DNA of 64,000 nucleotides. It comes from Paraconexibacter algicola. GTDB lineage: Bacteria > Actinomycetota > Thermoleophilia > Solirubrobacterales > Solirubrobacteraceae. The stretch covers positions 248,001 through 312,000 of the forward strand of contig NZ_PYYB01000002.1 in the NCBI RefSeq assembly GCF_003044185.1, in the 5' to 3' direction. The notes below the pieces were generated by a model that saw only the letters and a program-made list of their open reading frames with translations, searched no databases and was not told the DNA's origin. Positions 1-64,000 of this stretch are shown here, in pieces (position 1 is the stretch's first letter; the number at the start of each line of letters is the position of its first letter). The translations under genes and the position numbers were made by a program.

Positions 1-424
1 TGTTCGGCACGCTGCCCAGCAGGAAGCGCGCCGCGCCGGTCATGCCCTTGTTGCCGACGACGATCAGGTCGGCCCCCTGCTCGTCGGCGATCCTCAGGAT
101 GGCGTCCGCCGCCTCGCCCTCGCGCGCCAGCGGCGTCACGACCGGGATGTCGTACTCGGCGACGCTCGCCACGTCGGCCTCGAGGCCGGCGAGCGCGTCG
201 CCGCGCGGGCCGACCGGGCGGGCGACGTCGGCGGGCAGGCCCGCCGGGCTGCGGTCCTCGAGCGTCGGCTCGTACGCGGTGGCGGAGTCCCGGGGCTCCT
301 TGCCGTAATAGGCGCGGACGATCAGCAGCTCGGCCCCGGTCACGGCGGCCAGCTCGGCGGCCTCGCGCACCGCCTCGCGCGCGGTGGGCGACCCGTCGGT
401 CCCGACGACGATCTTCTTCGGCAT
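1..424 (-). CDS. Universal stress protein (UspA family), 3' end outside window
   Basis: The minus-strand frame begins MPKKIVVGTDGSPTAREAV and runs off the window edge, leaving 141 codons. The opening beta strand followed by a DGS loop is typical of the Usp fold. The stretch VVGNKGMTGAARFLLGSVPN near the edge is the family's ATP-binding G-2x-G-9x-G(S/T) loop, so this is probably an ATP-binding Usp involved in stress survival. There is no Shine-Dalgarno sequence. A TAGGGT hexamer lies six bases before the ATG, suggesting a leaderless transcript. It lies downstream of clpX on the same strand, but a hairpin separates the two. Family assignment is firm; the exact role is unknown. Confidence 0.88.
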   Translation of the reverse strand, partial: MPKKIVVGTDGSPTAREAVREAAELAAVTGAELLIVRAYYGKEPRDSATAYEPTLEDRSPAGLPADVARPVGPRGDALAGLEADVASVAEYDIPVVTPLAREGEAADAILRIADEQGADLIVVGNKGMTGAARFLLGSVPN

Positions 425-430
425 GGCGCA

Positions 431-456
431 ACCCTACCCCCGGCCCGCAGGCCGGG
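431..456 (-). promoter_or_regulatory. -10 element of the Usp gene beside the clpX terminator hairpin
   Basis: TAGGGT (436 to 431 on the minus strand) ends six bases before the Usp ATG. Just upstream, 439-456 folds into a 7-bp GC stem (CCCGGCC/GGCCGGG) with a CGCA loop. It can end clpX transcription and would overlap the Usp -35 region. Inferred from sequence only. Confidence 0.5.
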
Positions 457-492
457 ATGAGAGCCGCGTCACAGGCCGCCCGCGGGGCGGCG

Positions 493-1764
<1,272 letters not shown>

Positions 1765-1806
1765 GCTCTCTCTCCCTCGCGGTGACGGCGGGCGGGTGCC
1801 CCGGAG

Positions 1807-2391
1807 CTAGTGCTCCGAGATCACCCGGTCGATGATCCCGTAGGCGGCGGCCTCTTCGGAGGACATGAAGTAGTCGCGCTCGGTGTCGTTCTTCACCTTC
1901 TCCAGGCTCTGCCCGGAGTGGTGGGCGATGATCTCGTCGAGCTTCGCGCGCAGGTCGATGACCTCCTTCGCGTGGATCTCGATGTCGGTCGCCTGGCCCT
2001 GGAAGCCGGAGGAGACCTGGTGGATCATGACCTTGGAGTTCGGCAGCGCCATGCGCTTGCCCTTGGCGCCGCCGGAGAGCAGCAGGGCCCCCATCGACAT
2101 CGCGATGCCGACGCAGATCGTCGACACGTCGGGCTTGATGAACTGCATCGTGTCGTAGATGGCGAGGCCCGCGTACACGGAGCCACCCGGCGAGTTGATG
2201 TACAGCGAGATGTCCTTGTCCGGATCCTCGCTCTCCAGGTGCAGGAGCTGCGCGACGATCAGGTTCGCGATCTGGTCGTCCACGGGCGTGCCGAGGAAGA
2301 TGATGCGCTCGCTGAGCAGACGGCTGTAGATGTCGAAGGCACGCTCGCCTCGCGACGTCTGCTCCACGACCATGGGGACAAGGGGACTCAT
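1807..2391 (-). CDS. clpP: ATP-dependent Clp protease proteolytic subunit ClpP
   Basis: 194 residues. The serine-protease triad is readable: Ser99 in AMSMGA, His124 in VMIHQ, and Asp173 in ERDYF. It forms the tetradecameric chamber that degrades proteins delivered by ClpX. The GAGGA Shine-Dalgarno sequence sits directly before ATG. A single clpP copy is visible here, whereas many actinobacteria carry clpP1-clpP2 in tandem; a second copy could lie elsewhere. It is followed by clpX and preceded by tig with a 173-bp gap that holds a candidate promoter. Confidence 0.97.
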
Positions 2392-2466
2392 GTTCCTCGC
2401 TTCTGTTTCGCTCGTACCACCGGAATCCTCCCGCCGGTCGACGAGATTCTGCGTTCCGATCGGATC

Positions 2467-2472
2467 AGCCTA
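2467..2472 (-). promoter_or_regulatory. Candidate clpP promoter -10 (TAGGCT)
   Basis: In the 173-bp tig-clpP gap (2392-2564) the minus strand carries TAGGCT about 75 bases before clpP. It fits the TANNNT -10 seen elsewhere in the window and would let clpPX be transcribed apart from tig. No clear -35 is seen. Confidence 0.35.
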
Positions 2473-2564
2473 GCAACGGGCCACCGGCGGTCTGGCAGCC
2501 CTGTCATCGGCCCGGACCGGCCGGGACTGAAGTCCGCTGGCGCGGGCGGTCCCGCCGCCGCGTC

Positions 2565-3917
2565 TCAGGCGTCGGCGGAGGCGTCCGGCTCGTCGGCCGG
2601 GGCGGGCACCGGGGTGGCGTGCTCGACGAGGAAGTCGAGCGCCTGGCGCTGCGCCAGGTCGTCCTTGATCTCCGCCAGGCGGCCCTGCTGCTCGAGCTTG
2701 TCGCGGAGCTTCTCAACCGCCATCTTCTCCTGCGCGGCGCTCGGCCCGAGGACGTCCAGGACGTCGCCGTCGGACGGCTCGATGCCCTCTGCGGCGACGA
2801 CCGCGGCGATCACCGCGTCGCGGCGCAGCGCCTGCTCGGCGTCGGGCTTGGCCTGCTCCAGGACGGCCTCCTCGGACTGGCCGGAGATCTGCATGTACAT
2901 CTCGCGCGAGATGCCCTGGTGGGAGAGCGAGTGGAGCATGCGGTCCCACATCTCGCGGGCGCGCGCCTCGATCAGCGCGTCCGGGACCTCGACGGTCGCG
3001 TTGGCGACGACCGCGTCGAGAACCGCCTCGCGGTACTCGTTCTCCGCCCGCCCCTCGGCGGCCTCGGTGATCTTCTTGCCGAGGTCCTCGCGCAGCTCGG
3101 CGAGCGAGTCGAAGCCGGCGGCGTTCTCGGCGAACTCGTCGTCGAGCTCGGGCAGCTCCTTGGCCTTGACCTCCTTCACGGTCACGGCGAAGACCGCGTC
3201 CTTGCCGGCCAGGTGCTCGGCCTGGTAGTCCTCGGGGAAGGTCAGCTCGACGGACACCTCGTCGCCGGCGGAGGCGCCGGTGAGCTGGTCCTCGAAGCCG
3301 GGGATCAGCTGGCCGGAGCCGAGCTCGATCATCTGGTCGCGACCGGCGCCGCCCTCGAACAGCTCGCCGTCGATCGAGCCCTCGTAGTCCATGACCACGA
3401 AGTCGCCCTCCGCGGCGGCGCGCTCGACGGTCTCCAGGCGCGCCATGCGCTGGCGCAGCTGCTCGACCTCGGCGTCGATCTGGGCGTCGGTGGCCTGCGG
3501 GTCCTTCTTCGGCGCCTCGACGCCCTTGTAGTCGCCCAGCGTGGCCGTCGGGCGCACGCCGATCTCGACGGTGAAGGTCAGCGCCTCCCCGTCGGCGGGC
3601 AGCTCGCCGAGGTCGACCTGCGGCTCGCCGATCGGCACGACGTCGCCGGCGTCCAGCGCCGCGACGTACCAGCGGCTGAGCGAGTCGCGGATGGCCTCGT
3701 CCAGGACGGCCTCGCGGCCGAGCTGCTTGATCACCAGCGCGGGCGGCACCTTGCCCTTGCGGAAGCCGGGAAGCCGGAAGTCGCGGCCGAGCTTGCGGGC
3801 GGCCTGGTCGACCCGCGCGCTGACCTCCTTCGCGGAGACCTCGGCCTCGATCTTCACCCGGGACTCGGGGAGCTCGGAGACGGTGGCGGTGACAGGGGTG
3901 CTCTTCGTGGCGGCCAT
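2565..3917 (-). CDS. tig: Trigger factor, ribosome-associated chaperone
   Basis: 450 residues. The N-terminal ribosome-binding domain carries the signature GFRKGKVP (near residue 53). A central FKBP-type PPIase domain follows (roughly 150-245; DYEGSIDGELFEGGAG, then a GFEDQL-type segment), then the helical C-terminal chaperone arms and an acidic/Ala-Pro tail. It binds nascent chains at the ribosomal exit tunnel. It is first in the tig-clpP-clpX cluster. The minus strand has TACCTT nine bases before ATG, consistent with a very short or absent leader. Confidence 0.96.
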   Translation of the reverse strand: MAATKSTPVTATVSELPESRVKIEAEVSAKEVSARVDQAARKLGRDFRLPGFRKGKVPPALVIKQLGREAVLDEAIRDSLSRWYVAALDAGDVVPIGEPQVDLGELPADGEALTFTVEIGVRPTATLGDYKGVEAPKKDPQATDAQIDAEVEQLRQRMARLETVERAAAEGDFVVMDYEGSIDGELFEGGAGRDQMIELGSGQLIPGFEDQLTGASAGDEVSVELTFPEDYQAEHLAGKDAVFAVTVKEVKAKELPELDDEFAENAAGFDSLAELREDLGKKITEAAEGRAENEYREAVLDAVVANATVEVPDALIEARAREMWDRMLHSLSHQGISREMYMQISGQSEEAVLEQAKPDAEQALRRDAVIAAVVAAEGIEPSDGDVLDVLGPSAAQEKMAVEKLRDKLEQQGRLAEIKDDLAQRQALDFLVEHATPVPAPADEPDASADA

Positions 3918-3939
3918 GGACCTGACAAGGTACTCGGGA

Positions 3940-4092
3940 ATGGCGTCCCGGCACCCGCTGACCCTCCCCGAGCGCGCGGCGGCGCGGCTGCTCTGCGGCC
4001 CGGTCGGGCACCTCGCGGCCGGTCTCGTGGACTGGGTCGTGCTGCTCTCGCGCTACGCGTGGGCGCGGGCGCGCGGCCGCACGCTCGCCTAG
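3940..4092 (+). CDS. Small conserved-looking protein of 50 residues, function unknown
   Basis: An ATG frame of 50 codons, divergent from tig with a 22-bp gap, starting MASRHPLTLPERAAARLL. It has a hydrophobic middle (GPVGHLAAGLVDWVVLLSRY) and ends in a basic WARARGRT segment, so one amphipathic or membrane-spanning helix with a positive C-terminus is likely. It fills the space between tig and the convergent cyclase gene with no other explanation for the sequence. I do not recognise a named family and give no function. The evidence is composition and position, so the call is moderate. Confidence 0.45.
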   Translation: MASRHPLTLPERAAARLLCGPVGHLAAGLVDWVVLLSRYAWARARGRTLA

Positions 4093-4122
4093 ACGGGCCG
4101 CGTCGTCGCCGGGCCGCGGCGC

Positions 4123-5454
4123 TCAGCGCTCGAGCGCGAACAGCGGCCAGCGGCCGGGGACGCCCTTGAGCTCGTGGTCGCCGCGCGGCTGCCACGCGAG
4201 CCCGGCGCCGACGACCGTGCCGTAGGTCGTGCCGGAGGCGAGCACCTCGTCGGCCGCCGCCAGTGCCGCGACGCGCGCGGCGATGTGGACGGCCATGCCG
4301 CCGACGTCACCGCCGATGCGCTCGCACTCCCCCGTGTGCAGGCCGGCGCGGACCTGGACGCCGAGCGGGCGGACCGCCTCGACGATCGCGGCGGCGCACC
4401 GCACGCCCTGGGACGGGGGCCCGTCGAAGACCGCCAGGAACGCGTCCCCGATCGTCTTGACCTCGCGGCCGCCGTAGCGGTGCAGCTGCGCGCGGACGGC
4501 GGCGTCGTGCTCGGCGAGCAGGTCGCGCCAGCGGCCGTCGCCGATCCGCGACGCGGTCCCGGTGGCGTCGACGACGTCGGTGAAGAGCACGGTCAGCAGG
4601 TCGCGGTGCACCGCCGCGCCGGTGCGCCCGCCGGTGAGGAACTCCTCGACCTCCCCGATCAGGACCTCGCTCTCCCCCGCGGCGGGCAGCGAGTCCTCCC
4701 CGGGCAGCTCGACGAGCCGGGCCCCGTAGATCCGCTCGGCGGCGTAGCGGGAGTGGCGCACGTCGATGAGGCGGTCGGCCGTGCGGTGCAGCACGAGCGT
4801 GGGCACGCGCACGTGCGCGAGCAGCGGCCGCACGTCGACCTCCTGGAAGCGGGCGAGCGCGTCGCGGAAGCGGCCGGGGCTGGCCGACGAGCGCTCGAGC
4901 CGGCCGAGCCACTCGCGCAGGCGGTCGTCGTCGACGTGGCTCGGCGCGATCCGCTCCAGGTTGCCGCCGGTCCCCCACCACTCGAGCAGCTGCGCGCTGC
5001 GCTCCTCGCGCTCCCGGGCGCTCATCGCCCACGTGTAGTCGTCGTCGGCGATCGCCCGGTACATGCACGCGTAGAGGACCAGGCCGCTGATGCGCTCCGG
5101 GTGGGCGACCGCGGTCTGCACGGCCAGCGGCCCGCCCGCCGCGTACGCGAACACGGCGGCGCGCTCGCTGCCGACCGCGTCCAGGACGGCGAGCAGGTCG
5201 CCGATCTCGGTCTCCAGCGGCACGCCGGGCGGCGCCGGGTCCGACAGACCCAGGCCGCGCCGGTCGACGAGGACGATCCGGCAGAAGGAGGACAGGCGCT
5301 GCAGGTAGCGCTGGATCAGCGGCGACTCGAGCAGCACCTCGACGTGCGAGATCAGGCCGGGCAGGAAGACGACGTCGGTGGGACCGTCGCCGACCACGCG
5401 GTACGCGACGGTCGTGTCGCCGTTCGTCGCGTACCGGGTCCCCGAGTCCTCCAC
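4123..5454 (-). CDS. Alpha/beta-hydrolase-like domain fused to a class III nucleotide cyclase
   Basis: 443 residues in two modules. Residues 1-265 are alpha/beta-hydrolase-like (VDRRGLGLSD; hydrophobic core strands). Residues 280-443 are a class III adenylate/guanylate cyclase homology domain (LFTDVVDATG with a metal Asp; VKTIGDAF; a TGECERIGGDVGG segment). The architecture matches mycobacterial Rv1900c-type proteins. The hydrolase nucleophile elbow reads AYAAGGP, so the expected GxSxG serine is alanine and the module is probably a ligand-binding or regulatory domain. The GTG start has TATCCT eight bases upstream and no Shine-Dalgarno sequence. No signal peptide is seen, so it is probably cytoplasmic, making cAMP or cGMP. 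Confidence 0.85.
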   Translation of the reverse strand: MEDSGTRYATNGDTTVAYRVVGDGPTDVVFLPGLISHVEVLLESPLIQRYLQRLSSFCRIVLVDRRGLGLSDPAPPGVPLETEIGDLLAVLDAVGSERAAVFAYAAGGPLAVQTAVAHPERISGLVLYACMYRAIADDDYTWAMSAREREERSAQLLEWWGTGGNLERIAPSHVDDDRLREWLGRLERSSASPGRFRDALARFQEVDVRPLLAHVRVPTLVLHRTADRLIDVRHSRYAAERIYGARLVELPGEDSLPAAGESEVLIGEVEEFLTGGRTGAAVHRDLLTVLFTDVVDATGTASRIGDGRWRDLLAEHDAAVRAQLHRYGGREVKTIGDAFLAVFDGPPSQGVRCAAAIVEAVRPLGVQVRAGLHTGECERIGGDVGGMAVHIAARVAALAAADEVLASGTTYGTVVGAGLAWQPRGDHELKGVPGRWPLFALER

Positions 5455-5487
5455 GGCGCAGAAGGATAGGCGCGGCCGGGCGGGCGC

Positions 5488-6456
5488 TCAGTCCATGGTG
5501 AAGACGATCTTGCCGAAGACGTCCCCGTCGACCATCGCGCGGAAGCCGCGGGCGGCGTCGGCCAGCGGCATCGTCTCCTGGATCACCGGGCGCACCCCGC
5601 TGGTCGCGCACAGCTGCACGAGCCGCGCGAGCTCCTCGCGCGAGCCCATCGTCGAGCCGAGGACCCGCAGCTGCAGGAAGAACACGCGCATCAGCTCCGC
5701 CGAGGGCGCCTCGCCGCTGGTGGCCCCGGAGACGACCAGCGCACCGCCCGGCTTCAGGCTGCGCAGCGAGTGCGCCCAGGTCGCCTCGCCGACCGTCTCG
5801 AGGACCGCGTCCACGCGCTCGGGCAGCCGCGCCCCGATCTCGAAGACGCGGTCGGCCCCGAGCTCCAGCGCGCGGGCGCGCTTCTCCTCGCTGCGCGACG
5901 TCGCCCAGACGCGCACGCCGGCGGCCGCGCCGAGCGCGATCGCCGCGGTCGACACGCCACCGCCCGCACCCTGGACCAGCACCGTCGAGCCCGGCTTGGC
6001 GTCGGCGCGCACGAACAGCATCCGGTAGGCGGTCAGCCACGCGGTCGGCAGGCAGGCCGCGTCCGCGAAGGACAGCTCCGCCGGCTTGGGGATGAGGTTG
6101 GCCCGCGGGACCGCGACCTGCTCGGCGAACGTGCCCGGATGGCGCTCGGACAGCAGCGAGCGGCGCGGGTCGAGCGTCTCCTCCCCGGACCAGGCCGGGT
6201 CGCCGATCACGCCGTGGACGACGACCTCGTTGCCGTCCTCGTCGACCCCGGCGGCGTCACAGCCGAGGATCATCGGCAGCTGCTCGGCCCGCAGGCCGAC
6301 GCCGCGCAGCGACCACACGTCGTGGTGGTTCAGCGACGCGGCCTTCACGGTCACGGTCGTCCAGCCCGCGGGCACCTCGGGCTCCGGGCGCTCCCCCACC
6401 TCCAGGGCGGCGAGCGGGTCGGCGTCGTTGGCGGTGGCGGCGTAGGCGGCGAGCAT
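5488..6456 (-). CDS. Zinc-independent MDR-family oxidoreductase (quinone oxidoreductase-like)
   Basis: 322 residues. A GroES-like N-terminal half (AASLNHHDVWSLRGVG; ILGCDAAG) is followed by a Rossmann NAD(P)H-binding half with QGAGGGVSTAAI and ATSRSEEKR. The four-cysteine structural zinc lobe of alcohol dehydrogenases is absent, which places it among quinone reductase or enoyl reductase-type MDRs. It ends 33 bp upstream of the cyclase fusion gene on the same strand, so cotranscription is possible. TAGGCT lies six bases before ATG, a leaderless arrangement. Substrate unknown. Confidence 0.85.
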   Translation of the reverse strand: MLAAYAATANDADPLAALEVGERPEPEVPAGWTTVTVKAASLNHHDVWSLRGVGLRAEQLPMILGCDAAGVDEDGNEVVVHGVIGDPAWSGEETLDPRRSLLSERHPGTFAEQVAVPRANLIPKPAELSFADAACLPTAWLTAYRMLFVRADAKPGSTVLVQGAGGGVSTAAIALGAAAGVRVWATSRSEEKRARALELGADRVFEIGARLPERVDAVLETVGEATWAHSLRSLKPGGALVVSGATSGEAPSAELMRVFFLQLRVLGSTMGSREELARLVQLCATSGVRPVIQETMPLADAARGFRAMVDGDVFGKIVFTMD

Positions 6457-6487
6457 GGCCCCAGCCTATGAGAGGGTGGGCGCCGAC

Positions 6488-7666
6488 ATGAGCTCGCCCG
6501 AGATCCCCTTCGCCAACTACCAGTACGAGATCTACCTGCGCGGCAGCATGATGAACCAGCGCCCGCGCCGGCCGCTGGACTGGCAGCGCCTGGAGGAGCA
6601 GGCCGCCGCGACGCTCGCCCGCGGCCCCTGGGGCTACATCGCGGGCGGTGCCGGGCGCGGGGACACGATGCGCGCCAACCAGGCGGCGTTCGACCGCTGG
6701 GCGCTGTCGCCGCGGATGCTGCGCGACGTCGCGCAGCGCTCGACCGCGCGGACCGTCCTGGGGACGCCGCTGCCCGCCCCGGTGCTGCTCGCGCCGATCG
6801 GGGTGCAGACGCTCGCCCACCCCGACGGCGAGCTCGCCACCGCGCGTGCGAGCGCCCGCACCGGGGTGCCGCTCGTCACGTCCTCGGCGTCGAGCTTCAC
6901 GTTCGAGGAGATCGCCGAGGCGAGCGGGGACACGCCACGCTGGTACCAGCTGTACTGGCCGAAGGACCGGACGATCGCGACGTCGTTCATCCGGCGCGCC
7001 GAGGCCGCCGGGTACAGCGCGCTGGTCGTCACGCTCGACACCTGGCTGCTCGGCTGGCGGCCGATGGACCTCGACGAGGGGTTCCTCCCGTTCCTGTGGG
7101 GCGAGGGCAACGTCAACTACCTCCAGGACCCCGCGTTCCGGGCGCTCCTGGCCGCCCCGCCCGAGGAGGACATGCAGGCGGCGATCGGGCAGTTCGCGTT
7201 CCAGTTCTCCAACCCGGCGGTCACCTGGGAGGACCTCGCGTTCCTGCGCGAGACCACCGAGCTGCCGATCGTGCTCAAGGGCATCCTGCGCGCCGACGAC
7301 GCGCGGCTGGCCGCCGAGCACGGCGTCGACGGGGTGATCGTCTCCAACCACGGCGGCCGCCAGGTCGACGGGGCGATCGGCGCGCTCGCCGCGCTGCCCG
7401 AGGTCGTGGACGCGGTCGGCGACCGGCTCGAGGTGCTCTTCGACTCGGGCATCCGCGGCGGCTCGGACGCGCTGAAGGCGCTGGCGCTCGGCGCCCGTGC
7501 CGTGCTGCTCGGCCGGCCGTACATGTGGGGGCTGGCGACCGGTGGCGAAGACGGCGTCGTCGACGTCGTGCGGTCGCTGCTGGCCGAGCTCGACCTCGCG
7601 ATGGCCCTCACCGGCCACCGCACGATCGACGACGTCGACCGCAGCGCCCTGGTCGCCACCCCGTGA
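6488..7666 (+). CDS. FMN-dependent alpha-hydroxy-acid oxidase, lactate 2-monooxygenase-like
   Basis: 392 residues from the ATG at 6488, chosen over an upstream in-frame ATG at 6455 because GAGAGGG precedes it and the longer form would overlap the divergent MDR start. The FMN-oxidase fold is clear: [34 protein letters not shown], and the active-site [10 protein letters not shown] with the catalytic His. The later DSGIRGGSD and LGRPYMWG segments bind FMN phosphate. The insert between residues 200 and 235 ([11 protein letters not shown] onward) resembles lactate 2-monooxygenase more than simple lactate oxidase. It probably oxidises L-lactate or a related 2-hydroxy acid. The next gene overlaps its stop by 4 bp. 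Confidence 0.87.
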
Positions 7667-8073
7667 GCGGGAGCCCGCCCGCGCACGTCCGCGAGGTCCT
7701 CACAACCACGCGCGTGTGGGCGGTCGTCGGCTGCTCGCCCGACCCGTCACGGGACTCGCACCGGATCGCCGCGCTGCTGCAGTCGCGCGGCTACGAGGTG
7801 ATCCCGGTGAACCCGCGCGAGCGCGAGATCCTCGGACAGCGCGTCTATCCGCGCGTGACCGACATCCCGGCCGCGCGCGGCGTCGAGGTCGTCGACGTGT
7901 TCCGTCGCAGCGAGGACGCGGGCGCCCACGTCGACGAGGCGATCGCGATCGGCGCCCGCGCCGTCTGGCTGCAGCTCGGCGTGGTCGACGAGGCGGCCGC
8001 CGCGCGGGCGACCGCGGCCGGGCTCACGGTCGTGATGGACCGCTGCCCGGCGATCGAGCTGCCACGCCTCTGA
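7663..8073 (+). CDS. CoA-binding domain protein (YccU-like)
   Basis: 136 residues. The GTG start overlaps the previous stop as GTGA, so translation is probably coupled. A single Rossmann-type CoA-binding domain shows [40 protein letters not shown] and a late MDRCPAIE segment with a conserved Cys. Family members bind CoA or acyl-CoA; no reaction is established. Coupling to a hydroxy-acid oxidase hints at a link to acyl or pyruvate metabolism, which is inference. Confidence 0.85.
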
Positions 8074-8090
8074 CCCGCCACGGCTCAGTC

Positions 8091-8126
8091 GTGCCGCTCC
8101 GGGGCGCAGCGCGTCCGGGGCGGCAC
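8091..8126. terminator. Hairpin between convergent genes
   Basis: GTGCCGC (8091-8097) pairs with GCGGCAC (8120-8126) around a GC-rich loop in the 63-bp gap between the converging CoA-binding and mug genes. No U tract is present, so this is a weak call. Confidence 0.35.
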
Positions 8127-8136
8127 GGACCGGCCG

Positions 8137-8736
8137 TCAGGTCGCGGGCACGACGCCCGCCTCCACCGCGGCGGCGCGGTAGACCTCCGCGAGCGACTCC
8201 ACGGTGGCGTGCGCGTTCAGGCCGCTGGGGTTGGGCACGACCCACAGCGGCGTCCCGGCGAACGGTCCGTCGAGCCGGTCGGGCTGGCGGCCCGCCTGCG
8301 CACGGCGCTCCCCGAACGCGTCGCGGTACGCGGTGATCCCGGCGATCGCGACCACGGCCGGGCGGCGCTCCCGCACGAGTCCGAGCAGGCGCTCCCCGCC
8401 GGCCCGCAGCTCCTCCGCGGTCAGCTCGTCGGCGCGCGCGGTCGCGCGGCGCACGAGGTTCGTGATCCCCACGCCGCGCTCGACGAGGTGGGCGCGGTCC
8501 GCGTCGGACATGCCGCGCGCCCGGTCGATCTCGTGGGCGGTGATCCCGGCCCGGTGCAGCGCCGGGTAGAAGCGGTTGCCCGGATGGGCGAAGTGCGTCT
8601 GCACCGCCGCGGTCCACAGGCCGGGGTTGATGCCGACGAACAGCAGCCGCAGCCCCGGCCCGAGCAGGTCGGGCACCTCGGTGCCGCGGAAGGCGTCGAG
8701 CTCGGCGCGGGAGAACGAGGGACGGGCGCCCGGCAC
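8137..8736 (-). CDS. mug: G/U mismatch-specific DNA glycosylase (Mug/TDG family)
   Basis: 199 residues. Motif 1 of the Mug/TDG family is intact (FVGINPGLWTA; the Asn is the catalytic water-positioning residue) and motif 2 reads VVPNPSGLNAH. HPGNRFYPALH matches the family substrate-pocket segment. It removes uracil or ethenocytosine from G:U-type mismatches during base excision repair. It lies 5 bp after the TrxR-like flavoprotein gene on the same strand, so it is probably the third gene of the operon starting at the UBP zinc-finger gene. Confidence 0.93.
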   Translation of the reverse strand: MPGARPSFSRAELDAFRGTEVPDLLGPGLRLLFVGINPGLWTAAVQTHFAHPGNRFYPALHRAGITAHEIDRARGMSDADRAHLVERGVGITNLVRRATARADELTAEELRAGGERLLGLVRERRPAVVAIAGITAYRDAFGERRAQAGRQPDRLDGPFAGTPLWVVPNPSGLNAHATVESLAEVYRAAAVEAGVVPAT

Positions 8737-8741
8737 GGCGC

Positions 8742-10004
8742 TCAGGCGCCGTGGAGCTCGGCCAGCCGCCGGTGCGCGAGCGCGACGGCCGCCGCCCCGT
8801 CCCCGACCGCGCCCGCGACCCGCTTGGTGGACCCGGAGCGCACGTCCCCGGCCGCGAACAGGCCCGGCACGAGCGTCTCGAGGTGCAGCGGGTCGCGGTC
8901 CAGCGGCCAGCCGTCCGGGCGTCGCCCGTCACGCAGCAGGTCCGGGCCGGTCAGCAGGTAGCCGGCCGCGTCGGTCGCGACCCCGTGGTGGGAGGCCCAG
9001 CCGGTGCGCGGCGTCCCGCCGATGCAGAGGAACAGCGCGCGGGCCGGGACCTGCTCGGTGGCCCCGTCACGGTGGCGCAGCGTGACCGCGGCGAGCGTGC
9101 CGTCGTCGGCGGCGTGCACCGCCACGACCTCGGTGCGCAGCTGCACGTCGATCAGCGGATGCTCGGCGATCCGGTCGACGAGGTACTGGGACATCGTCGC
9201 GCCGAGCCCCTCACCGCGCACGGCCATGCGCACCCGGGCGCCCGCGTTGCCGAGGTCCATGACCGCCTGCCCGGCGGAGTTGCCCGCCCCGACCACGACG
9301 ACGTCGTCGCCACCGCAGTGGCGGGCTTCGCTACGCCCCGCCCCGTAGTAGACGCCGCGCCCGAGCAGCTCCTCGACGCCCTCGACCTCCAGGCGCCGCC
9401 AGAGCATGCCGGGGGCCGCGATGACGATGTCGGCCGTGACCGCGAGGCCGCCCTCCAGCTCGAGGGTCGTGCGTTCCCCGGGCGCGAAGCGGCTGCCGAC
9501 GACGGGACGCAGGAACGACAGCTCCGCGCCGAAGCCCTCCGCCTGCCGGCCGGCGAGACGCGCGATCTCCGCCCCGCCGATGCCGCCCGGGAAGCCGAAG
9601 AAGTTCTCGATCAGCGAGGTGTGCGAGGCCTGCCCGCCCGGCACGTCGCGCTCGAGCACGACGGTGGACAGCCCGTCGGAGGCGGCGTACACGGCGGCGG
9701 CGAGCCCGGCCGGACCGGCCCCGATCACCGCGAGCTCGTAGTGGTCGCGCGCGGGCGGCGCGGTCATCGCCCACGCCTCGACGAGCCGCTCGACGGTCGC
9801 GCCCGTCACCGTCTCGCCGCCGCAGCGCACGACCGGCAGGGCGACGTCGGCGGGCAGGTCGGCGAGCAGCGCGTCCGCCTCCCCGGACCCCGCCTCGACC
9901 CAGCGGTGCGGCTGCGCGGTGCGGGTGAGGAAGTCGCGCAGGCGATGGTCCTCCGGGTCGTGGCGTCGCCCGACCACGACGACGTCGTCGCGGACGGGGC
10001 TCAT
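8742..10004 (-). CDS. TrxR-like FAD oxidoreductase lacking the CxxC redox pair
   Basis: 420 residues from the ATG at 10004, which overlaps the upstream stop as ATGA; the open frame extends further but overlaps other genes. Residues 1-85 look glutaredoxin/thioredoxin-like. The rest is a two-dinucleotide-fold flavoprotein: ELAVIGAGPAGLAAAVYAA (FAD), FGFPGGIGG, DDVVVVGAGNSAGQAV (NADPH) and GLFAAGDVRSGSTKRV (FAD). At the place of the TrxR active-site CATC there is AGRSEA, so it cannot act as a classical thioredoxin reductase. Known actinobacterial relatives of this type sit beside a UBP-type zinc-finger gene, as here. Electron acceptor unknown. Confidence 0.88.
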   Translation of the reverse strand: MSPVRDDVVVVGRRHDPEDHRLRDFLTRTAQPHRWVEAGSGEADALLADLPADVALPVVRCGGETVTGATVERLVEAWAMTAPPARDHYELAVIGAGPAGLAAAVYAASDGLSTVVLERDVPGGQASHTSLIENFFGFPGGIGGAEIARLAGRQAEGFGAELSFLRPVVGSRFAPGERTTLELEGGLAVTADIVIAAPGMLWRRLEVEGVEELLGRGVYYGAGRSEARHCGGDDVVVVGAGNSAGQAVMDLGNAGARVRMAVRGEGLGATMSQYLVDRIAEHPLIDVQLRTEVVAVHAADDGTLAAVTLRHRDGATEQVPARALFLCIGGTPRTGWASHHGVATDAAGYLLTGPDLLRDGRRPDGWPLDRDPLHLETLVPGLFAAGDVRSGSTKRVAGAVGDGAAAVALAHRRLAELHGA

Positions 10005-10276
10005 CCGCCGACCGCCCGGAACATGACCGCGTCGACGTAGCACCAGCTCCAGTCCTCGCCCGGCTCGACCGAGCGGGCGACGGGGTGGCCGGTCTCCTCG
10101 TGGTGGCGCGTCGCGTGCGTGCTCGGCGAGCTGTCGCAGCAGGCGACGTGCCCGCACTCCTGGCACATCCGCAGGTGCACCCAGGTGCCGCCGACCGGAA
10201 GGCAGTCGGCACACCCCGGGACCGGGTCGGGCGGATCCACGATCCGCAGCTCGTCGGCGTGCGCGCAGCGGGGCAT
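10001..10276 (-). CDS. UBP-type zinc finger protein
   Basis: 91 residues. Cysteine/histidine spacing fits a ZnF-UBP domain: CADCLPVGGTW, then MCQECGHVACCD, then HATRHHEETGHPVARS. Eukaryotic versions bind ubiquitin C-termini; in bacteria the partner is unknown. The stop overlaps the TrxR-like start as ATGA, so the two are translationally coupled and probably work as a unit. TAGATT lies six bases before ATG with no Shine-Dalgarno sequence. Confidence 0.87.
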   Translation of the reverse strand: MPRCAHADELRIVDPPDPVPGCADCLPVGGTWVHLRMCQECGHVACCDSSPSTHATRHHEETGHPVARSVEPGEDWSWCYVDAVMFRAVGG

Positions 10277-10318
10277 GCGCCCAATCTACGGACCCTGTCC
10301 AGCCGCTACGGTCGGCCC
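10277..10318. promoter_or_regulatory. 42-bp divergent leaderless promoter pair
   Basis: On the minus strand TAGATT (10288 to 10283) ends six bases before the zinc-finger ATG. On the plus strand TACGGT (10307-10312) ends six bases before the HTH gene GTG. The two -35 regions must overlap within the gap. Confidence 0.55.
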
Positions 10319-10522
10319 GTGCCCGGACCGCCCGACGACGCCCTGCTGAGCCCGCCCGAGGTGGCCGCGTGGCTCGACGTCGACGAGGCGTGGGTCGCGC
10401 GCGCGATCGCGCGCGAGGACCTGCCGGTGATGGGCTTCCGCTCGTGCGGCACGCCGGTCGTCGCGGTCGGGGAGGTCCGCGCCTGGCTGCGGCGGCCCGA
10501 CCCGCACGGCGACGAGACCTGA
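10319..10522 (+). CDS. Small excisionase-like helix-turn-helix protein
   Basis: 67 residues from a GTG. SPPEVAAWLDVDEAWVARAI followed by PVMGFRSCGTPVVAVGEVRAWLRR reads as a winged MerR/excisionase-type HTH (HTH_17): helix-turn-helix, a beta wing, then a terminal helix. It is probably a small DNA-binding regulator. It is transcribed with the SRPBCC gene 44 bp downstream. The target is unknown; the divergent zinc-finger/flavoprotein operon is the obvious candidate but this is inference. Confidence 0.7.
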   Translation: MPGPPDDALLSPPEVAAWLDVDEAWVARAIAREDLPVMGFRSCGTPVVAVGEVRAWLRRPDPHGDET

Positions 10523-10566
10523 CCGGCCGGGTGGCCCGGTGGCGCTCCGCGGCCGTATCCGGGTGG

Positions 10567-11031
10567 ATGCCCCGCCCGATCGAGCACCGCGCCCACCTGC
10601 CCGCCGACCCGGCGGTCGTGCACGACCTGCTGGTCGACATCGCGGCCTGGCCGGCGTGGTCGCCGCACGTCGCGTCCAGCGAGCCGTCGAGCGGTCGCTG
10701 CGCCGCCGGGATGACGGTCGTGACCCGCGCGTTCTTCTCCCCGGTCGCGACCCCGATGCACGTCGACTGGGTCCGCGAGGGCGCGGGCATGGGCTGGCAC
10801 TCGCGGGCCCTCGGGCACGTGCTGCGCTACGAGGACCGCGTCGTCGCGGCGGTGGGCGGCGGCACCGACGTGCACTTCGTGGCGCGACTCGAGGGCCCGG
10901 CGGCCGGGCTCCTGACCGCGCTCGCCCGGCCGTTCAGCACGCTCGGGATGCGCCGGCGGATCGAGCGACTCGGCCGTGTCGCGGCGGCGGTCGGACCGCG
11001 GCAGGACACGCGGCGCGGGGTGGCGGCGTGA
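10567..11031 (+). CDS. SRPBCC-fold (polyketide cyclase/START-like) protein
   Basis: 154 residues. PIEHRAHLPADPAVVHDLLVDIAAWPAWSP is the standard N-terminal strand-helix of the SRPBCC hydrophobic-cavity fold, and a C-terminal long helix (LARPFSTLGMRRRIERLG) closes it. It is likely to bind a lipophilic ligand; no catalytic residues can be assigned. It overlaps the downstream tspO by 4 bp (GTGA), and TspO also handles hydrophobic ligands such as porphyrins, so a shared ligand is a reasonable guess. Confidence 0.75.
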   Translation: MPRPIEHRAHLPADPAVVHDLLVDIAAWPAWSPHVASSEPSSGRCAAGMTVVTRAFFSPVATPMHVDWVREGAGMGWHSRALGHVLRYEDRVVAAVGGGTDVHFVARLEGPAAGLLTALARPFSTLGMRRRIERLGRVAAAVGPRQDTRRGVAA

Positions 11032-11528
11032 GCGTCGCCGACGCGTCCGCGCCACGTCCGGCGACGGCGCCGGTCGCGGTCGCGTGGACCGCGGCGGTCG
11101 CCGCGACGGCCGCCGTCGGGGGCCTCGGGACCGACGTGTCGTCGCGCTGGTACCGGCGCCTGGCGCTGCCGTCCTTCCAGCCGCCCGGGCCGGCGTTCGG
11201 GATCGTCTGGACGATCCTCTACGCGCTGATCGCGATCGCCGCCACGCGCGCGACCGTCGCCGCCCGCGACGGGGACGAGCGGCGCCGGATCGTCTGGGCG
11301 TTCGCCGCGAACCTGCTGCTGAACGTCGCCTGGACCTGGATCTTCTTCCGCGGCCACCGGGCCGGCGCGGCCGGCGTCGAGATCCTCGCCCTCCAGGCCA
11401 GCACGCTGCTGCTGATCCGGCAGCTCGTCGCGGTCGACCGCACCGCCTCGCGCCTGCTCGTCCCCTACGCGGCCTGGGTCGGCTTCGCCACCGTGCTCAC
11501 CTGGACGATCGCGATCCGCAACCGCTGA
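11028..11528 (+). CDS. tspO: TspO/MBR family membrane protein
   Basis: 166 residues with five hydrophobic helices. The signature is readable: WYRRLALPSFQPPGPAFGIV followed by WTILYALIAIAA, and NLLLNVAWTWIFF in helix 3. TspO proteins bind porphyrins and other hydrophobic ligands in the cytoplasmic membrane. The GTG start overlaps the SRPBCC stop. A bidirectional hairpin follows 34 bp after the stop. Confidence 0.92.
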   Translation: MSVADASAPRPATAPVAVAWTAAVAATAAVGGLGTDVSSRWYRRLALPSFQPPGPAFGIVWTILYALIAIAATRATVAARDGDERRRIVWAFAANLLLNVAWTWIFFRGHRAGAAGVEILALQASTLLLIRQLVAVDRTASRLLVPYAAWVGFATVLTWTIAIRNR

Positions 11529-11561
11529 GCACCCCGGCCGGGCATTCGGCCCCTGCACGAC

Positions 11562-11587
11562 GAAGTCCCCGCCGGAGCGGGGACTTC
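11562..11587. terminator. Bidirectional hairpin between tspO and tRNA-His
   Basis: An 11-bp perfect stem GAAGTCCCCGC/GCGGGGACTTC with a CGGA loop. It lies after tspO on the plus strand and 6 bp beyond the 3' end of tRNA-His on the minus strand, so it can end both. Confidence 0.75.
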
Positions 11588-11593
11588 ATGAGG

Positions 11594-11667
11594 GGTGAGC
11601 GACGGGACTCGAACCCGCGACCGCCTGGACCACAACCAGGAGCTCTACCAACTGAGCTACGCCCACC
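11594..11667 (-). tRNA. tRNA-His (GTG anticodon)
   Basis: The minus strand folds into a cloverleaf. Acceptor GTGGGCG pairs with CGCTCAC, the D arm is AGCTCAGTTGGTAGAGCT, anticodon stem CCTGG/CCAGG encloses TTGTGGT (anticodon GTG), and the T arm is GCGGG-TTCGAGT-CCCGT. The extra G-1 (11667) opposite discriminator C73 (11594) is the histidine identity element. CCA is not encoded; CCT follows. Confidence 0.97.
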
Positions 11668-11723
11668 ACGCGTGCCGCCAGTCTAGCCGTCACCGGCGCA
11701 CGGTGACGGCCGGGCAGAAAAGC

Positions 11724-11753
11724 GCCCTCGCGACGAGTGGCTCGTCCGAGGGC
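11724..11753 (-). terminator. Intrinsic terminator of the double PucR regulator gene
   Basis: In the 143-bp gap between tRNA-His and the regulator, GCCCTCG + GACGAG pair with CTCGTC + CGAGGGC around a TGG loop with one bulged base. On the minus strand the stem is followed by GCTTTTC, one of the few U tracts in this window. It stops the regulator transcript before tRNA-His. Confidence 0.75.
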
Positions 11754-11810
11754 ATGTCGTCCCCGGCGGGTAGAGGCCCCCTGGGAACGCCGGCAAAGGG
11801 TAGCGCGCGC

Positions 11811-14036
11811 TCAACGAGCGCGTTCGGCGACGGGCGGGCGGCCGTGACCCAGCCGCCGGGCGGCCACCGCGAGCTGCAGCAGCAGCACGTCGGCGGGATC
11901 GCGGAACGACAGGCCCGTGAGTCGGGCGATCGCCGCGAGCCGGTGGTCGACCGAGTTGGCGTGGAGGTGCAGGTCCTCGGCGGTCCGTCGCCGGCGGAGG
12001 TCCAGCTCCACGTGCCGCTGGAGCGTCTGCACGAGGTCCACGCCCCGGGAGGCGTCGTGGTCCTCCAGCGGCCCGAGCACGCTGCGCTGGAGCGCCTCGG
12101 CGAGGTCCGGCCGGGCCAGCAGCAGCAGCTCGAGGAGACCGTCGACCGGGTCGAGGATGCCGCGCCGTCCAGCCGCGAGGGCGACGTCGGTGAGCGACAC
12201 CAGCGGCTGCACCTGCGCCGCCAGCTCGGGGACGCCGGTGAGCTCCCCGATCGCGGCCACCCCACGCAGGCCGGCGAGCCCCTGGAGCGTCGGCTCGGCT
12301 CCCTGCTCCTCCCCGCCCAGGCCCAGGACCACCGCTCCGCGGGCGATCGCGACCCGCCCCTCGCCGCGGAGGTCCATCGCGACGGACCGGGCGAGGGAGG
12401 GCGTGACGGCGCGGTACACCGCCGGCCGCACGAGACTCCCGCGCGCGAAGCCGGCCGCCGCCGCGAGGCCCTCCACGATCCAGGGCGACGGCTCCCCGAC
12501 CAGGAGCGCCTCACCGAGCGCCTCGCGCGGCGCCTGCGCGATCGTCTCGCCGTCACCGACCCGCCGCGCGAGCGCGGCCAGCGGGACGAGCGCGGTGCAC
12601 CGGTCCGCCGGCCAGGAGGCGCGAACCGCGCCGGCCGCCGCCCAGCCGTCCTCCAGCTCGGCGCCGACCGCGCGCAGCAGCGCCCCGCCCGACGCGCTCG
12701 CGCCCGCGCGTGCCAGCGCGTCGGCGAGCAGGTCGGCCGCGACCGAAGCCCGGGCGCCGCGGCGCGCGGCGGCCAGCGCCTCCACCCCCTCGCCGAGCGA
12801 CACGGGACCGCGGTCGCCGCGCTCCGCGACGGGGCGGCCCGCGGGAACGGTCGGCGGCTCGGGCAGCCGCTCCGACCGCACGGCCAGCAGCAGGGCCGTC
12901 CGGCCGCGCCAGGTCCGCAGGTCGACCCCGAGGGTCGCCCCGAGCCGTCCCAGCCGGTAGCGCACGGTCTCCCGGTGCAGTCCGAGCGTCTGCGCCGTCG
13001 CCCGGACGTCGCAGCCCTCACGCAGATACACGCGGGCGGTCGCGAGGTCCGCCTCGGGCGCGCCCCCGGCGAGCACCCGCCGCACGCGCGCCCGGATCGC
13101 CCGATGGACCTGCGGACAGGAGAGCAGCAGCCGCTCGGCGACGTGGTCGCGCTCGTCGAACACGAAGGACGGGTCGGTCGGATCCGCGCGGCGCAGGACC
13201 TCGCGCAGGCGCGCGGCGCGGGCCGGGACCGCATCCGGATGGCTCGTCGTCTCCGCCGCGAGCAGGACCCCCGGCCCCGGGGACGGCAGGCCGGCGGCCG
13301 GGACCCGCGCGACCACGTGGTCGGCCAGCAGCGTCGCCTCGACCCCGGCCGAGCGCAGCTCGGCGGCCAGCGCCGCGTGCTCGCGCACCCCTCCCCCGGG
13401 CCGCAGCGCCACCGCGAGCCGCGCGGATCGCGGATCCGCCGCCGGTGCGGCCACCGGCACGGCGGCGGCCAGCAGCTGCTCCCGGGACCGGCGCTCCTGC
13501 GTCCCGGTCCCCACCGCGGGATCCGCCAGCCGGTCGAGCACCGCGGCGACGATGCCCGGGACGGCGCCCAGCGGTCCGGCCGCGGCGTTGAGCGCGGGAA
13601 GCTCGTCGATCCGGGCGGCCGCGACGAGGCGCTCCCAGACGGCGGCGGCCTGCAGGGCGGGGATCGCCGCGACGACGTCGGCGGGGAGGCCCAGCAGCGC
13701 GACGAGGTCGACCGCCGCCTCCGCCGGCACGTCGGTGTCCCCGGGCGCCAGGCGGCGCTGCTCGACCAGCAGGTCGACCACCAGGACGCGCACGGCCCGC
13801 GCCAGCGCCGGGACACCGGCCGTGAGCGTCGCGGTCGGGAGCGGGGCCGCAGCGGGCAGGGCGGCGCGGATCCGGTCGATCGCGCCGCGATCCACGTCGT
13901 CCCAGCGCACCTCGGACGCCAGCCGGCCCACGAGCTCGCCGCGGTCGACGGTCGGCTCGACCGCCTCCGCCCCGCCCTCCGGCAGCGTCACAACGAACCG
14001 CCCGCCGGGGAGTGACGTCGCCGCAAGCTCCGGCAC
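11811..14036 (-). CDS. Double PucR/CdaR-type transcriptional regulator with two HTH domains
   Basis: About 741 residues from the GTG at 14036; the frame is open further upstream but would run into the divergent gene, so this start is the most plausible. Two PucR-like modules follow each other. The first (about 1-400) ends in EGCDVRATAQTLGLHRETVR (about 335-365), a PucR C-terminal helix-turn-helix. The second (about 410-741) has the GGDEF-like CdaR segment and ends in RTAEDLHLHANSVDHRLAAI (about 690-735), a second HTH of the same type. Ordinary PucR proteins have one HTH. It is probably a cytoplasmic regulator with intramolecular pairing of HTHs. A U-tract terminator follows. Ligand and targets are unknown; the divergent PucR-kinase operon is a likely target. 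Confidence 0.72.
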   Translation of the reverse strand: MPELAATSLPGGRFVVTLPEGGAEAVEPTVDRGELVGRLASEVRWDDVDRGAIDRIRAALPAAAPLPTATLTAGVPALARAVRVLVVDLLVEQRRLAPGDTDVPAEAAVDLVALLGLPADVVAAIPALQAAAVWERLVAAARIDELPALNAAAGPLGAVPGIVAAVLDRLADPAVGTGTQERRSREQLLAAAVPVAAPAADPRSARLAVALRPGGGVREHAALAAELRSAGVEATLLADHVVARVPAAGLPSPGPGVLLAAETTSHPDAVPARAARLREVLRRADPTDPSFVFDERDHVAERLLLSCPQVHRAIRARVRRVLAGGAPEADLATARVYLREGCDVRATAQTLGLHRETVRYRLGRLGATLGVDLRTWRGRTALLLAVRSERLPEPPTVPAGRPVAERGDRGPVSLGEGVEALAAARRGARASVAADLLADALARAGASASGGALLRAVGAELEDGWAAAGAVRASWPADRCTALVPLAALARRVGDGETIAQAPREALGEALLVGEPSPWIVEGLAAAAGFARGSLVRPAVYRAVTPSLARSVAMDLRGEGRVAIARGAVVLGLGGEEQGAEPTLQGLAGLRGVAAIGELTGVPELAAQVQPLVSLTDVALAAGRRGILDPVDGLLELLLLARPDLAEALQRSVLGPLEDHDASRGVDLVQTLQRHVELDLRRRRTAEDLHLHANSVDHRLAAIARLTGLSFRDPADVLLLQLAVAARRLGHGRPPVAERAR

Positions 14037-14337
14037 GCCGCCGCGCCTATACTCGCTCCGCCGCACGGCGCCCTCACCCGCTCGCGCCCGTCCTGCACCG
14101 GCCCTCCGCGGCCCCGCCGTGCGCCCGTCCCATGCCGTCCCGCGCGCCCACAGACACCCGCTCCGCCGGCTGCGAGGACGCCCAGCGGCGCGGATCGGGA
14201 CGGTGGCGAGGACGGCGCGGCACGGTGCCCCGGGAGCCTGGCGTCCCGCCGGGTGCCCCGGGCTGGCCCGCGGACCAACGCCGGCCGGACCCGTTGTGCA
14301 GCGGACCAACGGCGGCCTGCCCGCCACGGGGCGGGCG

Positions 14338-15576
14338 ATGAGCGAGCTCTCCCCGGACGCCCGAGCGGCGATCCGCGATGCCGCACGGGCGATGGCGAGC
14401 CGGCTGGACGAGATCCACGGCGCGGTCGTCGCCGCCACGCTCGAGCGGGTCCCCGTGGACGCGGACGGCTCCCACCTCGTGACCAGCCTCAGCGACATGG
14501 TCACCGCCAACCTCATGGCGTTCATCGCCACCGTCGGCGGCCGCCTGGAGGTCACCGCGCACGAGCCGCTGCCGGAGGAGCGCAAGTGGGCGGCGAACCT
14601 CGCCCGTGCCGGCCGCGAGCCGTCCGACCTGCTCGCCGCGCACCGGACGATCCAGGCCGAGCTCGAGGCGCAGTGGCGCCGCGGTCTGCGGGACCAGGCG
14701 TCCGACCTCGAGACGTTCGCGGACGCGGACGCGGCGACCGCGCAGGTGCTCTTCCAGATGGTCGACCGCGTCCTGCCCGAGCTGATGGCCCACCACGCCG
14801 CCACCTCGGCCTCCGACCCGCCGGTGATCGCCCTGCGGCGGGGCTCGACGATCCGCAGCCTCCTCGCGGGCCACGACGTGGACGTCGCCGAGGCGAGCGC
14901 ACGACTGCACTACGAGCTGGACCGCTGGCACGTCGCGCTCGCCGCACGGGTCACGGACGACGCCACCGCGGAGGAGCAGCTCGAGCGGGTGGTGGGCGCC
15001 GTGCGGGCAGCCACCGGCCGACGGCCGCTCGCGACCCGGGCGGGCTCCGACGTCATCCACGTCTGGGCGGGCTTCGACGGCGAGCCCGAGCGGGTCGCGA
15101 TCCCGCCGGTCGCCGGCGCGGTCGTGGCGCTCGGCCGAGCGGCGCGGGGGCTCGACGGCTTCCGTCGCAGCCGGCACGAGGCCGTCCGGGCGCTCGATCT
15201 CGCGATCGACCTCGGTCGCGCGCCCGGGACCGTGACGGACTACGCGGAGGTCGAGGTGCTGTCGCTGCTGTACGCGGACCGGCCCCAGGCGCGGCGGTTC
15301 GTCGACGAGGTGCTCGGCCCACTGATCGAGGCCGACGCGACCGGCGCGCTCGTGACCACGATGGAGGTGCTCTACGACGAGCACCTCAACTCGGCGCGCG
15401 CCGCCGAGCGCCTCGGCGTCCACCGCAACACCATCACCTACCGTCTGCGGAAGGTGCTCGAGCTGACCGGCGCGTCCCACCCCCTGACGCTGCGCCTGCG
15501 GGTGGCGGTCGCGCTCGCGCCCGCGGTCCTTTCCGGCGTCCCCTCCCCCCTCCGTCGCGGGAGCACCGACCGATGA
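14338..15576 (+). CDS. PucR-family transcriptional regulator
   Basis: 412 residues from the ATG at 14338, preceded by a GGGG-rich site. The N-terminal helical part (about 1-140) resembles the RsbT co-antagonist/sensor-like region found in many PucR proteins (LAAHRTIQAELEAQWRRGL). A CdaR GGDEF-like middle follows (ALGRAARGLDGFRRSRHEAV), then the C-terminal HTH (LNSARAAERLGVHRNTITYR). Its stop overlaps the histidine kinase start as ATGA, an unusual partner for PucR. The 301-bp intergenic region to the double PucR gene carries TATACT near 14047 and no other recognisable gene. Confidence 0.85.
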   Translation: MSELSPDARAAIRDAARAMASRLDEIHGAVVAATLERVPVDADGSHLVTSLSDMVTANLMAFIATVGGRLEVTAHEPLPEERKWAANLARAGREPSDLLAAHRTIQAELEAQWRRGLRDQASDLETFADADAATAQVLFQMVDRVLPELMAHHAATSASDPPVIALRRGSTIRSLLAGHDVDVAEASARLHYELDRWHVALAARVTDDATAEEQLERVVGAVRAATGRRPLATRAGSDVIHVWAGFDGEPERVAIPPVAGAVVALGRAARGLDGFRRSRHEAVRALDLAIDLGRAPGTVTDYAEVEVLSLLYADRPQARRFVDEVLGPLIEADATGALVTTMEVLYDEHLNSARAAERLGVHRNTITYRLRKVLELTGASHPLTLRLRVAVALAPAVLSGVPSPLRRGSTDR

Positions 15577-16841
15577 GCCGGTCGGGACGCCCGCAGGACC
15601 TGCGGTGGGCCGCGCGACGGCTCCTGCGCGACGTGTCGCGGGCGGTCCGGCGGCCGCCGGCGCCCACGGGACCGGCGCGCGCCCCGATGGGCGACCCGGT
15701 GCTGGCCGCGCTGCGGGTCCGGACGATCCTGACCGGCGCGCCGGTCTTCCTGGCCCTCTTCCTGCTCTTCCTCGTGACGTCGCCGACGCCGGTGCGCGTC
15801 CTGCCCGCGCTCCTGATCGCGGGCACGATCATCCTCGGCCCGCTCGCGATCGGCGTGCAGCACGTCCGCCACGGCCCGTACCCGCGCAACCGGGCCTACC
15901 AGTCCGCCGCGGTCGGCTTCACGGTCGCGGCCGGCGCCGCGATCGCCGCGCTGGGCCCCGGGCCGTCGACCGCGTTCTCGGTGACGATGTCCTTCGGGGT
16001 GATCACCCTCATCGTGCTCGCCCTCGACGGCCGCTGGCTCGCCGGCGCCGCCCTCGGCCACGCCGCGGCGTGGCTCGGGACCGGCTGGCTGCTCAACGAC
16101 CCGGGGACGGACGCGCTGCTGACCGGCGCCGTCGTGCAGGGCGGCGCGCTCACGGTGCTGCTGCTCGCCGGGCGGATCTTCTCCGATCACGTCCTCGTCG
16201 CCGCGACGGCCAACGAGGCGGCGCGGCGCGCGCAGGCCGAGGCCGAGCTCGCCCGGGTCCAGGAGCGGCAGCGGCTCTCCGAGGCGCTGCACGACCACGC
16301 GCTGCAGCTCGTGGTCACCGCGCTGCAGGACCTCGCGGAGGCCGAGACCGACGACCCCGCGGTCCTCGAGGCCCACCAGCGGATCGACGACGCCGTCCGT
16401 GCGCTGCGCGGCCTGAGCGTGACGATGAACGAGGGGCTGCTCGCGGAGCTCGCGCCGCGGGTCGCGCTCGAGTACGTGGTCGCCGAGGCCCGCGGCGACG
16501 GACGTCTGGAGATCGACCTCGACGTCGAGCCCGACGTGCACCGTCGGCACACGGTGCTCCTCGTCGAGTCGGCCCGGGAGCTCCTGGCGAACGTCCGGCG
16601 CCACGCCAACGCGAGCCGGGCGACGGTGCGCGTGGCGCTGCGCGACGGCGAACTGGAGCTGGCCGTCGAGGACGACGGGGTGGGCTTCGACGAGGCGGCG
16701 GTCGCCGCGGCCGGCGACGCCGGGCACGTCGGGATCTGGCGCCTGCGGCGCCACGCCCGGGTCCTCGGCGGGGCCTTCACGTTGTCCCGCCGCCCCGGTG
16801 GCGGGACGCGCGCCGCGCTGCGCGTCCGCGACCGCCGCTGA
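15573..16841 (+). CDS. NarL-type sensor histidine kinase without adjacent response regulator
   Basis: 422 residues. Five or six hydrophobic helices (about 45-210) form a membrane sensor without a large extracytoplasmic loop. The dimerisation/H-box SEALHDHALQLVVTAL (HisKA_3 type, His near residue 248) and an HATPase domain follow: N box ELLANVRRHANA, G1 DDGVGFD, G2 GHVGIWRLRRHARVLGG. All catalytic boxes are intact. Translation is coupled to the upstream PucR regulator. No response regulator gene lies within the window, so it either phosphorylates a distant NarL-type regulator or works with PucR in an undescribed way. A 297-bp gap follows, holding only a terminator. Confidence 0.87.
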   Translation: MSRSGRPQDLRWAARRLLRDVSRAVRRPPAPTGPARAPMGDPVLAALRVRTILTGAPVFLALFLLFLVTSPTPVRVLPALLIAGTIILGPLAIGVQHVRHGPYPRNRAYQSAAVGFTVAAGAAIAALGPGPSTAFSVTMSFGVITLIVLALDGRWLAGAALGHAAAWLGTGWLLNDPGTDALLTGAVVQGGALTVLLLAGRIFSDHVLVAATANEAARRAQAEAELARVQERQRLSEALHDHALQLVVTALQDLAEAETDDPAVLEAHQRIDDAVRALRGLSVTMNEGLLAELAPRVALEYVVAEARGDGRLEIDLDVEPDVHRRHTVLLVESARELLANVRRHANASRATVRVALRDGELELAVEDDGVGFDEAAVAAAGDAGHVGIWRLRRHARVLGGAFTLSRRPGGGTRAALRVRDRR

Positions 16842-17058
16842 CGGCCCCGTCGGGGTCCGCACGGGCAGCGGCCCGTCGACCACGCACGCGGACCGTGCCG
16901 CCGGGCGCCCCGATCTGCGGTCCCGTCCCCGGCCGTCCCGCCGCGTGCTCGCACGCCCGGCACGAGCGATCGGCGCGCGGACCGGTGCAGGCCGAGGCTG
17001 CCGGCGAGCCCCTGGGGTCCGCGACCGCCGTGGGGGCCGGCGGACCCGCCCCGGGAAC

Positions 17059-17094
17059 GACGGCGGCCCCGCCGGGGGAAGCGGGGCCGCCGTC
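17059..17094. terminator. Strong bidirectional hairpin
   Basis: A 14-bp perfect stem (GACGGCGGCCCCGC/GCGGGGCCGCCGTC) with an 8-base loop lies between the converging kinase gene and the large secreted-protein gene. I see no gene in the rest of the 16842-17138 gap. Confidence 0.75.
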
Positions 17095-17138
17095 CTTCGT
17101 CCAGTCCTACCCGGGCCGCCCGGAGGCGGCCCGCCCGA

Positions 17139-20100
17139 TCAGGGGAAGTCCACCCCGCGGATGAGGGTGTACGTCGGGTAGGTCTTCGGGTTGCTGCGCG
17201 TCTTGCGCACCCGGGTCTCCAGCCGGTAGATCGCCGAGTCGACGCGCTCCGGGGCGGCGAACGTCACCGTGAACCGGCCGTCCGACGCGGGCTTGATCCG
17301 GGCGACGACCTTCGCCGGCGTCCCGCACTCGGTGCGCTCCCGCACGGTGATCGTGGCGACCGGCGCCGCCAGCGGGCGGCTGACCCGGCCGCTGATGCGG
17401 ATCTCCGAGCCCTGACGCAGGCCGGTGATGTCCATCCGCCGCGCGAGCTTGAGGTTGAGCGACCGCTCGCCCTCGAGCTCCGCCCGGTACCGGGCGCGGT
17501 TGGTCGCCCGGACCCGGGCGCTCGGCAGGCTGACGAACGCCTCGAACGTCCCGTCACGCTGGACGGTCGGCCGCGCGACGATCGCACCGGTCGCCTGGAA
17601 GCGCAGTGCGACCCGCTTCCCGGCCTGCGCGGCCCGCGTGACGCCCTGCAGGCGCACCCGGTTCCCGACCCGGCGCACGTCCACCAGGACGAGCGAGCGC
17701 TCAGCGCAGTCGAGCATCAGCTGCCCGGAGGTCCGCCGCACGCGGTACGTGGACGTCGACGTCGTCGTCTGCCCGAGGACGCTCGTCGTGGTCACCGTGA
17801 TCGTGTGCACGCCGGGCTGGTCGGTCGGCAGCGGGGCACCCGACGCCACCGGGACGGTGGTCCCGTCGGGCTTCGTCACGGCCGCCGTGCAGACCGTCGA
17901 CAGGACGACCCCGGAGCACGTGTAGCTGACCGGGAGGGTCTCGCCGAGTCCGACGACGTGCCCGTCCGCCGGCGCACCGACGACCGGCCGGTTCGGCGCG
18001 GCCACCACGTAGCTCGTGGTCGTCGTCGTGCTCTGGCCGAGCGCGTCGACGCCGGTGACCGTCACCACGTACGTCCCGGGGACGTCCGTCGGGAGCGGCG
18101 CCCCGCTGGCGATCGGAACGACGGTCCCGTCCGGGCGGGTGACCGTCGCCGCGCACGTCACCGGGGCGGCGGCGCCACCGCAGCTGTAGTTCAGCGGACG
18201 GTTGGCGCCCTGCGGCAGCGTCGTGCCGTTGGGCAGGTCCACCGCCGGAGCGGTCGGCGGCGGCGCCAGCGACGCCGTCGCCGTGTCGTTGGCGGACGTC
18301 GGGTCGGCGTCCTGGCCCTCGACGCGGGCGGTGTTGTCGACGCGACCGAGCGTGCCGACGACCCGGCCGGTGACGGCGATGCTCGCCGTCGCACCGGGCG
18401 CGAGCGAGCCGACGAGGCAGCGGACCGTGCGACCGTCGACGGTGCAGCCCTCGGTCGCCGTCGCGACGTCCGTCACCTGCGCCGGGAGCTGGTCGGTCAC
18501 GACCGCCCCGGAGCTCGCGGTCGTCCCGCGGTTGCTGACCGTGATCTCCCAGGCGAGCGTGGAGTCCGCCCCCGTCATCGCGGTCACGCGACCGGTCTTG
18601 GCGATCGCCAGGTCGGTCTCGGCGCCCTCGCAATAGGTGCCGTCGACGTTGCCGTTGACGGCCTCGGTGCGACCGACCGACACGAGCGAGAACGTGGGCG
18701 TGGCGGTGTCCGCCCCGGCGATCCGGATCTGCCGGATCTCGCTGCTGGAGTTGAACACCAGTCCGAGGTCGCCGTTGCCGAACTTCCAGGCCCCACCGGC
18801 GGCCTGGACGAGCCCGCCGGGCACGACGCCCGTGGCGGGGAACGCGTCGACCTGACCGGTGGTCGGGTCGATGCGCATGATCGTGGCCTGGTCGTTGTGC
18901 TTGCCCCAGAGCCGCCCGGCGATCAGCGCGAAGTCGGAGACCTTGGCGGGCGCCGAGAGCTCGACCTCCGTCGCCAGGCGGTTCGCCACGTCGATGCGGT
19001 ACATCGTCGTGCCGTCCAGCGGCTTGACGTAGTACGCCCCGTCGGGTCCGAAGGCGCCGGCCGCGTAGGTGCCCGCGGGCAGGTTGGAGACCGCCCCGAG
19101 GTCCGTCGTCGCGGCGTCCTGGACGCCGAGCTTCAGGAGGTGACCGTTCTCGGCGACCGCGTAGACGAGGCCGTCGGCGGCGTTGTAGCCGATGCCGTTG
19201 TAGGTGACCGAGCCACTCGCGTCGATCGCGGAGGTCCGGTATCCGCCGGTATCGGCGACGACCCGCAGCAGGTCCGCGGGCGAGTTGCCCGAGACGATGA
19301 TCTGCCCGGGGGTGCAGCGCTTGGGCCCGGAGCCGTCGTTGCACGCGGGGACGCCCGGGGTGCTCGCCGGCGAGGCGTTGCCCGCCGCGTCCGTCTGGGT
19401 GGCGGAGACGGTCGTCCCGCAGGCGAACGGTCCCTCGACCTGCCAGGTGCCGTCGTCCTGGACCGGGGTCGTGGCGATCGGGCTCGCGTCCTGGTCGAGC
19501 ACCGTGACGGTCGCCCCGGGCTCGCCCTCACCGGAGAGCGTGCCGACCTGGTCGATCGCGATCACGGTCGGGGGGTTCGGCGGGCTGGTGTCGGGACCGA
19601 CCTGGAACGGCGCCGAGTACTGCGACGAGCGTCCGGCGGCGTCCTGCGTCTGCACGCGGAAGTTGCCTCCGGTCTTCGTCGTCGGCAGCGTCACGGTCGT
19701 GGTGGCGCTGACGTCGTCGATCCGACCGACGTACTCCTCGGCGTTGTCGTCGGCCGTCCAGAAGACGTCGACGTCGACGGGCGTGGTCGGTGCGGTGTTG
19801 GCGCCCAGCGGCGGCGTCACCGGCGCGACCGTCAGCTGCACGGACACGCCCGGGTCGAGGACCGCGGCGGTCGGACGCCAGGTCTGGATGCGGCTGTTGG
19901 CGCGGCCGCCGTAGTTCGTGACGAACCAGCCGGACTGCGCCTCGCTCTGGATCGGCGAGGTCGTGCCGCGGGTGTTCTGGTCGAACGTGTTGCGCTCCAT
20001 GCGCGTGCGGCCGTTGCCCAGGGCGACGATCGGCCCCGACGCGGCGGCCTTGTAGCCCTGGACGCTGTTGCCCGTGAAGGACCAGCCGGTGTCGGCGCTC

Positions 20101-21482
20101 TCGGCGACGTTGGCCTGGCTGTAGATCGCCCAGCGGTTCTGGAAGACGCCGTCGTCCTGGCGGAAGACGTTGTTGCGCACGACGTTGTTGGTGCCGGGCT
20201 GCCGGATCCAGACGGTCGTCAGGCCGTCGCCGCGCTGGTTGATGAAGTCGTTGTCCTCGATCACCGCGTCGGTGTACGTCGCGTCGACGAAGTCGAGCAC
20301 GTGCTGGAAGACGTCCTCGAAGCGGTTGCCGCGCAGGACGAGGCCGTCGTGCTCGCTGCCGCCGTGGTCGACGAACGCCCAGCGGGTGCCGTCGAAGGTG
20401 GAGTCCTCGACCCGCAGGTTGGTGGTGTCGCTGTTGGGGTAGGCGAAGATCGCGAACGCGTTGTCGGCGACGAAGCGCGAGTTCGTGATCGCGAGGTCGG
20501 TGGTCGAGCTGCCGCTCTGCAGGCCGACGGCGTACCCGGCCGGGCTGTCGAAGTCGGAGTCCTCGACGGTGAAGCCGTCGATCTTCGCGTCGAGCTCCAC
20601 CCAGAGGTCACCGAACTGCTCGGTGCCCTTGCTGTCCAGGCGCGTGATCGCGACGTTCGAGACGGGGTCGTCGCCGGCCTGGGCGCGATCGACGAAGATC
20701 GGGAAGCGGAAGACGCTCACCGCGTCGAGGTCGGTGATCGTGACGCCGGACGCCTCCGCGAGGATGCCGACGCAGACCTCGAGGATGGGGGTCGTCGGAT
20801 CGGCGCAGGTGCCGTTGGCGATCGTCGTGTTCTGCGTGCCCTTGTCGACGACGATGCTCGAGTCGCCGCCGCGGAGGTTCTGGAAGTTGCGGATCGTCAC
20901 CCCGTCGCTGCTGACGAGGAAGATCCCGTTCGGGGCGTCGTCGGCGGACTCGATCTTGATGTCGTTCCCGAGGTCGACGGTGACCGGGCGGTTCGCGTCG
21001 ATCTGGAAGAAGTAGTTGCTGCCGAGGTAGTCGTTGCTGATCCCGTTGTGGGAGACGCCGCCGGCCTTCATCTTCAGGCCGTTGGCGGGCAGGGTCAGCG
21101 TGCCGGAGCCGGCGAAGACGATCGCGATGTCGTCACCGGGGGACGCGGGGAGCGCGTTGGCCTGCTGGACCGCGGCGCGCAGGGTGCACGTCGCGTTCGC
21201 GGTGGCGCAGATCCCGTCGGCCGTGTTGGCGTCCGAGCTGGCGGCGGCGACGCTCGTGTTGACGAGGGAGTCGACGGTGAACGTCGTCGTCGCGGCGTGG
21301 GCGGCCTGGGGCAGCGCGAGCAGCGCGAGGACGGTGAGGACCGCTCCCCGGACGCGGGCACGCCGCCGCCGCGGACGTTCGGGCGGGGGCGGCGCGACGG
21401 CGACCCGAGGGGGCGCACCGGGACACGCGGATGGTGTCTCCTTGCAGGGAGGACGTTCGATGCTGACTCGCGTTCTAGGCAC
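17139..21482 (-). CDS. Large secreted beta-helix/Ig-like/DUF11 protein
   Basis: 1447 residues from the GTG at 21482. A long basic leader precedes the signal peptide RGAVLTVLALLALPQAAHA (cleavage near residue 62). Modules in order: a right-handed beta-helix (about 65-520, many NxF/VxDS rungs), a fibronectin-like segment (540-640), a bacterial Ig domain (VTVLDQDASPIATTPVQDDG), a beta-propeller-like region (about 730-960), a DUF11 repeat (LAWEITVSNRGTTASSGAVV), two near-identical Ig-like repeats (ASGAPLPTDVPGTYVVTVTG and ASGAPLPTDQPGVHTITVTT) and a basic C-terminal beta domain. It is probably exported and adhesive or carbohydrate-interacting; no catalytic site is identified. The start is uncertain because the best Shine-Dalgarno site (AAGGAG, 21438-21443) is aligned with a GTG in another frame. 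Confidence 0.8.
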   Translation of the reverse strand: MPRTRVSIERPPCKETPSACPGAPPRVAVAPPPPERPRRRRARVRGAVLTVLALLALPQAAHAATTTFTVDSLVNTSVAAASSDANTADGICATANATCTLRAAVQQANALPASPGDDIAIVFAGSGTLTLPANGLKMKAGGVSHNGISNDYLGSNYFFQIDANRPVTVDLGNDIKIESADDAPNGIFLVSSDGVTIRNFQNLRGGDSSIVVDKGTQNTTIANGTCADPTTPILEVCVGILAEASGVTITDLDAVSVFRFPIFVDRAQAGDDPVSNVAITRLDSKGTEQFGDLWVELDAKIDGFTVEDSDFDSPAGYAVGLQSGSSTTDLAITNSRFVADNAFAIFAYPNSDTTNLRVEDSTFDGTRWAFVDHGGSEHDGLVLRGNRFEDVFQHVLDFVDATYTDAVIEDNDFINQRGDGLTTVWIRQPGTNNVVRNNVFRQDDGVFQNRWAIYSQANVAESADTGWSFTGNSVQGYKAAASGPIVALGNGRTRMERNTFDQNTRGTTSPIQSEAQSGWFVTNYGGRANSRIQTWRPTAAVLDPGVSVQLTVAPVTPPLGANTAPTTPVDVDVFWTADDNAEEYVGRIDDVSATTTVTLPTTKTGGNFRVQTQDAAGRSSQYSAPFQVGPDTSPPNPPTVIAIDQVGTLSGEGEPGATVTVLDQDASPIATTPVQDDGTWQVEGPFACGTTVSATQTDAAGNASPASTPGVPACNDGSGPKRCTPGQIIVSGNSPADLLRVVADTGGYRTSAIDASGSVTYNGIGYNAADGLVYAVAENGHLLKLGVQDAATTDLGAVSNLPAGTYAAGAFGPDGAYYVKPLDGTTMYRIDVANRLATEVELSAPAKVSDFALIAGRLWGKHNDQATIMRIDPTTGQVDAFPATGVVPGGLVQAAGGAWKFGNGDLGLVFNSSSEIRQIRIAGADTATPTFSLVSVGRTEAVNGNVDGTYCEGAETDLAIAKTGRVTAMTGADSTLAWEITVSNRGTTASSGAVVTDQLPAQVTDVATATEGCTVDGRTVRCLVGSLAPGATASIAVTGRVVGTLGRVDNTARVEGQDADPTSANDTATASLAPPPTAPAVDLPNGTTLPQGANRPLNYSCGGAAAPVTCAATVTRPDGTVVPIASGAPLPTDVPGTYVVTVTGVDALGQSTTTTTSYVVAAPNRPVVGAPADGHVVGLGETLPVSYTCSGVVLSTVCTAAVTKPDGTTVPVASGAPLPTDQPGVHTITVTTTSVLGQTTTSTSTYRVRRTSGQLMLDCAERSLVLVDVRRVGNRVRLQGVTRAAQAGKRVALRFQATGAIVARPTVQRDGTFEAFVSLPSARVRATNRARYRAELEGERSLNLKLARRMDITGLRQGSEIRISGRVSRPLAAPVATITVRERTECGTPAKVVARIKPASDGRFTVTFAAPERVDSAIYRLETRVRKTRSNPKTYPTYTLIRGVDFP

Positions 21483-21586
21483 CTGCGCGACGCTAGATCA
21501 GCGACGGGTGTCGAACGTTCATGCGCCATCAGATTCCGGCGGTCGACGACTGGGACATCGCCGCAACCCCGACGGACGGCGAGAGG

Positions 21587-21660
21587 CACCCCAGGTTGGA
21601 TTCGAACCAACGACCTGCCGATTAGAAGTCGGCTGCTCTATCCAGCTGAGCTACTGGGGC
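21587..21660 (-). tRNA. tRNA-Arg (TCT anticodon)
   Basis: Cloverleaf on the minus strand: acceptor GCCCCAG pairs with CTGGGGT (one G-U), D arm AGCTCAGCTGGATAGAGC, anticodon stem GCCGA/TCGGC around CTTCTAA (anticodon TCT, reading AGA), T loop TTCGAAT. The discriminator is G. CCA is not encoded. Confidence 0.97.
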
Positions 21661-21718
21661 ACGGGACGCGCGCGGACCGTACCGCAGCGTCTCCTGGCGC
21701 ACGGCGGCCCGCCGACGA

Positions 21719-21792
21719 TCGGGGCGGCCGGATTCGAACCGGCGACCCCCTGCTCCCAAAGCAGGTGCGCTACCAGGCTGCGCCACGCCCCG
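21719..21792 (-). tRNA. tRNA-Pro (TGG anticodon)
   Basis: Cloverleaf on the minus strand: acceptor CGGGGCG/CGCCCCG, anticodon stem CCTGC/GCAGG around TTTGGGA (anticodon TGG), T arm with TTCGAAT, discriminator A. CCA is not encoded. It lies 58 bp upstream of tRNA-Arg and may be cotranscribed with it. Confidence 0.97.
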
Positions 21793-21965
21793 ATGGCCCC
21801 CATGGTGGCAGCGCCGCGCCCCGAGCGCCATCGGCAGCGACGCGGCCGGGCGCCCGGGCGTCCGACGAACGTCCACCCGGACCCTCCCCAGCTGGTGCGT
21901 CCTGGTGCGACGGCCGACGCAGACCGTGACCGGGGCCCCGCCCCCGTCGCCTCCCTCAAGCCCTC

Positions 21966-22673
21966 ATGCCCAAGCTCCCGCGCACCTCCCGCGCGGCGGT
22001 GATCTGCGCCCTCGTGGCGAGCGCCGCCGCCCTGCTCCCGTCCCCCGCCCGGGCGGCGGACGCGATCCTCCCGTCGCTGCCGATCTGCCTGGACACGGTC
22101 GTGCTGCCGCCGATCGGCACGTGCGTCCCGGCCCCGACCCCGACGCCCTCCCCGACGCCGGCGCCCGAGGAGCCGGCGCCCACGCCGCCGGCGAGCCCGG
22201 GCCGCTGCGCGGACCGCAACCTGCAGCCGACCGCGGCGACGATCGCGCGCGTGGAGCGGGCGACGCTCTGCCTGCTCAACCGCGAGCGCACGAAGCGCGG
22301 CCGCGCACGCCTGCGCGCGCAGCCGACGCTCGCCGGGGTCGCGGACCGGTACGCGGCGCAGATGGTCCGGGAGGGCTTCTTCGCGCACGTGTCCCCCGCC
22401 GGCACGACGATGCTCGCGCGGATCCGGCGCACCGGGTACCTCGAGGGCGACATCGCGCGCTGGTCGGTCGGGGAGAACCTGGCCTGGGGCACCGGGAGGA
22501 TCTCGACGCCCGCCCGCATCGTGAAGGCCTGGATGGCCTCCCCGGGGCACAAGCGCAACATCCTCGACCGCAGCTACCGCGAGATCGGCGTCGGGGTCGT
22601 GCTCGGCGTCCCGGAGGATCCCTCGCGCGGTGCCACCTACGTCACCGAGTTCGGGCATCGCGTGCGCCGCTGA
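21966..22673 (+). CDS. Secreted CAP-domain (SCP/YkwD-like) protein
   Basis: 235 residues. A signal peptide (VICALVASAAALLPSPARAA, cleavage near residue 30) is followed by a Pro/Thr-rich linker (about 56-80) and a C-terminal CAP domain (about 95-235). CAP hallmarks are LLNRERTKRG, REGFFAHVSP, SVGENLAWG and WMASPGHKRNIL, with conserved His and Glu residues of the CAP cavity. Four cysteines suggest disulfides outside the cell. Bacterial CAP proteins of the YkwD group are common and mostly of unknown function. There is no clear Shine-Dalgarno sequence. Confidence 0.92.
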   Translation: MPKLPRTSRAAVICALVASAAALLPSPARAADAILPSLPICLDTVVLPPIGTCVPAPTPTPSPTPAPEEPAPTPPASPGRCADRNLQPTAATIARVERATLCLLNRERTKRGRARLRAQPTLAGVADRYAAQMVREGFFAHVSPAGTTMLARIRRTGYLEGDIARWSVGENLAWGTGRISTPARIVKAWMASPGHKRNILDRSYREIGVGVVLGVPEDPSRGATYVTEFGHRVRR

Positions 22674-22718
22674 GCCCGACGGCGGGCCATGCGGGTCGCG
22701 GGGCGTAGCATCTGGGAC

Positions 22719-23120
22719 ATGAAGGTCATCTCGACGCGCTCCGGCACGTTCAAGCAGACGGTGAAGATCCGCGGCCACCAGCTCGTGGCCGACGAGCCGA
22801 CCGATCTCGGCGGCCAGGACGCCGGCCCGACGCCGGAGGAGCTGCTGGCCGCGGCGCTGGCCTCCTGCACCGCGATCACCATGGAGATGTACGCGCAGCG
22901 CAAGGGCTGGGACGTGGCGGGCCTGGAGGTCAGCTGCGAGTTCCAGGCCTCCGAGCGCGGCAAGCCGACGACGTTCGAGCTCGATCTCCGCATGCCCGCC
23001 CATCTCGACGACGAGCAGGTCGAGCGCCTGCGCGTGATCGCGGCGAAGTGCCCGGTGCACCGCACGCTCGACGGCGAGGTCATGTTCGACGAGCGTGTCT
23101 CCCGCGCCTCCCTCGCCTGA
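22719..23120 (+). CDS. OsmC-family peroxide-detoxifying protein
   Basis: 133 residues from the ATG at 22719; an upstream in-frame ATG at 22689 is rejected because TAGCAT lies seven bases before 22719, a leaderless arrangement. Both redox cysteines are present, in LAAALASCTAITMEMYAQRK and AAKCPVHRTL, with the DEPTDLGGQDAGPTPEELL segment of the Ohr/OsmC fold. It is likely to reduce organic hydroperoxides with thiol electron donors. It overlaps the following NUDIX gene by 26 bp. Confidence 0.9.
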   Translation: MKVISTRSGTFKQTVKIRGHQLVADEPTDLGGQDAGPTPEELLAAALASCTAITMEMYAQRKGWDVAGLEVSCEFQASERGKPTTFELDLRMPAHLDDEQVERLRVIAAKCPVHRTLDGEVMFDERVSRASLA

Positions 23121-23700
23121 GGCGCCGGACGCGGGGGCGCTCCCCGCGCTGCGCTCCCGGCTGCTCGACCCGCGCGACGCGGCCGGCCTGTCCGTGCACG
23201 GCCGCACGACCGCGGCGGTGCTCGTGCCGCTGTACGTGCAGGACGGCCGCCTGCACGCCGTCTTCACGCGCCGCCGGGACGACCTGCGCCGCCATCCCGG
23301 GGAGATCAGCTTCCCGGGCGGCCGCCGCGACGACGCCGACGCCGACCTGCTGGTGACGGCGCTGCGCGAGGCGGAGGAGGAGATCGGGCTGCCGCGCGAG
23401 GACGTCGAGATCCTCGGCGCGCTGCAGCCGACCCCGACGATCGCGACGAACTACGCGGTGTATCCGTTCGTCGGGCTGATCGAGCCCGGGCACGTGTGGA
23501 CGCCGAGCGACGGGGAGGTCGCCGAGATCCTCGAGCTGTCGCTCCCGGATCTCGTCGCCGGGCACGGTCGCGAGCGGCTCGTCCGCCGCGGGGTGCCGTT
23601 CCGCACCGACGTGTACGTCGTCGACCGGCACCTGATCTGGGGCGCGACCGCGCGCATCCTGCACGACCTGCTCGAGCGGCTCCCGGCTGCGGTCGTCTGA
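23095..23700 (+). CDS. CoA pyrophosphatase-type NUDIX hydrolase (NudL-like)
   Basis: 201 residues. The NuCoA signature LRRHPGEISFPGG runs straight into a NUDIX box GGRRDDADADLLVTALREAE with EEIGL after it, matching E. coli NudL in having D-x-x-D in place of the first NUDIX glutamate. It predicts cleavage of CoA or acyl-CoA to 4'-phosphopantetheine compounds and 3',5'-ADP. It starts inside the osmC gene, so the two are cotranscribed. Confidence 0.9.
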   Translation: MSPAPPSPEAPDAGALPALRSRLLDPRDAAGLSVHGRTTAAVLVPLYVQDGRLHAVFTRRRDDLRRHPGEISFPGGRRDDADADLLVTALREAEEEIGLPREDVEILGALQPTPTIATNYAVYPFVGLIEPGHVWTPSDGEVAEILELSLPDLVAGHGRERLVRRGVPFRTDVYVVDRHLIWGATARILHDLLERLPAAVV

Positions 23701-23726
23701 CGCCGCGGGGCGGATCCCCCGCGGCG
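23701..23726. terminator. Hairpin between convergent nudL and beta-helix genes
   Basis: A perfect 10-bp stem CGCCGCGGGG/CCCCGCGGCG with a 6-base loop begins immediately after the NUDIX stop codon. Confidence 0.7.
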
Positions 23727-23748
23727 CCGGGTGCCGGACGCCGACCGC

Positions 23749-26100
23749 TCAGCGGCGGACGACGAGCACCGCGGTCCCGGTGAGCGGCCGGCCGCCGTCC
23801 CGCGCCCGGACCCGGGCGGCGACGGTGAGCCTGCCGGTGCGCCGGATCTTGCTGCGCGCCGCGCCGACGAGCGGGACGACGATCGTGGCCGCGCGCCCGG
23901 GCCGCAGGGCGAAGCTCGCGCTGCCGACCGTGGACGCGGTCGTCCCGCGCAGGATGCCGCGCAGCGTCACGGTGCCGCGGCAGATCCCGGTGGCGCTCGC
24001 CGGGCAGAGGACCCGGAAGCGCGCCGAGCCGGCCTTCGTCATCCGCGTGCGCAGCGACGGGGCGGCGAACGCGACGGTGATCGGGGCGTCCTGGGAGACC
24101 ACCGGAACCGGGGTCGGGGCCGGGGCCGGCGCGGCGGGCGTCGGGCTCGGCGCCGGCGGGTCGGGCGTCGGGATCGGGGTCGGCGTCGGCGCGACACCGG
24201 TGCCGGTGAGCGCGGTGGTCGCCGGACCGCCCCCGCCCTTGGCGGTGTAGGCCAGCGTCAGGCCGCCCGTCGCGTCGCCCGCCGCGGTCGGCGCGAACAC
24301 GAGGGCCACGGTGCAGGTCTCGTCGGGGGCGAGCACGAGCCCGTCGGCGCAGGTCGTCCCGGTCGGCCGGATCGCGAACCCGGAGCCGGTGACCGCGGGC
24401 GGCGCGAGCGTGACCGGGTTCTCCCCGGAGTTCGTCGCGGTCACCGTCGTGGTCGTGGCGGCGCCGAGGGTCACCGGGCCGGCGGCGTAGCTGCCCGGGT
24501 CGACCGACAGCGGCACGTAGCCGGCGGGCGGCACGACGCGGACGGTGGACGTGACCGTCCGGGTCTGGTTCGAGGCGTCGGTGACGACGGCGGTGAACGT
24601 CACCGTGTCGCCGAGCTGGTCGAAGCCGGGGGTGTAGGAGAAGGCGTCGTACGGGGCCTTGCCGTCGACCACGGGGGTGCCGCCGTCGACGCTCAGGGCG
24701 ACCGACTTGACGCCGAAGTCGTCCGCCGCGACCACGACCGGCGCCGCGTCGACCCCGGCGACGATCGTTCCGCCGCCGAGCGGCTCGTCGATCGAGGCGG
24801 TCGGCAGCGCGTCCGCGGTCACGCCCGGGACGGGCCCGGCCTGGAGCGCGGTCAGGACCTGCTGGCTCGTGCGGGTCGTCCCGCGCTCGATCGAGGCCGC
24901 CGGGGTGGTGTCGTCCCCGGAGATCCCCTGGCAGGTCGCGCTGCTCGGCGCTCCGACGATCGGGCCGGTGTTGCAGCCCCACCAGTTCTCGAGGCCGAGC
25001 GTTCCCGGCGTGAAGGCGGCGGGCGCGCCCTGGCGGACCGCGTCGTTCGTCGCGTTGGCGTTGAACGCGCCGTAGCCGTTGCCGGTGAACACGTTGTCGT
25101 AGACCGTGAGCGCCCGGACCGCGGGGTTGGACGGGTCCGGTCCGGTCTCCGCGTCGGTCAGCAGGACGCCGACGGACTGACGTGCGTCCGGCGTGTAGGA
25201 GTTGCCGGTGATCACCGACTTGGTGACCTCGCCGCGGTGTCCGGCGTGGTAGCGGATGCCGGTCTGCGGGATCAGCGTGTCGGGGCCGGAGCCGGTGACG
25301 GTGGACTGCACGACCCGGCCGTAGGCGCGGATGCCGGACCGCTGCGTGGTCGTGGCGGAGCCGTCGGTCCCGCGGGCGTCGTCGAACAGGATGCCCCCGG
25401 CCTGGTAGCCGGTGACGAGCGTGCGCTCGACCGTCACCTCGCGGCGGATCGTGCCCTCGCTGGCCCCGACGAGGTGGTTGGTCTGGACGATGCCCCAGCC
25501 GTGCGGCCGGGCGGCGAGCTCGGTCGCGTCGGCGGCGCGCAGCAGCGGTCCGACCCGACTGTTGCGCACGACGCCCGAGGTGTTGAAGAAGGCGATGCCG
25601 GCCTCGGCGTAGATCGTCGGCGACTCGACGGTGACGCCGGAGATCGTCGTGAAGTTCTCGTCGAAGTCCGAGGAGCCGCCCGCCTGGCGCGAGACCGTGA
25701 TGACGTTGCCGCCGCCGTCGCGCAGGTACGGCGCGGAACCGGCCAGCGTGGGGCCGAGCGCCGCCGCCGGCCGGATCGTCACCTTGTCCGCGCCGGCGCC
25801 CAGGAGCGTGAGCGGCTTGGTGATCGTCAGGCCGTTGCGCGACCCGGTCTGGGACGGGGAGTTCGCGCCGGAGGCCGGGAAGGAGCTCTCCAGGTAGAGC
25901 CCGGCGCAGATCACGACCGTGTCGTGCGGGGACGCCTGCTGGACCGCGGCCTGGATCGAGGTGAAGCCGGCGTTCGGGCAGTCGAGCCGGTCGTCGTCGA
26001 CGGTGTAGGTCGACGCCGCCGCGACCCCGGGGAGCAGCGCGGCGAGCGCGAGGGACGTCGCCGCGGCGCGGGGGAGTCGGGAGAGCACGGGGTGGTTCAT
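23749..26100 (-). CDS. Secreted right-handed beta-helix protein with Ig-like domains
   Basis: 783 residues from the ATG at 26100, chosen because the signal peptide (AAATSLALAALLPGVAAAS) follows directly; the upstream extension is low-complexity. Residues about 30-375 form a parallel beta-helix opening with a typical SIQAAVQQASPHDTVVICAG motif. Ig-like segments follow (400-510), then a choice-of-anchor/ASPM-like domain (NSGENPVTLAPPAVTG), a Pro/Thr linker (about 637-667) and a basic beta domain (670-783). It resembles polysaccharide-binding or lyase-type beta-helix proteins but I can place no catalytic residues. It is divergent from the secreted hydrolase and shares its upstream region. Confidence 0.82.
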   Translation of the reverse strand: MNHPVLSRLPRAAATSLALAALLPGVAAASTYTVDDDRLDCPNAGFTSIQAAVQQASPHDTVVICAGLYLESSFPASGANSPSQTGSRNGLTITKPLTLLGAGADKVTIRPAAALGPTLAGSAPYLRDGGGNVITVSRQAGGSSDFDENFTTISGVTVESPTIYAEAGIAFFNTSGVVRNSRVGPLLRAADATELAARPHGWGIVQTNHLVGASEGTIRREVTVERTLVTGYQAGGILFDDARGTDGSATTTQRSGIRAYGRVVQSTVTGSGPDTLIPQTGIRYHAGHRGEVTKSVITGNSYTPDARQSVGVLLTDAETGPDPSNPAVRALTVYDNVFTGNGYGAFNANATNDAVRQGAPAAFTPGTLGLENWWGCNTGPIVGAPSSATCQGISGDDTTPAASIERGTTRTSQQVLTALQAGPVPGVTADALPTASIDEPLGGGTIVAGVDAAPVVVAADDFGVKSVALSVDGGTPVVDGKAPYDAFSYTPGFDQLGDTVTFTAVVTDASNQTRTVTSTVRVVPPAGYVPLSVDPGSYAAGPVTLGAATTTTVTATNSGENPVTLAPPAVTGSGFAIRPTGTTCADGLVLAPDETCTVALVFAPTAAGDATGGLTLAYTAKGGGGPATTALTGTGVAPTPTPIPTPDPPAPSPTPAAPAPAPTPVPVVSQDAPITVAFAAPSLRTRMTKAGSARFRVLCPASATGICRGTVTLRGILRGTTASTVGSASFALRPGRAATIVVPLVGAARSKIRRTGRLTVAARVRARDGGRPLTGTAVLVVRR

Positions 26101-26181
26101 GGGGGTGGTGAGACCTCGGTCGTCGATGGGGGCGGACCGCGCGCGGGCCGCCGTCGCCGCCCGCAGCGGGCGGCGACGAGC

Positions 26182-26287
26182 ACGGTATGGACCGGGTGGC
26201 TCCCCGCTCTCCGACCGACGGGCGAAGGTAGTCGGAGCTACATCCGACCGGCGGTCGGAGATTCGCACCACGTGGCGCACCTAGTGT
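26182..26287. promoter_or_regulatory. Divergent promoter region with TCCGAC operator-like repeats
   Basis: The 267-bp gap between the beta-helix gene and the secreted hydrolase carries a perfect palindrome TCCGACCG-G-CGGTCGGA (26243-26259) and a second inverted pair CTCCGAC (26209-26215)/GTCGGAG (26231-26237). Candidate -10s flank them: TACCGT on the minus strand (26187 to 26182) and TAGTGT on the plus strand (26282-26287), each about 80 bases from its start codon. It is probably a shared operator for both exported proteins. Confidence 0.5.
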
Positions 26288-26367
26288 TGCCGCCGCCTCA
26301 CCGGTTGCGGCCGCGCAGTGCGCGTGGGCCGGTCCGGTGGCGTTCCACCCCTCCATCAGGAGCCCCC

Positions 26368-28959
26368 TTGCACACCGTCCGCACCCCCCGTCGCACCCGT
26401 CTCGCCCTCGGCGTCCTCGCCGCGCTCAGCGCGCTCGGCACCACGGCCGCCCCCGCCCTCGCGCAACTGCCCGACCCCATGGTCCGCGGGTCGCTCGGCG
26501 TGGAGACGAAGAACCCCTACACGCTCGGAACCGTCACGCTGCAGGAGCCCAACGCCGGTGGTGGCGCCACGACCGGCGCGGCCGCCGCGGCGACGCTCCA
26601 GGTGCGCGGGACCGCCTACCTCCCGAAGGACAAGCCCGGCCCCGCCCCGGTCATCGTCCTCGTGCACGGCAACCACACCCAGTGCGACTCGGGGACCTCG
26701 CCGAACTGCACGGCGTTCAAGCGCAACGACCTCGGCTACGGCTACCTCGGCGAGAACCTCGCCAGCTGGGGCTACGCGGTCTTCTCCGTCGACCAGGACC
26801 AGATGATGGCCTTCCAGGACGGCCTCGCGCGCGGCATGCACCAGCGCCGCCTGCTGATCGCCGCGACCCTCGACGCGCTCTACAAGGCCAACCAGGAGCC
26901 GCTCCCGGAGGGCCCCAACAGCAACGTGGGCGCCGACCTCGTCGGCCGCCTCGACTTCTCGCGCATCGGCCTGATGGGCCACTCCCGCGGCGGTGACGCG
27001 GTCACGAGCTTCATCGACTACAACCGCAGCCGTCCCTCCCCCGGCCGCCGCTACCCGCTGCGCGCCGTGATCTCGCTCGCCGGCACCGACTACGAGCGGC
27101 GCGCACCGTACGGCGTGCCGTACCTCGCGCACCTGCCGCTGTGCGACGGCGACGTGTCGAACCTGCACGCCGCACGCAACTTCGAGCGGGGCCAGTACAT
27201 CTTCCCCGGGGACCCCTTCCCGCGCGTCCAGTTCGCCATCCACGGCACGAACCACAACTGGTACAACAGCGTCTGGGACTTCGACGGCGAGGACTCCAAC
27301 ACCGGCGACCAGGCCTGCACGATCACGGCCCCGACCACCTCGCCCAACCACGTCCGTCTCTCGCGCGGCACCTACGACTCCGCCAACCGCGGTTCCGGTG
27401 ACCCGGCCCGCATGGGCGACCAGGCCCGGATCGGCCTCGCGACGATGTCGAGCTTCTTCCGCCGCTACGTCGGCGGCGAGGTCGACTTCGAGCCGTTCAT
27501 CACCGGTGAGACGCAGGAGGACGGCACCACGCCGGTCGTCCCCGCGAGCGCCTGCCCGCAGGGCGGGACGACCAACGCCACGTCGGGTGGCACGCGCATC
27601 CCGTGCGTCGAGCGGATGCTCACGAGCTACTTCCCGGGCGCCGGCGAGCGCCGGGACGTGCTCGACCCGGACCCCGACGACCCGCTGACGGTGAGCGCCG
27701 TCGGCACGTCGATCACCGCGTCCGGGTTCGCGAACCCGTACGTCAGCGGTGGCGGCGTGACCCCGCAGCCGGCGACGACCGCCACCGGCATCGACTGGTG
27801 CAACCCCGACCCGAAGAACTTCTCCGACACCGCGCTGGGCGGCCCGACGCCGAACCTGCCGCAGGGCGACAAGCCGTGCCCGGTCCCGGCGATCGGCGCC
27901 CTCGGCGGGCAGAGCGGCATGCGCGAGAACTCGCCGGTGAACAACTCCTACGGCCTGCAGCTGGCCGTGGCGTGGGACAACCCGCTGGGCACCGGCGGCG
28001 CACCGGCGACGCTCGCCACGCGGATCCCGCAGGCCGCCGGCGACGTCCGGGGCTTCAAGGCCCTGGCCCTCGCCGCGGCGGTGAACTTCTTCGACCCGCG
28101 CAACCCGGACCGCACGCTCGGAGACGGCGCCGCGCTGTGGAACCCGGCGGCCAGCACGCAGGACTTCACGATCGCGCTGACCGACGCGGCGGGTCGGACC
28201 GCCACGGTGTCCGCGGCCGACCCGCGGTTCGGCAACGCGCTGCACCCGACGGTCGGATCGACGACCTCGAAGGTCCACATCCTGCTCAACGAGATCCGGG
28301 TGCCGCTGTCGGTGTTCGCCGGGCAGGGCCTCGACCTCGGCGCCGTCCGCAGGCTCGAGCTGCGCTTCGGCGAGGCGGGCAAGCCCGCGACCGGCTCGAT
28401 CCAGCTCGCCGACGTGCGCTTCCAGGAGGCCACCACCGGCTCCCCGGTGTTCGCCGAGACGACGCGCAACGGCCCCGCCTCCGGCCCGACCCGCGGCCCG
28501 GACCCGATGGCGATCATCGACGCGACGCAGCGCGTCAGCACCGCGGTGGCCGGTGACGTGATCGGCCTCTTCGGCGCGACCACCGTCCGCACGGGCGCGG
28601 CGTGCACCGACCGGGTCGCCCCGTCGCTGGCGCTCGGCCGGATCGCGGTCACCGGCGGGCGGCTGACGCTGCGCGGCACCGCCCGTGACCGCGGCTGCCG
28701 CTCCACCGCGCCGCGCACGGTGCTCGTGTCGCTGACGCGGGCGGCCGGCGCGGGCCGCTGCCGCTTCGTCACCCCGTCCGGCCGGCTCTCGCGGGTCCTG
28801 CCGTGCGGCCTGGCGAGCTCGTTCGTCGCGACCGGCACGCGGAGCTTCCGCCTGAAGCTCGCGCGCCGGCTGGGCGCGGGTCGCTACACGGTCACGGTCC
28901 GGGCGCTCGACGCGGCCGGGAACGTCGCGGCCCGCACCGCACGGGTGACCGTCCGCTAG
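26368..28959 (+). CDS. Secreted multidomain alpha/beta hydrolase
   Basis: 863 residues. I choose the TTG at 26368 because AGGAG sits five bases before it and the signal peptide follows at once (RLALGVLAALSALGTTAAPA, cleavage near residue 33). An alpha/beta-hydrolase domain (about 65-400) has VIVLVHGNHTQCD (oxyanion strand) and the elbow GLMGHSRGGDAV with nucleophile Ser206; HGTNHNWYN may hold the catalytic His. The middle and C-terminal parts (400-770) are beta-rich and probably carbohydrate- or surface-binding. The last 90 residues end in a basic beta domain like those of the two neighbouring secreted proteins. It could be an esterase or polyester/chlorophyllase-type hydrolase; substrate unknown. 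Confidence 0.82.
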   Translation: MHTVRTPRRTRLALGVLAALSALGTTAAPALAQLPDPMVRGSLGVETKNPYTLGTVTLQEPNAGGGATTGAAAAATLQVRGTAYLPKDKPGPAPVIVLVHGNHTQCDSGTSPNCTAFKRNDLGYGYLGENLASWGYAVFSVDQDQMMAFQDGLARGMHQRRLLIAATLDALYKANQEPLPEGPNSNVGADLVGRLDFSRIGLMGHSRGGDAVTSFIDYNRSRPSPGRRYPLRAVISLAGTDYERRAPYGVPYLAHLPLCDGDVSNLHAARNFERGQYIFPGDPFPRVQFAIHGTNHNWYNSVWDFDGEDSNTGDQACTITAPTTSPNHVRLSRGTYDSANRGSGDPARMGDQARIGLATMSSFFRRYVGGEVDFEPFITGETQEDGTTPVVPASACPQGGTTNATSGGTRIPCVERMLTSYFPGAGERRDVLDPDPDDPLTVSAVGTSITASGFANPYVSGGGVTPQPATTATGIDWCNPDPKNFSDTALGGPTPNLPQGDKPCPVPAIGALGGQSGMRENSPVNNSYGLQLAVAWDNPLGTGGAPATLATRIPQAAGDVRGFKALALAAAVNFFDPRNPDRTLGDGAALWNPAASTQDFTIALTDAAGRTATVSAADPRFGNALHPTVGSTTSKVHILLNEIRVPLSVFAGQGLDLGAVRRLELRFGEAGKPATGSIQLADVRFQEATTGSPVFAETTRNGPASGPTRGPDPMAIIDATQRVSTAVAGDVIGLFGATTVRTGAACTDRVAPSLALGRIAVTGGRLTLRGTARDRGCRSTAPRTVLVSLTRAAGAGRCRFVTPSGRLSRVLPCGLASSFVATGTRSFRLKLARRLGAGRYTVTVRALDAAGNVAARTARVTVR

Positions 28960-28970
28960 CTCCGGCCGGC

Positions 28971-29005
28971 GGTCCGGGGTCGCCCGCGGCGGGCGGTCCC
29001 GGACC
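28971..29005. terminator. Long hairpin between convergent genes
   Basis: A 16-bp arm (GGTCCGGGGTCGCCCG) pairs with CGGGCGGTCCCGGACC, allowing two G-U pairs, around a CGG loop. It lies between the secreted hydrolase and the converging Rossmann-protein gene. Confidence 0.72.
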
Positions 29006-29013
29006 GTCGCGGT

Positions 29014-29529
29014 TCAACGCTGGGGCGTGGCGCGCACGGCGGTGAGCAGCGAGTCGATCGCCTCGCGCGCCGCGGGAACCCAGGCGTCGACGTCGCGGCC
29101 GTCGGCACGCAGGTACGCGTAGGGGATCTCGTTCTTCTCGAACGCCCACTCGACCTCGTGCCGGCCGCTGGCGAGCAGCTCGTCGGCGACGGTGCCCGCG
29201 TCCTCGAAGACGACACCGCGCACGGTCGTGTCGGTCGTCTTCTCCAGCAGCATCTTCAGCCGCGAGCCGAACAGCGCCTCGAGCTTCTCGGGGTCCTGGT
29301 GCTCGGCGGTGCCGAGCAGCCAGCAGAGGACGGTGACGTTCTCCAGCGCGAACCGGATCGTGCCGACGACGTCGGGCGTGCCGACGTAGCACTCCGCGCC
29401 GACCGCCTCGATCGCCTCGCGGCGCGCCCCCTCGCGCGACACGATCCGCACGGCGTGGCCCTCGGCGGTCAGCGAGCGGGCGAGCGCGAGCCCGCGCTCG
29501 CTGCCGCCCCCGATCATCAGCACTCTCAC
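29014..29529 (-). CDS. NAD(P)-binding Rossmann-fold protein, short
   Basis: 171 residues from the GTG at 29529, which overlaps the previous stop (GTGA) and has AAGGAG upstream. RVLMIGGGSERGLALARSL is a Rossmann nucleotide-binding loop, followed by EGHAVRIVSRE. It is shorter than ordinary epimerases and has no YxxxK pair, so it is perhaps an NmrA-like sensor or binding protein rather than an enzyme. It is coupled to the upstream small membrane protein. No specific function can be assigned. Confidence 0.7.
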   Translation of the reverse strand: MRVLMIGGGSERGLALARSLTAEGHAVRIVSREGARREAIEAVGAECYVGTPDVVGTIRFALENVTVLCWLLGTAEHQDPEKLEALFGSRLKMLLEKTTDTTVRGVVFEDAGTVADELLASGRHEVEWAFEKNEIPYAYLRADGRDVDAWVPAAREAIDSLLTAVRATPQR

Positions 29530-29930
29530 AGCTCGTCTCCTTCGATCCGGGCCCGGTACTCCTCGGCGCTGATCGGCGGCAGGCCCTTGGCCGCGCGGCG
29601 CCTGTTCTTCACCTCGAGCATCTGCTCGATCTCGAGGTCGGCGAGGTACTCCTCGCTGCGGCGGGTACGTTCGGCGGAGGACTCCTGGACCAGCTGGTCG
29701 AGCGTGTCCTCGGTCAGCTCCTGCTGCCCCAGACGGCGCCGCCGCCGGTTGGCGACCTGCATCAGCGCCTCGAGGTCGTCGATGTCGTTCTGCGCCTCGA
29801 CCTCGGGGGAGCGCGTCGGCTTCCAGTCGACGACGTCGGCGCCGGAACCCGGGTAGAAGCGGCCGAGGAGGTAGAGGGCCACGACGACGCCCGCGCTGCC
29901 GCCGAGCATGATCACCGCGAAGGGATCCAC
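29526..29930 (-). CDS. Small single-pass membrane protein, unknown function
   Basis: 134 residues from GTG. One N-terminal transmembrane helix (AVIMLGGSAGVVVALYLLGR) is followed by a charged, helical, probably coiled-coil cytoplasmic region rich in Arg and Glu (NRRRRRLGQQELTEDTLDQL). I do not recognise the family. TACACT lies six bases before the GTG with no Shine-Dalgarno sequence. It is coupled to the Rossmann-protein gene by a 4-bp overlap, and divergent from the acyl-CoA dehydrogenase gene. Confidence 0.7.
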   Translation of the reverse strand: MDPFAVIMLGGSAGVVVALYLLGRFYPGSGADVVDWKPTRSPEVEAQNDIDDLEALMQVANRRRRRLGQQELTEDTLDQLVQESSAERTRRSEEYLADLEIEQMLEVKNRRRAAKGLPPISAEEYRARIEGDEL

Positions 29931-29936
29931 CGCCCG

Positions 29937-29979
29937 AGTGTAGGGGGTGCCCGTGATCGGACGGTGTGTCCGATACGGT
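29937..29979. promoter_or_regulatory. Back-to-back leaderless promoters, membrane protein and acyl-CoA dehydrogenase
   Basis: The 56-bp gap holds TACACT on the minus strand (29942 to 29937, six bases before GTG) and TACGGT on the plus strand (29974-29979, seven bases before ATG). Confidence 0.55.
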
Positions 29980-29986
29980 CCGGCGC

Positions 29987-31147
29987 ATGGACTTCGACCT
30001 CTCCGACGAGCAGCTGCTCGTCCGCGACACCGCCCGGGAGTTCGCCGAGCGGGAGGTCGCGCCGCGGGCCCGGGACAACTCCCGCAACGAGCACTTCGAC
30101 CACGAGCTCGTCGCGAAGATCGCCGCGCAGGGCTACCTCGGCGCGATCGTCCCCCGCGAGTACGGCGGGGCGGGCCTGGACTACGTCACCTACGGGCTGG
30201 TCGTCGAGAACGTCGGGCGCGCCTGCAGCGCGATGCGCACGGTCATCAGCGTCCAGACGTCGCTGGTCTGCTCGGTCATCGTGACGTTCGGCACCGAGGA
30301 GCAGAAGCACGCCCTGCTGCCGCGGCTGTGCAGCGGCGAGATCCTCGGCTGCTTCGCGCTGACCGAGCCCGACACCGGCTCCGACGCCGCGAACCAGAAG
30401 ACCCGCGCGACGAGGGTCGACGGCGGCTGGCGGCTCAACGGGTCGAAGATGTGGATCTCCAACGGGAACGTCGCGAAGCTCGCGCTCGTCTTCGCCCAGA
30501 CCGATCCGTCGCTCGGCCACAAGGGCCTCGCCTGCTTCCTCGTCGACACCGACCAGGACGGCTTCGTCCCCTCCCCCATCCACGGGAAGATGGGGATGCA
30601 CGCCGCCGACACCGCGTCGATCGCGCTCGACGACTGCTTCGTGCCCGACGACATGGTCCTCGGCGAGGTCGGGCAGGGCTTCAAGATCGCGATGACCTCG
30701 CTGGACTCGGGCCGCTACTCGGTCGCCGCGGGCTGCGTCGGCATCTGCCAGGGGTCCCTGGAGGAGTCCGTGAAGTACGCGCAGGAGCGCCGCCAGTTCG
30801 ACCGGCCGATCGCGTCGTTCCAGCTCGTGCAGGCGATGATCGCCGAGATGCGCGTGAAGACCGACGCCGCCCGCATGCTCACGCTGCGCGCGGGCTGGCT
30901 GAAGGACCAGGGCCGCCCCAACACGACGGAGACGTCGATCGCCAAGCTCTTCGCCACCGAGGCCGCGGTCTGGTGCGCGAACGAGGCCATCCAGGTCCAC
31001 GGGGGCGCCGGCTACGTCGACGACCACCCCGTGGAGCGCTACTTCCGGGACAGTCGCGTGACCACGCTCTACGAGGGCACCTCCCAGATCCAGAAGCTCA
31101 TCATCGGCCGCGCGGAGACGGGCATCAACGCCCTGGTGCCGTCGTGA
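29987..31147 (+). CDS. Acyl-CoA dehydrogenase
   Basis: 386 residues from the ATG at 29987, the normal length; the in-frame GTG at 29966 is rejected because TACGGT lies seven bases before the ATG. Family signatures: CFALTEPDTGSDAANQKT (FAD/substrate loop), WISNGNVAKLALVFAQTD, and the catalytic base Glu363 in LYEGTSQIQK. It catalyses alpha,beta-dehydrogenation of acyl-CoA, passing electrons to ETF, the first step of beta-oxidation. Its stop overlaps the start of a 3-hydroxyacyl-CoA dehydrogenase gene, making a fatty-acid or ring-cleavage operon. Confidence 0.95.
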   Translation: MDFDLSDEQLLVRDTAREFAEREVAPRARDNSRNEHFDHELVAKIAAQGYLGAIVPREYGGAGLDYVTYGLVVENVGRACSAMRTVISVQTSLVCSVIVTFGTEEQKHALLPRLCSGEILGCFALTEPDTGSDAANQKTRATRVDGGWRLNGSKMWISNGNVAKLALVFAQTDPSLGHKGLACFLVDTDQDGFVPSPIHGKMGMHAADTASIALDDCFVPDDMVLGEVGQGFKIAMTSLDSGRYSVAAGCVGICQGSLEESVKYAQERRQFDRPIASFQLVQAMIAEMRVKTDAARMLTLRAGWLKDQGRPNTTETSIAKLFATEAAVWCANEAIQVHGGAGYVDDHPVERYFRDSRVTTLYEGTSQIQKLIIGRAETGINALVPS

Positions 31148-32790
31148 GCGCCTTCGCCCCCATCGGCGTCGTCGGCGCGGGCACCATGGGTGCCGGCATC
31201 GCCGAGGCCGCCGCCCGCAACGGCGTCCCGGCGATCCTGCACGACCCGATTCCGGAGGCGCTCGAGCAGGGCCTCGCGCGGATCGCGAAGAGCGTCGCGC
31301 GGTCCGTCGAGAAGGGCCGCATCGACGCCACCGAGGGCGACGCGATCGTCGCCCGCGTCACGGGCGCCGGCGAGATCGGCGGGCTCGCCCCCTGCCCGCT
31401 GATCATCGAGGCCGCCCCGGAGCGCCTGGAGCTCAAGCACGCGATCTTCGCGCAGCTCTCCGCGGTCGCCCCGGACGCGGTCCTGGCCTCCAACACGTCC
31501 TCGATCCCGATCACCGCGATCGCCCCGGCCGCCGCACGGCCCGAGCTCGTCGTCGGGATGCACTTCTTCAACCCGCCGCCGGTCATGCGGCTGCTGGAGG
31601 TGATCGCGGGGATCGACTCCGCGCCCGAGGCGCTCGCGCTGGCGCGGGCGGCGGGCGAGGCGCTCGGCAAGCACGTGATCGACGCCGCCGACGTCCCCGG
31701 GTTCGTCGTGAACCGCTGCAACCGCCCGTTCCTGCTCGAGGCGTTGAAGCTCCTGCAGGAGCGGATCACCGACGTCGAGACGATCGACCGCATCTGCCGC
31801 GTCGAGGGCGGCTTCCGGATGGGGCCGTTCGAGCTCGCCGACCTGGTCGGCATCGACGTCGGCTTCGAGGTCGCGAAGTCGTTCCAGGAGCTGAGCTTCG
31901 GGGAGCCGCGCTGGCAGCCATCCCCGCTCGCGGCGCGCATGGTCGCCGCGGGCCTGCACGGCCGCAAGACCGGGCGCGGCTGGTACCGCTACGACGACGG
32001 CCCGCACCGCCCGCAGGACGCGGCGGCCGGCGAGATCACCGGCCCGTCGCCGGGAGCGAGCGACCTCGTGGTCATCGCCGGGGATCTCGCGATCGCCCAC
32101 GACCTCGCGGCGCTGGCGAACCACGCCGGCTGGCGGGTCGCTGGCCCGGGCGAGAGCGACGAGGTGCCGTTCCTGTGCCTGGACTGCGCCGCCGACCCCG
32201 ACGAGGAGGTCCTCCAGGGGGCGCCGCGCGCGATCCTCTGCGCGGGCACGTCCCTGGTCGCCGCCGACGAGGGCGGCAACGCCGTCGGGTTCCACGCGCT
32301 GCCGCCGCTGCTGGACGCCGACGGGCGCGGGCTCGTCGAGCTGACCCGGGGCCGCGACACCGCCCCCGCGGTCGCGCAGGCCGCCGAGGCGTTCTTTGCG
32401 TCCCTGGGCCTGCACGTCGCCTGGGTCGGGGACGCCCCCGGTCTGGTGCTCGGGCGGATCGTCTGCCAGCTCGTCAACGAGGCGGCGTTCGCGCTCGGCG
32501 AGGGCGTCGCGAGCGCCGACGACATCGACGCGGGCATGGAGCTCGGCGTCAACCACCCGCGCGGGCCGCTGGCGTGGGGCGACCACATCGGCCTCGACCA
32601 CGTCCTCGGGGTGATCGCCGGCCTGCACGCCGAGACCGGCGAGGAGCGCTACCGCCCCGCCCCGCTGCTGCGACGCCTGGTGCTCGAGGGCCGCCTGGGC
32701 GAGGCGACGGGCGAGGGCTTCCGCGTGCACGACGAGGCCCACGACGCGGACGGTCACGTCCACGACGAGCACTGCGGCCACGAGCACTGA
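31144..32790 (+). CDS. 3-hydroxyacyl-CoA dehydrogenase with duplicated C-terminal domain and His-rich tail
   Basis: 548 residues, GTG start coupled to the acyl-CoA dehydrogenase stop. The N-terminal NAD domain (GVVGAGTMGAGIAEAAARNG) and catalytic motif (GMHFFNPPPVMRL) are intact, followed by a first 3HCDH C-terminal domain (ending near 280) and a second 3HCDH-like half (about 295-520), as in PaaH-type enzymes. It oxidises 3-hydroxyacyl-CoA with NAD+. The last 20 residues (HDEAHDADGHVHDEHCGHEH) are His/Asp-rich, which is unusual and looks metal-binding. A phenylacetate-type or general beta-oxidation role is likely; a PaaG-like hydratase gene lies at 45.7 kb. Confidence 0.92.
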   Translation: MSAFAPIGVVGAGTMGAGIAEAAARNGVPAILHDPIPEALEQGLARIAKSVARSVEKGRIDATEGDAIVARVTGAGEIGGLAPCPLIIEAAPERLELKHAIFAQLSAVAPDAVLASNTSSIPITAIAPAAARPELVVGMHFFNPPPVMRLLEVIAGIDSAPEALALARAAGEALGKHVIDAADVPGFVVNRCNRPFLLEALKLLQERITDVETIDRICRVEGGFRMGPFELADLVGIDVGFEVAKSFQELSFGEPRWQPSPLAARMVAAGLHGRKTGRGWYRYDDGPHRPQDAAAGEITGPSPGASDLVVIAGDLAIAHDLAALANHAGWRVAGPGESDEVPFLCLDCAADPDEEVLQGAPRAILCAGTSLVAADEGGNAVGFHALPPLLDADGRGLVELTRGRDTAPAVAQAAEAFFASLGLHVAWVGDAPGLVLGRIVCQLVNEAAFALGEGVASADDIDAGMELGVNHPRGPLAWGDHIGLDHVLGVIAGLHAETGEERYRPAPLLRRLVLEGRLGEATGEGFRVHDEAHDADGHVHDEHCGHEH

Positions 32791-32804
32791 CGCGATCTCA
32801 CGTC

Positions 32805-32828
32805 GGGGACACGGCGTACGTTGTCCCC
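32805..32828 (+). promoter_or_regulatory. Inverted repeat over the -10/start region of the sigma factor gene
   Basis: GGGGACA (32805-32811) and TGTCCCC (32822-32828) form a 7-bp inverted repeat two bases before the GTG. TACGTT (32817-32822), a leaderless-type -10, lies inside it. The site could be an operator or an RNA hairpin that hides the start codon. Confidence 0.45.
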
Positions 32829-32830
32829 GC

Positions 32831-33307
32831 GTGAGCCTTCCGCCGTTCCAGCGATTCCTCGACGCCCAGGCGGCCGACGTGCACCGCTTCCTCGTCGCCG
32901 CGGTCGGCGCCGTGGACGCCGACGACTGCTTCCAGGAGACGTTCGTCAGCGCCCTGCGCGCCTACCCGCGGCTGCGGGAGGACTCCGACCTGCGCGCGTG
33001 GGTCCTGACGATCGCCCACCGCAAGGCGCTGGACCACCACCGTGCCCGCGCCCGCCGGGCGATCCCCGCGTCGGACCGGATGCCCGAGCCGGTGGCGCCC
33101 GCCCAACCGTCCGCCCTGGACCGCGACCGCGGTCTGTGGGCGCGCGTGCACGAGCTGCCGCGCAAGCAACGCGCCGCGGTGCTGCTGCGGTTCGCCGGCG
33201 ACCTGAGCCACCGCGAGGTCGCGCAGGCGCTGGGCTGCAGCGAGGAGGCGGCGCGCCGCTCCGCCCACGAAGGACTGAAGAAGCTGCGAGAGGAGCTGTC
33301 CGCATGA
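32831..33307 (+). CDS. ECF-like RNA polymerase sigma factor
   Basis: 158 residues. Region 2 is readable (DADDCFQETFVSALRAYPRL, LRAWVLTIAHRKALDHHRAR) and region 4 carries the HTH (LSHREVAQALGCSEEAARRS). There is no anti-sigma gene next to it; instead it overlaps ogt by ATGA, so the sigma factor and the alkylation-repair enzyme are made together. A self-regulated response to DNA alkylation is a plausible role, which is inference. Confidence 0.9.
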   Translation: MSLPPFQRFLDAQAADVHRFLVAAVGAVDADDCFQETFVSALRAYPRLREDSDLRAWVLTIAHRKALDHHRARARRAIPASDRMPEPVAPAQPSALDRDRGLWARVHELPRKQRAAVLLRFAGDLSHREVAQALGCSEEAARRSAHEGLKKLREELSA

Positions 33308-33915
33308 CCCCCGAGGACCTGCCGCTGCCCGCCGCCGACCCGGACGCCGTCGCCGCGGCGACCGCGCGGTTCGTCGCGTCCGCGGCGGCCGACGTGGACG
33401 TGGCCTACGACGTGTTCGAGACCCCGGTCGGCGAGCTCGTCGCGGCGATGACCCCGAGCGGCCTCGTGCGGGTCGCCTACAGCGACTGGAACGGCGGTCC
33501 CGACGCGGTCGTCGAGGACCTCGCGCGCCGGCTGTCACCCCGGGTGCTCGCGGCGCCGGCCCGTCTCGATCCGCTGCGCCGCGAGCTGGAGGAGTACTTC
33601 GACGGCCACCGGACCGCGTTCGCGGTCCCGCTGGACTGGACGCTCGTGGTCGCGTTCGGTCGCCGGGTGCTGCGGGCCACGGCGGCGATCCCGTTCGGGC
33701 AGACCTCGACCTACGGGCGGGTCGCCGCGGCGGCCGGCAACCCGAAGGCGGCCCGGGCGACCGGGAACGCCCTGGGTCAGAACCCGATCCCGATCGTCGT
33801 CCCGTGCCACCGCGTCCTGGCCGCGGGCGGCCTGGGCGGCTACACGGGCGGCACGGAGCGCAAGGAGCTGCTGCTCGGCGTCGAGGGCGCGCTGCCCCCG
33901 CGGCTGCCGGGGTGA
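33304..33915 (+). CDS. ogt: Methylated-DNA-protein-cysteine methyltransferase
   Basis: 203 residues. The C-terminal DNA-binding domain has IPFGQTSTYGRVAAAAGNPKA, the Asn hinge (ATGNALGQNPIPIVV) and the acceptor-cysteine motif PCHRV (Cys168), followed by GGLGGYTGG. It removes O6-alkyl groups from guanine in a suicide reaction. The N-terminal domain is weakly conserved, as usual for Ogt, with an extra 30-residue leader. Translationally coupled to the ECF sigma factor. Confidence 0.94.
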   Translation: MTPEDLPLPAADPDAVAAATARFVASAAADVDVAYDVFETPVGELVAAMTPSGLVRVAYSDWNGGPDAVVEDLARRLSPRVLAAPARLDPLRRELEEYFDGHRTAFAVPLDWTLVVAFGRRVLRATAAIPFGQTSTYGRVAAAAGNPKAARATGNALGQNPIPIVVPCHRVLAAGGLGGYTGGTERKELLLGVEGALPPRLPG

Positions 33916-33922
33916 GCGGCGC

Positions 33923-34096
33923 TCAGGAGCGCGGGCGGTGGACCATCCCCTGGCCCTGCCCGGTGCGGTCGCGCGGCGTGCCGGCGGCGCCGACCGACCG
34001 GTCGGTCGGGCTGCCTCCCCGGCGTCCGAGGTCGACGACGAGCAGGACGAACGGCACGATGATCAGCAGGGCGATGACAACGAGAGCGAAGCTCAT
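33923..34096 (-). CDS. Small single-pass membrane protein, 57 residues
   Basis: MSFALVVIALLIIVPFVLLVV forms one transmembrane helix, followed by DLGRRGGSPTDRSVGAAGTP and a basic tail. GGGAGG is five bases before ATG, a good Shine-Dalgarno site, which supports translation. The gene converges on ogt with a 7-bp gap. No function known. Confidence 0.55.
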   Translation of the reverse strand: MSFALVVIALLIIVPFVLLVVDLGRRGGSPTDRSVGAAGTPRDRTGQGQGMVHRPRS

Positions 34097-34353
34097 CCAG
34101 GCCTCCCGGTCTGGTCTGACGGCGATGGTCGGGTCGAGCGTGTCGGTCGTCCCTGCCCGGCCTACCGCACGTCTGGGTCCATTGACGCGCACGACGCTAC
34201 GACGGACCGCCGTCCGGCCCGAACTGCACCGCCTTTCGGGCGGAAGCTGCGCAATCGCACCGCGCCGCAGGGAGGAACGGCGCCCGTCGTGCCGTACTCC
34301 GGAGCATCGGCGGGCGCCACGGGGCGCCCGAGCTCCGTCCTCGGGGGCCTTCC
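34097..34353 (+). other. Non-coding stretch with nested hairpins, possible structured leader
   Basis: Between the small membrane gene and the next ATG I see CCGCC-TTTC-GGGCGG, a CTGCG/CGCAG stem around 34250-34270, and an 8-bp stem GGCGCCCG (34279-34286)/CGGGCGCC (34311-34318). No named riboswitch consensus is recognised. It may be a leader RNA or simply GC-rich intergenic DNA. Confidence 0.25.
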
Positions 34354-34473
34354 ATGGACGCCACACCCACGCACCAGTTCACCTATCCGACCGTCGTGCC
34401 GATCGTCCGCACGGGCGTCGGCGGTCCGCTCGGCGCCGCCGCGGGCACGTCCCGCCCCGGCCCGCGGCGCTGA
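34354..34473 (+). CDS. Possible small protein of 39 residues
   Basis: An ATG frame (MDATPTHQFTYPTVVPIVRT...) ending at TGA 34473, preceded by GGGGG eight bases upstream. Composition is less biased than random GC-rich frames (Thr, Phe, Tyr, His), which is the only support. It lies 57 bp before the AMP-binding-like gene, which has its own promoter. Could equally be non-coding. Confidence 0.25.
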   Translation: MDATPTHQFTYPTVVPIVRTGVGGPLGAAAGTSRPGPRR

Positions 34474-34530
34474 CGGCGGCGCCCCGCGGCCGGCCCGCGC
34501 CACGGCGGCGCCCCGGGTAGCGTCCCGGCC

Positions 34531-35916
34531 ATGGCCCAGCCGCGCCCCGGCACCCTCGAGGCCCTCGCGGCCGCCGCCCCCGACCAGGTCGTCCTGCGCG
34601 AGCACGGCTCGGGCCGCACCCGCACCCGCGCGGCGTGGGACGAGCAGGCGGGCGCCCTCGCCGCCGTGCTCGCCGACCGTCACGGGGTCGGCCACGGAGC
34701 CCGCGTCGCGATCCTGCTCGCGCGCCCGCGGCTGGAGCTGCTCGACCTCGTCCTCGCGCTCGCGAAGCTCGGCGCGGTGCCGGTCCTGCTGCCGCCGGGT
34801 GCCGACCCCGCGCCCGCCGACCCGGCGGTGGTCTTCGCCGCGGCCGGCGACGGGCCGCCCACCGGCGCCCTCACGCTCGAGGAGGACCTCCCCGCGCTCG
34901 TCGCCGGCGCCCCCGCGGGGACGCGGCCGCTCAGCGGCTTCCGCACCGCCCCGCGGACGGTGCTCGCCACCGCGGGCATGCCGACCCGGCTGCTGGAGCG
35001 CGACGACACCCACACCGACGCGACTGCCCTGGCCACCGTCGCCGGGGATCTGCTCGTGCGGGCGGGGCACCGGCAGGGCCGCGGCCACCTGCTCGCCGCC
35101 GCGCCCTGGCTTCCGGCCACGCTGCTGCACGCGAACGTCGCCGCGCTCGCCGGCGGCGAGCTGACGATCGTGCCGTCGGGGCGCCCGCAGGACTGGCTCG
35201 ACGCCCTCGGGACCCACGAGCCCGGGACCGCCGTGCTGACGCCCGCCGACCTCGCGGCGATCCTCGCGCTCCCGGCCGCGACGCTCGAGGCGGCCGACAC
35301 CACGGCGCTCGACGCGCTGCTCGTCGCCGGGGACCACCTGCCGCTCCCCCACCGGCTCGCCGCGGCCGATCTGCTCGGCGAGGAGTCGGTCGCCCCCCTC
35401 TACGCGACCGCGGAGCTCGGCCCCGTCGCCCTGCTGCACCGCGAGGCGCTCACGGCCGACCCGGGCACCGCGGGCCTCCCGCTGCAGGGCGTCGAGGTGA
35501 CCGTGCGCGGGCCGGACGGCACCGCGGTCGGCCGCGGGACGGTCGGCCGGATCGACGCCCGCTCACCGCTGCGCGCGGACCCCGCCGACGCGACGAGCGG
35601 CGACCTCGGGCTCCGGGACGAGGACGGGCGGCTCGTGGTCCTCGGCCGTCGCTGGGACGGCTGGACCGACGACGACGGCCGTCCCGTGGGGCCGCTGCGG
35701 GCGCAGGACGCCGCCCTCGGCGACCCGGCCGTCGCCGCAGCGGTCGCCACCGCGGACGCGCTGCTGGTGCAGGCCGCCCCGGACGCCACGCCGGACCCGG
35801 GCGCGCTCGCCGACCGCGTCCGGGCCACCTGCGGGGCCGACGCGGCCCGTGACCTCGAGGTCCGCGTCGTGGCCCGGCTGGCGCGCGACCCGCTGGGTCG
35901 CCCGGTGAGCGCCTAG
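34531..35916 (+). CDS. Degenerate acyl-adenylate-forming (ANL superfamily) protein
   Basis: 461 residues with the ANL layout: an N-terminal RTRTRAAWDEQAGALAAVLA segment, a LLDLVLALAKLGAVPVLLPP core strand-helix, the hinge motif DLGLRDEDGRLVVLGRRWD, and a short C-terminal domain. The P-loop that should read TSGTTGxPKG is replaced by ATAGMPTRL, and the terminal catalytic lysine motif is LARDPLGRPVSA with Arg in place of Lys. It is therefore probably inactive as a ligase, or has a changed reaction. TAGCGT lies seven bases before ATG, with no Shine-Dalgarno sequence. Its stop overlaps the stop of the converging MBL gene. Confidence 0.72.
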   Translation: MAQPRPGTLEALAAAAPDQVVLREHGSGRTRTRAAWDEQAGALAAVLADRHGVGHGARVAILLARPRLELLDLVLALAKLGAVPVLLPPGADPAPADPAVVFAAAGDGPPTGALTLEEDLPALVAGAPAGTRPLSGFRTAPRTVLATAGMPTRLLERDDTHTDATALATVAGDLLVRAGHRQGRGHLLAAAPWLPATLLHANVAALAGGELTIVPSGRPQDWLDALGTHEPGTAVLTPADLAAILALPAATLEAADTTALDALLVAGDHLPLPHRLAAADLLGEESVAPLYATAELGPVALLHREALTADPGTAGLPLQGVEVTVRGPDGTAVGRGTVGRIDARSPLRADPADATSGDLGLRDEDGRLVVLGRRWDGWTDDDGRPVGPLRAQDAALGDPAVAAAVATADALLVQAAPDATPDPGALADRVRATCGADAARDLEVRVVARLARDPLGRPVSA

Positions 35917-36968
35917 GCGGGGCGCAGCACGCCGGCGTTGACGCCGCCGAGCAGGAACGCCCCGCGCAGCGACCACGCGCGCGGCGCGGGCACGAGCTCG
36001 GCGACCGGGAGCACGGTCCGCCACCGCGGGTCGGTGCGGTGGGCGTCGGCGACGGCACGCTCGAGCACCATGCTGTCGTGCTGGTCCAGCGCGCTCTCGG
36101 CGTCGGCCCCGACGAGCACCTCCTGGCCGGTCGCCTCGACGCGCTCGCGCAGGCCGGGCGAGCGCGACAGGTGCGGGTGCCAGGCGTCCGCGACGTGGCC
36201 GTTGCCGGAGACGACCCAGACGCCCTCGCGGGTGGCGAGCGCGAGCGAGCGGTGCCCGGTCGTGTGGCCGGGCGTCTGCAGGACCGCGACGCCCTCGCCG
36301 AGCAGCAGCGAGCCCTCCGTCTCGCGCAGGAGGTCGGTGCGTACGCCGTGCATCGCGCCGGCGTAACGCGGGCGCTGCGAGGGGTGCGGAGCGCGCAGCG
36401 TGTCGGTCTCCGCGCGCGCGACGAGCACCTCGGCGCGCGGCAGCAGCGGCGCCCGGACGGCGCGGTCGGTGCCGATCGGCACCTCGGTGCCCAGCAGCAG
36501 CCGTGGGTCCTGGCCGTGGAGGTGGCCGATGCCGCAGACGTCGACGTCCTCCGGCGTCAGGCCGAGGAGGTGCAGCGCGCTGGTGACGGTGTCCGGGCGG
36601 GCGAGGGCGGCGGGCAGGGTCGCGCCGTCGGCGGCCGGCGAGTCGGGCACCCGCGGGTCCCAGACGAGCACGCGGTCGGCGCCGGCCAGGTCGGTGAACC
36701 GCACGACGACGAGCCGGTGCACGACGGGCACGGTGCGCACCGGCGCGCGCCGCACGCCGGGGATCACCGTGCTGGCGGGGAGCGGCTCGACCACGAGGTC
36801 GAGCGTCCGCACGGCGGCGACCGGGGCGGCCGCGGTCAGCCGCGCCCGCACCTCCGTCGCGGCGGCCCTCAGCGCGGCGGGACGGTCCCCGCGCGGCCAC
36901 GTCGCCCAGGCGTCGTCGACCGCCTCCAGCGGTCGGGTGGGCAGATCGGTCCGGGTGGTCGGGCTCAC
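35913..36968 (-). CDS. MBL-fold metallo-hydrolase-like protein with an altered metal motif
   Basis: 351 residues. Later MBL motifs are present: TPGHTTGHRSLAL (third metal His) and SGNGHVADAW. The first motif, normally HxHxDH, reads HLHGQD, so one metal ligand set is incomplete, which suggests altered metal binding or loss of activity. Residues 1-120 form a leader domain before the MBL core. It converges on the ANL-like gene with a 4-bp overlap. TAGGGT lies nine bases before the GTG start. Substrate unknown. Confidence 0.75.
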   Translation of the reverse strand: MSPTTRTDLPTRPLEAVDDAWATWPRGDRPAALRAAATEVRARLTAAAPVAAVRTLDLVVEPLPASTVIPGVRRAPVRTVPVVHRLVVVRFTDLAGADRVLVWDPRVPDSPAADGATLPAALARPDTVTSALHLLGLTPEDVDVCGIGHLHGQDPRLLLGTEVPIGTDRAVRAPLLPRAEVLVARAETDTLRAPHPSQRPRYAGAMHGVRTDLLRETEGSLLLGEGVAVLQTPGHTTGHRSLALATREGVWVVSGNGHVADAWHPHLSRSPGLRERVEATGQEVLVGADAESALDQHDSMVLERAVADAHRTDPRWRTVLPVAELVPAPRAWSLRGAFLLGGVNAGVLRPA

Positions 36969-36988
36969 GCCCGACCGACCCTACTTCC

Positions 36989-38005
36989 TCACTGGGCGGG
37001 AGCGCTCCACTGTGCCTCGGCGAGGTCGTCCCCGGCCTGCGCGAGCGCGGCCGGCGTCTCGACCTGCGGGGTGTCGCGGAGGTACCACTCGGCGTCCAGC
37101 GCCGCCTGGCAGCCGCTGCCGGCCGCGGTGATCGCCTGCCGGTAGGTGTGGTCGACGAGGTCGCCGGCGCCGAACACGCCGGGCCGGTTCGTGCGGGTCG
37201 AGCGGCCCTCGACCTTCACGTAGCCCTCGTCGTCGACGTCGATCTGCCCGCGGACGAGCTCGGACTGGGGCTCGTGGCCGATCGCGATGAACGCGCCGCC
37301 CATCGGGAGCTCCTCGATCTCGCCGGTCTCGGCGTGCTTGAGCCGCGCGATCCGCTCGAACGGTCCGTCCCCCTCGAGGAACGCGTCGACGTGGTACGGC
37401 GTGCGCCACTCGATGTTCTCGATCTGGCGGGCGCGGTCGAGCATGATCTTCGAGGCGCGGAACTCGTCACGCCGGTGCACGACGGTGACCTTCGAGCCGA
37501 ACTTCGCGAGGAACATCGCCTCCTCCATCGCGGAGTCGCCACCGCCGACGATCACGATCGGCTTGTCGCGGAAGAACGCGGCGTCGCAGGTGGCGCAGTA
37601 GGAGATCCCCTGGCCGGAGAGCTCCTCCTCCCCCGGCACGCCGAGCTTCTTGTGCTCCGCGCCCATCGCGAGGATGACGGTGCGCGCACGGTGCTCGTCG
37701 TCGCCGACCTTCACGACGTGGATGCCGCCGGGCTCCTGCGCGAACCGGACCTCCTCGGCGAGATCGGTCACGAAGCGGGTGCCGAACCGCTCGGCCTGGT
37801 CGCGCATCGTCTGCATCAGCGCGGGGCCGTCGATGCCGTCGCGGAAGCCGGGGTAGTTCTCGACCTCGGTGGTCTGCTGCAGCAGGCCGCCCCAGGCGAA
37901 CCCCTCGATGACGAGCGGCTCGAGGTTCGCGCGCGCCGTGTAGAGCGCCGCGGTGTAGCCCGCCGGGCCGCTGCCGATGATGATCACGTTCTCGATGTCC
38001 GCCAT
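36989..38005 (-). CDS. trxB: Thioredoxin reductase
   Basis: 338 residues from the ATG at 38005, preceded by GGAG at a good distance; an upstream in-frame start would add nine residues without support. FAD loop [20 protein letters not shown], redox pair CATC (Cys137, Cys140), NADPH loop [18 protein letters not shown] with HRRDEFRAS, and [16 protein letters not shown]. It reduces thioredoxin with NADPH. No thioredoxin gene is adjacent. Upstream, ACTATACAAAG near 38045 (minus strand) is a good AT-rich -10 candidate. Confidence 0.96.
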
Positions 38006-38077
38006 GGTGCTCCGTCCGCTTTCCGGTATCACTTCACTTTGTATAGTACCGGACCGGTCCAGCGGTCCGGACGCCGC

Positions 38078-39424
38078 TCACGCCGTCTGCGCCCCGTCGA
38101 GCGCCGGCGCGCCATCGGCCCGCTGCTCGCGCCAGCCGGCGACCGTCCGCCGCAACTGGAAGTAGGCGACGATCCCGGGGATCGTCGGCAGCCAGAACGC
38201 GAACACGCGGTAGGCGAGCACGGCGACGAGCGCCAGCGACCCGCCGACGCCGAAGGCGACGAACGCCCCGATCATCCCGCCGTCCACCCCGCCGACACCG
38301 CCGGGCAGCGGCAGCAGGTTGCCGAGCATCCCGACGAAGTACGCCATCACGATGACCGCCCACGGCGGCGCCTCCCCGAAGGCGTGGAAGCACGCCCACA
38401 GGATCGCGATGTTGAAGCCCCAGTAGGCGATGACGCCGACGAGCGCCGGGTCCCGGCGCCCGATGTGCCGCAGCGCGATGCGCACGCCGGAGGAGATCGC
38501 CGCGGGCACCGTCGACAGCCGCACGGCGACCCGCGACAGCCGGCCCGAACCGCCCGCCCAGCGCTCGAACCGCCGCTCGACGTCCGCCGGGACGAACGTC
38601 ATCAGCAGCGCGATCGTGATCACCGCGAGCCCGAAGACCGCCGGGATCACGGTGACCCCGAACGGCGCCGGGCCCTCCAGGAGGTTCCAGCGCAGCCCGT
38701 AGCCACAGAGCACGAGCGCCGCCATGTACACGGCGTAGGTGAGCACGAGGAACGCGATCGAGCGGTCCGCCACGTCGCGCCGTGACATGCCGCTGCGTCG
38801 CAGCGCCCAGGCGGTGAGCGCGATCCCGCCGGCGCCGCCGGCCGCGAACAGCCGCGTGGCCGCCAGCCCGGCCATGGTGATCTGGTAGCTCTCGCGGTAG
38901 CCGATGCGGTGCCGTGCCTCGCCCGTGACGTAGACGCCCTGGAACAGCCCGACGTACCCGGCGAACGACAGGACGCTGAACGCGAACGCGAGCGCCAGCC
39001 ACCACGGGTCGCCGTCGCCGAGCCGGTTCCAGGTGTCCTCCAGGCCGCTGAGCTGCGGCAGCACGAAGTAGAAGAACGCGACGGCCCCGAGGATGAAGAC
39101 GACCCCGAGGATCAGGGAGCGCCGGTCGAACTGGACCCGCGGCATCTCCTCGTCGAGGTGGTCGTCGTCGAGCTCGGCGGTCGACAGGGCCTCGCCGGCG
39201 AGCTCGGCCGCGACGCGCGGCGCGTCCTTGACGCCCATGCCGCCGAGCTGCGGCTGGGTCCGCGCGGGCCGGACCGGGCCGGCCGCCGGGACGTGCGGCG
39301 GCGCGGGTGGGGCGGCGGCGGCCGTCGGCGCCGGGGGCTCGGGGACGACCGGGTCGGGCGCCGCGGGCGGCAGGTCCGGGGCCGGCGGCACGTCGCCGAC
39401 CGGTGGCTGCTCGCCCTGGCTCAT
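38078..39424 (-). CDS. Flippase-like integral membrane protein (lysylphosphatidylglycerol synthetase/UPF0104 family)
   Basis: 448 residues. The N-terminus is a Pro/Ala-rich cytoplasmic region (about 1-85), then eight or nine transmembrane helices. The family signature GGVGGVDGGMIGAFVAFGV in the last third, with GNLLPLPGG before it, is the LPG_synthase_TM/flippase-like pattern. It may move or modify lipid carriers. It overlaps the PAP2 phosphatase gene as ATGA, so the pair probably acts in lipid or glycolipid metabolism. Confidence 0.85.
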   Translation of the reverse strand: MSQGEQPPVGDVPPAPDLPPAAPDPVVPEPPAPTAAAAPPAPPHVPAAGPVRPARTQPQLGGMGVKDAPRVAAELAGEALSTAELDDDHLDEEMPRVQFDRRSLILGVVFILGAVAFFYFVLPQLSGLEDTWNRLGDGDPWWLALAFAFSVLSFAGYVGLFQGVYVTGEARHRIGYRESYQITMAGLAATRLFAAGGAGGIALTAWALRRSGMSRRDVADRSIAFLVLTYAVYMAALVLCGYGLRWNLLEGPAPFGVTVIPAVFGLAVITIALLMTFVPADVERRFERWAGGSGRLSRVAVRLSTVPAAISSGVRIALRHIGRRDPALVGVIAYWGFNIAILWACFHAFGEAPPWAVIVMAYFVGMLGNLLPLPGGVGGVDGGMIGAFVAFGVGGSLALVAVLAYRVFAFWLPTIPGIVAYFQLRRTVAGWREQRADGAPALDGAQTA

Positions 39425-40338
39425 GGGTGGGCGGCGGCCTCCAGCCGCTGCACCCCGCGCGAGAACGCGCGCAGCGCAGGTCCGGCGCGCGGGCCGACGC
39501 GCCGCACGCCCTCCGCCAGCCCCAGGCCCGCGAGGAGATCCACGACGTAATGCTCCCCGAGGTAGACCAGGCCGAACCCCAGGGTCAGCGCGTAGGTCCA
39601 GCCGACCGTACCCGCGACCCGGCCGGTCTCGGCCAGGAGCCGGGCGGCCATCACGGATGTGGCGAAGTGCAGGGACGGCATGGCGGCCAGCGGGTTTCCT
39701 CCGAGGAAACCGTACAGCGGCCCCCACCCGTCCTTCCAGAACTCCTCGCCGTGCTCGACCATCATGCGCCGCATCGCGGGCGCGCGACCCTCCTGCGCCG
39801 CGTACCACGGCGGTGCGGTGGGGATCGCCCAGTAGCCGATCAGGCCGAGGTCGAACACGCCGTACATCCTCGCCGCCCCGGCCGGGAACCGCTCGGGGTG
39901 TCGCACCAAGAGATAGGCGACCGTTCCGTGGGGGACGAGGAACCACAGCCAGTGGGTCCAGACGAGCGCCTGCTCGGCCGGACGCACGACGCCCTCCCGC
40001 CCCAGCGCCCGCTGGAGGCGCACGCCGGGCAGCTCGCCCAGGCCGATGACGCGGTCGATCCGCACCGGGTAGTCGATCCGCACCCGCTGCGCCTGGCGCT
40101 CGGGGTCGTCGGCGGGCATCTCGTAGGTCGCGATGTACGCCCACATCTGCAGCACGCAGGTGGCGACGTCGCGACCCCGGCTGCGGGGCAGCGCGACGCA
40201 GACCGCCACGGGGGCGGTCGCGGCCGTCGCGGTGACGACCGGCGGGGGCAGGCGCAGCCTGCGACGGACGAGCGGCGCCGCGACTCCGGCGACCACCGCT
40301 CCCCAGGCTGCCGCCTTGATGGCGCTCGACACGCGCAC
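39421..40338 (-). CDS. PAP2-superfamily membrane protein (inositolphosphotransferase-like)
   Basis: 305 residues from the GTG at 40338 (GTG at 40332 is an alternative). Several transmembrane helices, with the PAP2 signatures GGNPLAAMPSLHFATSVMAA and LYLGEHYVVDLLAG-type text holding the catalytic His residues (YLGEHYVVD). The arrangement resembles actinobacterial PAP2/inositol phosphoceramide synthase-like proteins. It probably hydrolyses or transfers a phospholipid head group. Its divergent neighbour is an SDR only 24 bp away. Confidence 0.83.
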   Translation of the reverse strand: MRVSSAIKAAAWGAVVAGVAAPLVRRRLRLPPPVVTATAATAPVAVCVALPRSRGRDVATCVLQMWAYIATYEMPADDPERQAQRVRIDYPVRIDRVIGLGELPGVRLQRALGREGVVRPAEQALVWTHWLWFLVPHGTVAYLLVRHPERFPAGAARMYGVFDLGLIGYWAIPTAPPWYAAQEGRAPAMRRMMVEHGEEFWKDGWGPLYGFLGGNPLAAMPSLHFATSVMAARLLAETGRVAGTVGWTYALTLGFGLVYLGEHYVVDLLAGLGLAEGVRRVGPRAGPALRAFSRGVQRLEAAAHP

Positions 40339-40362
40339 GGCGCGGCCAGTATAGGTTCGGCC
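40339..40362. promoter_or_regulatory. 24-bp divergent promoter with overlapping -10 elements
   Basis: AGTATAGGTT (40348-40357) gives TATACT on the minus strand, nine bases before the PAP2 GTG, and TATAGG/TAGGTT on the plus strand, five to seven bases before the SDR ATG. Both -10s occupy the same ten base pairs, so RNA polymerase can use only one at a time. Confidence 0.55.
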
Positions 40363-41364
40363 ATGGACGACGGGACGCGCGAGGGCGCAGAGGGTCGGCG
40401 CATCGTGGTCACGGGCGCGGGCGGGTTCATCGGCGCGGCCCTGTGCCGTCGGCTGGTGGCCGACGGCGACGAGGTGGTGGGCCTGGACCGCTCCCCCGCC
40501 GTCGCGGACCGCGTGCAGGCGACCGGGGCGACGTTCCGGGCGGCCGACGTCACCGACCCGGCCGGCGTCGCCGCCGCGGTGGAGGGCGCCGACGGCGTGA
40601 TCCACACGGCGGCGCTCGTGTCGGACTGGGGCGCGATGGCGGACTTCGTGCGCGTGAACGTCGGTGGCACGCGCACCGTGCTGGACGCCGCGCAGGCGGC
40701 GGGCGTGCGCCGCGTGGTGCACCTGTCGTCGGTGGCGACGTGGGGCTACGAGTTCCGGGGCGACCTCGCCTCCGAGGACGCGCCTGCCCGCGTGTGCGGC
40801 GCGCCCTACGTGGACACGAAGACGGCCTCGCACCTGCTCGCGCTCGGGCGCGGGGCCGCGGTCGTCCGTCCCGGGGACGTCTACGGCCCGCACTCCGAGC
40901 CGTGGACGAGCCGGCCCGTGCGGATGCTGCGCGCCGGGCGCTTCGTGCTGCCCGGCGACGGCGGCGGCATCCTGACCCCGGTCTACGTCGACGATCTCGT
41001 GGACTGCGTCGTCCTCGCGCTGCGCCACCCGGACGCGGGCGGCCGCGCGGTCACGGCCCACGACGGCTCCCCGGTCACCGCGCGCGAATTCTTCGGCCAC
41101 TACGCGCGGATGCTCGGCCAGGGCCCGGTGCGGACCCTCCCGGCGCCGCTGCTGCGCGCCGCCGCGCTGGCGTTCGAGACCGTCGCGCGCCGGACGGGCG
41201 GCACCCCGGACGTCACGCGCCAGGCGCTCACGTACATCACGCGCCGGGGCGCGTACCCGAACTCGGCGGCGCGCGACCTGCTCGGCTGGGAGCCCCGCGT
41301 CGACCTGGCGGAGGGCATGCGCCGGACCGAGGCGTGGCTGCGTGACGACGGGCTCCTGGGGTAG
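40363..41364 (+). CDS. NAD-dependent epimerase/dehydratase (extended SDR, 3-beta-HSD-like)
   Basis: 333 residues. NAD loop VVTGAGGFIGAALCRRLVAD, catalytic YxxxK in PYVDTKTASHLL, VVRPGDVYGP and the HDG/GHY substrate region. The architecture resembles actinobacterial 3-beta-hydroxysteroid dehydrogenase/isomerase-like or sugar-epimerase SDRs. Substrate unknown. It is followed by a protein kinase gene 9 bp downstream, so cotranscription is likely. Confidence 0.87.
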   Translation: MDDGTREGAEGRRIVVTGAGGFIGAALCRRLVADGDEVVGLDRSPAVADRVQATGATFRAADVTDPAGVAAAVEGADGVIHTAALVSDWGAMADFVRVNVGGTRTVLDAAQAAGVRRVVHLSSVATWGYEFRGDLASEDAPARVCGAPYVDTKTASHLLALGRGAAVVRPGDVYGPHSEPWTSRPVRMLRAGRFVLPGDGGGILTPVYVDDLVDCVVLALRHPDAGGRAVTAHDGSPVTAREFFGHYARMLGQGPVRTLPAPLLRAAALAFETVARRTGGTPDVTRQALTYITRRGAYPNSAARDLLGWEPRVDLAEGMRRTEAWLRDDGLLG

Positions 41365-41373
41365 AACGGGCGC

Positions 41374-43485
41374 GTGACGCCCACCGAACTGCCACACGGG
41401 ACGCTCTTCGCGGGCCACGAGATCCTCGGGGTCGCCGGGCGCGGCGGCATGGGCGTCGTCTACCGCGCGCGCCAGCTGGACCTCGACCGCACCGTCGCGC
41501 TGAAGCTCATCGCGCCCTCGCTGGCGGAGGACCCGTCGTTCCGCGAGCGGTTCATCCGCGAGTCCCGCGTGGCGGCGTCGCTGGACCACCCGAACGTCAT
41601 CCCCGTGTTCTCCGCAGGCGAGGAGGACGGCGTCCTGTACCTGGCGATGCGGTTCGTGCAGGGCGACGACCTGCGGACGCTCGTGCGGCGGGAGGGCCCG
41701 CTCAGCGGGCCGCGGGCCGCCCAGATCGTCCGCCAGGTCGGCGCGGCGCTCGACGCGGCCCACACGCGCGGCGTCGTGCACCGGGACGTCAAGCCCGCCA
41801 ACGTCCTGCTCGGCGAGGGCGACCACGCGTACCTGACCGACTTCGGCCTGACCAAGCGCGTGGACTCCGCCGGCGGCCAGACCCGGCCGGGCGGCTGGGT
41901 CGGCACGCTCGGCTACGTCGCGCCCGAGCAGATCCGCGGCGAGCGCGTCGACGCCCGCACCGACGTGTACGCGCTGGGGTGCGTGCTGCACCACGCCCTC
42001 AGCGGCGAGGCGCCGTACCGGCGGGACTCCGACGAGGCGACGATGTGGGCGCACCTGCACGACGACCCGCCACCGCTGGTGGTCGAGGGCCTCTCCCCCG
42101 CGTTCGACGCGGTGGTCGCCCGCGCGCTGGCGAAGGACCCGGCCGAGCGCTTCCCCTCCGCGGGCGACCTCGGGCGGGCGGCCCTCGCCGCCGCCGACGG
42201 CCGCGCGGACCTCGCCGCCGCCGCCGGCCGCGTCGTGGCGACCGGGGCGGCCGCGCCGCAGGGGCGCGACGACCGGCCCACCGCCGCCCCGCAGCCGCCG
42301 GCCCCCGCGACCGACCCGGACGCGACCCGGACCGGCACCCCGGCCACCGATCGCGTCCCCGGCGGTCCTCCCACCCCGGCCACCGACCAGGTGACGCCCA
42401 CGGGTCCGACCGCCGCCGGCCCGACCGCGACCGGCGGGCGCGCGGGCGGCGCCCGTCGCCCCGTCGCGATCGCCGCGGCCGCAGCCGTGCTGCTGGCGGC
42501 GGGCGGGATCGGCGCCGCGCTGCTGCTCGGCGACGGCGACGAGCCGACCACGCCGCGGACCGCGACGACCGGGACCACCACGACGACCACGGACCGACCG
42601 CGGGTCGCGCGGGTGACGGCGACGCTCAGCGCGGGCTCGCGGCCCAACGACGTGGCCGCCGGGCCGCGCGGGCTGGTGTGGATCGTCAGCAACCCCGACC
42701 GCCGCATGAGCCTCGTCGACGGCGACCGCGACCGCCGCGGCGACCGCCAGCCCGAGATCGGCCCGGGCGCGCAGAGCGTCGCGGCGGGCCTCGGGCGGAT
42801 CTGGGTCGTCAAGAACGGCACGAACTCGCTGATCCAGCTGAGCGACCGCAGCGGCGTGCGGACCGGCGCCGCGACCGTGCGGCTGCCCGCCGGGGAGCCG
42901 GTGCGCGTGCGGACCGGCGAGGGCGCCGTCTGGGTCGGCATCCGCGGCAGCGCCCCGGTCTCCCCGGACATGGTCGAGACCGTCGTGAAGATCGACCCCT
43001 CCAGCGGCACGCAGCAGTCGATCGCCGTGCGCGGCGGGGTCCAGGACCTCGACGTCGGCGCGGGCGCGGTCTGGGTCACCGGCCGCGGCAGCGAGACCGT
43101 CACCCGCATCGACGCGCGCACGGGCGCGCAGCGGCGGTCCTCCACGGGCCGGATGCCGCGCGGCGTCGCCGTGGGCGGCGGCAGCGTCTGGGTCGCCAAC
43201 AGCGCCGAGGGCTCGGTGACGCGGATCGCGGTCGACGACGCCACCGACCGCGACCGCGTCCGCGTGGGCACCGCGCCGCGGGGCGTCGCCTACGGGGCGG
43301 GGGGCGTCTGGGTGACCAACGAGCTCGACGACACCGTCACGCGGATCGACCCGCGCAGCAGCGAGGTCGTCGGCGAGCCGATCGACGGGGTGGGGCGACG
43401 GCCCGCCGCGCTCTCGGCCCGCGGGGACCGCGTCTGGGTCGTGTCGCCGCAGGACGGCACGGTCGCCGAGATCCGCGTGCCCTGA
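41374..43485 (+). CDS. Transmembrane Ser/Thr protein kinase with extracellular beta-propeller
   Basis: 703 residues, GTG start. A PknB/PknD-type kinase domain (about 12-270): Gly loop GRGGMGVVYRA, catalytic HRDVKPANVLL, DFGLTKR and APEQ activation-segment end. A Pro/Thr-rich linker and one transmembrane helix (about 362-387, VAIAAAAAVLLAAGGIGAAL) lead to an outer six- or seven-bladed beta-propeller (about 405-703) of repeats ending VWV(T/A)N. It senses an external signal and phosphorylates cytoplasmic Ser/Thr targets. The convergent FHA-HTH gene 3 bp away is an obvious substrate. Confidence 0.93.
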   Translation: MTPTELPHGTLFAGHEILGVAGRGGMGVVYRARQLDLDRTVALKLIAPSLAEDPSFRERFIRESRVAASLDHPNVIPVFSAGEEDGVLYLAMRFVQGDDLRTLVRREGPLSGPRAAQIVRQVGAALDAAHTRGVVHRDVKPANVLLGEGDHAYLTDFGLTKRVDSAGGQTRPGGWVGTLGYVAPEQIRGERVDARTDVYALGCVLHHALSGEAPYRRDSDEATMWAHLHDDPPPLVVEGLSPAFDAVVARALAKDPAERFPSAGDLGRAALAAADGRADLAAAAGRVVATGAAAPQGRDDRPTAAPQPPAPATDPDATRTGTPATDRVPGGPPTPATDQVTPTGPTAAGPTATGGRAGGARRPVAIAAAAAVLLAAGGIGAALLLGDGDEPTTPRTATTGTTTTTTDRPRVARVTATLSAGSRPNDVAAGPRGLVWIVSNPDRRMSLVDGDRDRRGDRQPEIGPGAQSVAAGLGRIWVVKNGTNSLIQLSDRSGVRTGAATVRLPAGEPVRVRTGEGAVWVGIRGSAPVSPDMVETVVKIDPSSGTQQSIAVRGGVQDLDVGAGAVWVTGRGSETVTRIDARTGAQRRSSTGRMPRGVAVGGGSVWVANSAEGSVTRIAVDDATDRDRVRVGTAPRGVAYGAGGVWVTNELDDTVTRIDPRSSEVVGEPIDGVGRRPAALSARGDRVWVVSPQDGTVAEIRVP

Positions 43486-43488
43486 CCG

Positions 43489-44172
43489 TCAGAGGTCGCG
43501 GACGGCGATGACGCCGCGCTGCAGCGCCTCGGCCACGAGCCGGGAGCGCTTCTGGTTCTGCGGCAGGTGCTCGATCCCGAACCGCTGGAACAGGCCGCGC
43601 AGGTGCGCCTTGACCGCGTCGACGCTGAGGTGCAGCGCGTCGGCGATCTCCTGGTTGGTGGCCGGGACGGCGAACTCGTCGTGCTTGTACGGGCGCGCGA
43701 GCGCGAGCAGGACCTGGCGCTGGGTCGCCGACAGCTCGGCGGGCGCCGCGCCGTCGCTGGCGACCTGGGTCGGCCGGGACTCCTCCAGCTCCGGCCGCCG
43801 GTAGGCCAGCAGCGTGCGGCCGACCCGCACGACGTCGCCGTCGCGCAGCCGGTACCGGCCGCTGATCCGCTGCTGGTTGACGTAGGTGCCGTTGCGCGAG
43901 AGGCCGTCGTCGCTGATCGTCCACTCGCCGGCGATCAGCTCGAGCTCGGCGTGCAGGCGGCTGACCTCGTCGTCCCAGCCCAGCGCGACGTCGCAGGTCG
44001 TGCCGCGGCCGAGGCTGAGCCGCTCCCGCGCGCCGTCGAGCTCGACGAGCGTCTGCGCGCCCTCGCCGTCGCGCAGCACGAGGAACGGGCGCCCGAGCCG
44101 CTCCGCATCGATCCGCGCGCGGAGCTCGGCCGGCGAGGCGGCGTGCGCGGCGAGCGGCGAGCGATCGGACAT
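43489..44172 (-). CDS. FHA domain-HTH DNA-binding protein
   Basis: 227 residues. An FHA domain (about 30-125) has the phosphothreonine-binding residues in SLGRGTTCDVAL, SRLHAEL and LSRNGTYVN. A C-terminal winged HTH (about 145-215; EIADALHLSVDAVKAHLRGL) resembles LuxR/sigma region 4. It would bind DNA in response to phosphothreonine on a partner. It converges on the kinase and is divergent from an ECF sigma gene, with three palindromes in the shared 154-bp gap. The kinase-FHA-sigma order suggests one signalling module, which is inference. Confidence 0.87.
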   Translation of the reverse strand: MSDRSPLAAHAASPAELRARIDAERLGRPFLVLRDGEGAQTLVELDGARERLSLGRGTTCDVALGWDDEVSRLHAELELIAGEWTISDDGLSRNGTYVNQQRISGRYRLRDGDVVRVGRTLLAYRRPELEESRPTQVASDGAAPAELSATQRQVLLALARPYKHDEFAVPATNQEIADALHLSVDAVKAHLRGLFQRFGIEHLPQNQKRSRLVAEALQRGVIAVRDL

Positions 44173-44203
44173 GCGCCAAGGGTCGCACAGCGTCCGGCCA
44201 CCT

Positions 44204-44297
44204 CCACACCTGGGTGTGGGATCCCGCCACCCCGGGGGTGGAAGGTGTGACCCCGGGGTGCCTGGGACGGGAGGGCGTGCGGGCGGAAGCTGCTTCC
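44204..44297 (+). promoter_or_regulatory. Cluster of palindromes between FHA-HTH and ECF sigma genes
   Basis: Three inverted repeats, CCACACC-TG-GGTGTGG (44204-44219), CCACCCC-G-GGGGTGG (44227-44241) and ACCCCGGGGT (44250-44259), have centres 20-23 bp apart, i.e. on one face of the helix. A fourth, GGAAGC-T-GCTTCC (44285-44297), precedes the sigma factor Shine-Dalgarno sequence. This looks like a multi-site operator, perhaps for the FHA-HTH protein. Confidence 0.55.
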
Positions 44298-44326
44298 ACC
44301 ACCCGACGCGACGAAGGACGACCACC

Positions 44327-44908
44327 GTGACCACCCTGCTGCTGCACCCCACCACCGCCCGCACCGCCACCGACGAGGAGCTCGTCGCCGCCGTGCGCGA
44401 CGGCGCCCACGGCGCGTTCGAGGCGATCCACGCCCGCTACGCCCACGCCCTGCTGGCCTACGCCCGCAACCTGCTCGGGGGCGCGCACCACGACGCCGAG
44501 GAGTGCGTCCAGGACGCGTTCGTCCGCGCGCTGCGCGCGCTGCGCGCCGACCCGGACCGGGAGATCACGCTGAAGGCGTGGCTCTACACGATCGTCCGCA
44601 ACGCCTGCCTGGACCGGCTGCGCAGCCGCACGAGCCGCTCGACCGTCGGCCTCGACGACCTCGGGGCGCTGCTGTCCGACCGCAGCGGCGACCCGCACGA
44701 CGTGCTGGCGCGGCGCGAGGCGGTCCGCGAGGTGGTCGCCCACGTCCGGGCGCTGCCCGAGCGCCAGCGGCTGGCGCTCGTGCGCCACGAGCTGGAGGGC
44801 CGCTCGCACGTCCACGTCGCGGCGAGCCTCGGCGTGACCCCCGGGGCCTCGAAGGCGCTCGTGCACCGCGCCCGGCAGGGCGTCAACGCCGCGGCGGTCG
44901 CGGCCTGA
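44327..44908 (+). CDS. ECF-family RNA polymerase sigma factor
   Basis: 193 residues from the GTG at 44327, preceded by AAGGA at eight bases. Region 2 shows HDAEECVQDAFVRALRALRA and LKAWLYTIVRNACLDRLRSR; region 4 shows GRSHVHVAASLGVTPGASKA with the HTH. No anti-sigma factor is adjacent. It is divergent from the FHA-HTH gene and near the Ser/Thr kinase, which suggests control through phosphorylation rather than an anti-sigma factor; this is inference. It overlaps the converging amidotransferase gene by 26 bp. Confidence 0.9.
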   Translation: MTTLLLHPTTARTATDEELVAAVRDGAHGAFEAIHARYAHALLAYARNLLGGAHHDAEECVQDAFVRALRALRADPDREITLKAWLYTIVRNACLDRLRSRTSRSTVGLDDLGALLSDRSGDPHDVLARREAVREVVAHVRALPERQRLALVRHELEGRSHVHVAASLGVTPGASKALVHRARQGVNAAAVAA

Positions 44909-45644
44909 CGGCCGCCTGCGCGTCGCGCAGCGCGGCGACCTCGCGCACGAACGCGGCGACGACCGGGCTCCCGGGATCGACCTCGGGGTGCCACTGCACC
45001 CCGACCGCGAGCCGGCGTCCCGGGTCCTCGATCGCCTCGACGAGGCCGTCGAACGGGGCCCGACCGCTGACGACGAGCCCGGCGCCGAGCGCGTCGACCG
45101 CCTGGTGGTGGTGCGAGAAGGTCCGGTGCACCGTCTCCCCCGCCAGCCGCGCCGCCGCCGAGCCGGGCTCGAGCGCGACCTCGTGCTCGTTGCCCGCCCA
45201 CGCGCCGACGGTCCGCCGGTGCTCCTCGGTGCCGAGCACGTCGGGGAGGTGCTGCACGAGCGAGCCTCCACGCGCCACGTTGAGCACCTGCATGCCGCGG
45301 CAGATCCCCAGCAGCGGCAGGTCACGCTCCAACGCCCGGCGGGCGAGCGCGAGCTCGTAGGCGTCGCGCTCGGGCGTGGTGACGGTGACCGCCGGGTCGC
45401 GCTGCGCCCCGTAGGAGGCGGGGTCGACGTCGGTGCCGCCGGTGAGCAGCAGTCCGTCGAGGAGGTCGAGCACCTCGTCGGGATCGTCGCGGTAGGCGGG
45501 GTCGGGCACGAGCATCAGCGCGTGCCCGCCACCGCGCTGCACGGCCTCGTGGTAGGCGGACGGGTTGAACGCGGCGGGCTCGTTCCAGGCGCCGTAGCGG
45601 ACGGGCTCGACCGAGGACGTGATACCGATGACGGGGCGCGACAC
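44883..45644 (-). CDS. Gamma-glutamyl-gamma-aminobutyrate hydrolase family protein (class I amidotransferase fold)
   Basis: 253 residues, GTG start. Peptidase C26 signatures: VIGITSSVEP, LLLTGGTDVDPASYG, nucleophile Cys in GICRGMQVLNVA, and the His/Glu of VQWHPEVDP. PuuD-type enzymes hydrolyse gamma-glutamyl-GABA in putrescine breakdown; other C26 members have different substrates, and no puu genes are nearby. TAGGAT lies six bases before the GTG. Its 3' end overlaps the sigma factor gene. Confidence 0.88.
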   Translation of the reverse strand: MSRPVIGITSSVEPVRYGAWNEPAAFNPSAYHEAVQRGGGHALMLVPDPAYRDDPDEVLDLLDGLLLTGGTDVDPASYGAQRDPAVTVTTPERDAYELALARRALERDLPLLGICRGMQVLNVARGGSLVQHLPDVLGTEEHRRTVGAWAGNEHEVALEPGSAAARLAGETVHRTFSHHHQAVDALGAGLVVSGRAPFDGLVEAIEDPGRRLAVGVQWHPEVDPGSPVVAAFVREVAALRDAQAAVRPRPPRR

Positions 45645-45650
45645 ACGGCG

Positions 45651-45669
45651 ATCCTACGGTCCATAGGAT
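45651..45669. promoter_or_regulatory. Inverted-repeat divergent promoter
   Basis: ATCCTA (45651-45656), a 7-base spacer, then TAGGAT (45664-45669). Each half is the -10 of one gene: TAGGAT on the minus strand lies six bases before the amidotransferase GTG, and TAGGAT on the plus strand lies eight bases before the hydratase ATG. The whole intergenic region is 33 bp. Confidence 0.6.
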
Positions 45670-45677
45670 GCGCGCCC

Positions 45678-46508
45678 ATGAGCGACTACGTGCTCGCGCA
45701 GGAGACCCCGACGGTGCGGACCTACCGCAACGGCTCCGCGCTGAAGATCGAGCTCAACCGGCCGGAGGCCCTGAACGCCTTCAACGGCGCGCTGGCGCGG
45801 GAGCTCCAGCAGGAGCTGACGGCCGCCGCGCAGGACGACGAGATCCGCGCGGTGATGCTCACCGGGGCGGGGCGCGCGTTCTCCTCCGGAGCCGACCTCA
45901 TGTCCTTCCAGGACACCGAGGACCCGGTGCCGGTGACCGAGAACGGCCGGCCGGACCTCCGCAAGACGCTGCACGACCGCTACCACCCGATCATCGAGAC
46001 GCTGCGCTCGATGCCCAAGCCGGTCGTCAGCGCCGTCAACGGGCCCTGCGTCGGGGTCGGGCTGGGCATCGCGCTCGCCGGCGACCTCGTCGTGGCGCAC
46101 GAGAGCGCCTACTTCCTGCTCGCGTTCGTCAACATCGGGCTCGTGCCCGACGGCGGCTCCTCCCTCTTCGTCCCGGCGCGCATCGGCGCCGCCCGCGCCG
46201 CCGAGATGGCGATGCTCGGGGAGAAGGTCCCCGCGGCACAGGCCCTGGAGTGGGGCCTCGTCAACCGCGTCCACGACGACGCGAGCTTCATGCCCGAGGC
46301 CGAGAGGCTCCTGGAGCGCCTCGCCACCGGGCCGACCCGGTCCTACGCCGGGACCAAGCGCCAGCTCAACGCGCACGCGATGCACAGCCTCACCGCGCAG
46401 CTGGCCCTGGAGGCCGACATCCAGCAGGAGATGGCCGATACGGCCGACTTCATCGAGGGTGGCATGTCCTTCGCGCAGAAGCGCCCGCCCGCCTTCTCGG
46501 GTCGCTAG
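45678..46508 (+). CDS. Enoyl-CoA hydratase/isomerase
   Basis: 276 residues from the ATG at 45678 (an ATG at 45668 is out of frame). Crotonase fold with oxyanion-hole segments AFSSGADLMSFQD and GPCVGVGLGIALAGD, and NIGLVPDGGSSLFVP where ordinary hydratases have a catalytic Glu; the Asp here is closer to PaaG-type isomerases. It acts on enoyl-CoA in fatty-acid or phenylacetate degradation. Probable TAGGAT leaderless promoter. Confidence 0.9.
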   Translation: MSDYVLAQETPTVRTYRNGSALKIELNRPEALNAFNGALARELQQELTAAAQDDEIRAVMLTGAGRAFSSGADLMSFQDTEDPVPVTENGRPDLRKTLHDRYHPIIETLRSMPKPVVSAVNGPCVGVGLGIALAGDLVVAHESAYFLLAFVNIGLVPDGGSSLFVPARIGAARAAEMAMLGEKVPAAQALEWGLVNRVHDDASFMPEAERLLERLATGPTRSYAGTKRQLNAHAMHSLTAQLALEADIQQEMADTADFIEGGMSFAQKRPPAFSGR

Positions 46509-46560
46509 GGCGCCAGGCAGGACTCGATCCGGCCGATCACCAACTAATATCCCCGCCGCC

Positions 46561-47496
46561 GTGAGTGCCATGAACCTGATCTCCACCCGCCGCCGGACGC
46601 TCGTCCTGGCGCTGCTCGCCATCTTCGGCCTGACGCTGGTCCTCTCGGGGACCGCCTCCGCCGACCTCCTCACGCCGGAGGACGGTGGCTCCCCGAACGC
46701 CGACAAGATCGACGATCTCTACAAGTTCGTCCTCGTCATCGCCGTCATCATCTTCGTCGTCGTCGAGGGCGCGCTGTTCTACTCGATCTACAAGTACCGG
46801 GCCCGCAAGGGCGCGGTCGCCGCGCAGATCCACGGCAACACGCGCCTGGAGATCGGCTGGACCGCCGGCGCCGCCGCGATCCTCGTCGTCCTCGCCGTGC
46901 TGACGTTCGTCCAGCTCGGGGACATCCGCAACCCGGAGAACTCCGGGCCCAACGGCCTCCCGCTCGCCGACGGCGTCCAGACCGCCAGCGTCACCAAGCG
47001 CCTGCCCCCGAACGGCAAGAGCCTCAACATCGAGGTCAACGGCCAGCAGTACGTGTGGCGCTACACCTACAACGGCGACAACGACGGCAACCCGCTGAAC
47101 GACCCCTTCGCCTACGAGGAGATGGTCGTCCCCACCGACACCACCGTGACGCTCGACATCCGCGCACAGGACGTCGCCCACTCGTGGTGGATCCCGGCCC
47201 TCGGCGGCAAGTTCGACGCCGTCCCGGGCTACACGAACCACACCTGGTTCAAGATCAGCAAGCCCGGCGTGTACACGGGCCAGTGCGCCGAGCTCTGCGG
47301 CCGCAACCACGCCAACATGACGGCCCGCGTCCGCGCCGTGCCGCCCGCCGAGTACGAGCGGTGGATCGCCCAGCAGACCACCGCGATCCAGGACGCCAAC
47401 AAGGCCGCCCAGGTCAAGCGCCGCCAGGTCGAGAGCGAGCTGTCCGGTGACAGCGCCGCCGCCGGCTCGGGCGCCTCCACCACCGAGATGCCCTGA
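46561..47496 (+). CDS. ctaC: Cytochrome c oxidase subunit II, aa3 type
   Basis: 311 residues from GTG 46561 (ATG 46570 also in frame). An N-terminal signal/anchor (LVLALLAIFGLTLVLSGTAS) is followed by two transmembrane helices and a cupredoxin domain holding the binuclear CuA site: His207, Cys242, Cys246, His250, Met253 (GQCAELCGRNHANM). There is no C-terminal cytochrome c domain, unlike the copy at 54.4 kb. It accepts electrons from cytochrome c and passes them to subunit I. TAATAT (46545-46550) is a good -10. First gene of the ctaC-ctaD-ctaB operon. Confidence 0.95.
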   Translation: MSAMNLISTRRRTLVLALLAIFGLTLVLSGTASADLLTPEDGGSPNADKIDDLYKFVLVIAVIIFVVVEGALFYSIYKYRARKGAVAAQIHGNTRLEIGWTAGAAAILVVLAVLTFVQLGDIRNPENSGPNGLPLADGVQTASVTKRLPPNGKSLNIEVNGQQYVWRYTYNGDNDGNPLNDPFAYEEMVVPTDTTVTLDIRAQDVAHSWWIPALGGKFDAVPGYTNHTWFKISKPGVYTGQCAELCGRNHANMTARVRAVPPAEYERWIAQQTTAIQDANKAAQVKRRQVESELSGDSAAAGSGASTTEMP

Positions 47497-47519
47497 CCCC
47501 TCGAGGACCCTCAGCTCTT

Positions 47520-49223
47520 ATGGCCACTGCCACTGCCACGAACACCACCGCCGCCGTCCCGCAGATCGTCGCCCACGGCGTCGAGAAGCCGAACACGGGC
47601 TGGACGTCGTGGGTCACCACGACGGACCACAAGAAGATCGGGATCATGTACCTGGTCTCGACGTTCGTCTTCTTCATCCTGGGCGGCGTCGAGGCGCTCA
47701 TGATCCGCCTGCAGCTCTCGCAGGCGGACAACACCCTCCTCTCCCCGGAGGTCTACAACCAGCTGTTCACGATGCACGGGACGACGATGATCTTCCTGTT
47801 CGTCGTGCCGATCATGGCCGGCTTCGGCAACTACTTCGTGCCGCTCATGATCGGGGCCCGGGACATGGCGTTCCCGAAGCTCAACGCGCTGTCGTTCTGG
47901 ATGCTCACCGCCGGTGGCGTCGTCTTCTACGCGTCGATCTTCTTCTCCCCGCCGGAGTGCGGCTGGACCTGCTACTCGCCGCTGTCGGACGACACGTACC
48001 TGCCGTCCGGAGGCGTCGACGCCTGGATCTTCCTGATCCACCTCACGGGCATCAGCTCGCTCGTCGGTGCGATCAACTTCTACGCGACGATCGCGAACAT
48101 GCGTGCGCCCGGCATGGGCTGGGGTCGCATGCCGCTGTTCTGCTGGGCGATCCTCGTCTACGCGATCCTGCTGATCCTCGCGCTGCCGGTCATCGCGGGC
48201 GCGGTCACGCTGCTGCTGACCGACCGCCACTTCGGCACCCACTTCTACGACGCGTCCCAGGGCGGCTCGCCGCTGCTGTGGCAGCACCTGTTCTGGTTCT
48301 TCGGGCACCCCGAGGTCTACATCATGGTGCTGCCGGGCTTCGGGATCATCTCCGAGATCCTGCCGGTGTTCAGCCGCAAGCCGATCTTCGGCTACAAGGC
48401 GATCGCCGCGTCGACCGTCGTGATCGCGTTCCTCGGCCTCCTGGTCTGGGCGCACCACATGTTCTCGACGCCGAGCCCGACGATCGTCCTCGTCTTCTTC
48501 ATGCTCAGCTCGTTCCTGATCGCCGTCCCGACCGGCGTGAAGATGTTCAACTGGATCGCCACGCTCTGGCGCGGCACGATCGAGTTCACGGTCGCGATGC
48601 TGTTCGCGATCGGCTTCCTCTTCACGTTCCTCATCGGCGGCATCACCGGCATCTTCCTGGCGATCTTCCCGGTCGACTGGCAGCTGACCGACACGTACTT
48701 CGTCGTGGCCCACCTGCACTACGTGCTGGTCGGCGGCGCGGTCCTGTCGATCTTCGCCGGCATCTACTACTGGTTCCCGAAGATGACGGGTCGGATGCTC
48801 GGCGAGGGCCTGGGCAAGCTCAGCTTCTGGCTCATGCTCATCGGCTTCCACGTCACCTTCCTCATCCAGCACTCGATCGGCCTCGACGGCATGCCCCGTC
48901 GCGTCTACGAGTACCCGGACGTCGGAAACCTCGAGCTGTACAACCTGATCTCCACGATCGGCTCCTTCATCCTCGCCCTCGGCGTGCTCGTGACGATCAT
49001 CAACGTCGTGATCTCGCTGAAGAAGGGCGCGGTCTCCGGGCCCGACCCGTGGAAGGGCAACACGCTCGAGTGGTACACGACCTCGCCGCCGCCGGTGAAC
49101 AACTTCGACTCCGTGCCGCGCATCCGCTCGGTCGAGCCGATGAAGGACATCCGCCGGCAGGTCCTGCGCCAGCAGACCGAGAAGGCGCCGGTCGTCGACG
49201 CCGAGGCGCCCGCCACCGCGTAG
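47520..49223 (+). CDS. ctaD: Cytochrome c oxidase subunit I, A1-type heme-copper oxidase
   Basis: 567 residues, about twelve transmembrane helices. The D-channel glutamate is present: FGHPEVY, Glu265. Heme and CuB ligands include WAHHMF and the HxH region of VAHLHYVLVGG. This is the A1 class of heme-copper oxidase (Glu in xGHPEV). It reduces O2 to water and pumps protons. It lies 23 bp after ctaC, with GAGGA upstream, and is followed by a hairpin, then ctaB. Confidence 0.97.
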   Translation: MATATATNTTAAVPQIVAHGVEKPNTGWTSWVTTTDHKKIGIMYLVSTFVFFILGGVEALMIRLQLSQADNTLLSPEVYNQLFTMHGTTMIFLFVVPIMAGFGNYFVPLMIGARDMAFPKLNALSFWMLTAGGVVFYASIFFSPPECGWTCYSPLSDDTYLPSGGVDAWIFLIHLTGISSLVGAINFYATIANMRAPGMGWGRMPLFCWAILVYAILLILALPVIAGAVTLLLTDRHFGTHFYDASQGGSPLLWQHLFWFFGHPEVYIMVLPGFGIISEILPVFSRKPIFGYKAIAASTVVIAFLGLLVWAHHMFSTPSPTIVLVFFMLSSFLIAVPTGVKMFNWIATLWRGTIEFTVAMLFAIGFLFTFLIGGITGIFLAIFPVDWQLTDTYFVVAHLHYVLVGGAVLSIFAGIYYWFPKMTGRMLGEGLGKLSFWLMLIGFHVTFLIQHSIGLDGMPRRVYEYPDVGNLELYNLISTIGSFILALGVLVTIINVVISLKKGAVSGPDPWKGNTLEWYTTSPPPVNNFDSVPRIRSVEPMKDIRRQVLRQQTEKAPVVDAEAPATA

Positions 49224-49229
49224 GACTGT

Positions 49230-49252
49230 CGCGGGGAGTTCGTCTCCCCGCG
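49230..49252 (+). terminator. Hairpin between ctaD and ctaB
   Basis: CGCGGGGAG/CTCCCCGCG, 9 bp with a TTCGT loop and no U tract. It may attenuate read-through into ctaB, which has its own TAGGCT -10 at 49271-49276. Confidence 0.5.
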
Positions 49253-49285
49253 CGTCCCTGCCCGTCCCGGTAGGCTCGCCCACCC

Positions 49286-50194
49286 ATGGCCTCGACCCGT
49301 GCCACGACCGTCCCGGCCGCGGCCGCTGCTCCCAGCGCCGCGCGCCAGCTGCTGTCGGACTACCTCGAGCTGACGAAGCCGAAGGTCCAGTCGCTGCTGC
49401 TGCTGACGACGGTCACGACGATGCTCGTCGCCGGGTCGCCGTCGGTCGGGCTGATCCTGCTGACCTGCCTGGGCGGCTACCTCGCCGCCGGCGGCGCGGG
49501 CGCGGTCAACCACTGGTACGACCGCGACATCGACCTCGCGATGGCGCGGACCGCCGACCGGCCGATCCCGTCCGGTCGTGTCAGCCCGCGCGCCGCGCTG
49601 ATCTACGGCTGCTCGCTCGCGGCCGCGTCGTTCGTCCTGATGTCGCTGACGATCAACGTGCTCGCCGCGAGCCTGTCGTTCTCGGGCTTCCTCGGCTACG
49701 TGTTCGTCTACACGGTGTGGCTCAAGCGCCGCACCCCGCAGAACATCGTCATCGGCGGTGCGGCCGGTGCCGTCCCGCCGCTGGTCGGCTGGGCCGCCGT
49801 CGAGGGGTCGCTCAGCGGCACCGCGATCTACCTCTTCGCGATCGTCTTCTTCTGGACCCCGCCCCACTTCTGGGCGCTCAGCATCCTCATGAAGGAGGAG
49901 TACGCCAAGGTCGGCGTGCCGATGCTGCCCACGGTCCGCGGCGAGCAGGAGACGCGCAAGCAGATCCTGCTCTACACGGTCCTGCTGTACGCCGTGACCC
50001 AGCTCCCGTTCTGCGCGGGCGGGATGGGCGCGATCTACCTCGTGTCCTCGCTGGTGCTCGGCGGTCTGTTCATCGCCGGCGCGGTGCGGCTGTACCGCCG
50101 GGCCGACCGGCAGTCCGCGCTGAAGCTGTACCTCTTCTCCCTCGCCTACCTGGCCCTGCTCTTCGCCGCGATGGTCGCGGACGCGAAGATCTGA
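49286..50194 (+). CDS. ctaB: Protoheme IX farnesyltransferase (heme O synthase)
   Basis: 302 residues, UbiA superfamily with eight or nine transmembrane helices. The prenyl-diphosphate-binding motif AVNHWYDRDIDLAM is followed by RTADRPIPSGRV, and a second Asp-poor loop WTPPHFWALS is diagnostic for CtaB. It makes heme O from heme B, needed by A-type oxidases. TAGGCT lies nine bases before ATG, suggesting a promoter separate from ctaCD. Confidence 0.96.
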   Translation: MASTRATTVPAAAAAPSAARQLLSDYLELTKPKVQSLLLLTTVTTMLVAGSPSVGLILLTCLGGYLAAGGAGAVNHWYDRDIDLAMARTADRPIPSGRVSPRAALIYGCSLAAASFVLMSLTINVLAASLSFSGFLGYVFVYTVWLKRRTPQNIVIGGAAGAVPPLVGWAAVEGSLSGTAIYLFAIVFFWTPPHFWALSILMKEEYAKVGVPMLPTVRGEQETRKQILLYTVLLYAVTQLPFCAGGMGAIYLVSSLVLGGLFIAGAVRLYRRADRQSALKLYLFSLAYLALLFAAMVADAKI

Positions 50195-50220
50195 GACACC
50201 CACTAGATTTCCAGGAACCT

Positions 50221-50331
50221 ATGGATCGCAAGCTCGCACGCAAGAACGTCCGGTCGGGGCTCATCACCACCGCCGTCGTGTTCTTCATGTTCGGTATGAC
50301 CTTCGTCGCCGCCTACATCTACGTCGCATGA
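50221..50331 (+). CDS. 36-residue membrane peptide in the oxidase operon
   Basis: MDRKLARKNVRSGLITTAVVFFMFGMTFVAAYIYVA: a basic N-terminus followed by one transmembrane helix, with AGGA four bases upstream. Its stop overlaps the next start as ATGA. It is probably a small subunit or assembly factor of the aa3 oxidase. I do not recognise a named family. Confidence 0.6.
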   Translation: MDRKLARKNVRSGLITTAVVFFMFGMTFVAAYIYVA

Positions 50332-50561
50332 GCGAGAACGAGCAGAACGTCCCGCCCGTCGGCGAGGAGATCCACCTCCCCGGTGGCAGCCTGCAGCCCC
50401 TGCTGCTCACGATCGGCACGACACTCGCCCTGCTGGGCATCACCTTCAGCTGGTACGTCTGCGCCTTCGGCGTGATCCTGTCCGTCGCGGTGATCGTCCG
50501 CTGGATCCAGGACACCCGCAAGGAGATCGAGTCGTTCCCCGCCGACCTCGGCCACCACTAG
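50328..50561 (+). CDS. 77-residue membrane protein, probable small oxidase subunit (subunit IV-like)
   Basis: A short hydrophilic leader with VPPVGEEIHLPGGS, two transmembrane helices (LLLTIGTTLALLGITFSWY and VCAFGVILSVAVIV), then a charged tail (RWIQDTRKEIESFPADL). Size, topology and position after ctaB and the 36-residue peptide fit a subunit IV-type accessory subunit of actinobacterial aa3 oxidases. Name not certain. Confidence 0.6.
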   Translation: MSENEQNVPPVGEEIHLPGGSLQPLLLTIGTTLALLGITFSWYVCAFGVILSVAVIVRWIQDTRKEIESFPADLGHH

Positions 50562-50587
50562 CGCCACCGTCAGCACCAGTCGTCTCG

Positions 50588-50616
50588 CCGAGGGCGCCCG
50601 TCACGGGCGCCCTCGG
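50588..50616 (+). terminator. Terminator of the aa3 oxidase operon
   Basis: A 13-bp perfect stem CCGAGGGCGCCCG/CGGGCGCCCTCGG with a TCA loop, 26 bp after the last operon stop. A short T-containing stretch (TCGTTCC) follows. Confidence 0.75.
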
Positions 50617-50678
50617 TCGTTCCGGGCCCCCGCCGCGACAGTCCCACATGAACGTCGCCGTTCGCATAGGCTCGCACC

Positions 50679-53276
50679 ATGTTCCGCCCGATCGTCGCCG
50701 CGCTCGCCGGCGCGGCGCTCCTGTCCCCCGCCGCCGCCACGGCCGCCCCCCGCTACGACGTCACCGTCGCGCGCACCGCGTTCGGCATCCCGCACATCAA
50801 GGCGAAGGACTACGCGTCGCTGGGCTACGGCTACGCGACCGCGCTCGCACAGGACACCCTCTGCACGCTCGCGGAGTCCTACGTCACCGTCAACGGGGAG
50901 CGCTCGCGCTGGTTCGGCCCCGACAAGGGCTACCCGATCCGCGGCAACGGCTCGACCGCCAACAACCTGAACTCCGACCTCTTCTACCAGCGGATCAAGG
51001 ACCGCGGGACGGTCGAGCGGCTCGTCGCGCAGGAGCCGCCGGTGGGCATGAAGCCGGAGATCCGGCGGGCGATCGAGGGCTACGTCGCGGGCTACAACGC
51101 GCACCTGCGCGAGATCGGTGGCCGCGACGGCGTCGACGATCCCACCTGCCGCGGCGAGGAGTGGGTGCGGCCGATCACCACGATGGACGTGTTCCGCCGC
51201 TTCCACTCGCTGGCGATCCTCGCCTCGTCGGGGGTCGCGATCGACGGCATCGCCGCGGCCCGTCCCGTCACCGGGCCGGTCGACGCGCAGGCCACCGCGC
51301 GCGGCATCGCCCCCGGGGAGCTCGACCGCCGGCTCGGCGGCCTGGGGTCCAACGCCTACGCGATCGGCCGCAAGGGCTCCCGCGACGGGCACGGCCTGCT
51401 CTACGGCAACCCCCACTTCCCCTGGCAGGGACCGGAGCGCTTCTACCAGGCGCACCTCACGATCCCGGGGAAGGTCGACGTGACCGGCGGGTCGCTGCTC
51501 GGCGTCCCGATCGTCCTCATCGGCACGACGAAGGGCATGGCCTGGAGCCACACGGTGTCGACGGCGCGCCGGTTCGTCCCGTACCAGCTGACGCTCGTGC
51601 CGGGGTCGCTGACCTCCTACGTCGAGGACGGGAAGGTCAAGCGCATGCGCGCCGACCGCGTGACCGTGCAGGTCCGCCGCGCCGACGGGTCGCTCGAGCC
51701 GCGGACGCGGACCCTGTGGTCCTCCGAGCACGGCCCGATCCTCACCTCGATCCTCGGCCTCCCGGTCTTCCCGTGGACGCCGGCGACCGCGTACGCGCTG
51801 TACGACGGCAACGAGGAGAACTTCGGCCGGCTCATGAACCACTTCTTCGACATGAACCACGCGCAGACCGTGGACCAGGTCGACGGCATCCTGAAGCGGT
51901 ACCTCGGGATCCCGTGGGTCAACACGATCGCCGCCGACACCGCCGGAAACGCCTACTACGCCGACGTCGGCTCGATCCCGAACATCAGCCGCGAGAAGTA
52001 CACGGCCTGCAACACGGTGCTCGGCCTGGCGCTCGACCAGCTGCAGCGCCTGCCGGTGCTCGACGGCTCCCGCGGCGCCTGCCGCCCCGCCACCGATCCG
52101 GAGGCGATCGCGCCGGGCATCCTCGGCCCCAAGGACCTGCCGACGCTGCGCCGGGAGGACCACGTCTCGAACATGAACGACTCCTACTGGCTGACCAACC
52201 CGGAGCAGCCGCTGGAGGGCTTCAGCCGGATCATCGGGGACGAGCGCACCGCACGGACGCTGCGCACGCGGATCGGCATCACGCAGCTCCAGCAGCGCCT
52301 CGCCGGGACCGACGGGCTCGAGGGCACGGGCTTCGACCTGCAGAACCTCATGACCGTCGGGCTCGCCAACCGGGTGTACTCGGCGGAGCTGTGGCGCGAC
52401 GACCTCGTCGCCGGCTGCGGCAGCGAGGCGTGCCGGGTGCTGCGGGCGTGGGACATGCGCAACGACCTGGACTCCAAGGGCGCGGTGCTGTGGCAGCGGT
52501 TCGTGACGCGGCTGACCGGCGCCACGCCGATCCCCCTCCCCGGTCCGGCCGGCCCGTTCGCGGGCGCGTTCGACGCCGGCGATCCCGTCAACACCCCGGC
52601 GGGCCTGAACGTCCTCAACCCGCTGGTCCAGACGTCGCTGCTGCAGGCGGTGAACGACCTGGGCGGCGCCGGGCTGCCGCTGGACGCGACGCTGCGCCAG
52701 GGGCAGACGGTGACCCGCCGCGGCGAGGTCATCCCGATCCAGGGCGGCCCGAGCCCCAGCGGCCTCTTCAACGTCATCACGCCGGTCTGGGACCCGAAGA
52801 AGGGCTACACCGAGGTCGTGCACGGCTCGTCGTTCATGCAGGCCGTGCACCTGAAGCCGGGCTGCCCGGAGCTGCGCACGTTCCTGACCTACGGGCTGTC
52901 GACCAACCCCCGGTCCGAGCGCACGAGCGACCAGACGAAGGAGTTCAGCGCCAAGCGCTGGATCAGCCCGCCGTTCTGCGCCCGTGACCTCGAGGCGGAC
53001 CGCTCCGCGGTGCGCGTGCACACCGCCGACCTGGGGTCGACGACGGTGACCGTGCGCGAGGCCCGCGGGTCGGCGCGCCCGCGGATCGTCGTCGAGCGCG
53101 CAGCGGGCAGGCCGGCGCGCGTGACGGTCCGGGTGCGGCGGGGCGACGCGGTGGTGCGGCGGATCGCGCGCCGCGGCACCCGCGTGGCGGTCTCCCCGCG
53201 CGTGCGGCGCGGCGCCTACCGGGTGGACGTGACGGTCGGGAGCCGCACCGTCCGCATCGCCGCCAAGCAGCGCTGA
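50679..53276 (+). CDS. Secreted penicillin-acylase family Ntn-hydrolase, PvdQ/AHL acylase-like
   Basis: 865 residues. Signal peptide (VAALAGAALLSPAAATAA, cleavage near 23), alpha chain, then the autoprocessing site G|S at Ser224 in GGLGSNAYAIG; the Ser becomes the catalytic N-terminal nucleophile of the beta chain. GNPHFPWQGPERFYQAHLTI and GIPWVNTIAADTAGNAYY follow the PvdQ/aculeacin A acylase pattern closely. It is likely to cleave an amide-linked acyl chain, e.g. of acyl-homoserine lactones or lipopeptides. Residues 780-865 are an added basic beta domain. TAGGCT six bases before ATG suggests a leaderless transcript. Confidence 0.9.
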   Translation: MFRPIVAALAGAALLSPAAATAAPRYDVTVARTAFGIPHIKAKDYASLGYGYATALAQDTLCTLAESYVTVNGERSRWFGPDKGYPIRGNGSTANNLNSDLFYQRIKDRGTVERLVAQEPPVGMKPEIRRAIEGYVAGYNAHLREIGGRDGVDDPTCRGEEWVRPITTMDVFRRFHSLAILASSGVAIDGIAAARPVTGPVDAQATARGIAPGELDRRLGGLGSNAYAIGRKGSRDGHGLLYGNPHFPWQGPERFYQAHLTIPGKVDVTGGSLLGVPIVLIGTTKGMAWSHTVSTARRFVPYQLTLVPGSLTSYVEDGKVKRMRADRVTVQVRRADGSLEPRTRTLWSSEHGPILTSILGLPVFPWTPATAYALYDGNEENFGRLMNHFFDMNHAQTVDQVDGILKRYLGIPWVNTIAADTAGNAYYADVGSIPNISREKYTACNTVLGLALDQLQRLPVLDGSRGACRPATDPEAIAPGILGPKDLPTLRREDHVSNMNDSYWLTNPEQPLEGFSRIIGDERTARTLRTRIGITQLQQRLAGTDGLEGTGFDLQNLMTVGLANRVYSAELWRDDLVAGCGSEACRVLRAWDMRNDLDSKGAVLWQRFVTRLTGATPIPLPGPAGPFAGAFDAGDPVNTPAGLNVLNPLVQTSLLQAVNDLGGAGLPLDATLRQGQTVTRRGEVIPIQGGPSPSGLFNVITPVWDPKKGYTEVVHGSSFMQAVHLKPGCPELRTFLTYGLSTNPRSERTSDQTKEFSAKRWISPPFCARDLEADRSAVRVHTADLGSTTVTVREARGSARPRIVVERAAGRPARVTVRVRRGDAVVRRIARRGTRVAVSPRVRRGAYRVDVTVGSRTVRIAAKQR

Positions 53277-53290
53277 GCGCCCCGGCCTCG

Positions 53291-53327
53291 CCCCGTCGCC
53301 CGGTGGAGCACCGCACGGGCGACGGGG
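53291..53327. terminator. Hairpin between converging acylase and CBS genes
   Basis: CCCCGTCGCCCG (53291-53302) pairs perfectly with CGGGCGACGGGG (53316-53327), 12 bp around a 13-base loop. Confidence 0.65.
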
Positions 53328-53347
53328 CCGGGTCGGCGCCGACCACC

Positions 53348-53426
53348 GGGGCGTCGCAGGTCGCCCCGGCGGTCGCTCAGGCGCCAGCGCCCACCGCCGG
53401 GACGTCGCAGGTCGCCCCGTCGGTCG
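53348..53426 (-). repeat. Tandem near-identical 28-bp repeats at the CBS gene 3' end
   Basis: Two copies of a GTCGCAGGTCGCCCCG-containing unit are 51 bp apart, exactly 17 codons. The first (minus strand) encodes GATCDVPAVGAGA just before the stop, and the second encodes GATCDAPVVGAD just after it in the same frame, so a short coding duplication is split by the stop codon. Confidence 0.6.
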
Positions 53427-53790
53427 TCCAGACGCGCACGACGTCGCGGACCGACAGCACGCCGGTGATGTCGCCGCCGTCGAGCACGATCAGGTGGCGG
53501 AAGCCGCCCTGGACCATCGCGCGGGCCGCGTCCTCCAGCGACCAGTCGGGCGCGGCGTAGACGATGTCGGACGTCAGGTGGTCGCCGACGAGCTCGGTGT
53601 CGGGGTCCTTCCCGGCACCGATCGCGCGCAGGACGTCCCGCTCGGTGACGATGCCCGGGCCGGCGGCGTCGGGGTCGTGGACGACGGCCGCGCCGACCGA
53701 CCGCTCGGCCATCAGGCGGGCGGCCGCGCGCAGCGTGTGCCCCGGCCCCACGGTCAGGACCACCGTGCTCATGCCCTCTCGGACCTGCAT
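53377..53790 (-). CDS. Tandem CBS-domain protein
   Basis: 137 residues from the ATG at 53790, preceded by an AGGGGG Shine-Dalgarno site. Two CBS repeats: VGPGHTLRAAARLMAERSVG with TERDVLRAIG, and AAPDWSLEDAARAMVQGGFR with ITGVLSVRDVVRVW. Such stand-alone CBS pairs bind adenosine nucleotides and sense energy state. It lies between the acylase and an AraC regulator, and is divergent from the latter by 133 bp. Confidence 0.85.
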   Translation of the reverse strand: MQVREGMSTVVLTVGPGHTLRAAARLMAERSVGAAVVHDPDAAGPGIVTERDVLRAIGAGKDPDTELVGDHLTSDIVYAAPDWSLEDAARAMVQGGFRHLIVLDGGDITGVLSVRDVVRVWTTDGATCDVPAVGAGA

Positions 53791-53923
53791 CTGCACCCCC
53801 TGGGAGCTTGTGCTGTTTCTTGCAAGCGAGCGTACCGCCACGTCGAGAGTGTTGACGCGCCAGGTACGAACGGCGTCGCAGGGGGTGGGATCCACCGCTG
53901 CGAAGTCGGCGTAGGAACCACCG

Positions 53924-54349
53924 ATGCAGCGTCCCGCCACCGTCCGCCACCGCACGAGCCTCTTCGACGAGGCCTGCGCCATCGTCGAGGCCGAGTTCGG
54001 CGAGGATCTCGCCCTCGACGACATCGCCCGCCGCGTGGCGTCGTCCCGCCGCCAGCTCCAGCGCGCCTACGCCGAGATCGGCGACACGACCTTCCGCGAC
54101 CACCTCACCGCGGTGCGCATGCGCCGCGCGGCCGAGATGCTCGAGGGCCGCACGCTCACCGTGCGCGAGATCTCCCACCGCGTCGGCTACCGCCAGCCGG
54201 CCCAGTTCGCCAAGGCGTTCCGCCGCCACCACGGGCTCGCCCCGTCGGACTACCGCGCCCGGGCGCGGTTCGGCCCGGCCCCCGTCGCGCCCGCCGCGAC
54301 CGACGCCCCGGTGGCCCTCGTGCCGCCCTTCACCGCCCGCGCCGCCTAG
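53924..54349 (+). CDS. AraC-family DNA-binding regulator, HTH domain only
   Basis: 141 residues. Two helix-turn-helix units of AraC type: LALDDIARRVASSRRQLQRA and LTVREISHRVGYRQPAQFAK, then FRRHHGLAPSDYRARAR. There is no ligand-binding domain, so it is a minimal AraC/MarA-like regulator. Immediately downstream is the caa3 oxidase operon, its most likely target, which is inference. Confidence 0.88.
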   Translation: MQRPATVRHRTSLFDEACAIVEAEFGEDLALDDIARRVASSRRQLQRAYAEIGDTTFRDHLTAVRMRRAAEMLEGRTLTVREISHRVGYRQPAQFAKAFRRHHGLAPSDYRARARFGPAPVAPAATDAPVALVPPFTARAA

Positions 54350-54377
54350 CGGCGCCGCGCCACCGGGCGCCGTCCGT

Positions 54378-54392
54378 CCGCCCTACGGGCGG
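54378..54392 (+). terminator. Short hairpin after the AraC gene
   Basis: CCGCCC-TAC-GGGCGG, a 6-bp GC stem with a 3-base loop, 29 bp after the AraC stop and about 40 bp before the caa3 -10. Confidence 0.4.
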
Positions 54393-54400
54393 AGGTTGTG

Positions 54401-54437
54401 ACAGCTGTTGCTTTGCGTCGGCCGATCTGGTTATGGT
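54401..54437 (+). promoter_or_regulatory. caa3 operon promoter
   Basis: TTGCTT (54408-54413) and TATGGT (54432-54437) are 18 bases apart, and TATGGT ends seven bases before the subunit II ATG. A palindrome ACAGCTGT (54401-54408) overlaps the -35 and could be an operator. Confidence 0.55.
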
Positions 54438-54444
54438 CGGCCCA

Positions 54445-55533
54445 ATGGGTGGAGAGACGCGCAAGCCGCGGCGTGAAGCGATCCTGCTCACGGCCGCGAT
54501 CGGACTGGTCCTGTCGGCCGTCGGGATCCTCATCGGCCTCTGGATCGACTGGTTCCCGGCCCAGGGATCCACCCAGGCGGACGACATCGACACCCTCTGG
54601 GACGTCCTCGTGATCTGCTCCGTGCCGATCTTCGTCGGCGTCACCGCGGTCGTCCTGTTCTGCGCCCGCGAGTTCCGCCAGAAGCCCGGCGAGGAGCACC
54701 TCGACGGCCCGCCGATCCACGGCAACACGAAGCTCGAGGTCGTGTGGACCGCGATCCCGGCGCTGATGCTCGTGACGCTCTGCGGCTACGCGGCGGTCGT
54801 GCTCTCCAACATCGAGGAGGCGCCCGCCAGCGGCCAGGAGAACCGGGTCGCGGTCACGGGCGAGCAGTTCACCTGGACGTTCGAGTACACCGGCGCCGAC
54901 GGCACCAAGTTCTCGACCAACCAGCTCTACGTCGAGCAGGGCAAGAGCGTGCGCTTCGACGTCCGCTCCAAGGACGTCATCCACGACTTCTGGGTGCCCG
55001 AGTGGCGGATGAAGATCGACGCGGTCCCCGGGATCACCACGAACTACCGCGTCACCCCCACGAAGACCGGCATCTACCCCGTCGTCTGCGCCGAGCTCTG
55101 CGGCCTCGGCCACGCCTTCATGCGCCAGAGCGCGCACGTCCTGCCCCCCGAGAAGTACGCGGCGTGGATGCAGCGCATGACCGAGCGCCAGACCGCCGGC
55201 GCCGCCCCGGCCGCCGACGGCGCCGGCGGCCAGACCGCCTCGGCCGACGGCAAGGCCGTCTTCACCCAGGGCGTCGGCGCCACCGGCGCCACCGCGTGCG
55301 GCGCCTGCCACGCCCTCGCCGACGCGGGCACGAGCGGGGCGACCGGACCGAACCTCGACGAGGCGCTCGCGGGCCAGGACGCCGCCGCGATCAAGGCCTC
55401 GATCGTCGACCCCAACGCGAAGATCACCGACGGCTTCGGCGAGGGGATCATGCCCGCCAACTACGCCGAGACCCTGACCCCGGCCGAGCTCGACGCGCTC
55501 GTCCGCTACATCGCCGACGCGACCAAGAAGTGA
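54445..55533 (+). CDS. ctaC: Cytochrome c oxidase subunit II with fused cytochrome c, caa3 type
   Basis: 362 residues from the ATG at 54445; an upstream in-frame ATG overlaps the promoter. Two transmembrane helices (about 15-35, 52-72), a cupredoxin domain with CuA ligands His180, Cys215, Cys219, His223, Met226, then an Ala/Gly linker and a C-terminal cytochrome c domain with heme motif CGACH (Cys285, Cys288, His289) and a distal Met in EGIMPANY. The built-in cytochrome replaces a soluble donor. First gene of the caa3 operon; this is a second ctaC-type gene in the window. Confidence 0.95.
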   Translation: MGGETRKPRREAILLTAAIGLVLSAVGILIGLWIDWFPAQGSTQADDIDTLWDVLVICSVPIFVGVTAVVLFCAREFRQKPGEEHLDGPPIHGNTKLEVVWTAIPALMLVTLCGYAAVVLSNIEEAPASGQENRVAVTGEQFTWTFEYTGADGTKFSTNQLYVEQGKSVRFDVRSKDVIHDFWVPEWRMKIDAVPGITTNYRVTPTKTGIYPVVCAELCGLGHAFMRQSAHVLPPEKYAAWMQRMTERQTAGAAPAADGAGGQTASADGKAVFTQGVGATGATACGACHALADAGTSGATGPNLDEALAGQDAAAIKASIVDPNAKITDGFGEGIMPANYAETLTPAELDALVRYIADATKK

Positions 55534-55543
55534 GGTGCGCCTG

Positions 55544-57445
55544 ATGCTCCCCGACTCGCTCCGTCACGCCGGCTGGACCCGGGCCACGTTCTTCACCGGC
55601 CTGGGCATCGCCTTCGCCTACGCCCTCTCGCTCGGCGCCCGCGCAGGCCTCGGCTACGACCCCGTCCTCGACGGCGAGGCCGTCCTGCAGGTCGCGCTGA
55701 TCGCCGCACCCCTGTTCTTCCTCGTCGGGCTCGGCTGCTTCGACTACTGGTTCTACTGGGCCTCCGGGCGGCCCGCCCGGCCCGAGGACCACTCCGGCCA
55801 CGGCGCCACGAGCTGGAAGAGCTACTTCTACCCGAACACCGACCACAAGGTCATCGGGATCCAGTACGTCGTCACGTCGTTCTTCTTCCTGCTGGTCGGC
55901 GGCCTGATGGCGATGCTGATGCGCGCCGAGCTCGCGCAGCCCGGCCGCCAGTTCGTGGATCCCGGCACGTTCAACGGGCTCTTCTCCGTCCACGCGTCGA
56001 TCCTCATCTTCCTGTTCATCATCCCCGTGTTCGCGGGCCTCGCGAACTACGTGCTGCCGCTGATGATCGGCGCGCCGGACATGGCGTTCCCGCGGCTGAA
56101 CGCCCTGTCGTTCTGGCTGCTGCCGGTCGCCGGCGTGCTGATGATGGCCTCGTTCTTCGCGCCCGGCGGCTCGTTCGCCAGCGGCTGGACCGCCTACGCC
56201 CCGCTGTCCAACAGCGCGCCGATAGGCCAGGTGTTCTTCACCATCGGGGTGCAGTTCGCCGGGGCGTCATCGATCGCCACGGCCCTGAACTTCCTGGTGA
56301 CCATCATCACCATGCGCGCCCCCGGGATGAGCTTCTTCCGGATGCCGCTGCTCGTCTGGGCGAACTTCTCGACGTCGCTGCTCGTCGTCATCGCCACGCC
56401 GTTCATCGCGGCGTCGCAGTTCTTCGTCCTGCTCGACCGCGCGCTCGGCTTCAACTTCTTCAACGCGGCCGGCGGCGGCGACGTGCTCATGTACCAGCAC
56501 GTCTTCTGGTTCTACTCGCACCCGGCCGTCTACATCATGATGCTGCCGGGCTTCGGGATCATCAGCGAGATCCTCGCCGTGAAGTCCCGCAAGCCGATCT
56601 TCGGCTACCGGATGATGGCGTTCTCGCTGCTGGCGATCGTCGTCCTGGGCTTCACCGTGTGGGCGCACCACATGTTCGTCAGCGGCATGCAGAGCTGGAT
56701 CCGCGTGCCGATGATGATCACCACCGCGATCATCGCGGTGCCCACCGGGATCAAGATCTTCAGCTGGCTGGCGACGATGTGGCGCGGCGTGCTGAAGCTC
56801 GACACGCCGATGCTGTTCGCGCTCGGCTTCCTGACGATGTTCACGCTCGGCGGGATCTCCGGCGTGATGCTCGCGATGATCCCGCTGACCATCCACGTCA
56901 GCGACACGTACTTCATCGTCGCCCACATCCACTACGTCCTCTTCGGCGGCTCGCTGTTCACGATCTACGCCGGGGTCTACTACTGGTTCCCGAAGATGAC
57001 CGGCCGCATGTTCGACGAGCGGCTCGGCAAGCTGCACTTCTGGTCGACGTTCGTCTTCTTCAACGCGACCTTCGCCCCCATGCACCTCATCGGGGTCGAC
57101 GGCATGCCGCGCCGCGTCGCCGACTACGCCGAGAAGTACGCGGGCTGGAACCTCGCGATCTCGCTCGCGTCGTTCGCGCTCGGCCTCAGCACGCTGATCT
57201 TCGTCTACAACATGGTCGTGTCCTGGCGCGGCGGCCCGCGGGCCGTCAGCAACCCGTGGCGCGCCCTCACGCTCGAGTGGCAGGTCACCTCACCGCCACC
57301 CGTCTTCAACTTCGACCGCATCCCCACGGTCGTCGGCGGCCCGTACGAGTACGGCATCCCGGGAGCGGTCCACGGGATCCTGCACGACGGGGCCGAGGTC
57401 GCACCGACACCCGCCGGGACCGCAGCCCAGCCGAGCAAGGAGTAG
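55544..57445 (+). CDS. ctaD: Cytochrome c oxidase subunit I, A2-type (caa3)
   Basis: 633 residues from the ATG at 55544, preceded by GAGG. Two extra N-terminal transmembrane helices (about 15-35, 45-68) come before the standard 12-helix core. The proton-channel signature is FYSHPAVY (Tyr324, Ser325, Ala328), the A2-type replacement of the D-channel Glu found in Rhodothermus/Thermus caa3 oxidases. Heme and CuB ligands are conserved (WAHHMF, VAHIHYVLFGG). The next gene's AAGGAG overlaps its last codons, so they are coupled. Confidence 0.95.
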   Translation: MLPDSLRHAGWTRATFFTGLGIAFAYALSLGARAGLGYDPVLDGEAVLQVALIAAPLFFLVGLGCFDYWFYWASGRPARPEDHSGHGATSWKSYFYPNTDHKVIGIQYVVTSFFFLLVGGLMAMLMRAELAQPGRQFVDPGTFNGLFSVHASILIFLFIIPVFAGLANYVLPLMIGAPDMAFPRLNALSFWLLPVAGVLMMASFFAPGGSFASGWTAYAPLSNSAPIGQVFFTIGVQFAGASSIATALNFLVTIITMRAPGMSFFRMPLLVWANFSTSLLVVIATPFIAASQFFVLLDRALGFNFFNAAGGGDVLMYQHVFWFYSHPAVYIMMLPGFGIISEILAVKSRKPIFGYRMMAFSLLAIVVLGFTVWAHHMFVSGMQSWIRVPMMITTAIIAVPTGIKIFSWLATMWRGVLKLDTPMLFALGFLTMFTLGGISGVMLAMIPLTIHVSDTYFIVAHIHYVLFGGSLFTIYAGVYYWFPKMTGRMFDERLGKLHFWSTFVFFNATFAPMHLIGVDGMPRRVADYAEKYAGWNLAISLASFALGLSTLIFVYNMVVSWRGGPRAVSNPWRALTLEWQVTSPPPVFNFDRIPTVVGGPYEYGIPGAVHGILHDGAEVAPTPAGTAAQPSKE

Positions 57446-57452
57446 CACGCGC

Positions 57453-58286
57453 ATGAAGACCATCCTCGTCGTGGCCAACGAGACCCTCGGCGGCACCCCG
57501 CTCGTCGAGCGGGTGCAGTCCAAGATCGACGCGGGCGAGGAGTTCCGCGCGGTCTTCTGCATCCCGCGCACGAACCCCCGGCACGGCAACGTCATCTACG
57601 ACGACGCCGTCTACGACGCCGCGCAGGTCCGCGTCGACCTCGCCCGCGCGTACCTGCGCGAGCGTGGCATCGACTCGATCGGCGAGGTCGGCGACCCCGA
57701 CCCGTACACCGCGACGATGGACGCGATCGCCGAGCACCACCCGGACGAGATCATCGTCGCGACCCACCCGGCGACCTCCTCGGGCTGGCTGCGCCGCGAC
57801 CTGATCGAGCGGATCGCCGACGCCTCCGGGCTGCCCGTCGACCACGTGGTCGTCGACCTCGAGCGCGAGGGCCGGCCGTTCGCCGTCACGCTCGTCGTCG
57901 CCAACCGCACCGCCAGCCGCGACGAGCTCGTCGACCAGCTGCGGCAGAAGTTCGCCGAGGGCGGCGACCGCATCTTCATCGCCGTGGTCCCCCAGGAGGG
58001 CGGCGAGGGCGTCGCGGTCAAGCGTGCCCAGGCGCGCCTGTCGCAGCTCGTCGACCGGATCCGCGAGGCGGGCCTGCGGGGCGCCGGCATGATCGGCGAC
58101 CCCGACCCGTACACCGCGACGATGAACGCGCTGCAGTTCTTCCACGTCGACGACATCGTCGTGTCCACCCTGCCCGCCACCCGCTCCGGCTGGCTGCGGG
58201 CCGACCTCATCGAGCGCGTGCGCAAGGCGACCGGCCTGCCGGTCGAGCACGTCGAGTCGAGCGTCGCGGCCCCCGCCGTGGCCTGA
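57453..58286 (+). CDS. Tandem Usp-like protein inside the caa3 operon
   Basis: 277 residues made of two related halves (about 1-135 and 140-277), both containing GDPDPYTATM and A(T)xxSGWLRxDLIERxxxATGLPVxHV. Each half begins with a beta-strand TILVVAN / TLVVANR like a Usp domain but lacks the G-2x-G-9x-G ATP loop. AAGGAG is ten bases upstream. It lies between subunits I and III of the caa3 oxidase in the same direction, which is not a usual oxidase gene. A role in oxidase assembly or energy sensing is possible; no function is known to me. Confidence 0.75.
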   Translation: MKTILVVANETLGGTPLVERVQSKIDAGEEFRAVFCIPRTNPRHGNVIYDDAVYDAAQVRVDLARAYLRERGIDSIGEVGDPDPYTATMDAIAEHHPDEIIVATHPATSSGWLRRDLIERIADASGLPVDHVVVDLEREGRPFAVTLVVANRTASRDELVDQLRQKFAEGGDRIFIAVVPQEGGEGVAVKRAQARLSQLVDRIREAGLRGAGMIGDPDPYTATMNALQFFHVDDIVVSTLPATRSGWLRADLIERVRKATGLPVEHVESSVAAPAVA

Positions 58287-58309
58287 CCCACCCAGGAAGA
58301 GGCCAGCGT

Positions 58310-58936
58310 ATGGAAGCCGCCGCGATCCCCGCCGCCCCCGGGCACGGGCACGACGACCACCACCATCACGGACCGCCGCCCGCGAACCGCAGCTCGCGGG
58401 CCGAGCCCGCGATGCTCGGGATGCTCCTGTTCATCATCTCGGAGATCATGATCTTCGGGGCCTTCTTCACGGCCTACTTCTTCATCCGGGTCGTGCAGGA
58501 CGGCGCCTGGATGCCGGAGGGAGATCACCTCCCGGTCGCGATCGCGGGCGTGAACACGGCGATCCTGCTGTCGTCGTCCCTGACCCTGCACTGGGCGGAG
58601 ACCGCCCTGAAGGCGGGGAACCACCGCGGCTTCCGCGTCGGCATGCTGACGACGTTCCTGCTCGGCCTGACGTTCCTGTTCATCCAGGTCAACGAGTACG
58701 TGCACATCGGGTTCGCGCCGCACGACCACGCGCAGGGCTCGATCTTCTACGGGCTCACCGGCCTGCACGGCGCGCACGTGTTCATCGGCCTGCTGCTCCT
58801 GGGGATCGTGACGCTGCGCGCGTTCCGCGGGCACTTCAGCGCCGACGACCACCGCGGGGTCGAGATCCCCGGCATCTACTGGCACTTCGTCGACGTGATG
58901 TGGATCGTGGTCTACACGACGATCTACGTGGTCTAG
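58310..58936 (+). CDS. ctaE: Cytochrome c oxidase subunit III
   Basis: 208 residues, shorter than mitochondrial-type subunit III, with five transmembrane helices. A His-rich N-terminus (GHGHDDHHHHG) precedes LLFIISEIMIFGAFFTAYFF, the conserved Glu-containing helix, and HGAHVFIGLLLLGIV and YWHFVDVMWIVVYTTIYV at the end, all typical of CoxC/CtaE. It stabilises subunit I and proton uptake. AGGAAGAGG precedes ATG. Confidence 0.95.
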   Translation: MEAAAIPAAPGHGHDDHHHHGPPPANRSSRAEPAMLGMLLFIISEIMIFGAFFTAYFFIRVVQDGAWMPEGDHLPVAIAGVNTAILLSSSLTLHWAETALKAGNHRGFRVGMLTTFLLGLTFLFIQVNEYVHIGFAPHDHAQGSIFYGLTGLHGAHVFIGLLLLGIVTLRAFRGHFSADDHRGVEIPGIYWHFVDVMWIVVYTTIYVV

Positions 58937-58954
58937 GGGGAGCCGCGCGCCGTG

Positions 58955-59059
58955 ATGAACCCGCTGAAGTCCGAGGACGCCGCGTTCCGGCTCCTCCTGC
59001 TGACCGCGGCGGTCGCCGCCGTGGTGATCGCCCTCGTCCTGCTCGGCCGGGCGCTGTGA
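58955..59059 (+). CDS. 34-residue membrane peptide of the caa3 operon
   Basis: MNPLKSEDAAFRLLLLTAAV followed by AAVVIALVLLGRAL: a short polar N-terminus and one transmembrane helix. A purine-rich AGGGGGAG tract lies upstream, and the gene sits 18 bp after ctaE. Its size and position suggest a small structural subunit (subunit IV-like). GTG 58952 is an alternative start. Confidence 0.55.
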   Translation: MNPLKSEDAAFRLLLLTAAVAAVVIALVLLGRAL

Positions 59060-59100
59060 GCCGCCCGCGACCCGTGAACCCTGCGCCCGGAGGACCGTCC

Positions 59101-59811
59101 GTGAACCCGCTCTCCCGCACCGTGCGTCCGCTCCTGCTCGGCACCCTGCTCGGCGGGGCGCTGCTCGCGTCCGGCTGCTCGGTCAACAACAACGGGGACG
59201 ACCAGGTCGCGGGCAAGCAGCTGTTCGTCTCCAAGTGCGGCTCCTGCCACATCCTCGGGCGGGCGGACACCAAGGGCGTCACCGGCCCCAACCTCGACGA
59301 GGCGTTCAAGCGCCCGCTGAAGGACGGCTTCGGCCGCGACGGCGTGCGCGGCGTCGTCTACCAGCAGATCAAGCACCCGCAGATCGGGAGCGTCATGCCG
59401 CGGGACCTCGTCGACGACGAGGGCGCCCGCGACATCGCCTCCTACGTGGCGGCGGTCGCGGCCGCGGGCGGCAAGGACGGCGGCGCGCTCGCGACGGCGG
59501 TCAAGTCCTCGGCCTCCGACAAGCCCGCCGTGGCCGAGAACGGGGTCCTGACGATCCCGGCCGACCCCGGCGGCCAGCTCCTCTACGTCAACGCCACCGC
59601 GCAGGCGCCCGCCGGGTCGCTCGAGGTGAAGATGCCCAACGAGTCCTCGGTCCCGCACGACATCGTCATCGACGGCAAGGGCGAGTCGCAGCAGGTGACG
59701 GGCGGCGAGGCGGGCTTCACCGCCGACTTCGCGCCCGGCAAGTACACCTACTACTGCTCGGTGCCCGGTCACCGGCAGGCCGGGATGGAGGGGACGCTCA
59801 CCGTCCAGTAG
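59101..59811 (+). CDS. Lipoprotein fusing cytochrome c to a plastocyanin-like cupredoxin
   Basis: 236 residues from GTG 59101, which has GGAGGA six bases upstream. A lipoprotein signal with lipobox LASGC (Cys26), then a cytochrome c domain with CGSCH (Cys46, Cys49, His50) and Met in VMPRDLVDD, then a type-1 copper domain (about 155-236) with ligands His186, Cys219, His224 and Met229 (CSVPGHRQAGM). The protein would be anchored outside the membrane with one heme and one blue-copper centre. It is probably an electron carrier to the caa3 oxidase, the last gene of its operon. Confidence 0.88.
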   Translation: MNPLSRTVRPLLLGTLLGGALLASGCSVNNNGDDQVAGKQLFVSKCGSCHILGRADTKGVTGPNLDEAFKRPLKDGFGRDGVRGVVYQQIKHPQIGSVMPRDLVDDEGARDIASYVAAVAAAGGKDGGALATAVKSSASDKPAVAENGVLTIPADPGGQLLYVNATAQAPAGSLEVKMPNESSVPHDIVIDGKGESQQVTGGEAGFTADFAPGKYTYYCSVPGHRQAGMEGTLTVQ

Positions 59812-59819
59812 CGCGCCCG

Positions 59820-59839
59820 GACGCCCCGCACGGGGCGTC
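59820..59839 (+). terminator. Terminator of the caa3 operon
   Basis: GACGCCCC/GGGGCGTC, 8-bp stem with a 4-base loop, eight bases after the cytochrome-cupredoxin stop. Confidence 0.65.
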
Positions 59840-59871
59840 ACCGGGGCCGTCCGCGGTAGAGTCCGGGCACG

Positions 59872-60132
59872 ATGAGCCAGCGTTACCGACTGCGGACGCC
59901 GTCCACCGGACGGGAGATCTTCCTCGAGGCCGAGCCCAACACCGTCTATCGCGACCGCGAGACCGGTGAGGAGCTCGAGGTGCTCGGCAAGGTGCTGCCG
60001 CTCGCCCCGTCGAAGTCGAAGCTGCCCTGGGCCGTGGAGAACCTGCGCTTCTGCCCCTGGTGCGACCAGCTCGCCCAAAAGGACCTCAACGACTGCCCCA
60101 CCTGCGGCCGCCGGATGGCGCCCGCCAGCTGA
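59872..60132 (+). CDS. Small zinc-ribbon protein, unknown function
   Basis: 86 residues. The N-terminal half is a beta-rich domain (RYRLRTPSTGREIFLEAEPN) and the C-terminal part holds two CxxC pairs (FCPWCDQ and DCPTCGRR) 13 residues apart, a zinc ribbon. TAGAGT lies nine bases before ATG. Its stop overlaps the next start by one base (TGATG), so translation is coupled. I do not recognise a family. Confidence 0.65.
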   Translation: MSQRYRLRTPSTGREIFLEAEPNTVYRDRETGEELEVLGKVLPLAPSKSKLPWAVENLRFCPWCDQLAQKDLNDCPTCGRRMAPAS

Positions 60133-60575
60133 TGCCGCGCCGCTCGACGGCCGTCGCCCTGCTCGTCGCCGCCGCGTTCGGCGTGACGGCGTGCGGCGGC
60201 AGCGAGCAGACCGGGGACGTCGTCCCCTCCTCCGCCCCCGAGCTCGTGCCGCCCGGCGAGGGCTCCGGCACGCTGCCCGCCGCCCCGACCGGGGACACGG
60301 GCACGACCGCCGACGACGGCACGACGACGACCGACACGACCGGCAAGACGTCCACGGACGACGGCACGACGGTCACGCCGAGCAGCCCGTCGACCGGCGG
60401 TGCGGCGGCGACGCCCGCCCCGCAGGCCACCGCGGTCCCGCAGGCCACCCCGACCCCCGCGACCGGCGGTGCCGGGACCGGCGGTGCGGGCGGCGGAACG
60501 GCGGGCGGCACCGGCAGCGAGGCCGGCGGCTTCCAGGACTTCTGCACGCAGAACCCCGGGGCCTGCGACCAGTAG
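60132..60575 (+). CDS. Thr/Gly/Pro-rich lipoprotein, unknown function
   Basis: 147 residues. A lipoprotein signal peptide (VALLVAAAFGVTAC, Cys near 22) is followed by low-complexity Thr/Asp/Gly/Ala/Pro repeats and a short Cys-containing end (FCTQNPGACDQ). It is probably a surface lipoprotein with a flexible linker. Coupled to the zinc-ribbon gene. No function predicted. Confidence 0.6.
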   Translation: MPRRSTAVALLVAAAFGVTACGGSEQTGDVVPSSAPELVPPGEGSGTLPAAPTGDTGTTADDGTTTTDTTGKTSTDDGTTVTPSSPSTGGAAATPAPQATAVPQATPTPATGGAGTGGAGGGTAGGTGSEAGGFQDFCTQNPGACDQ

Positions 60576-60594
60576 CGCGGCCCGCACGGCCGCG
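60576..60594. terminator. Hairpin between converging lipoprotein and P450 genes
   Basis: CGCGGCC/GGCCGCG, 7 bp with a 5-base loop in the 21-bp gap. Confidence 0.45.
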
Positions 60595-60596
60595 GC

Positions 60597-61913
60597 TCAG
60601 CGCAGGACGATGCGTCCGCCCCGGGCGGGCGCGAACGTGATCGCACGCCGCGTCGTCCCCTCCCCCGCCCGGTCACCGCGGGCGGGCGCGAGCTGCGCCG
60701 CGTCCAGCAGGGCGCCGAGCACCACCCGCATCTCCAGCAGCGCGAAGCTCGCCCCCAGGCAGCGGCGCACACCGCCGCCGAACGGGATCCACGTGGACGA
60801 CGACGGCGCCGCGTCGAGGAACCGCTGCGGTCGGAACGCCAGCGGCTCGGGGTACAGGTCCGCGCGGCGGTGCAGGAGGTAGATCGACGGGGCGACGTGC
60901 ACGCCGGCCGGCAGGTCCCAGCCGCCCAGGCGCAGGTCGCGGCGCAGCTGCCGCACGACCGCCGGCACCACCGGCCGCAGCCGCAGCGTCTCGCGGATCA
61001 CCGCGTCGAGGTACGCATGGCCGCCCGCACGCCGCTCCGCCACAGCCGTCGCGAGCACGTCGGGGTGGCGCACGAGCCGCTCGACCGTCCAGGCGAGCGC
61101 GGTCGCGGTCGTCTCGTGCCCGGCGATCAGCAGCGTCATGAGCTCGTCGCGCAGCTCCGCGTCGGTGAGGCCCTCCCCGTGCTCGTCGCGGGCCTGCAGC
61201 AGCAGCGACAGCACGTCCTGCCCGGGAGCGGCGTGACGGCGCGCGGCGAGCTCCTCGGTGACGACGGCGTCGGCGGCCGCACGCGCCGCGAGGAACCGCC
61301 GCCAGGGACTCAGCGGCCCGGCGTGGCGGCCCTGGGTGAGTCCGAGCGCCACGACCCGGCCGCGCGTGCCGACCTGCGCGAGGACGCGCCGCAGGGGCGC
61401 CCCGACCCGCGCGACGTGCGCCGGGTCCTCGACGCCGAAGACCGTGCGGACGATGATCTCGAGCGTCAGCGCCTGCATCCGCGGCAGCGCCGGCCCCGCC
61501 TGCCCGCGCGGCCACGCGGCGACGTGGCGGGCCGCGACCTCCTCCATCACGGCGGTGCTCGCGCGCAGCCGGTCCCCGTGGAACGGCGGCAGCAGCATCC
61601 GCCGGTGGCGCAGGTGCTCGGCGCCGTCCAGCAGCAGCGTCGACCCGGGGCCCAGGACCGGGGCGAGGACCGCGTTGCCCGCCCCGGCGTGCAGCACGTC
61701 CGGGTCCCCGCGCAGGACCTCGCGGACCGCGTCCGGGTCCGCGGTCACGACGAGCGTGCGGCCGGGCGCGGGCCGCAGCGTGAACCAGTCGCCGCAGCGC
61801 GCGTGGCAGGCGTCGAAGAACCGCGTGGGCGTCAGCAGGAAGCCGACGCCCATCATCCAGCGCGACAGGTCCGGCCGGGGCGGGAGCGCCCCGGCGGCCG
61901 TCGCGTCGGGCAT
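60597..61913 (-). CDS. Cytochrome P450
   Basis: 438 residues. I-helix AGHETTATALAW, ExxR in ETLRLRP, and the heme-thiolate loop FGGGVRRCLG with Cys385. The length and motifs are those of a class of soluble bacterial P450 similar to CYP1xx/CYP102-like group; substrate unknown. Its ATG overlaps the stop of the upstream secreted-protein gene (TGATG), so the two are cotranscribed. No ferredoxin gene is adjacent. Confidence 0.95.
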   Translation of the reverse strand: MPDATAAGALPPRPDLSRWMMGVGFLLTPTRFFDACHARCGDWFTLRPAPGRTLVVTADPDAVREVLRGDPDVLHAGAGNAVLAPVLGPGSTLLLDGAEHLRHRRMLLPPFHGDRLRASTAVMEEVAARHVAAWPRGQAGPALPRMQALTLEIIVRTVFGVEDPAHVARVGAPLRRVLAQVGTRGRVVALGLTQGRHAGPLSPWRRFLAARAAADAVVTEELAARRHAAPGQDVLSLLLQARDEHGEGLTDAELRDELMTLLIAGHETTATALAWTVERLVRHPDVLATAVAERRAGGHAYLDAVIRETLRLRPVVPAVVRQLRRDLRLGGWDLPAGVHVAPSIYLLHRRADLYPEPLAFRPQRFLDAAPSSSTWIPFGGGVRRCLGASFALLEMRVVLGALLDAAQLAPARGDRAGEGTTRRAITFAPARGGRIVLR

Positions 61914-62569
61914 CAGGGCGTGGAGACGAGCGTGGCCGAGTAGGTCAGCCGCGCGGTGCGGTACAGGCAGTAGAACTGGGAGATCCCCATCTCCTTCGTC
62001 TGCGCGGTCTGCCGGTCGAAGTCGTTGCACTTGCCCTTGCCGCGGCTCGCGCGCCACGAGGTCGTGCCCGGCTGGTTGACCGCGAGCGCGGGCGCCCAGG
62101 TCGGCACGGTGAGCCCGACGACCCAGCCCTTCTTCACCGGGATCGACCGCTCGAGCGGGAACTGCACGGTCTGCCCGAAGTACTTGGAGAGCTTCTGCGG
62201 CTCGCCCTGCGCGACCGCGCGGTAGTAGAGCTTGTTGCCGGGGCGCAGGATCGTGATCTGCGCCTGCGGCTCGCCGCCGAGGCCCTCGTTGAAGAACTTC
62301 GTCTGCTCCTTGCCCGGCTTGCCGAGCGTGATCGTCCAGGCGACGATGCGCCCGTCCTTGGGGATGACGTGCACGCTGCGGTTCGTGTCGACCTTCGCCT
62401 GGTAGCCGGTCGTCTTCGGGATCGCCTGGCACGGACGGTCCGGGCAGGAGGGCGCGGGGGCCGGTGTGCCCTGCAGGACCCCCACCTCGTCGAGCGTGCC
62501 CAGGGCGGCCGCCGGGACGGCGAGCGCGAGGGCGACCGCAGCCACCGTGACCTTCGTCGAACGCTTCAT
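61913..62569 (-). CDS. Secreted protein of unknown function
   Basis: 218 residues, ATG 62569 (a GTG one codon upstream is also possible). A signal peptide (VTVAAVALALAVPAAALG) is followed by a beta-rich domain with four or more cysteines (SCPDRPC and CNDFDRQ, FYCLYRT), suggesting disulfides. No known family. It is coupled to the P450 gene downstream, though a secreted protein with a P450 is an unexpected pair. Confidence 0.7.
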   Translation of the reverse strand: MKRSTKVTVAAVALALAVPAAALGTLDEVGVLQGTPAPAPSCPDRPCQAIPKTTGYQAKVDTNRSVHVIPKDGRIVAWTITLGKPGKEQTKFFNEGLGGEPQAQITILRPGNKLYYRAVAQGEPQKLSKYFGQTVQFPLERSIPVKKGWVVGLTVPTWAPALAVNQPGTTSWRASRGKGKCNDFDRQTAQTKEMGISQFYCLYRTARLTYSATLVSTP

Positions 62570-62654
62570 CACGCCCCATTGAACACGACACGTCGCCGGA
62601 AGGTGCGGATACGACCGCCGGGGAAGTTGCGGGCGCAATAGACTCGCCGCCGGG

Positions 62655-63623
62655 ATGAGCGCGATCGAGACGGTGGGGCTGGAGCGGGAGTACCGGGACG
62701 GCCTGAAGGCGGTGGCGGGCGTGGACCTCGCGGTCGCGGCGGGCGAGGTGTACGGGTTCCTCGGCCCCAACGGTGCCGGGAAGACCACGACCGTGCGGAT
62801 GCTCGTGACGCTCCTGCGGCCCACGGGCGGGCGGGCGACGGTCGCCGGGCACGACGTCGCCACCGAGCCGGCGAAGGTCCGCCGGCGCATCGGCGTCGCC
62901 CTGCAGGAGGCGTCGCTGGACCTGCTGATGACCGGCCGGGAGCTCGTCGAGCTCCAGGCCACGCTCCACGGGATCCCGCCGCGCACGGTCGCCGGGCGTG
63001 CCACCGAGCTGATCGAGCGCGTCGGGCTCGAGCAGGCCCAGGACCGGCGCGTCGGCACGTACTCGGGCGGCATGCGCCGCCGCCTGGACCTCGCGATGGC
63101 GCTGATCCACGAGCCCGAGGTCCTGTTCCTCGACGAGCCCACCACGGGCCTGGACCCCGTCTCGCGCCTGACGCTGTGGGAGGAGGTGCGACGGCTGAAG
63201 GCCGAGGGCACCACGGTCTTCCTCACCACCCAGTACCTCGAGGAGGCCGACCAGCTCGCGGACCGCGTCGGGATCATCAGCCAGGGCCGCCTCGTCGCCG
63301 AGGGCACCCCGGCGAGCCTCAAGGCGGAGATCGACCGGCCGCGGCTGAACGTGTCGGTCGTCGACCAGGACCGGCTGGCGCAGGCGCGCGAGATCCTCGC
63401 CCGCTTCGGCGACGAGCGACCCTCGACCGAGAACGCCGACCTGTCGTTCGCCGTCGACGGCGGCGCGACCGCGATCGCCCCGGTCGTCCGGGCGCTCGAC
63501 GAGGCCGGCATCGCCGTCGCGGCGCTCCAGGTCGTCGAGCCGAGCCTCGACGACGTGTTCGTGCAGAAGACCGGCCGGCACCTCGAGGGCACCGACGCCC
63601 CGGCCGCGGAGACCCCGGCGTGA
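62655..63623 (+). CDS. ABC exporter ATP-binding protein (DrrA-like)
   Basis: 322 residues. Walker A GPNGAGKTTTVRML, Q loop (ALQEASLDLLM), signature YSGGMRRRLDLAM, Walker B VLFLDEPTTGLDP, and the DrrA-type C-terminal domain (LAEARFGDERPSTENADLSF region). It powers an ABC-2 exporter; drugs, polyketides or lipids are candidate cargoes. TAGACT lies ten bases before ATG. It overlaps the permease gene start as GTGA. Confidence 0.93.
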   Translation: MSAIETVGLEREYRDGLKAVAGVDLAVAAGEVYGFLGPNGAGKTTTVRMLVTLLRPTGGRATVAGHDVATEPAKVRRRIGVALQEASLDLLMTGRELVELQATLHGIPPRTVAGRATELIERVGLEQAQDRRVGTYSGGMRRRLDLAMALIHEPEVLFLDEPTTGLDPVSRLTLWEEVRRLKAEGTTVFLTTQYLEEADQLADRVGIISQGRLVAEGTPASLKAEIDRPRLNVSVVDQDRLAQAREILARFGDERPSTENADLSFAVDGGATAIAPVVRALDEAGIAVAALQVVEPSLDDVFVQKTGRHLEGTDAPAAETPA

Positions 63624-64000
63624 TCCGCGCCGTCGTCGCGCTCGCCCGTCGCGCCCTGCGCAACGCGTTCCGCCGTCCCCAGTTCCTCGCGCCGCTGCTG
63701 ATCTTCCCGACGTTGTTCCTCGCCGTGAACACCGGCGGCCTGAACCGCACGACCGACCTCCCCGGGTTCCCGCAGGTCGACGGGTTCCTCGACTTCCAGC
63801 TCGCCGCGGCGATGACGCAGTCGCTGCTGCTCGGCGGGGTCGCGGCCGGGATCGCCCTGGCGCTCGAGATCGAGGGCGGCTTCTTCGACCGCCTCGTCGC
63901 CTCCCCCATCCCGCGGGCGGCGATCGTGCTCGGCCGGCTGGCCGCGGCGGGCGCGCTCGCCGCGATCCAGATCGTCTACTTCACGGTCCTCGGCCTCGTC
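63620..64000 (+). CDS. ABC-2 type permease, 3' end outside window
   Basis: 127 codons from the GTG at 63620, coupled to the ATP-binding protein gene. RNAFRRPQFLAPLLIFPTLF begins the first transmembrane helix and IALALEIEGGFFDRLVASPI fits the DrrB/NodJ-type permease signature. The rest lies beyond the window. Confidence 0.88.
   Translation, partial: MIRAVVALARRALRNAFRRPQFLAPLLIFPTLFLAVNTGGLNRTTDLPGFPQVDGFLDFQLAAAMTQSLLLGGVAAGIALALEIEGGFFDRLVASPIPRAAIVLGRLAAAGALAAIQIVYFTVLGLV

Follow-up and report, generated by a model that had tools for sequence, protein, structure and literature searches.

A PucR-type regulator gene that overlaps the gene of an orphan sensor histidine kinase in Paraconexibacter algicola

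Introduction

The PucR family of transcriptional regulators has its own Pfam entry, PF07905, and about half of its members carry a GGDEF-like domain, according to the portion of PMC7652997 available to us. The same portion describes local action for GabR, and inverted repeats as the operators of GabR and AdeR. In actinobacteria, the closest described regulators are of the PucR/CdaR type (the Rv1453 family, MabR/Rv2242, GabR), which combine a GGDEF-like domain with a C-terminal HTH_30 domain and whose operon partner is a catabolic gene. The N-terminal domain of MabR is a nonheme globin, as stated in the accessible part of PMC11617747. On the kinase side, the nearest systems are the NarX/NarQ-type (HisKA_3) sensors, with an H box containing DxxxQ and with N and G boxes. 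NarX depends on DxxxQ for its phosphatase activity, and the motif shows high conservation across HisKA_3 kinases, as far as the available section of PMC3510030 goes. In clostridia, orphan kinases are reported to converge on a single regulator, Spo0A.

Here, we analyze a locus in which a PucR-type regulator gene has a histidine kinase gene, rather than a catabolic gene, as its partner. The window is the whole 64,000-nucleotide stretch, positions 248,001 to 312,000 of its contig. We think it probable that the regulator is locally controlled and co-expressed with an orphan kinase, which would signal to a regulator encoded elsewhere.

Results and Discussion

The regulator gene runs from ATG 14338 to TGA 15576 (+ strand, 412 aa), and the kinase gene from ATG 15573 to TGA 16841 (+ strand, 422 aa). 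Both assignments are backed by profile matches, together with a 44-member alignment for the regulator and a low-confidence structural model for the kinase. Start and stop codons overlap in ATGA (15573–15576, +), which can be read directly in the sequence and bears out the first-pass annotation, and GGGAG lies about nine bases 5′ of the kinase ATG. The overlap depends on the earlier of the possible kinase starts; our simple gene caller, a script based on codon-position G+C, preferred an in-frame ATG downstream, at 15687. Downstream of the kinase, the same caller places a large convergent gene on the other strand (17139–21482), and the unit therefore comprises two genes, which are probably co-transcribed. 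A scan of the locus for sigma-70 promoters and terminators returned nothing, such a scan being uninformative at the G+C content found here.

Two domains of the regulator score above their Pfam cut-offs: GGDEF_2, the PucR-type GGDEF-like domain (residues 179–288; 14872–15201, +; 44.2 bits against a cut-off of 24.5, E 2.6e-11), and HTH_30, the C-terminal DNA-binding domain (residues 338–380; 15349–15477, +; 45 bits against 27, E 9e-12). They are preceded by an N-terminal part of about residues 1–160. The Pfam search detected no receiver domain in the protein, as had been noted earlier. Both domains are common to all 44 aligned members, and the window PucR thus has the standard, receiver-free build. 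PF07905 was not among its Pfam matches at E ≤ 1, nor among 25 of the 34 Pfam families listed for 44 PucR relatives; the protein thus belongs to the family by virtue of its HTH and GGDEF-like domains, not of PF07905. Like the actinobacterial regulators described above, it pairs a GGDEF-like domain with HTH_30. The Rv1453 model (NF050824) aligns over residues 3–393, at 98.1 bits, far below the equivalog cut-off of 600 bits. A profile of the window PucR matched the C-terminal structure of MabR/Rv2242 (9f80). It reached that chain only and gave no match to the globin-like N-domain of MabR. The N-terminal part may be similar to that nonheme globin domain, although neither the profile nor a single-sequence fold prediction, useless at a mean pLDDT of 38, shows such a similarity. 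Residue 102 is His in the window PucR versus Tyr in 40 of 43 relatives. A plasmid search with the protein gave only relatives of 28–30% identity among the 10 of 30 matches listed.

Upstream of pucR, a 17-bp core, GCGGACCAACGNCGGCC, is found at 14270 and again 31 bp further on, at 14301, a distance of roughly three turns of the helix. It forms part of a direct repeat with copies at 14270–14291 (GCGGACCAACGCCGGCCGGACC, +) and 14301–14322 (GCGGACCAACGGCGGCCTGCCC, +). In the 4.74 Mb genome, the exact core occurs at these two positions only. When up to two mismatches are allowed, there are 36 matches (both copies included), fewer than the 49 obtained with a reversed-pattern control, which leaves the exact pair as the one meaningful finding. 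No comparable repeat was found before other PucR genes (52 PucR upstream stretches). The direct repeat is possibly a private operator; it could also be a simple local duplication. Copy 2 would be coding if translation starts at 14296. An inverted repeat, CCGTTG-N10-CAACGG, was seen by eye in the stretch between 14036 and 14338; it shares this symmetry with the GabR and AdeR operators described in PMC7652997.

On the other side of this stretch lies a divergent gene (11811–14036, −), which encodes a single chain with two HTH_30 domains of the PucR type (1.7e-29, two stretches); its GTG start at 14036 is our choice. The domains occupy residues 351–407 and 688–744, and the two halves of the protein are weakly alike. 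No relative of this gene was found in seven congeners.

The kinase has a HATPase_c domain at residues 330–419 (16560–16829, +; 34.4 bits against a cut-off of 26.4, E 3.3e-8). The core of its H box, HDHALQ, spans residues 240–245 (16290–16307, +), with H240 the presumed phospho-acceptor and D241 and Q245 making up DxxxQ. Read by eye, the kinase shows H240 within LHDHALQ, followed by NVRRHAN, DDGVG and a G2 box; we take the first three to be the H, N and G1 boxes. Pfam HisKA_3 found no match in the kinase at E ≤ 1, nor at the position of the kinase in the genome search. NCBIfam models gave 53.2 bits for NarX (residues 222–415), 46 for MctS and 45 for NarQ, all far under their cut-offs; at 578 bits, the NarX cut-off sets the window kinase apart from the equivalogs. 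The dimerisation domain is a diverged version, since NarX and NarQ models match in the H-box region and HisKA_3 does not, and the protein is a diverged relative of the NarX/NarQ-type class. The first-pass annotation had called it a complete NarL-type kinase: the H, N and G boxes and the HATPase_c domain are indeed present, but the dimerisation domain has diverged beyond a HisKA_3 match. A low-confidence single-sequence model (pLDDT 56), used solely for the membrane-helix count, suggests that about six helices cross the membrane and that the H-box helix is preceded by a long one leading into it. The number of helices and the lack of an adjoining regulator are further differences from NarX and NarQ. 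With DxxxQ kept alongside the H, N and G boxes, a receiver partner is expected.

Is the gene pair conserved? No close relative of it was found in 8 genomes of the genus or 146 of the family, its own genome being counted. In the corresponding survey of the kinase, all candidates were scored in the 8 genus genomes, and the best 11–12 per genome in the 146 family genomes and 151 genomes of the order; no relative exceeded 43% identity over the catalytic part. The closest family relative of the PucR, with 41% identity (G151:C1:789996), lies far from the best kinase match of the same genome (C1:4032412). Among 47 distinct PucR genes for which both neighbours were called, one adjoins a kinase, and it is the window gene. 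Similarly, when the kinases of this H-box form were compared across the order (42 distinct ones), a PucR neighbour was seen at the window kinase alone. At least 21 of the 42 carry a receiver themselves or lie no more than two genes from one, a lower bound because for 25 of them the analysed sequence ends within two genes. The H-box classification behind these counts still places a few sister kinases in a class of other histidine kinases. In a wider scan of GTDB genomes, relatives among the best 80 kept were 23–37% identical to the kinase over its catalytic part. A kinase domain is present in all 80, a receiver lies within 3 kb in 65, and a PucR lies within 3 kb in none; these loci were checked on six-frame ORFs, our simple gene caller having missed the kinases in 45 of the 80. 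A conserved PucR–kinase module is therefore rejected, the pair being unique to the window among the loci examined. The first-pass annotation, which proposed a survey of the pair in other genomes, had named a lack of conservation, together with a co-varying partner regulator elsewhere, as what would speak against its reading; the first of these two is what the counts of 1/47, 1/42 and 0/80 reveal. The papers found on the PucR family together with histidine kinases do not, by their titles, deal with such a pair, an absence that is no proof.

The main competitor to our reading is that the genes are accidental neighbours: a rearrangement would have brought the orphan kinase gene to its place after pucR, and the two would be co-transcribed without a functional link. 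With about 3,900 genes (an estimate), 24 PucR genes and 59 HATPase genes in the genome, about 0.23 same-strand PucR-to-HATPase neighbours are expected by chance (P about 0.21), a slightly generous figure, as the 59 may include non-kinases; for any PucR–HATPase adjacency, the expectation is 0.72. The adjacency is not beyond chance, and such a pair would be met in about one genome in five. Four-base overlaps are common too: among 103 same-strand neighbours in the window and in 13 loci of the same genome, 23 allow one, which is ATGA in 11 cases. These numbers and the non-conservation favour accident; on the other side, the start/stop overlap and the repeat private to this promoter point to a transcription unit that has become established. 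We regard accident as a serious possibility, though clearly the less likely of the two. On balance, we favour a lineage-specific two-gene operon, an ordinary arrangement that does not have the status of a new signalling module.

Two other PucR loci of the genome may be mentioned here. One PucR gene (C3:271024) lies 1.15 kb from a HATPase, beside a complete kinase–regulator pair. At another locus (L227:3691–5903, −), tandem PucR genes share a four-base overlap.

The statement that no response regulator lies in the window holds: the genome has 61 receiver (PF00072) matches over cut-off, none of them within C2:248001–312000. The nearest is 93,562 bases away, on the same contig; the kinase is an orphan. 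A weak LuxR-type (GerE) HTH match of 26.5 bits, at 43558–43662 (−), comes without a receiver.

Where, then, might the partner be encoded? Defined by a receiver plus GerE, NarL-type regulators number 17 in the genome, with a HATPase within 2 kb in 12 and none detected within 3 kb in five. One of these five, C5:158431, adjoins a weak HisKA_3 match, which leaves four. In the underlying table of neighbours, two receiver rows and one HATPase row below cut-off were dropped and one PucR row below cut-off was kept. Kinases of the same H-box form number 11, and eight of them, the window kinase included, have no adjoining receiver. Two sisters (C2:385535 and C1:2574869) each adjoin a receiver gene, and a third (C1:1087759) itself includes a weak match to part of a receiver. 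The window kinase and its sisters share the phospho-acceptor His with DxxxQ; the window kinase is part of a local expansion of kinases mostly lacking a neighbouring regulator. Two kinases of the same H-box form elsewhere in the genome (L073:3896–5503, − and L074:4190–6130, −) have an unusual layout, with the HATPase first and PAS behind it, and GAF as well in one of them.

It is conceivable, but quite unlikely, that the kinase has a dedicated orphan regulator, namely one of the four unpaired NarL-type regulators (C1:1512851, C1:1859676, C1:56684 or C3:217546). Their number is what speaks for this idea. In a tree of 41 regulators of the same order, from which those of the 80 wider loci were left out, all 15 partnered with this kinase form fall outside a 17-row branch, which holds all four of the unpaired ones; the separating branch has modest support (85/90), its bootstrap not having settled. 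The four unpaired regulators cluster with those belonging to other kinase forms, and C3:217546 is 7.5 kb from another kinase. The genome search for an orphan NarL-type regulator, suggested by the first-pass annotation, accordingly yielded no unpaired one of the right branch, and a dedicated orphan regulator is not supported.

As the unpaired NarL-type regulators stand outside the partner branches, convergence on regulators that have a kinase of their own is favoured. Within our overall reading, which we hold with some confidence as a whole, the likeliest partners are those paired with sister kinases, C2:384396 and C1:2573733, and perhaps C1:2565467; that each already adjoins a kinase counts against them. 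The earlier proposal of a distant regulator is plausible, given the conserved boxes, DxxxQ and the receivers near most of the wider relatives; no co-varying partner emerged. The arrangement would recall the one reported for clostridial Spo0A: several sister kinases here likewise lack a neighbouring regulator, and convergence on a shared one would be the corresponding step.

It had also been suggested that the kinase signals, directly or indirectly, to PucR. One version is a receiver-free two-component pair, in which the kinase phosphorylates or binds PucR. The start/stop overlap and the missing local receiver fit this version, which we nonetheless judge improbable: the build of the PucR is standard (all 44 members share its domains), the genes of its relatives do not lie beside kinases, and the kinase keeps DxxxQ, a receiver-phosphatase motif according to the available section of PMC3510030. 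Phosphotransfer from kinase to PucR is unsupported, as is any special link between the two; the pair is absent from all other loci examined. Similarly improbable is that the kinase controls PucR directly, through phosphorylation or tethering to the membrane, such that a one-component regulator replaces the response regulator and the private repeat is its sole target.

Conclusions

We propose that the locus works as follows. The stand-alone (one-component) PucR probably controls its own promoter through the direct repeat at 14270–14322, and perhaps, through the same repeat, the divergent double-HTH gene as well. The kinase, a membrane-bound orphan, would act as both kinase and phosphatase and would belong to a NarX-like subfamily that is expanded in this genome. 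Its autophosphorylation on H240 may be triggered by a cue at the membrane or envelope, and phosphate would then pass back and forth between it and a NarL-type response regulator whose gene lies at another locus, several sister kinases converging on a few such regulators. The effect of PucR on this phosphate path would at most be to set the amount of the kinase.

Where start/stop overlaps are frequent and a regulator–kinase gene pair is seen in one genome, the overlap is a weak sign that the two proteins form a signalling pair. Alone, the pucR–kinase pair matters little, its one small point of interest being the private repeat. If many kinases do signal to few regulators here, this genome would be well suited to the study of cross-signalling among paralogous kinases.

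Follow-up and report, generated by a model that had tools for sequence, protein, structure and literature searches.

INTRODUCTION

To our knowledge, most Hanks-kinase pathways of bacteria are pleiotropic, and a dedicated transcription factor with a defined operator is known for few of them. PknD of Mycobacterium tuberculosis is a transmembrane kinase with an extracellular beta-propeller sensor, like the kinase described here, and we know of no neighbouring gene of PknD that joins an FHA domain to a helix-turn-helix (FHA-HTH).

The nearest analogue of an FHA-containing DNA-binding regulator that works with a transmembrane Hanks kinase is EmbR-PknH of M. tuberculosis, in which the kinase phosphorylates EmbR, phosphorylation raises promoter binding and the interaction with the kinase needs the FHA domain (PMC4601284). 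EmbR is a SARP, with an N-terminal OmpR-type DNA-binding domain (DBD), a BTA domain and a C-terminal FHA domain, and targets embCAB directly, whereas the regulator described here has an N-terminal FHA domain, a disordered threonine-bearing linker and a C-terminal GerE HTH, and would act locally on an ECF sigma gene. With regard to the sigma factor, the nearest logic is that of SigE-CseBC and other transcriptionally controlled ECF sigma factors without an anti-sigma factor. Transcription of the anti-sigma-free SigE of Streptomyces coelicolor (ECF39) is activated via a membrane-sensor system (PMC8999054), but CseBC pairs a histidine kinase with a response regulator, where the present locus has a Ser/Thr kinase and an FHA-HTH protein. 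The nearest kinase-sigma pairing is ECF43, where a Hanks kinase gene likewise lies beside an ECF sigma gene without an anti-sigma factor. There, the kinase phosphorylates the sigma factor itself (EcfP-PknT, EcfK-PknS), and the DxxD motif of the latter is usually missing (PMC13147305), whereas the sigma factor of the present locus retains the motif, with a transcription factor interposed between kinase and sigma. Finally, GarA and OdhI offer the closest FHA fold and sequence, and their kinase-site threonine (ETTS) lies in an N-terminal tail outside the FHA domain (PMC8546545); they have no DNA-binding domain, whereas the threonine considered here lies in a linker to an HTH.

A module of FHA-LuxR protein, kinase and ECF sigma was not described in any of the open-licence papers that we searched. 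Here, we computed the genes and domains of such a locus, its conserved linkage, a palindromic array and the association of this array with FHA-HTH, the promoter geometry and the conservation of one threonine, starting from a 64,000-nucleotide stretch of the Paraconexibacter algicola genome (the window).

RESULTS

Gene order and encoded proteins

A first-pass annotation of the window had described a transmembrane propeller kinase gene convergent on an FHA-HTH gene, itself divergent, across a 154-bp gap, from an ECF sigma gene with no anti-sigma factor. Open reading frames, Pfam and an AF2 propeller model bear out this layout, the length of the gap included. There is no anti-sigma gene beside the sigma gene; the next gene encodes a convergent peptidase C26 (Table 1).

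Table 1. Features of the locus (positions in the window or residues of the encoded protein)
Feature	Position	Strand	Basis or remark
Hanks-type Ser/Thr kinase gene	41374..43485	+	ORF and Pfam
Kinase domain	residues 20-260		Pfam Pkinase 7e-47; HRDVKPAN and DFG present
Kinase transmembrane helix	residues ~366-385		hydropathy
Kinase C-terminal extracytoplasmic beta-propeller sensor	residues ~388-703		Pfam NHL 1e-4 and AF2
FHA + GerE/LuxR HTH gene (FHA-HTH)	43489..44172	-	ATG at 44172
FHA domain	residues 53-118		Pfam FHA 3e-17
Disordered linker of FHA-HTH	residues 130-143		AF2, pLDDT<50
GerE/LuxR-type HTH	residues ~149-218		Pfam GerE 6e-6; four helices in AF2
Intergenic gap FHA-HTH/sigma	44173-44326		154 bp
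Predicted -10 of FHA-HTH gene, GACCCT	44179..44184	-	6 nt before ATG
Predicted operator site 1, CCACACC-TG-GGTGTGG	44204..44219		centre 44211.5
Predicted operator site 2, CCACCCC-G-GGGGTGG	44227..44241		centre 44234
Predicted operator site 3, ACCCCGGGGT	44250..44259		centre 44254.5
Predicted -35-like element of sigma gene, CTGGGA	44262..44267	+	18-bp spacer to -10
Predicted -10 of sigma gene, GAAGCT (GAnnnT)	44286..44291	+	fourth-palindrome region
Predicted +1 of sigma gene	~44298	+	from leaderless homologues
ECF sigma gene	44327..44908	+	GTG start
Sigma2 domain	residues 36-102		Pfam Sigma70_r2 3e-18
Sigma4 domain	residues 140-184		Pfam r4_2 2e-9
Peptidase C26 gene	44883-45644	-	next after sigma, convergent with it

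With HRD and DFG motifs, a transmembrane helix and an extracytoplasmic sensor, the kinase is a Hanks-type transmembrane Ser/Thr kinase. The AF2 model of its sensor part is all-beta (pLDDT 91), and the top Foldseek matches of this part are virginiamycin B lyase (Vgb) and YncE propellers.

The sigma protein scores above the TIGR02937 cut-off and contains sigma2 and sigma4 only, as is characteristic of ECF (group 4) sigma factors. Its acidic sigma2.2 motif, D-A-E-E-x-V-Q-D, is intact, and the homologous D/E residues are kept in homologues. ECF43 sigma factors are recognized by the loss of the acidic DxxD in sigma2.2 together with a phospho-acceptor threonine (PMC13147305, PMC8999054). As the acidic residues are intact here, phospho-activation of the sigma factor would not be needed, and we rejected both ECF43 membership and a direct action of the kinase on sigma. 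The genes downstream of sigma in relatives have no Pfam family in common.

In the FHA-HTH protein, the FHA domain is closest to GarA/OdhI by Foldseek and PDB profile search, the profile matches of the protein being GarA, OdhI, the EmbR FHA domain and NarL-type HTHs (VraR, VpsT). The fold and the residues G55, R56, S71, H74, N94 and G95 (G-R..S..H..NG), invariant across 71 homologues, are those of a phosphothreonine (pThr) reader, and pThr binding is predicted. The C-terminal part is a GerE/LuxR(NarL)-type HTH by its four-helix fold and its Pfam match (26.3 bits versus a cut-off of 23.5). Pfam found neither an OmpR-type DBD nor a BTA domain, as an EmbR/SARP regulator would have, nor the REC domain of a two-component response regulator, and the partner kinase is of the Hanks type.

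Within the disordered linker, Thr135 stands out. It is conserved in 70 of the 71 homologues (entropy 0.11 bits), whereas the other linker positions show 1.7-3.5 bits in the same alignment. Because the FHA domain is closest to GarA/OdhI, whose phospho-threonine sits outside this domain, Thr135 is our best guess for the phosphosite of FHA-HTH, and a likely one. Gene linkage together with this one invariant linker threonine suggests that the propeller kinase phosphorylates FHA-HTH. Homologues that lack a similar kinase next door (Nocardia, Rhodococcus) keep Thr135 just as well, thus the residue is not tied to this kinase in particular, and its conservation could be structural in origin.

A three-site palindromic array between the divergent genes

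The palindromes previously placed at about 44211, 44234 and 44254 were found exactly there (Table 1). They had been put one to two helical turns apart; the helical phasing holds, but both distances between centres (22.5 bp from site 1 to site 2, 20.5 bp from site 2 to site 3) correspond to about two turns and neither to one. A fourth palindrome noted at 44291 is indeed present (GGAAGC-T-GCTTCC, 44285-44297), but it is not palindromic in relatives and falls on a conserved -10-like element; we therefore discarded it as an operator.

When the motif came from the sister clade alone, none of 300 dinucleotide-preserving shuffles of the region scored as high as the window array. Across the 4.7 Mb of the genome, the full model gave this array as the only complete one (E 4e-16; the runner-up reached 0.05); since this model was trained on the window array, it is the gap to the next best that is informative and not the E-value itself. 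The strict site CCACACCnnGGTGTGG, with at most one mismatch, occurs here and at one other genomic place, which looks like chance, and a strict two-site pattern had no match even at the locus itself because the spacers vary. No other full arrays that would form a genome-wide FHA-HTH regulon were found with the full model, and single weak sites may exist elsewhere in the genome. Given this uniqueness, FHA-HTH seems to act as a local switch, with the sigma factor as its amplifier.

Conservation of the genes and of the array in relatives

We searched 60 relatives with FHA-HTH and with sigma, and added one scan of named genomes; the nearest named relatives (Paraconexibacter, Conexibacter and Solirubrobacteraceae MAGs) place the window in the Solirubrobacterales. 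The layout of a kinase convergent on FHA-HTH and a divergent sigma is shared by about 20 Solirubrobacterales loci, a count from related genomes, thus not independent, and many of the loci come from MAGs. In a maximum-likelihood tree, the FHA-HTHs linked to sigma fall into one supported clade (97/98), with L133 as the only intruder. Kinase/FHA-HTH pairs without a sigma neighbour are more widespread (L082, L083, L084, L123, Geodermatophilus).

Conservation of the palindromes in relatives, without which the first-pass annotation would have withdrawn its proposal, was observed: arrays with 20-23-bp spacing are present in 19 of the 21 sigma-linked loci examined, L115 with a degenerate one among them. 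A motif trained on one sigma clade recovered three-site arrays in all loci tested from the other clade, and in 18 of 19 loci none of 300 dinucleotide shuffles matched the score; the worst locus was L115 (2/300), where one clear site is left. Most FHA-HTH homologues outside the sigma-linked set score like their own shuffles and serve as an internal negative control, with L135, L150 and L169 as high-scoring exceptions.

The array is kept where the divergent gene is not a sigma gene, i.e. beside a trypsin-like protease gene in L148 and L179 (Geodermatophilus), beside a sugar transferase gene in L133 and, without sigma, beside a gene for an unknown protein in L082 and, more weakly, in L123 (Solirubrobacter). 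It is absent from L081, whose FHA-HTH gene is broken, with no HTH found. L114 is an exception, as its kinase, FHA-HTH and sigma genes are all intact, yet the array is lost. The distant genome G102 encodes an FHA-HTH of 57% identity whose gene carries an array upstream, and no similar kinase was found near it. A second array in G102, unlinked to FHA-HTH, stands before a different gene and is followed, 31 bp past its site 3, by GACCCT. Since the array goes with FHA-HTH and not with sigma, these comparisons support FHA-HTH as the candidate binder of the three sites.

Promoter geometry

Past site 3, a GAnnnT element occurs at one position in 19 of 20 aligned loci (A in 19/20, T in 20/20), which shuffling gives by chance in 3.4% per locus. 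Its distance from site 3 is nearly constant across loci (29.5-33.5 bp, and 30-33 bp in nearly all of them), whereas in loci with clear arrays site 1 may stand anywhere between 18 and 70 bp from the start of the FHA-HTH gene; this difference indicates fixed phasing to the sigma promoter and, by extension, points to activation there. In six sigma loci (L075, L079, L104, L108, L115, L118) an ATG follows GAnnnT after 6-7 nt, thus their sigma mRNA is probably leaderless and the likely +1 of the sigma gene in the window can be placed. Relative to this predicted +1, the site centres lie at about -86.5, -64 and -43.5. Class II activators of the LuxR type are positioned near -42.5 and, with site 3 near -43, the geometry of the sigma promoter is, on the predicted +1, that of a class II activator target. 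The predicted -35-like element is weak; the form CTGG[GA] occurs in the clade of the window and in Geodermatophilus and is absent from most of the second sigma clade. Autoregulation of sigma from an ECF promoter of its own was considered and rejected: GAnnnT also precedes the protease gene in the Geodermatophilus loci, thus the element is not sigma-specific.

On the other side of the gap, the FHA-HTH mRNA is probably leaderless, and nAnnnT followed by 6-10 nt and the start codon was seen by eye before the FHA-HTH gene in many relatives. Site 1 shares bases with the -35 region predicted for FHA-HTH and, by this overlap with its own promoter, FHA-HTH likely regulates itself.

DISCUSSION

The best explanation of the locus, and one we hold to be probable, is that it works as a two-component system would, but with a Hanks kinase, and has the ECF sigma gene as its output. 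The phosphotransfer, the direct binding, the direction of control, the signal and the regulon are what we infer in the following scheme. An extracellular signal would be sensed by the propeller of the kinase, and the active kinase would phosphorylate FHA-HTH, most likely at the linker Thr135. The pThr would be bound by the FHA domain of the same or of a second protomer, which would alter dimerisation or free the HTH. FHA-HTH would then bind the three in-phase sites cooperatively and act as a class II activator of a weak primary-sigma-type promoter (CTGGGA-18-GAAGCT), and the new sigma, without an anti-sigma factor here, would transcribe its regulon. The earlier reading of a pathway from signal to kinase to FHA-HTH to sigma gains support in that the genes are conserved neighbours and the array follows FHA-HTH and not sigma.

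FHA-HTH might instead repress the sigma gene and be released from the three sites upon phosphorylation by the kinase. Such a derepression would suit a site 3 that adjoins the -35-like element and sites that together cover the whole divergent promoter region, and a precedent may be seen in GarA/OdhI, which are turned off by pThr-FHA self-binding, to which the title of a paper by Nott et al. also points. However, a repressor tolerates sliding, while the distance between site 3 and the -10 element hardly varies over divergent clades, and the phased sites and the poor promoter are as expected of activator dependence; we thus regard repression as unlikely.

Much less probable is that the kinase acts on the sigma factor directly, as PknS does on EcfK in ECF43, which would reduce FHA-HTH to a mere autoregulator or scaffold. 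Kinase and sigma genes are neighbours and phosphorylation of an ECF sigma factor by a kinase is known (PMC13147305), but ECF43 members usually lack the DxxD in sigma2.2, whereas D-A-E-E and the homologous D/E residues are conserved here. Moreover, FHA-HTH and kinase occur without sigma in L082, L083, L123 and Geodermatophilus, which ties the kinase to FHA-HTH and not to sigma. Marginally less probable still is that another regulator or a sigma-RNA polymerase binds the array, with FHA-HTH as a bystander. Some FHA-HTH homologues indeed have no upstream array; against this, loci in which another gene replaces sigma keep both array and FHA-HTH, the locus with a broken FHA-HTH gene has no array, and an unlinked array occurs in a genome that encodes FHA-HTH (G102). 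NarL/LuxR-type HTHs bind palindromes of this kind.

Returning to activation by a phosphorylated FHA-HTH, we speculate, with the chances about evenly balanced, that the locus represents a modular actinobacterial class parallel to two-component systems. A Hanks kinase with an exchangeable extracellular sensor would be coupled to a constant part, i.e. FHA-linker(T)-GerE and a three-site, two-turn, class II operator, while the outputs (ECF sigma, secreted protease, sugar transferase) would be swapped and an intra- or intermolecular pThr-FHA switch would serve as the phospho-relay. If true, the module adds a further way to control an anti-sigma-free ECF sigma factor. The locus gives one testable candidate phosphosite in the Solirubrobacterales, where signalling has been little studied. 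Kinase, reader, operator, promoter and output all lie within 3.5 kb.

Operator and FHA-HTH gene across related loci

One sigma-linked locus provides a natural test of the linkage between the operator and the FHA-HTH gene: L081 lacks the operator and carries a broken FHA-HTH gene, the HTH portion of which was not found. The two Geodermatophilus versions carry the same operator as the sigma-linked loci, here with a convergent kinase, whose extracellular part is different and shorter, an FHA-HTH gene and a divergent trypsin-like protease gene. The FHA-HTH paralogue of the source genome, located near another kinase and a PLP-dependent decarboxylase, lacks a three-site array at its locus. In the distant genome G102, an unlinked three-site array lies on a different contig from the FHA-HTH gene, with GACCCT 31 bp beyond site 3 and a predicted small membrane protein encoded downstream.

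Coordinates of module-related features
Feature	Location	Strand	Remark
Locus with broken FHA-HTH gene	L081:6388-7614 (G034)		sigma-linked locus
Geodermatophilus module	L179:4501-8275
Geodermatophilus module	L148:4584-8353
FHA-HTH paralogue, 47%	G000:C1:1007376-1008029 (L069)		source genome
Three-site array	L208:9740-9840 (G102:C314)		unlinked to FHA-HTH
61-aa ORF	L077:6215-6397	-	directly 3' of sigma
61-aa ORF	L110:1597-1779		directly 3' of sigma
715-aa protein, no Pfam match	L075:8971-11118		directly downstream of sigma

Genes flanking the module

In the second sigma clade, a conserved 61-aa ORF immediately follows the sigma gene (L077, L109–L113, L116, L117 and L081); unmatched among the loci of the window's clade, it possibly encodes a small sigma-associated or anti-sigma protein. 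The 715-aa protein may belong to the sigma regulon. The neighbours of the module in the window's clade (45644-49223 in the window) keep a conserved order and comprise a gene resembling those for enoyl-CoA hydratase, together with genes for cytochrome c oxidase.
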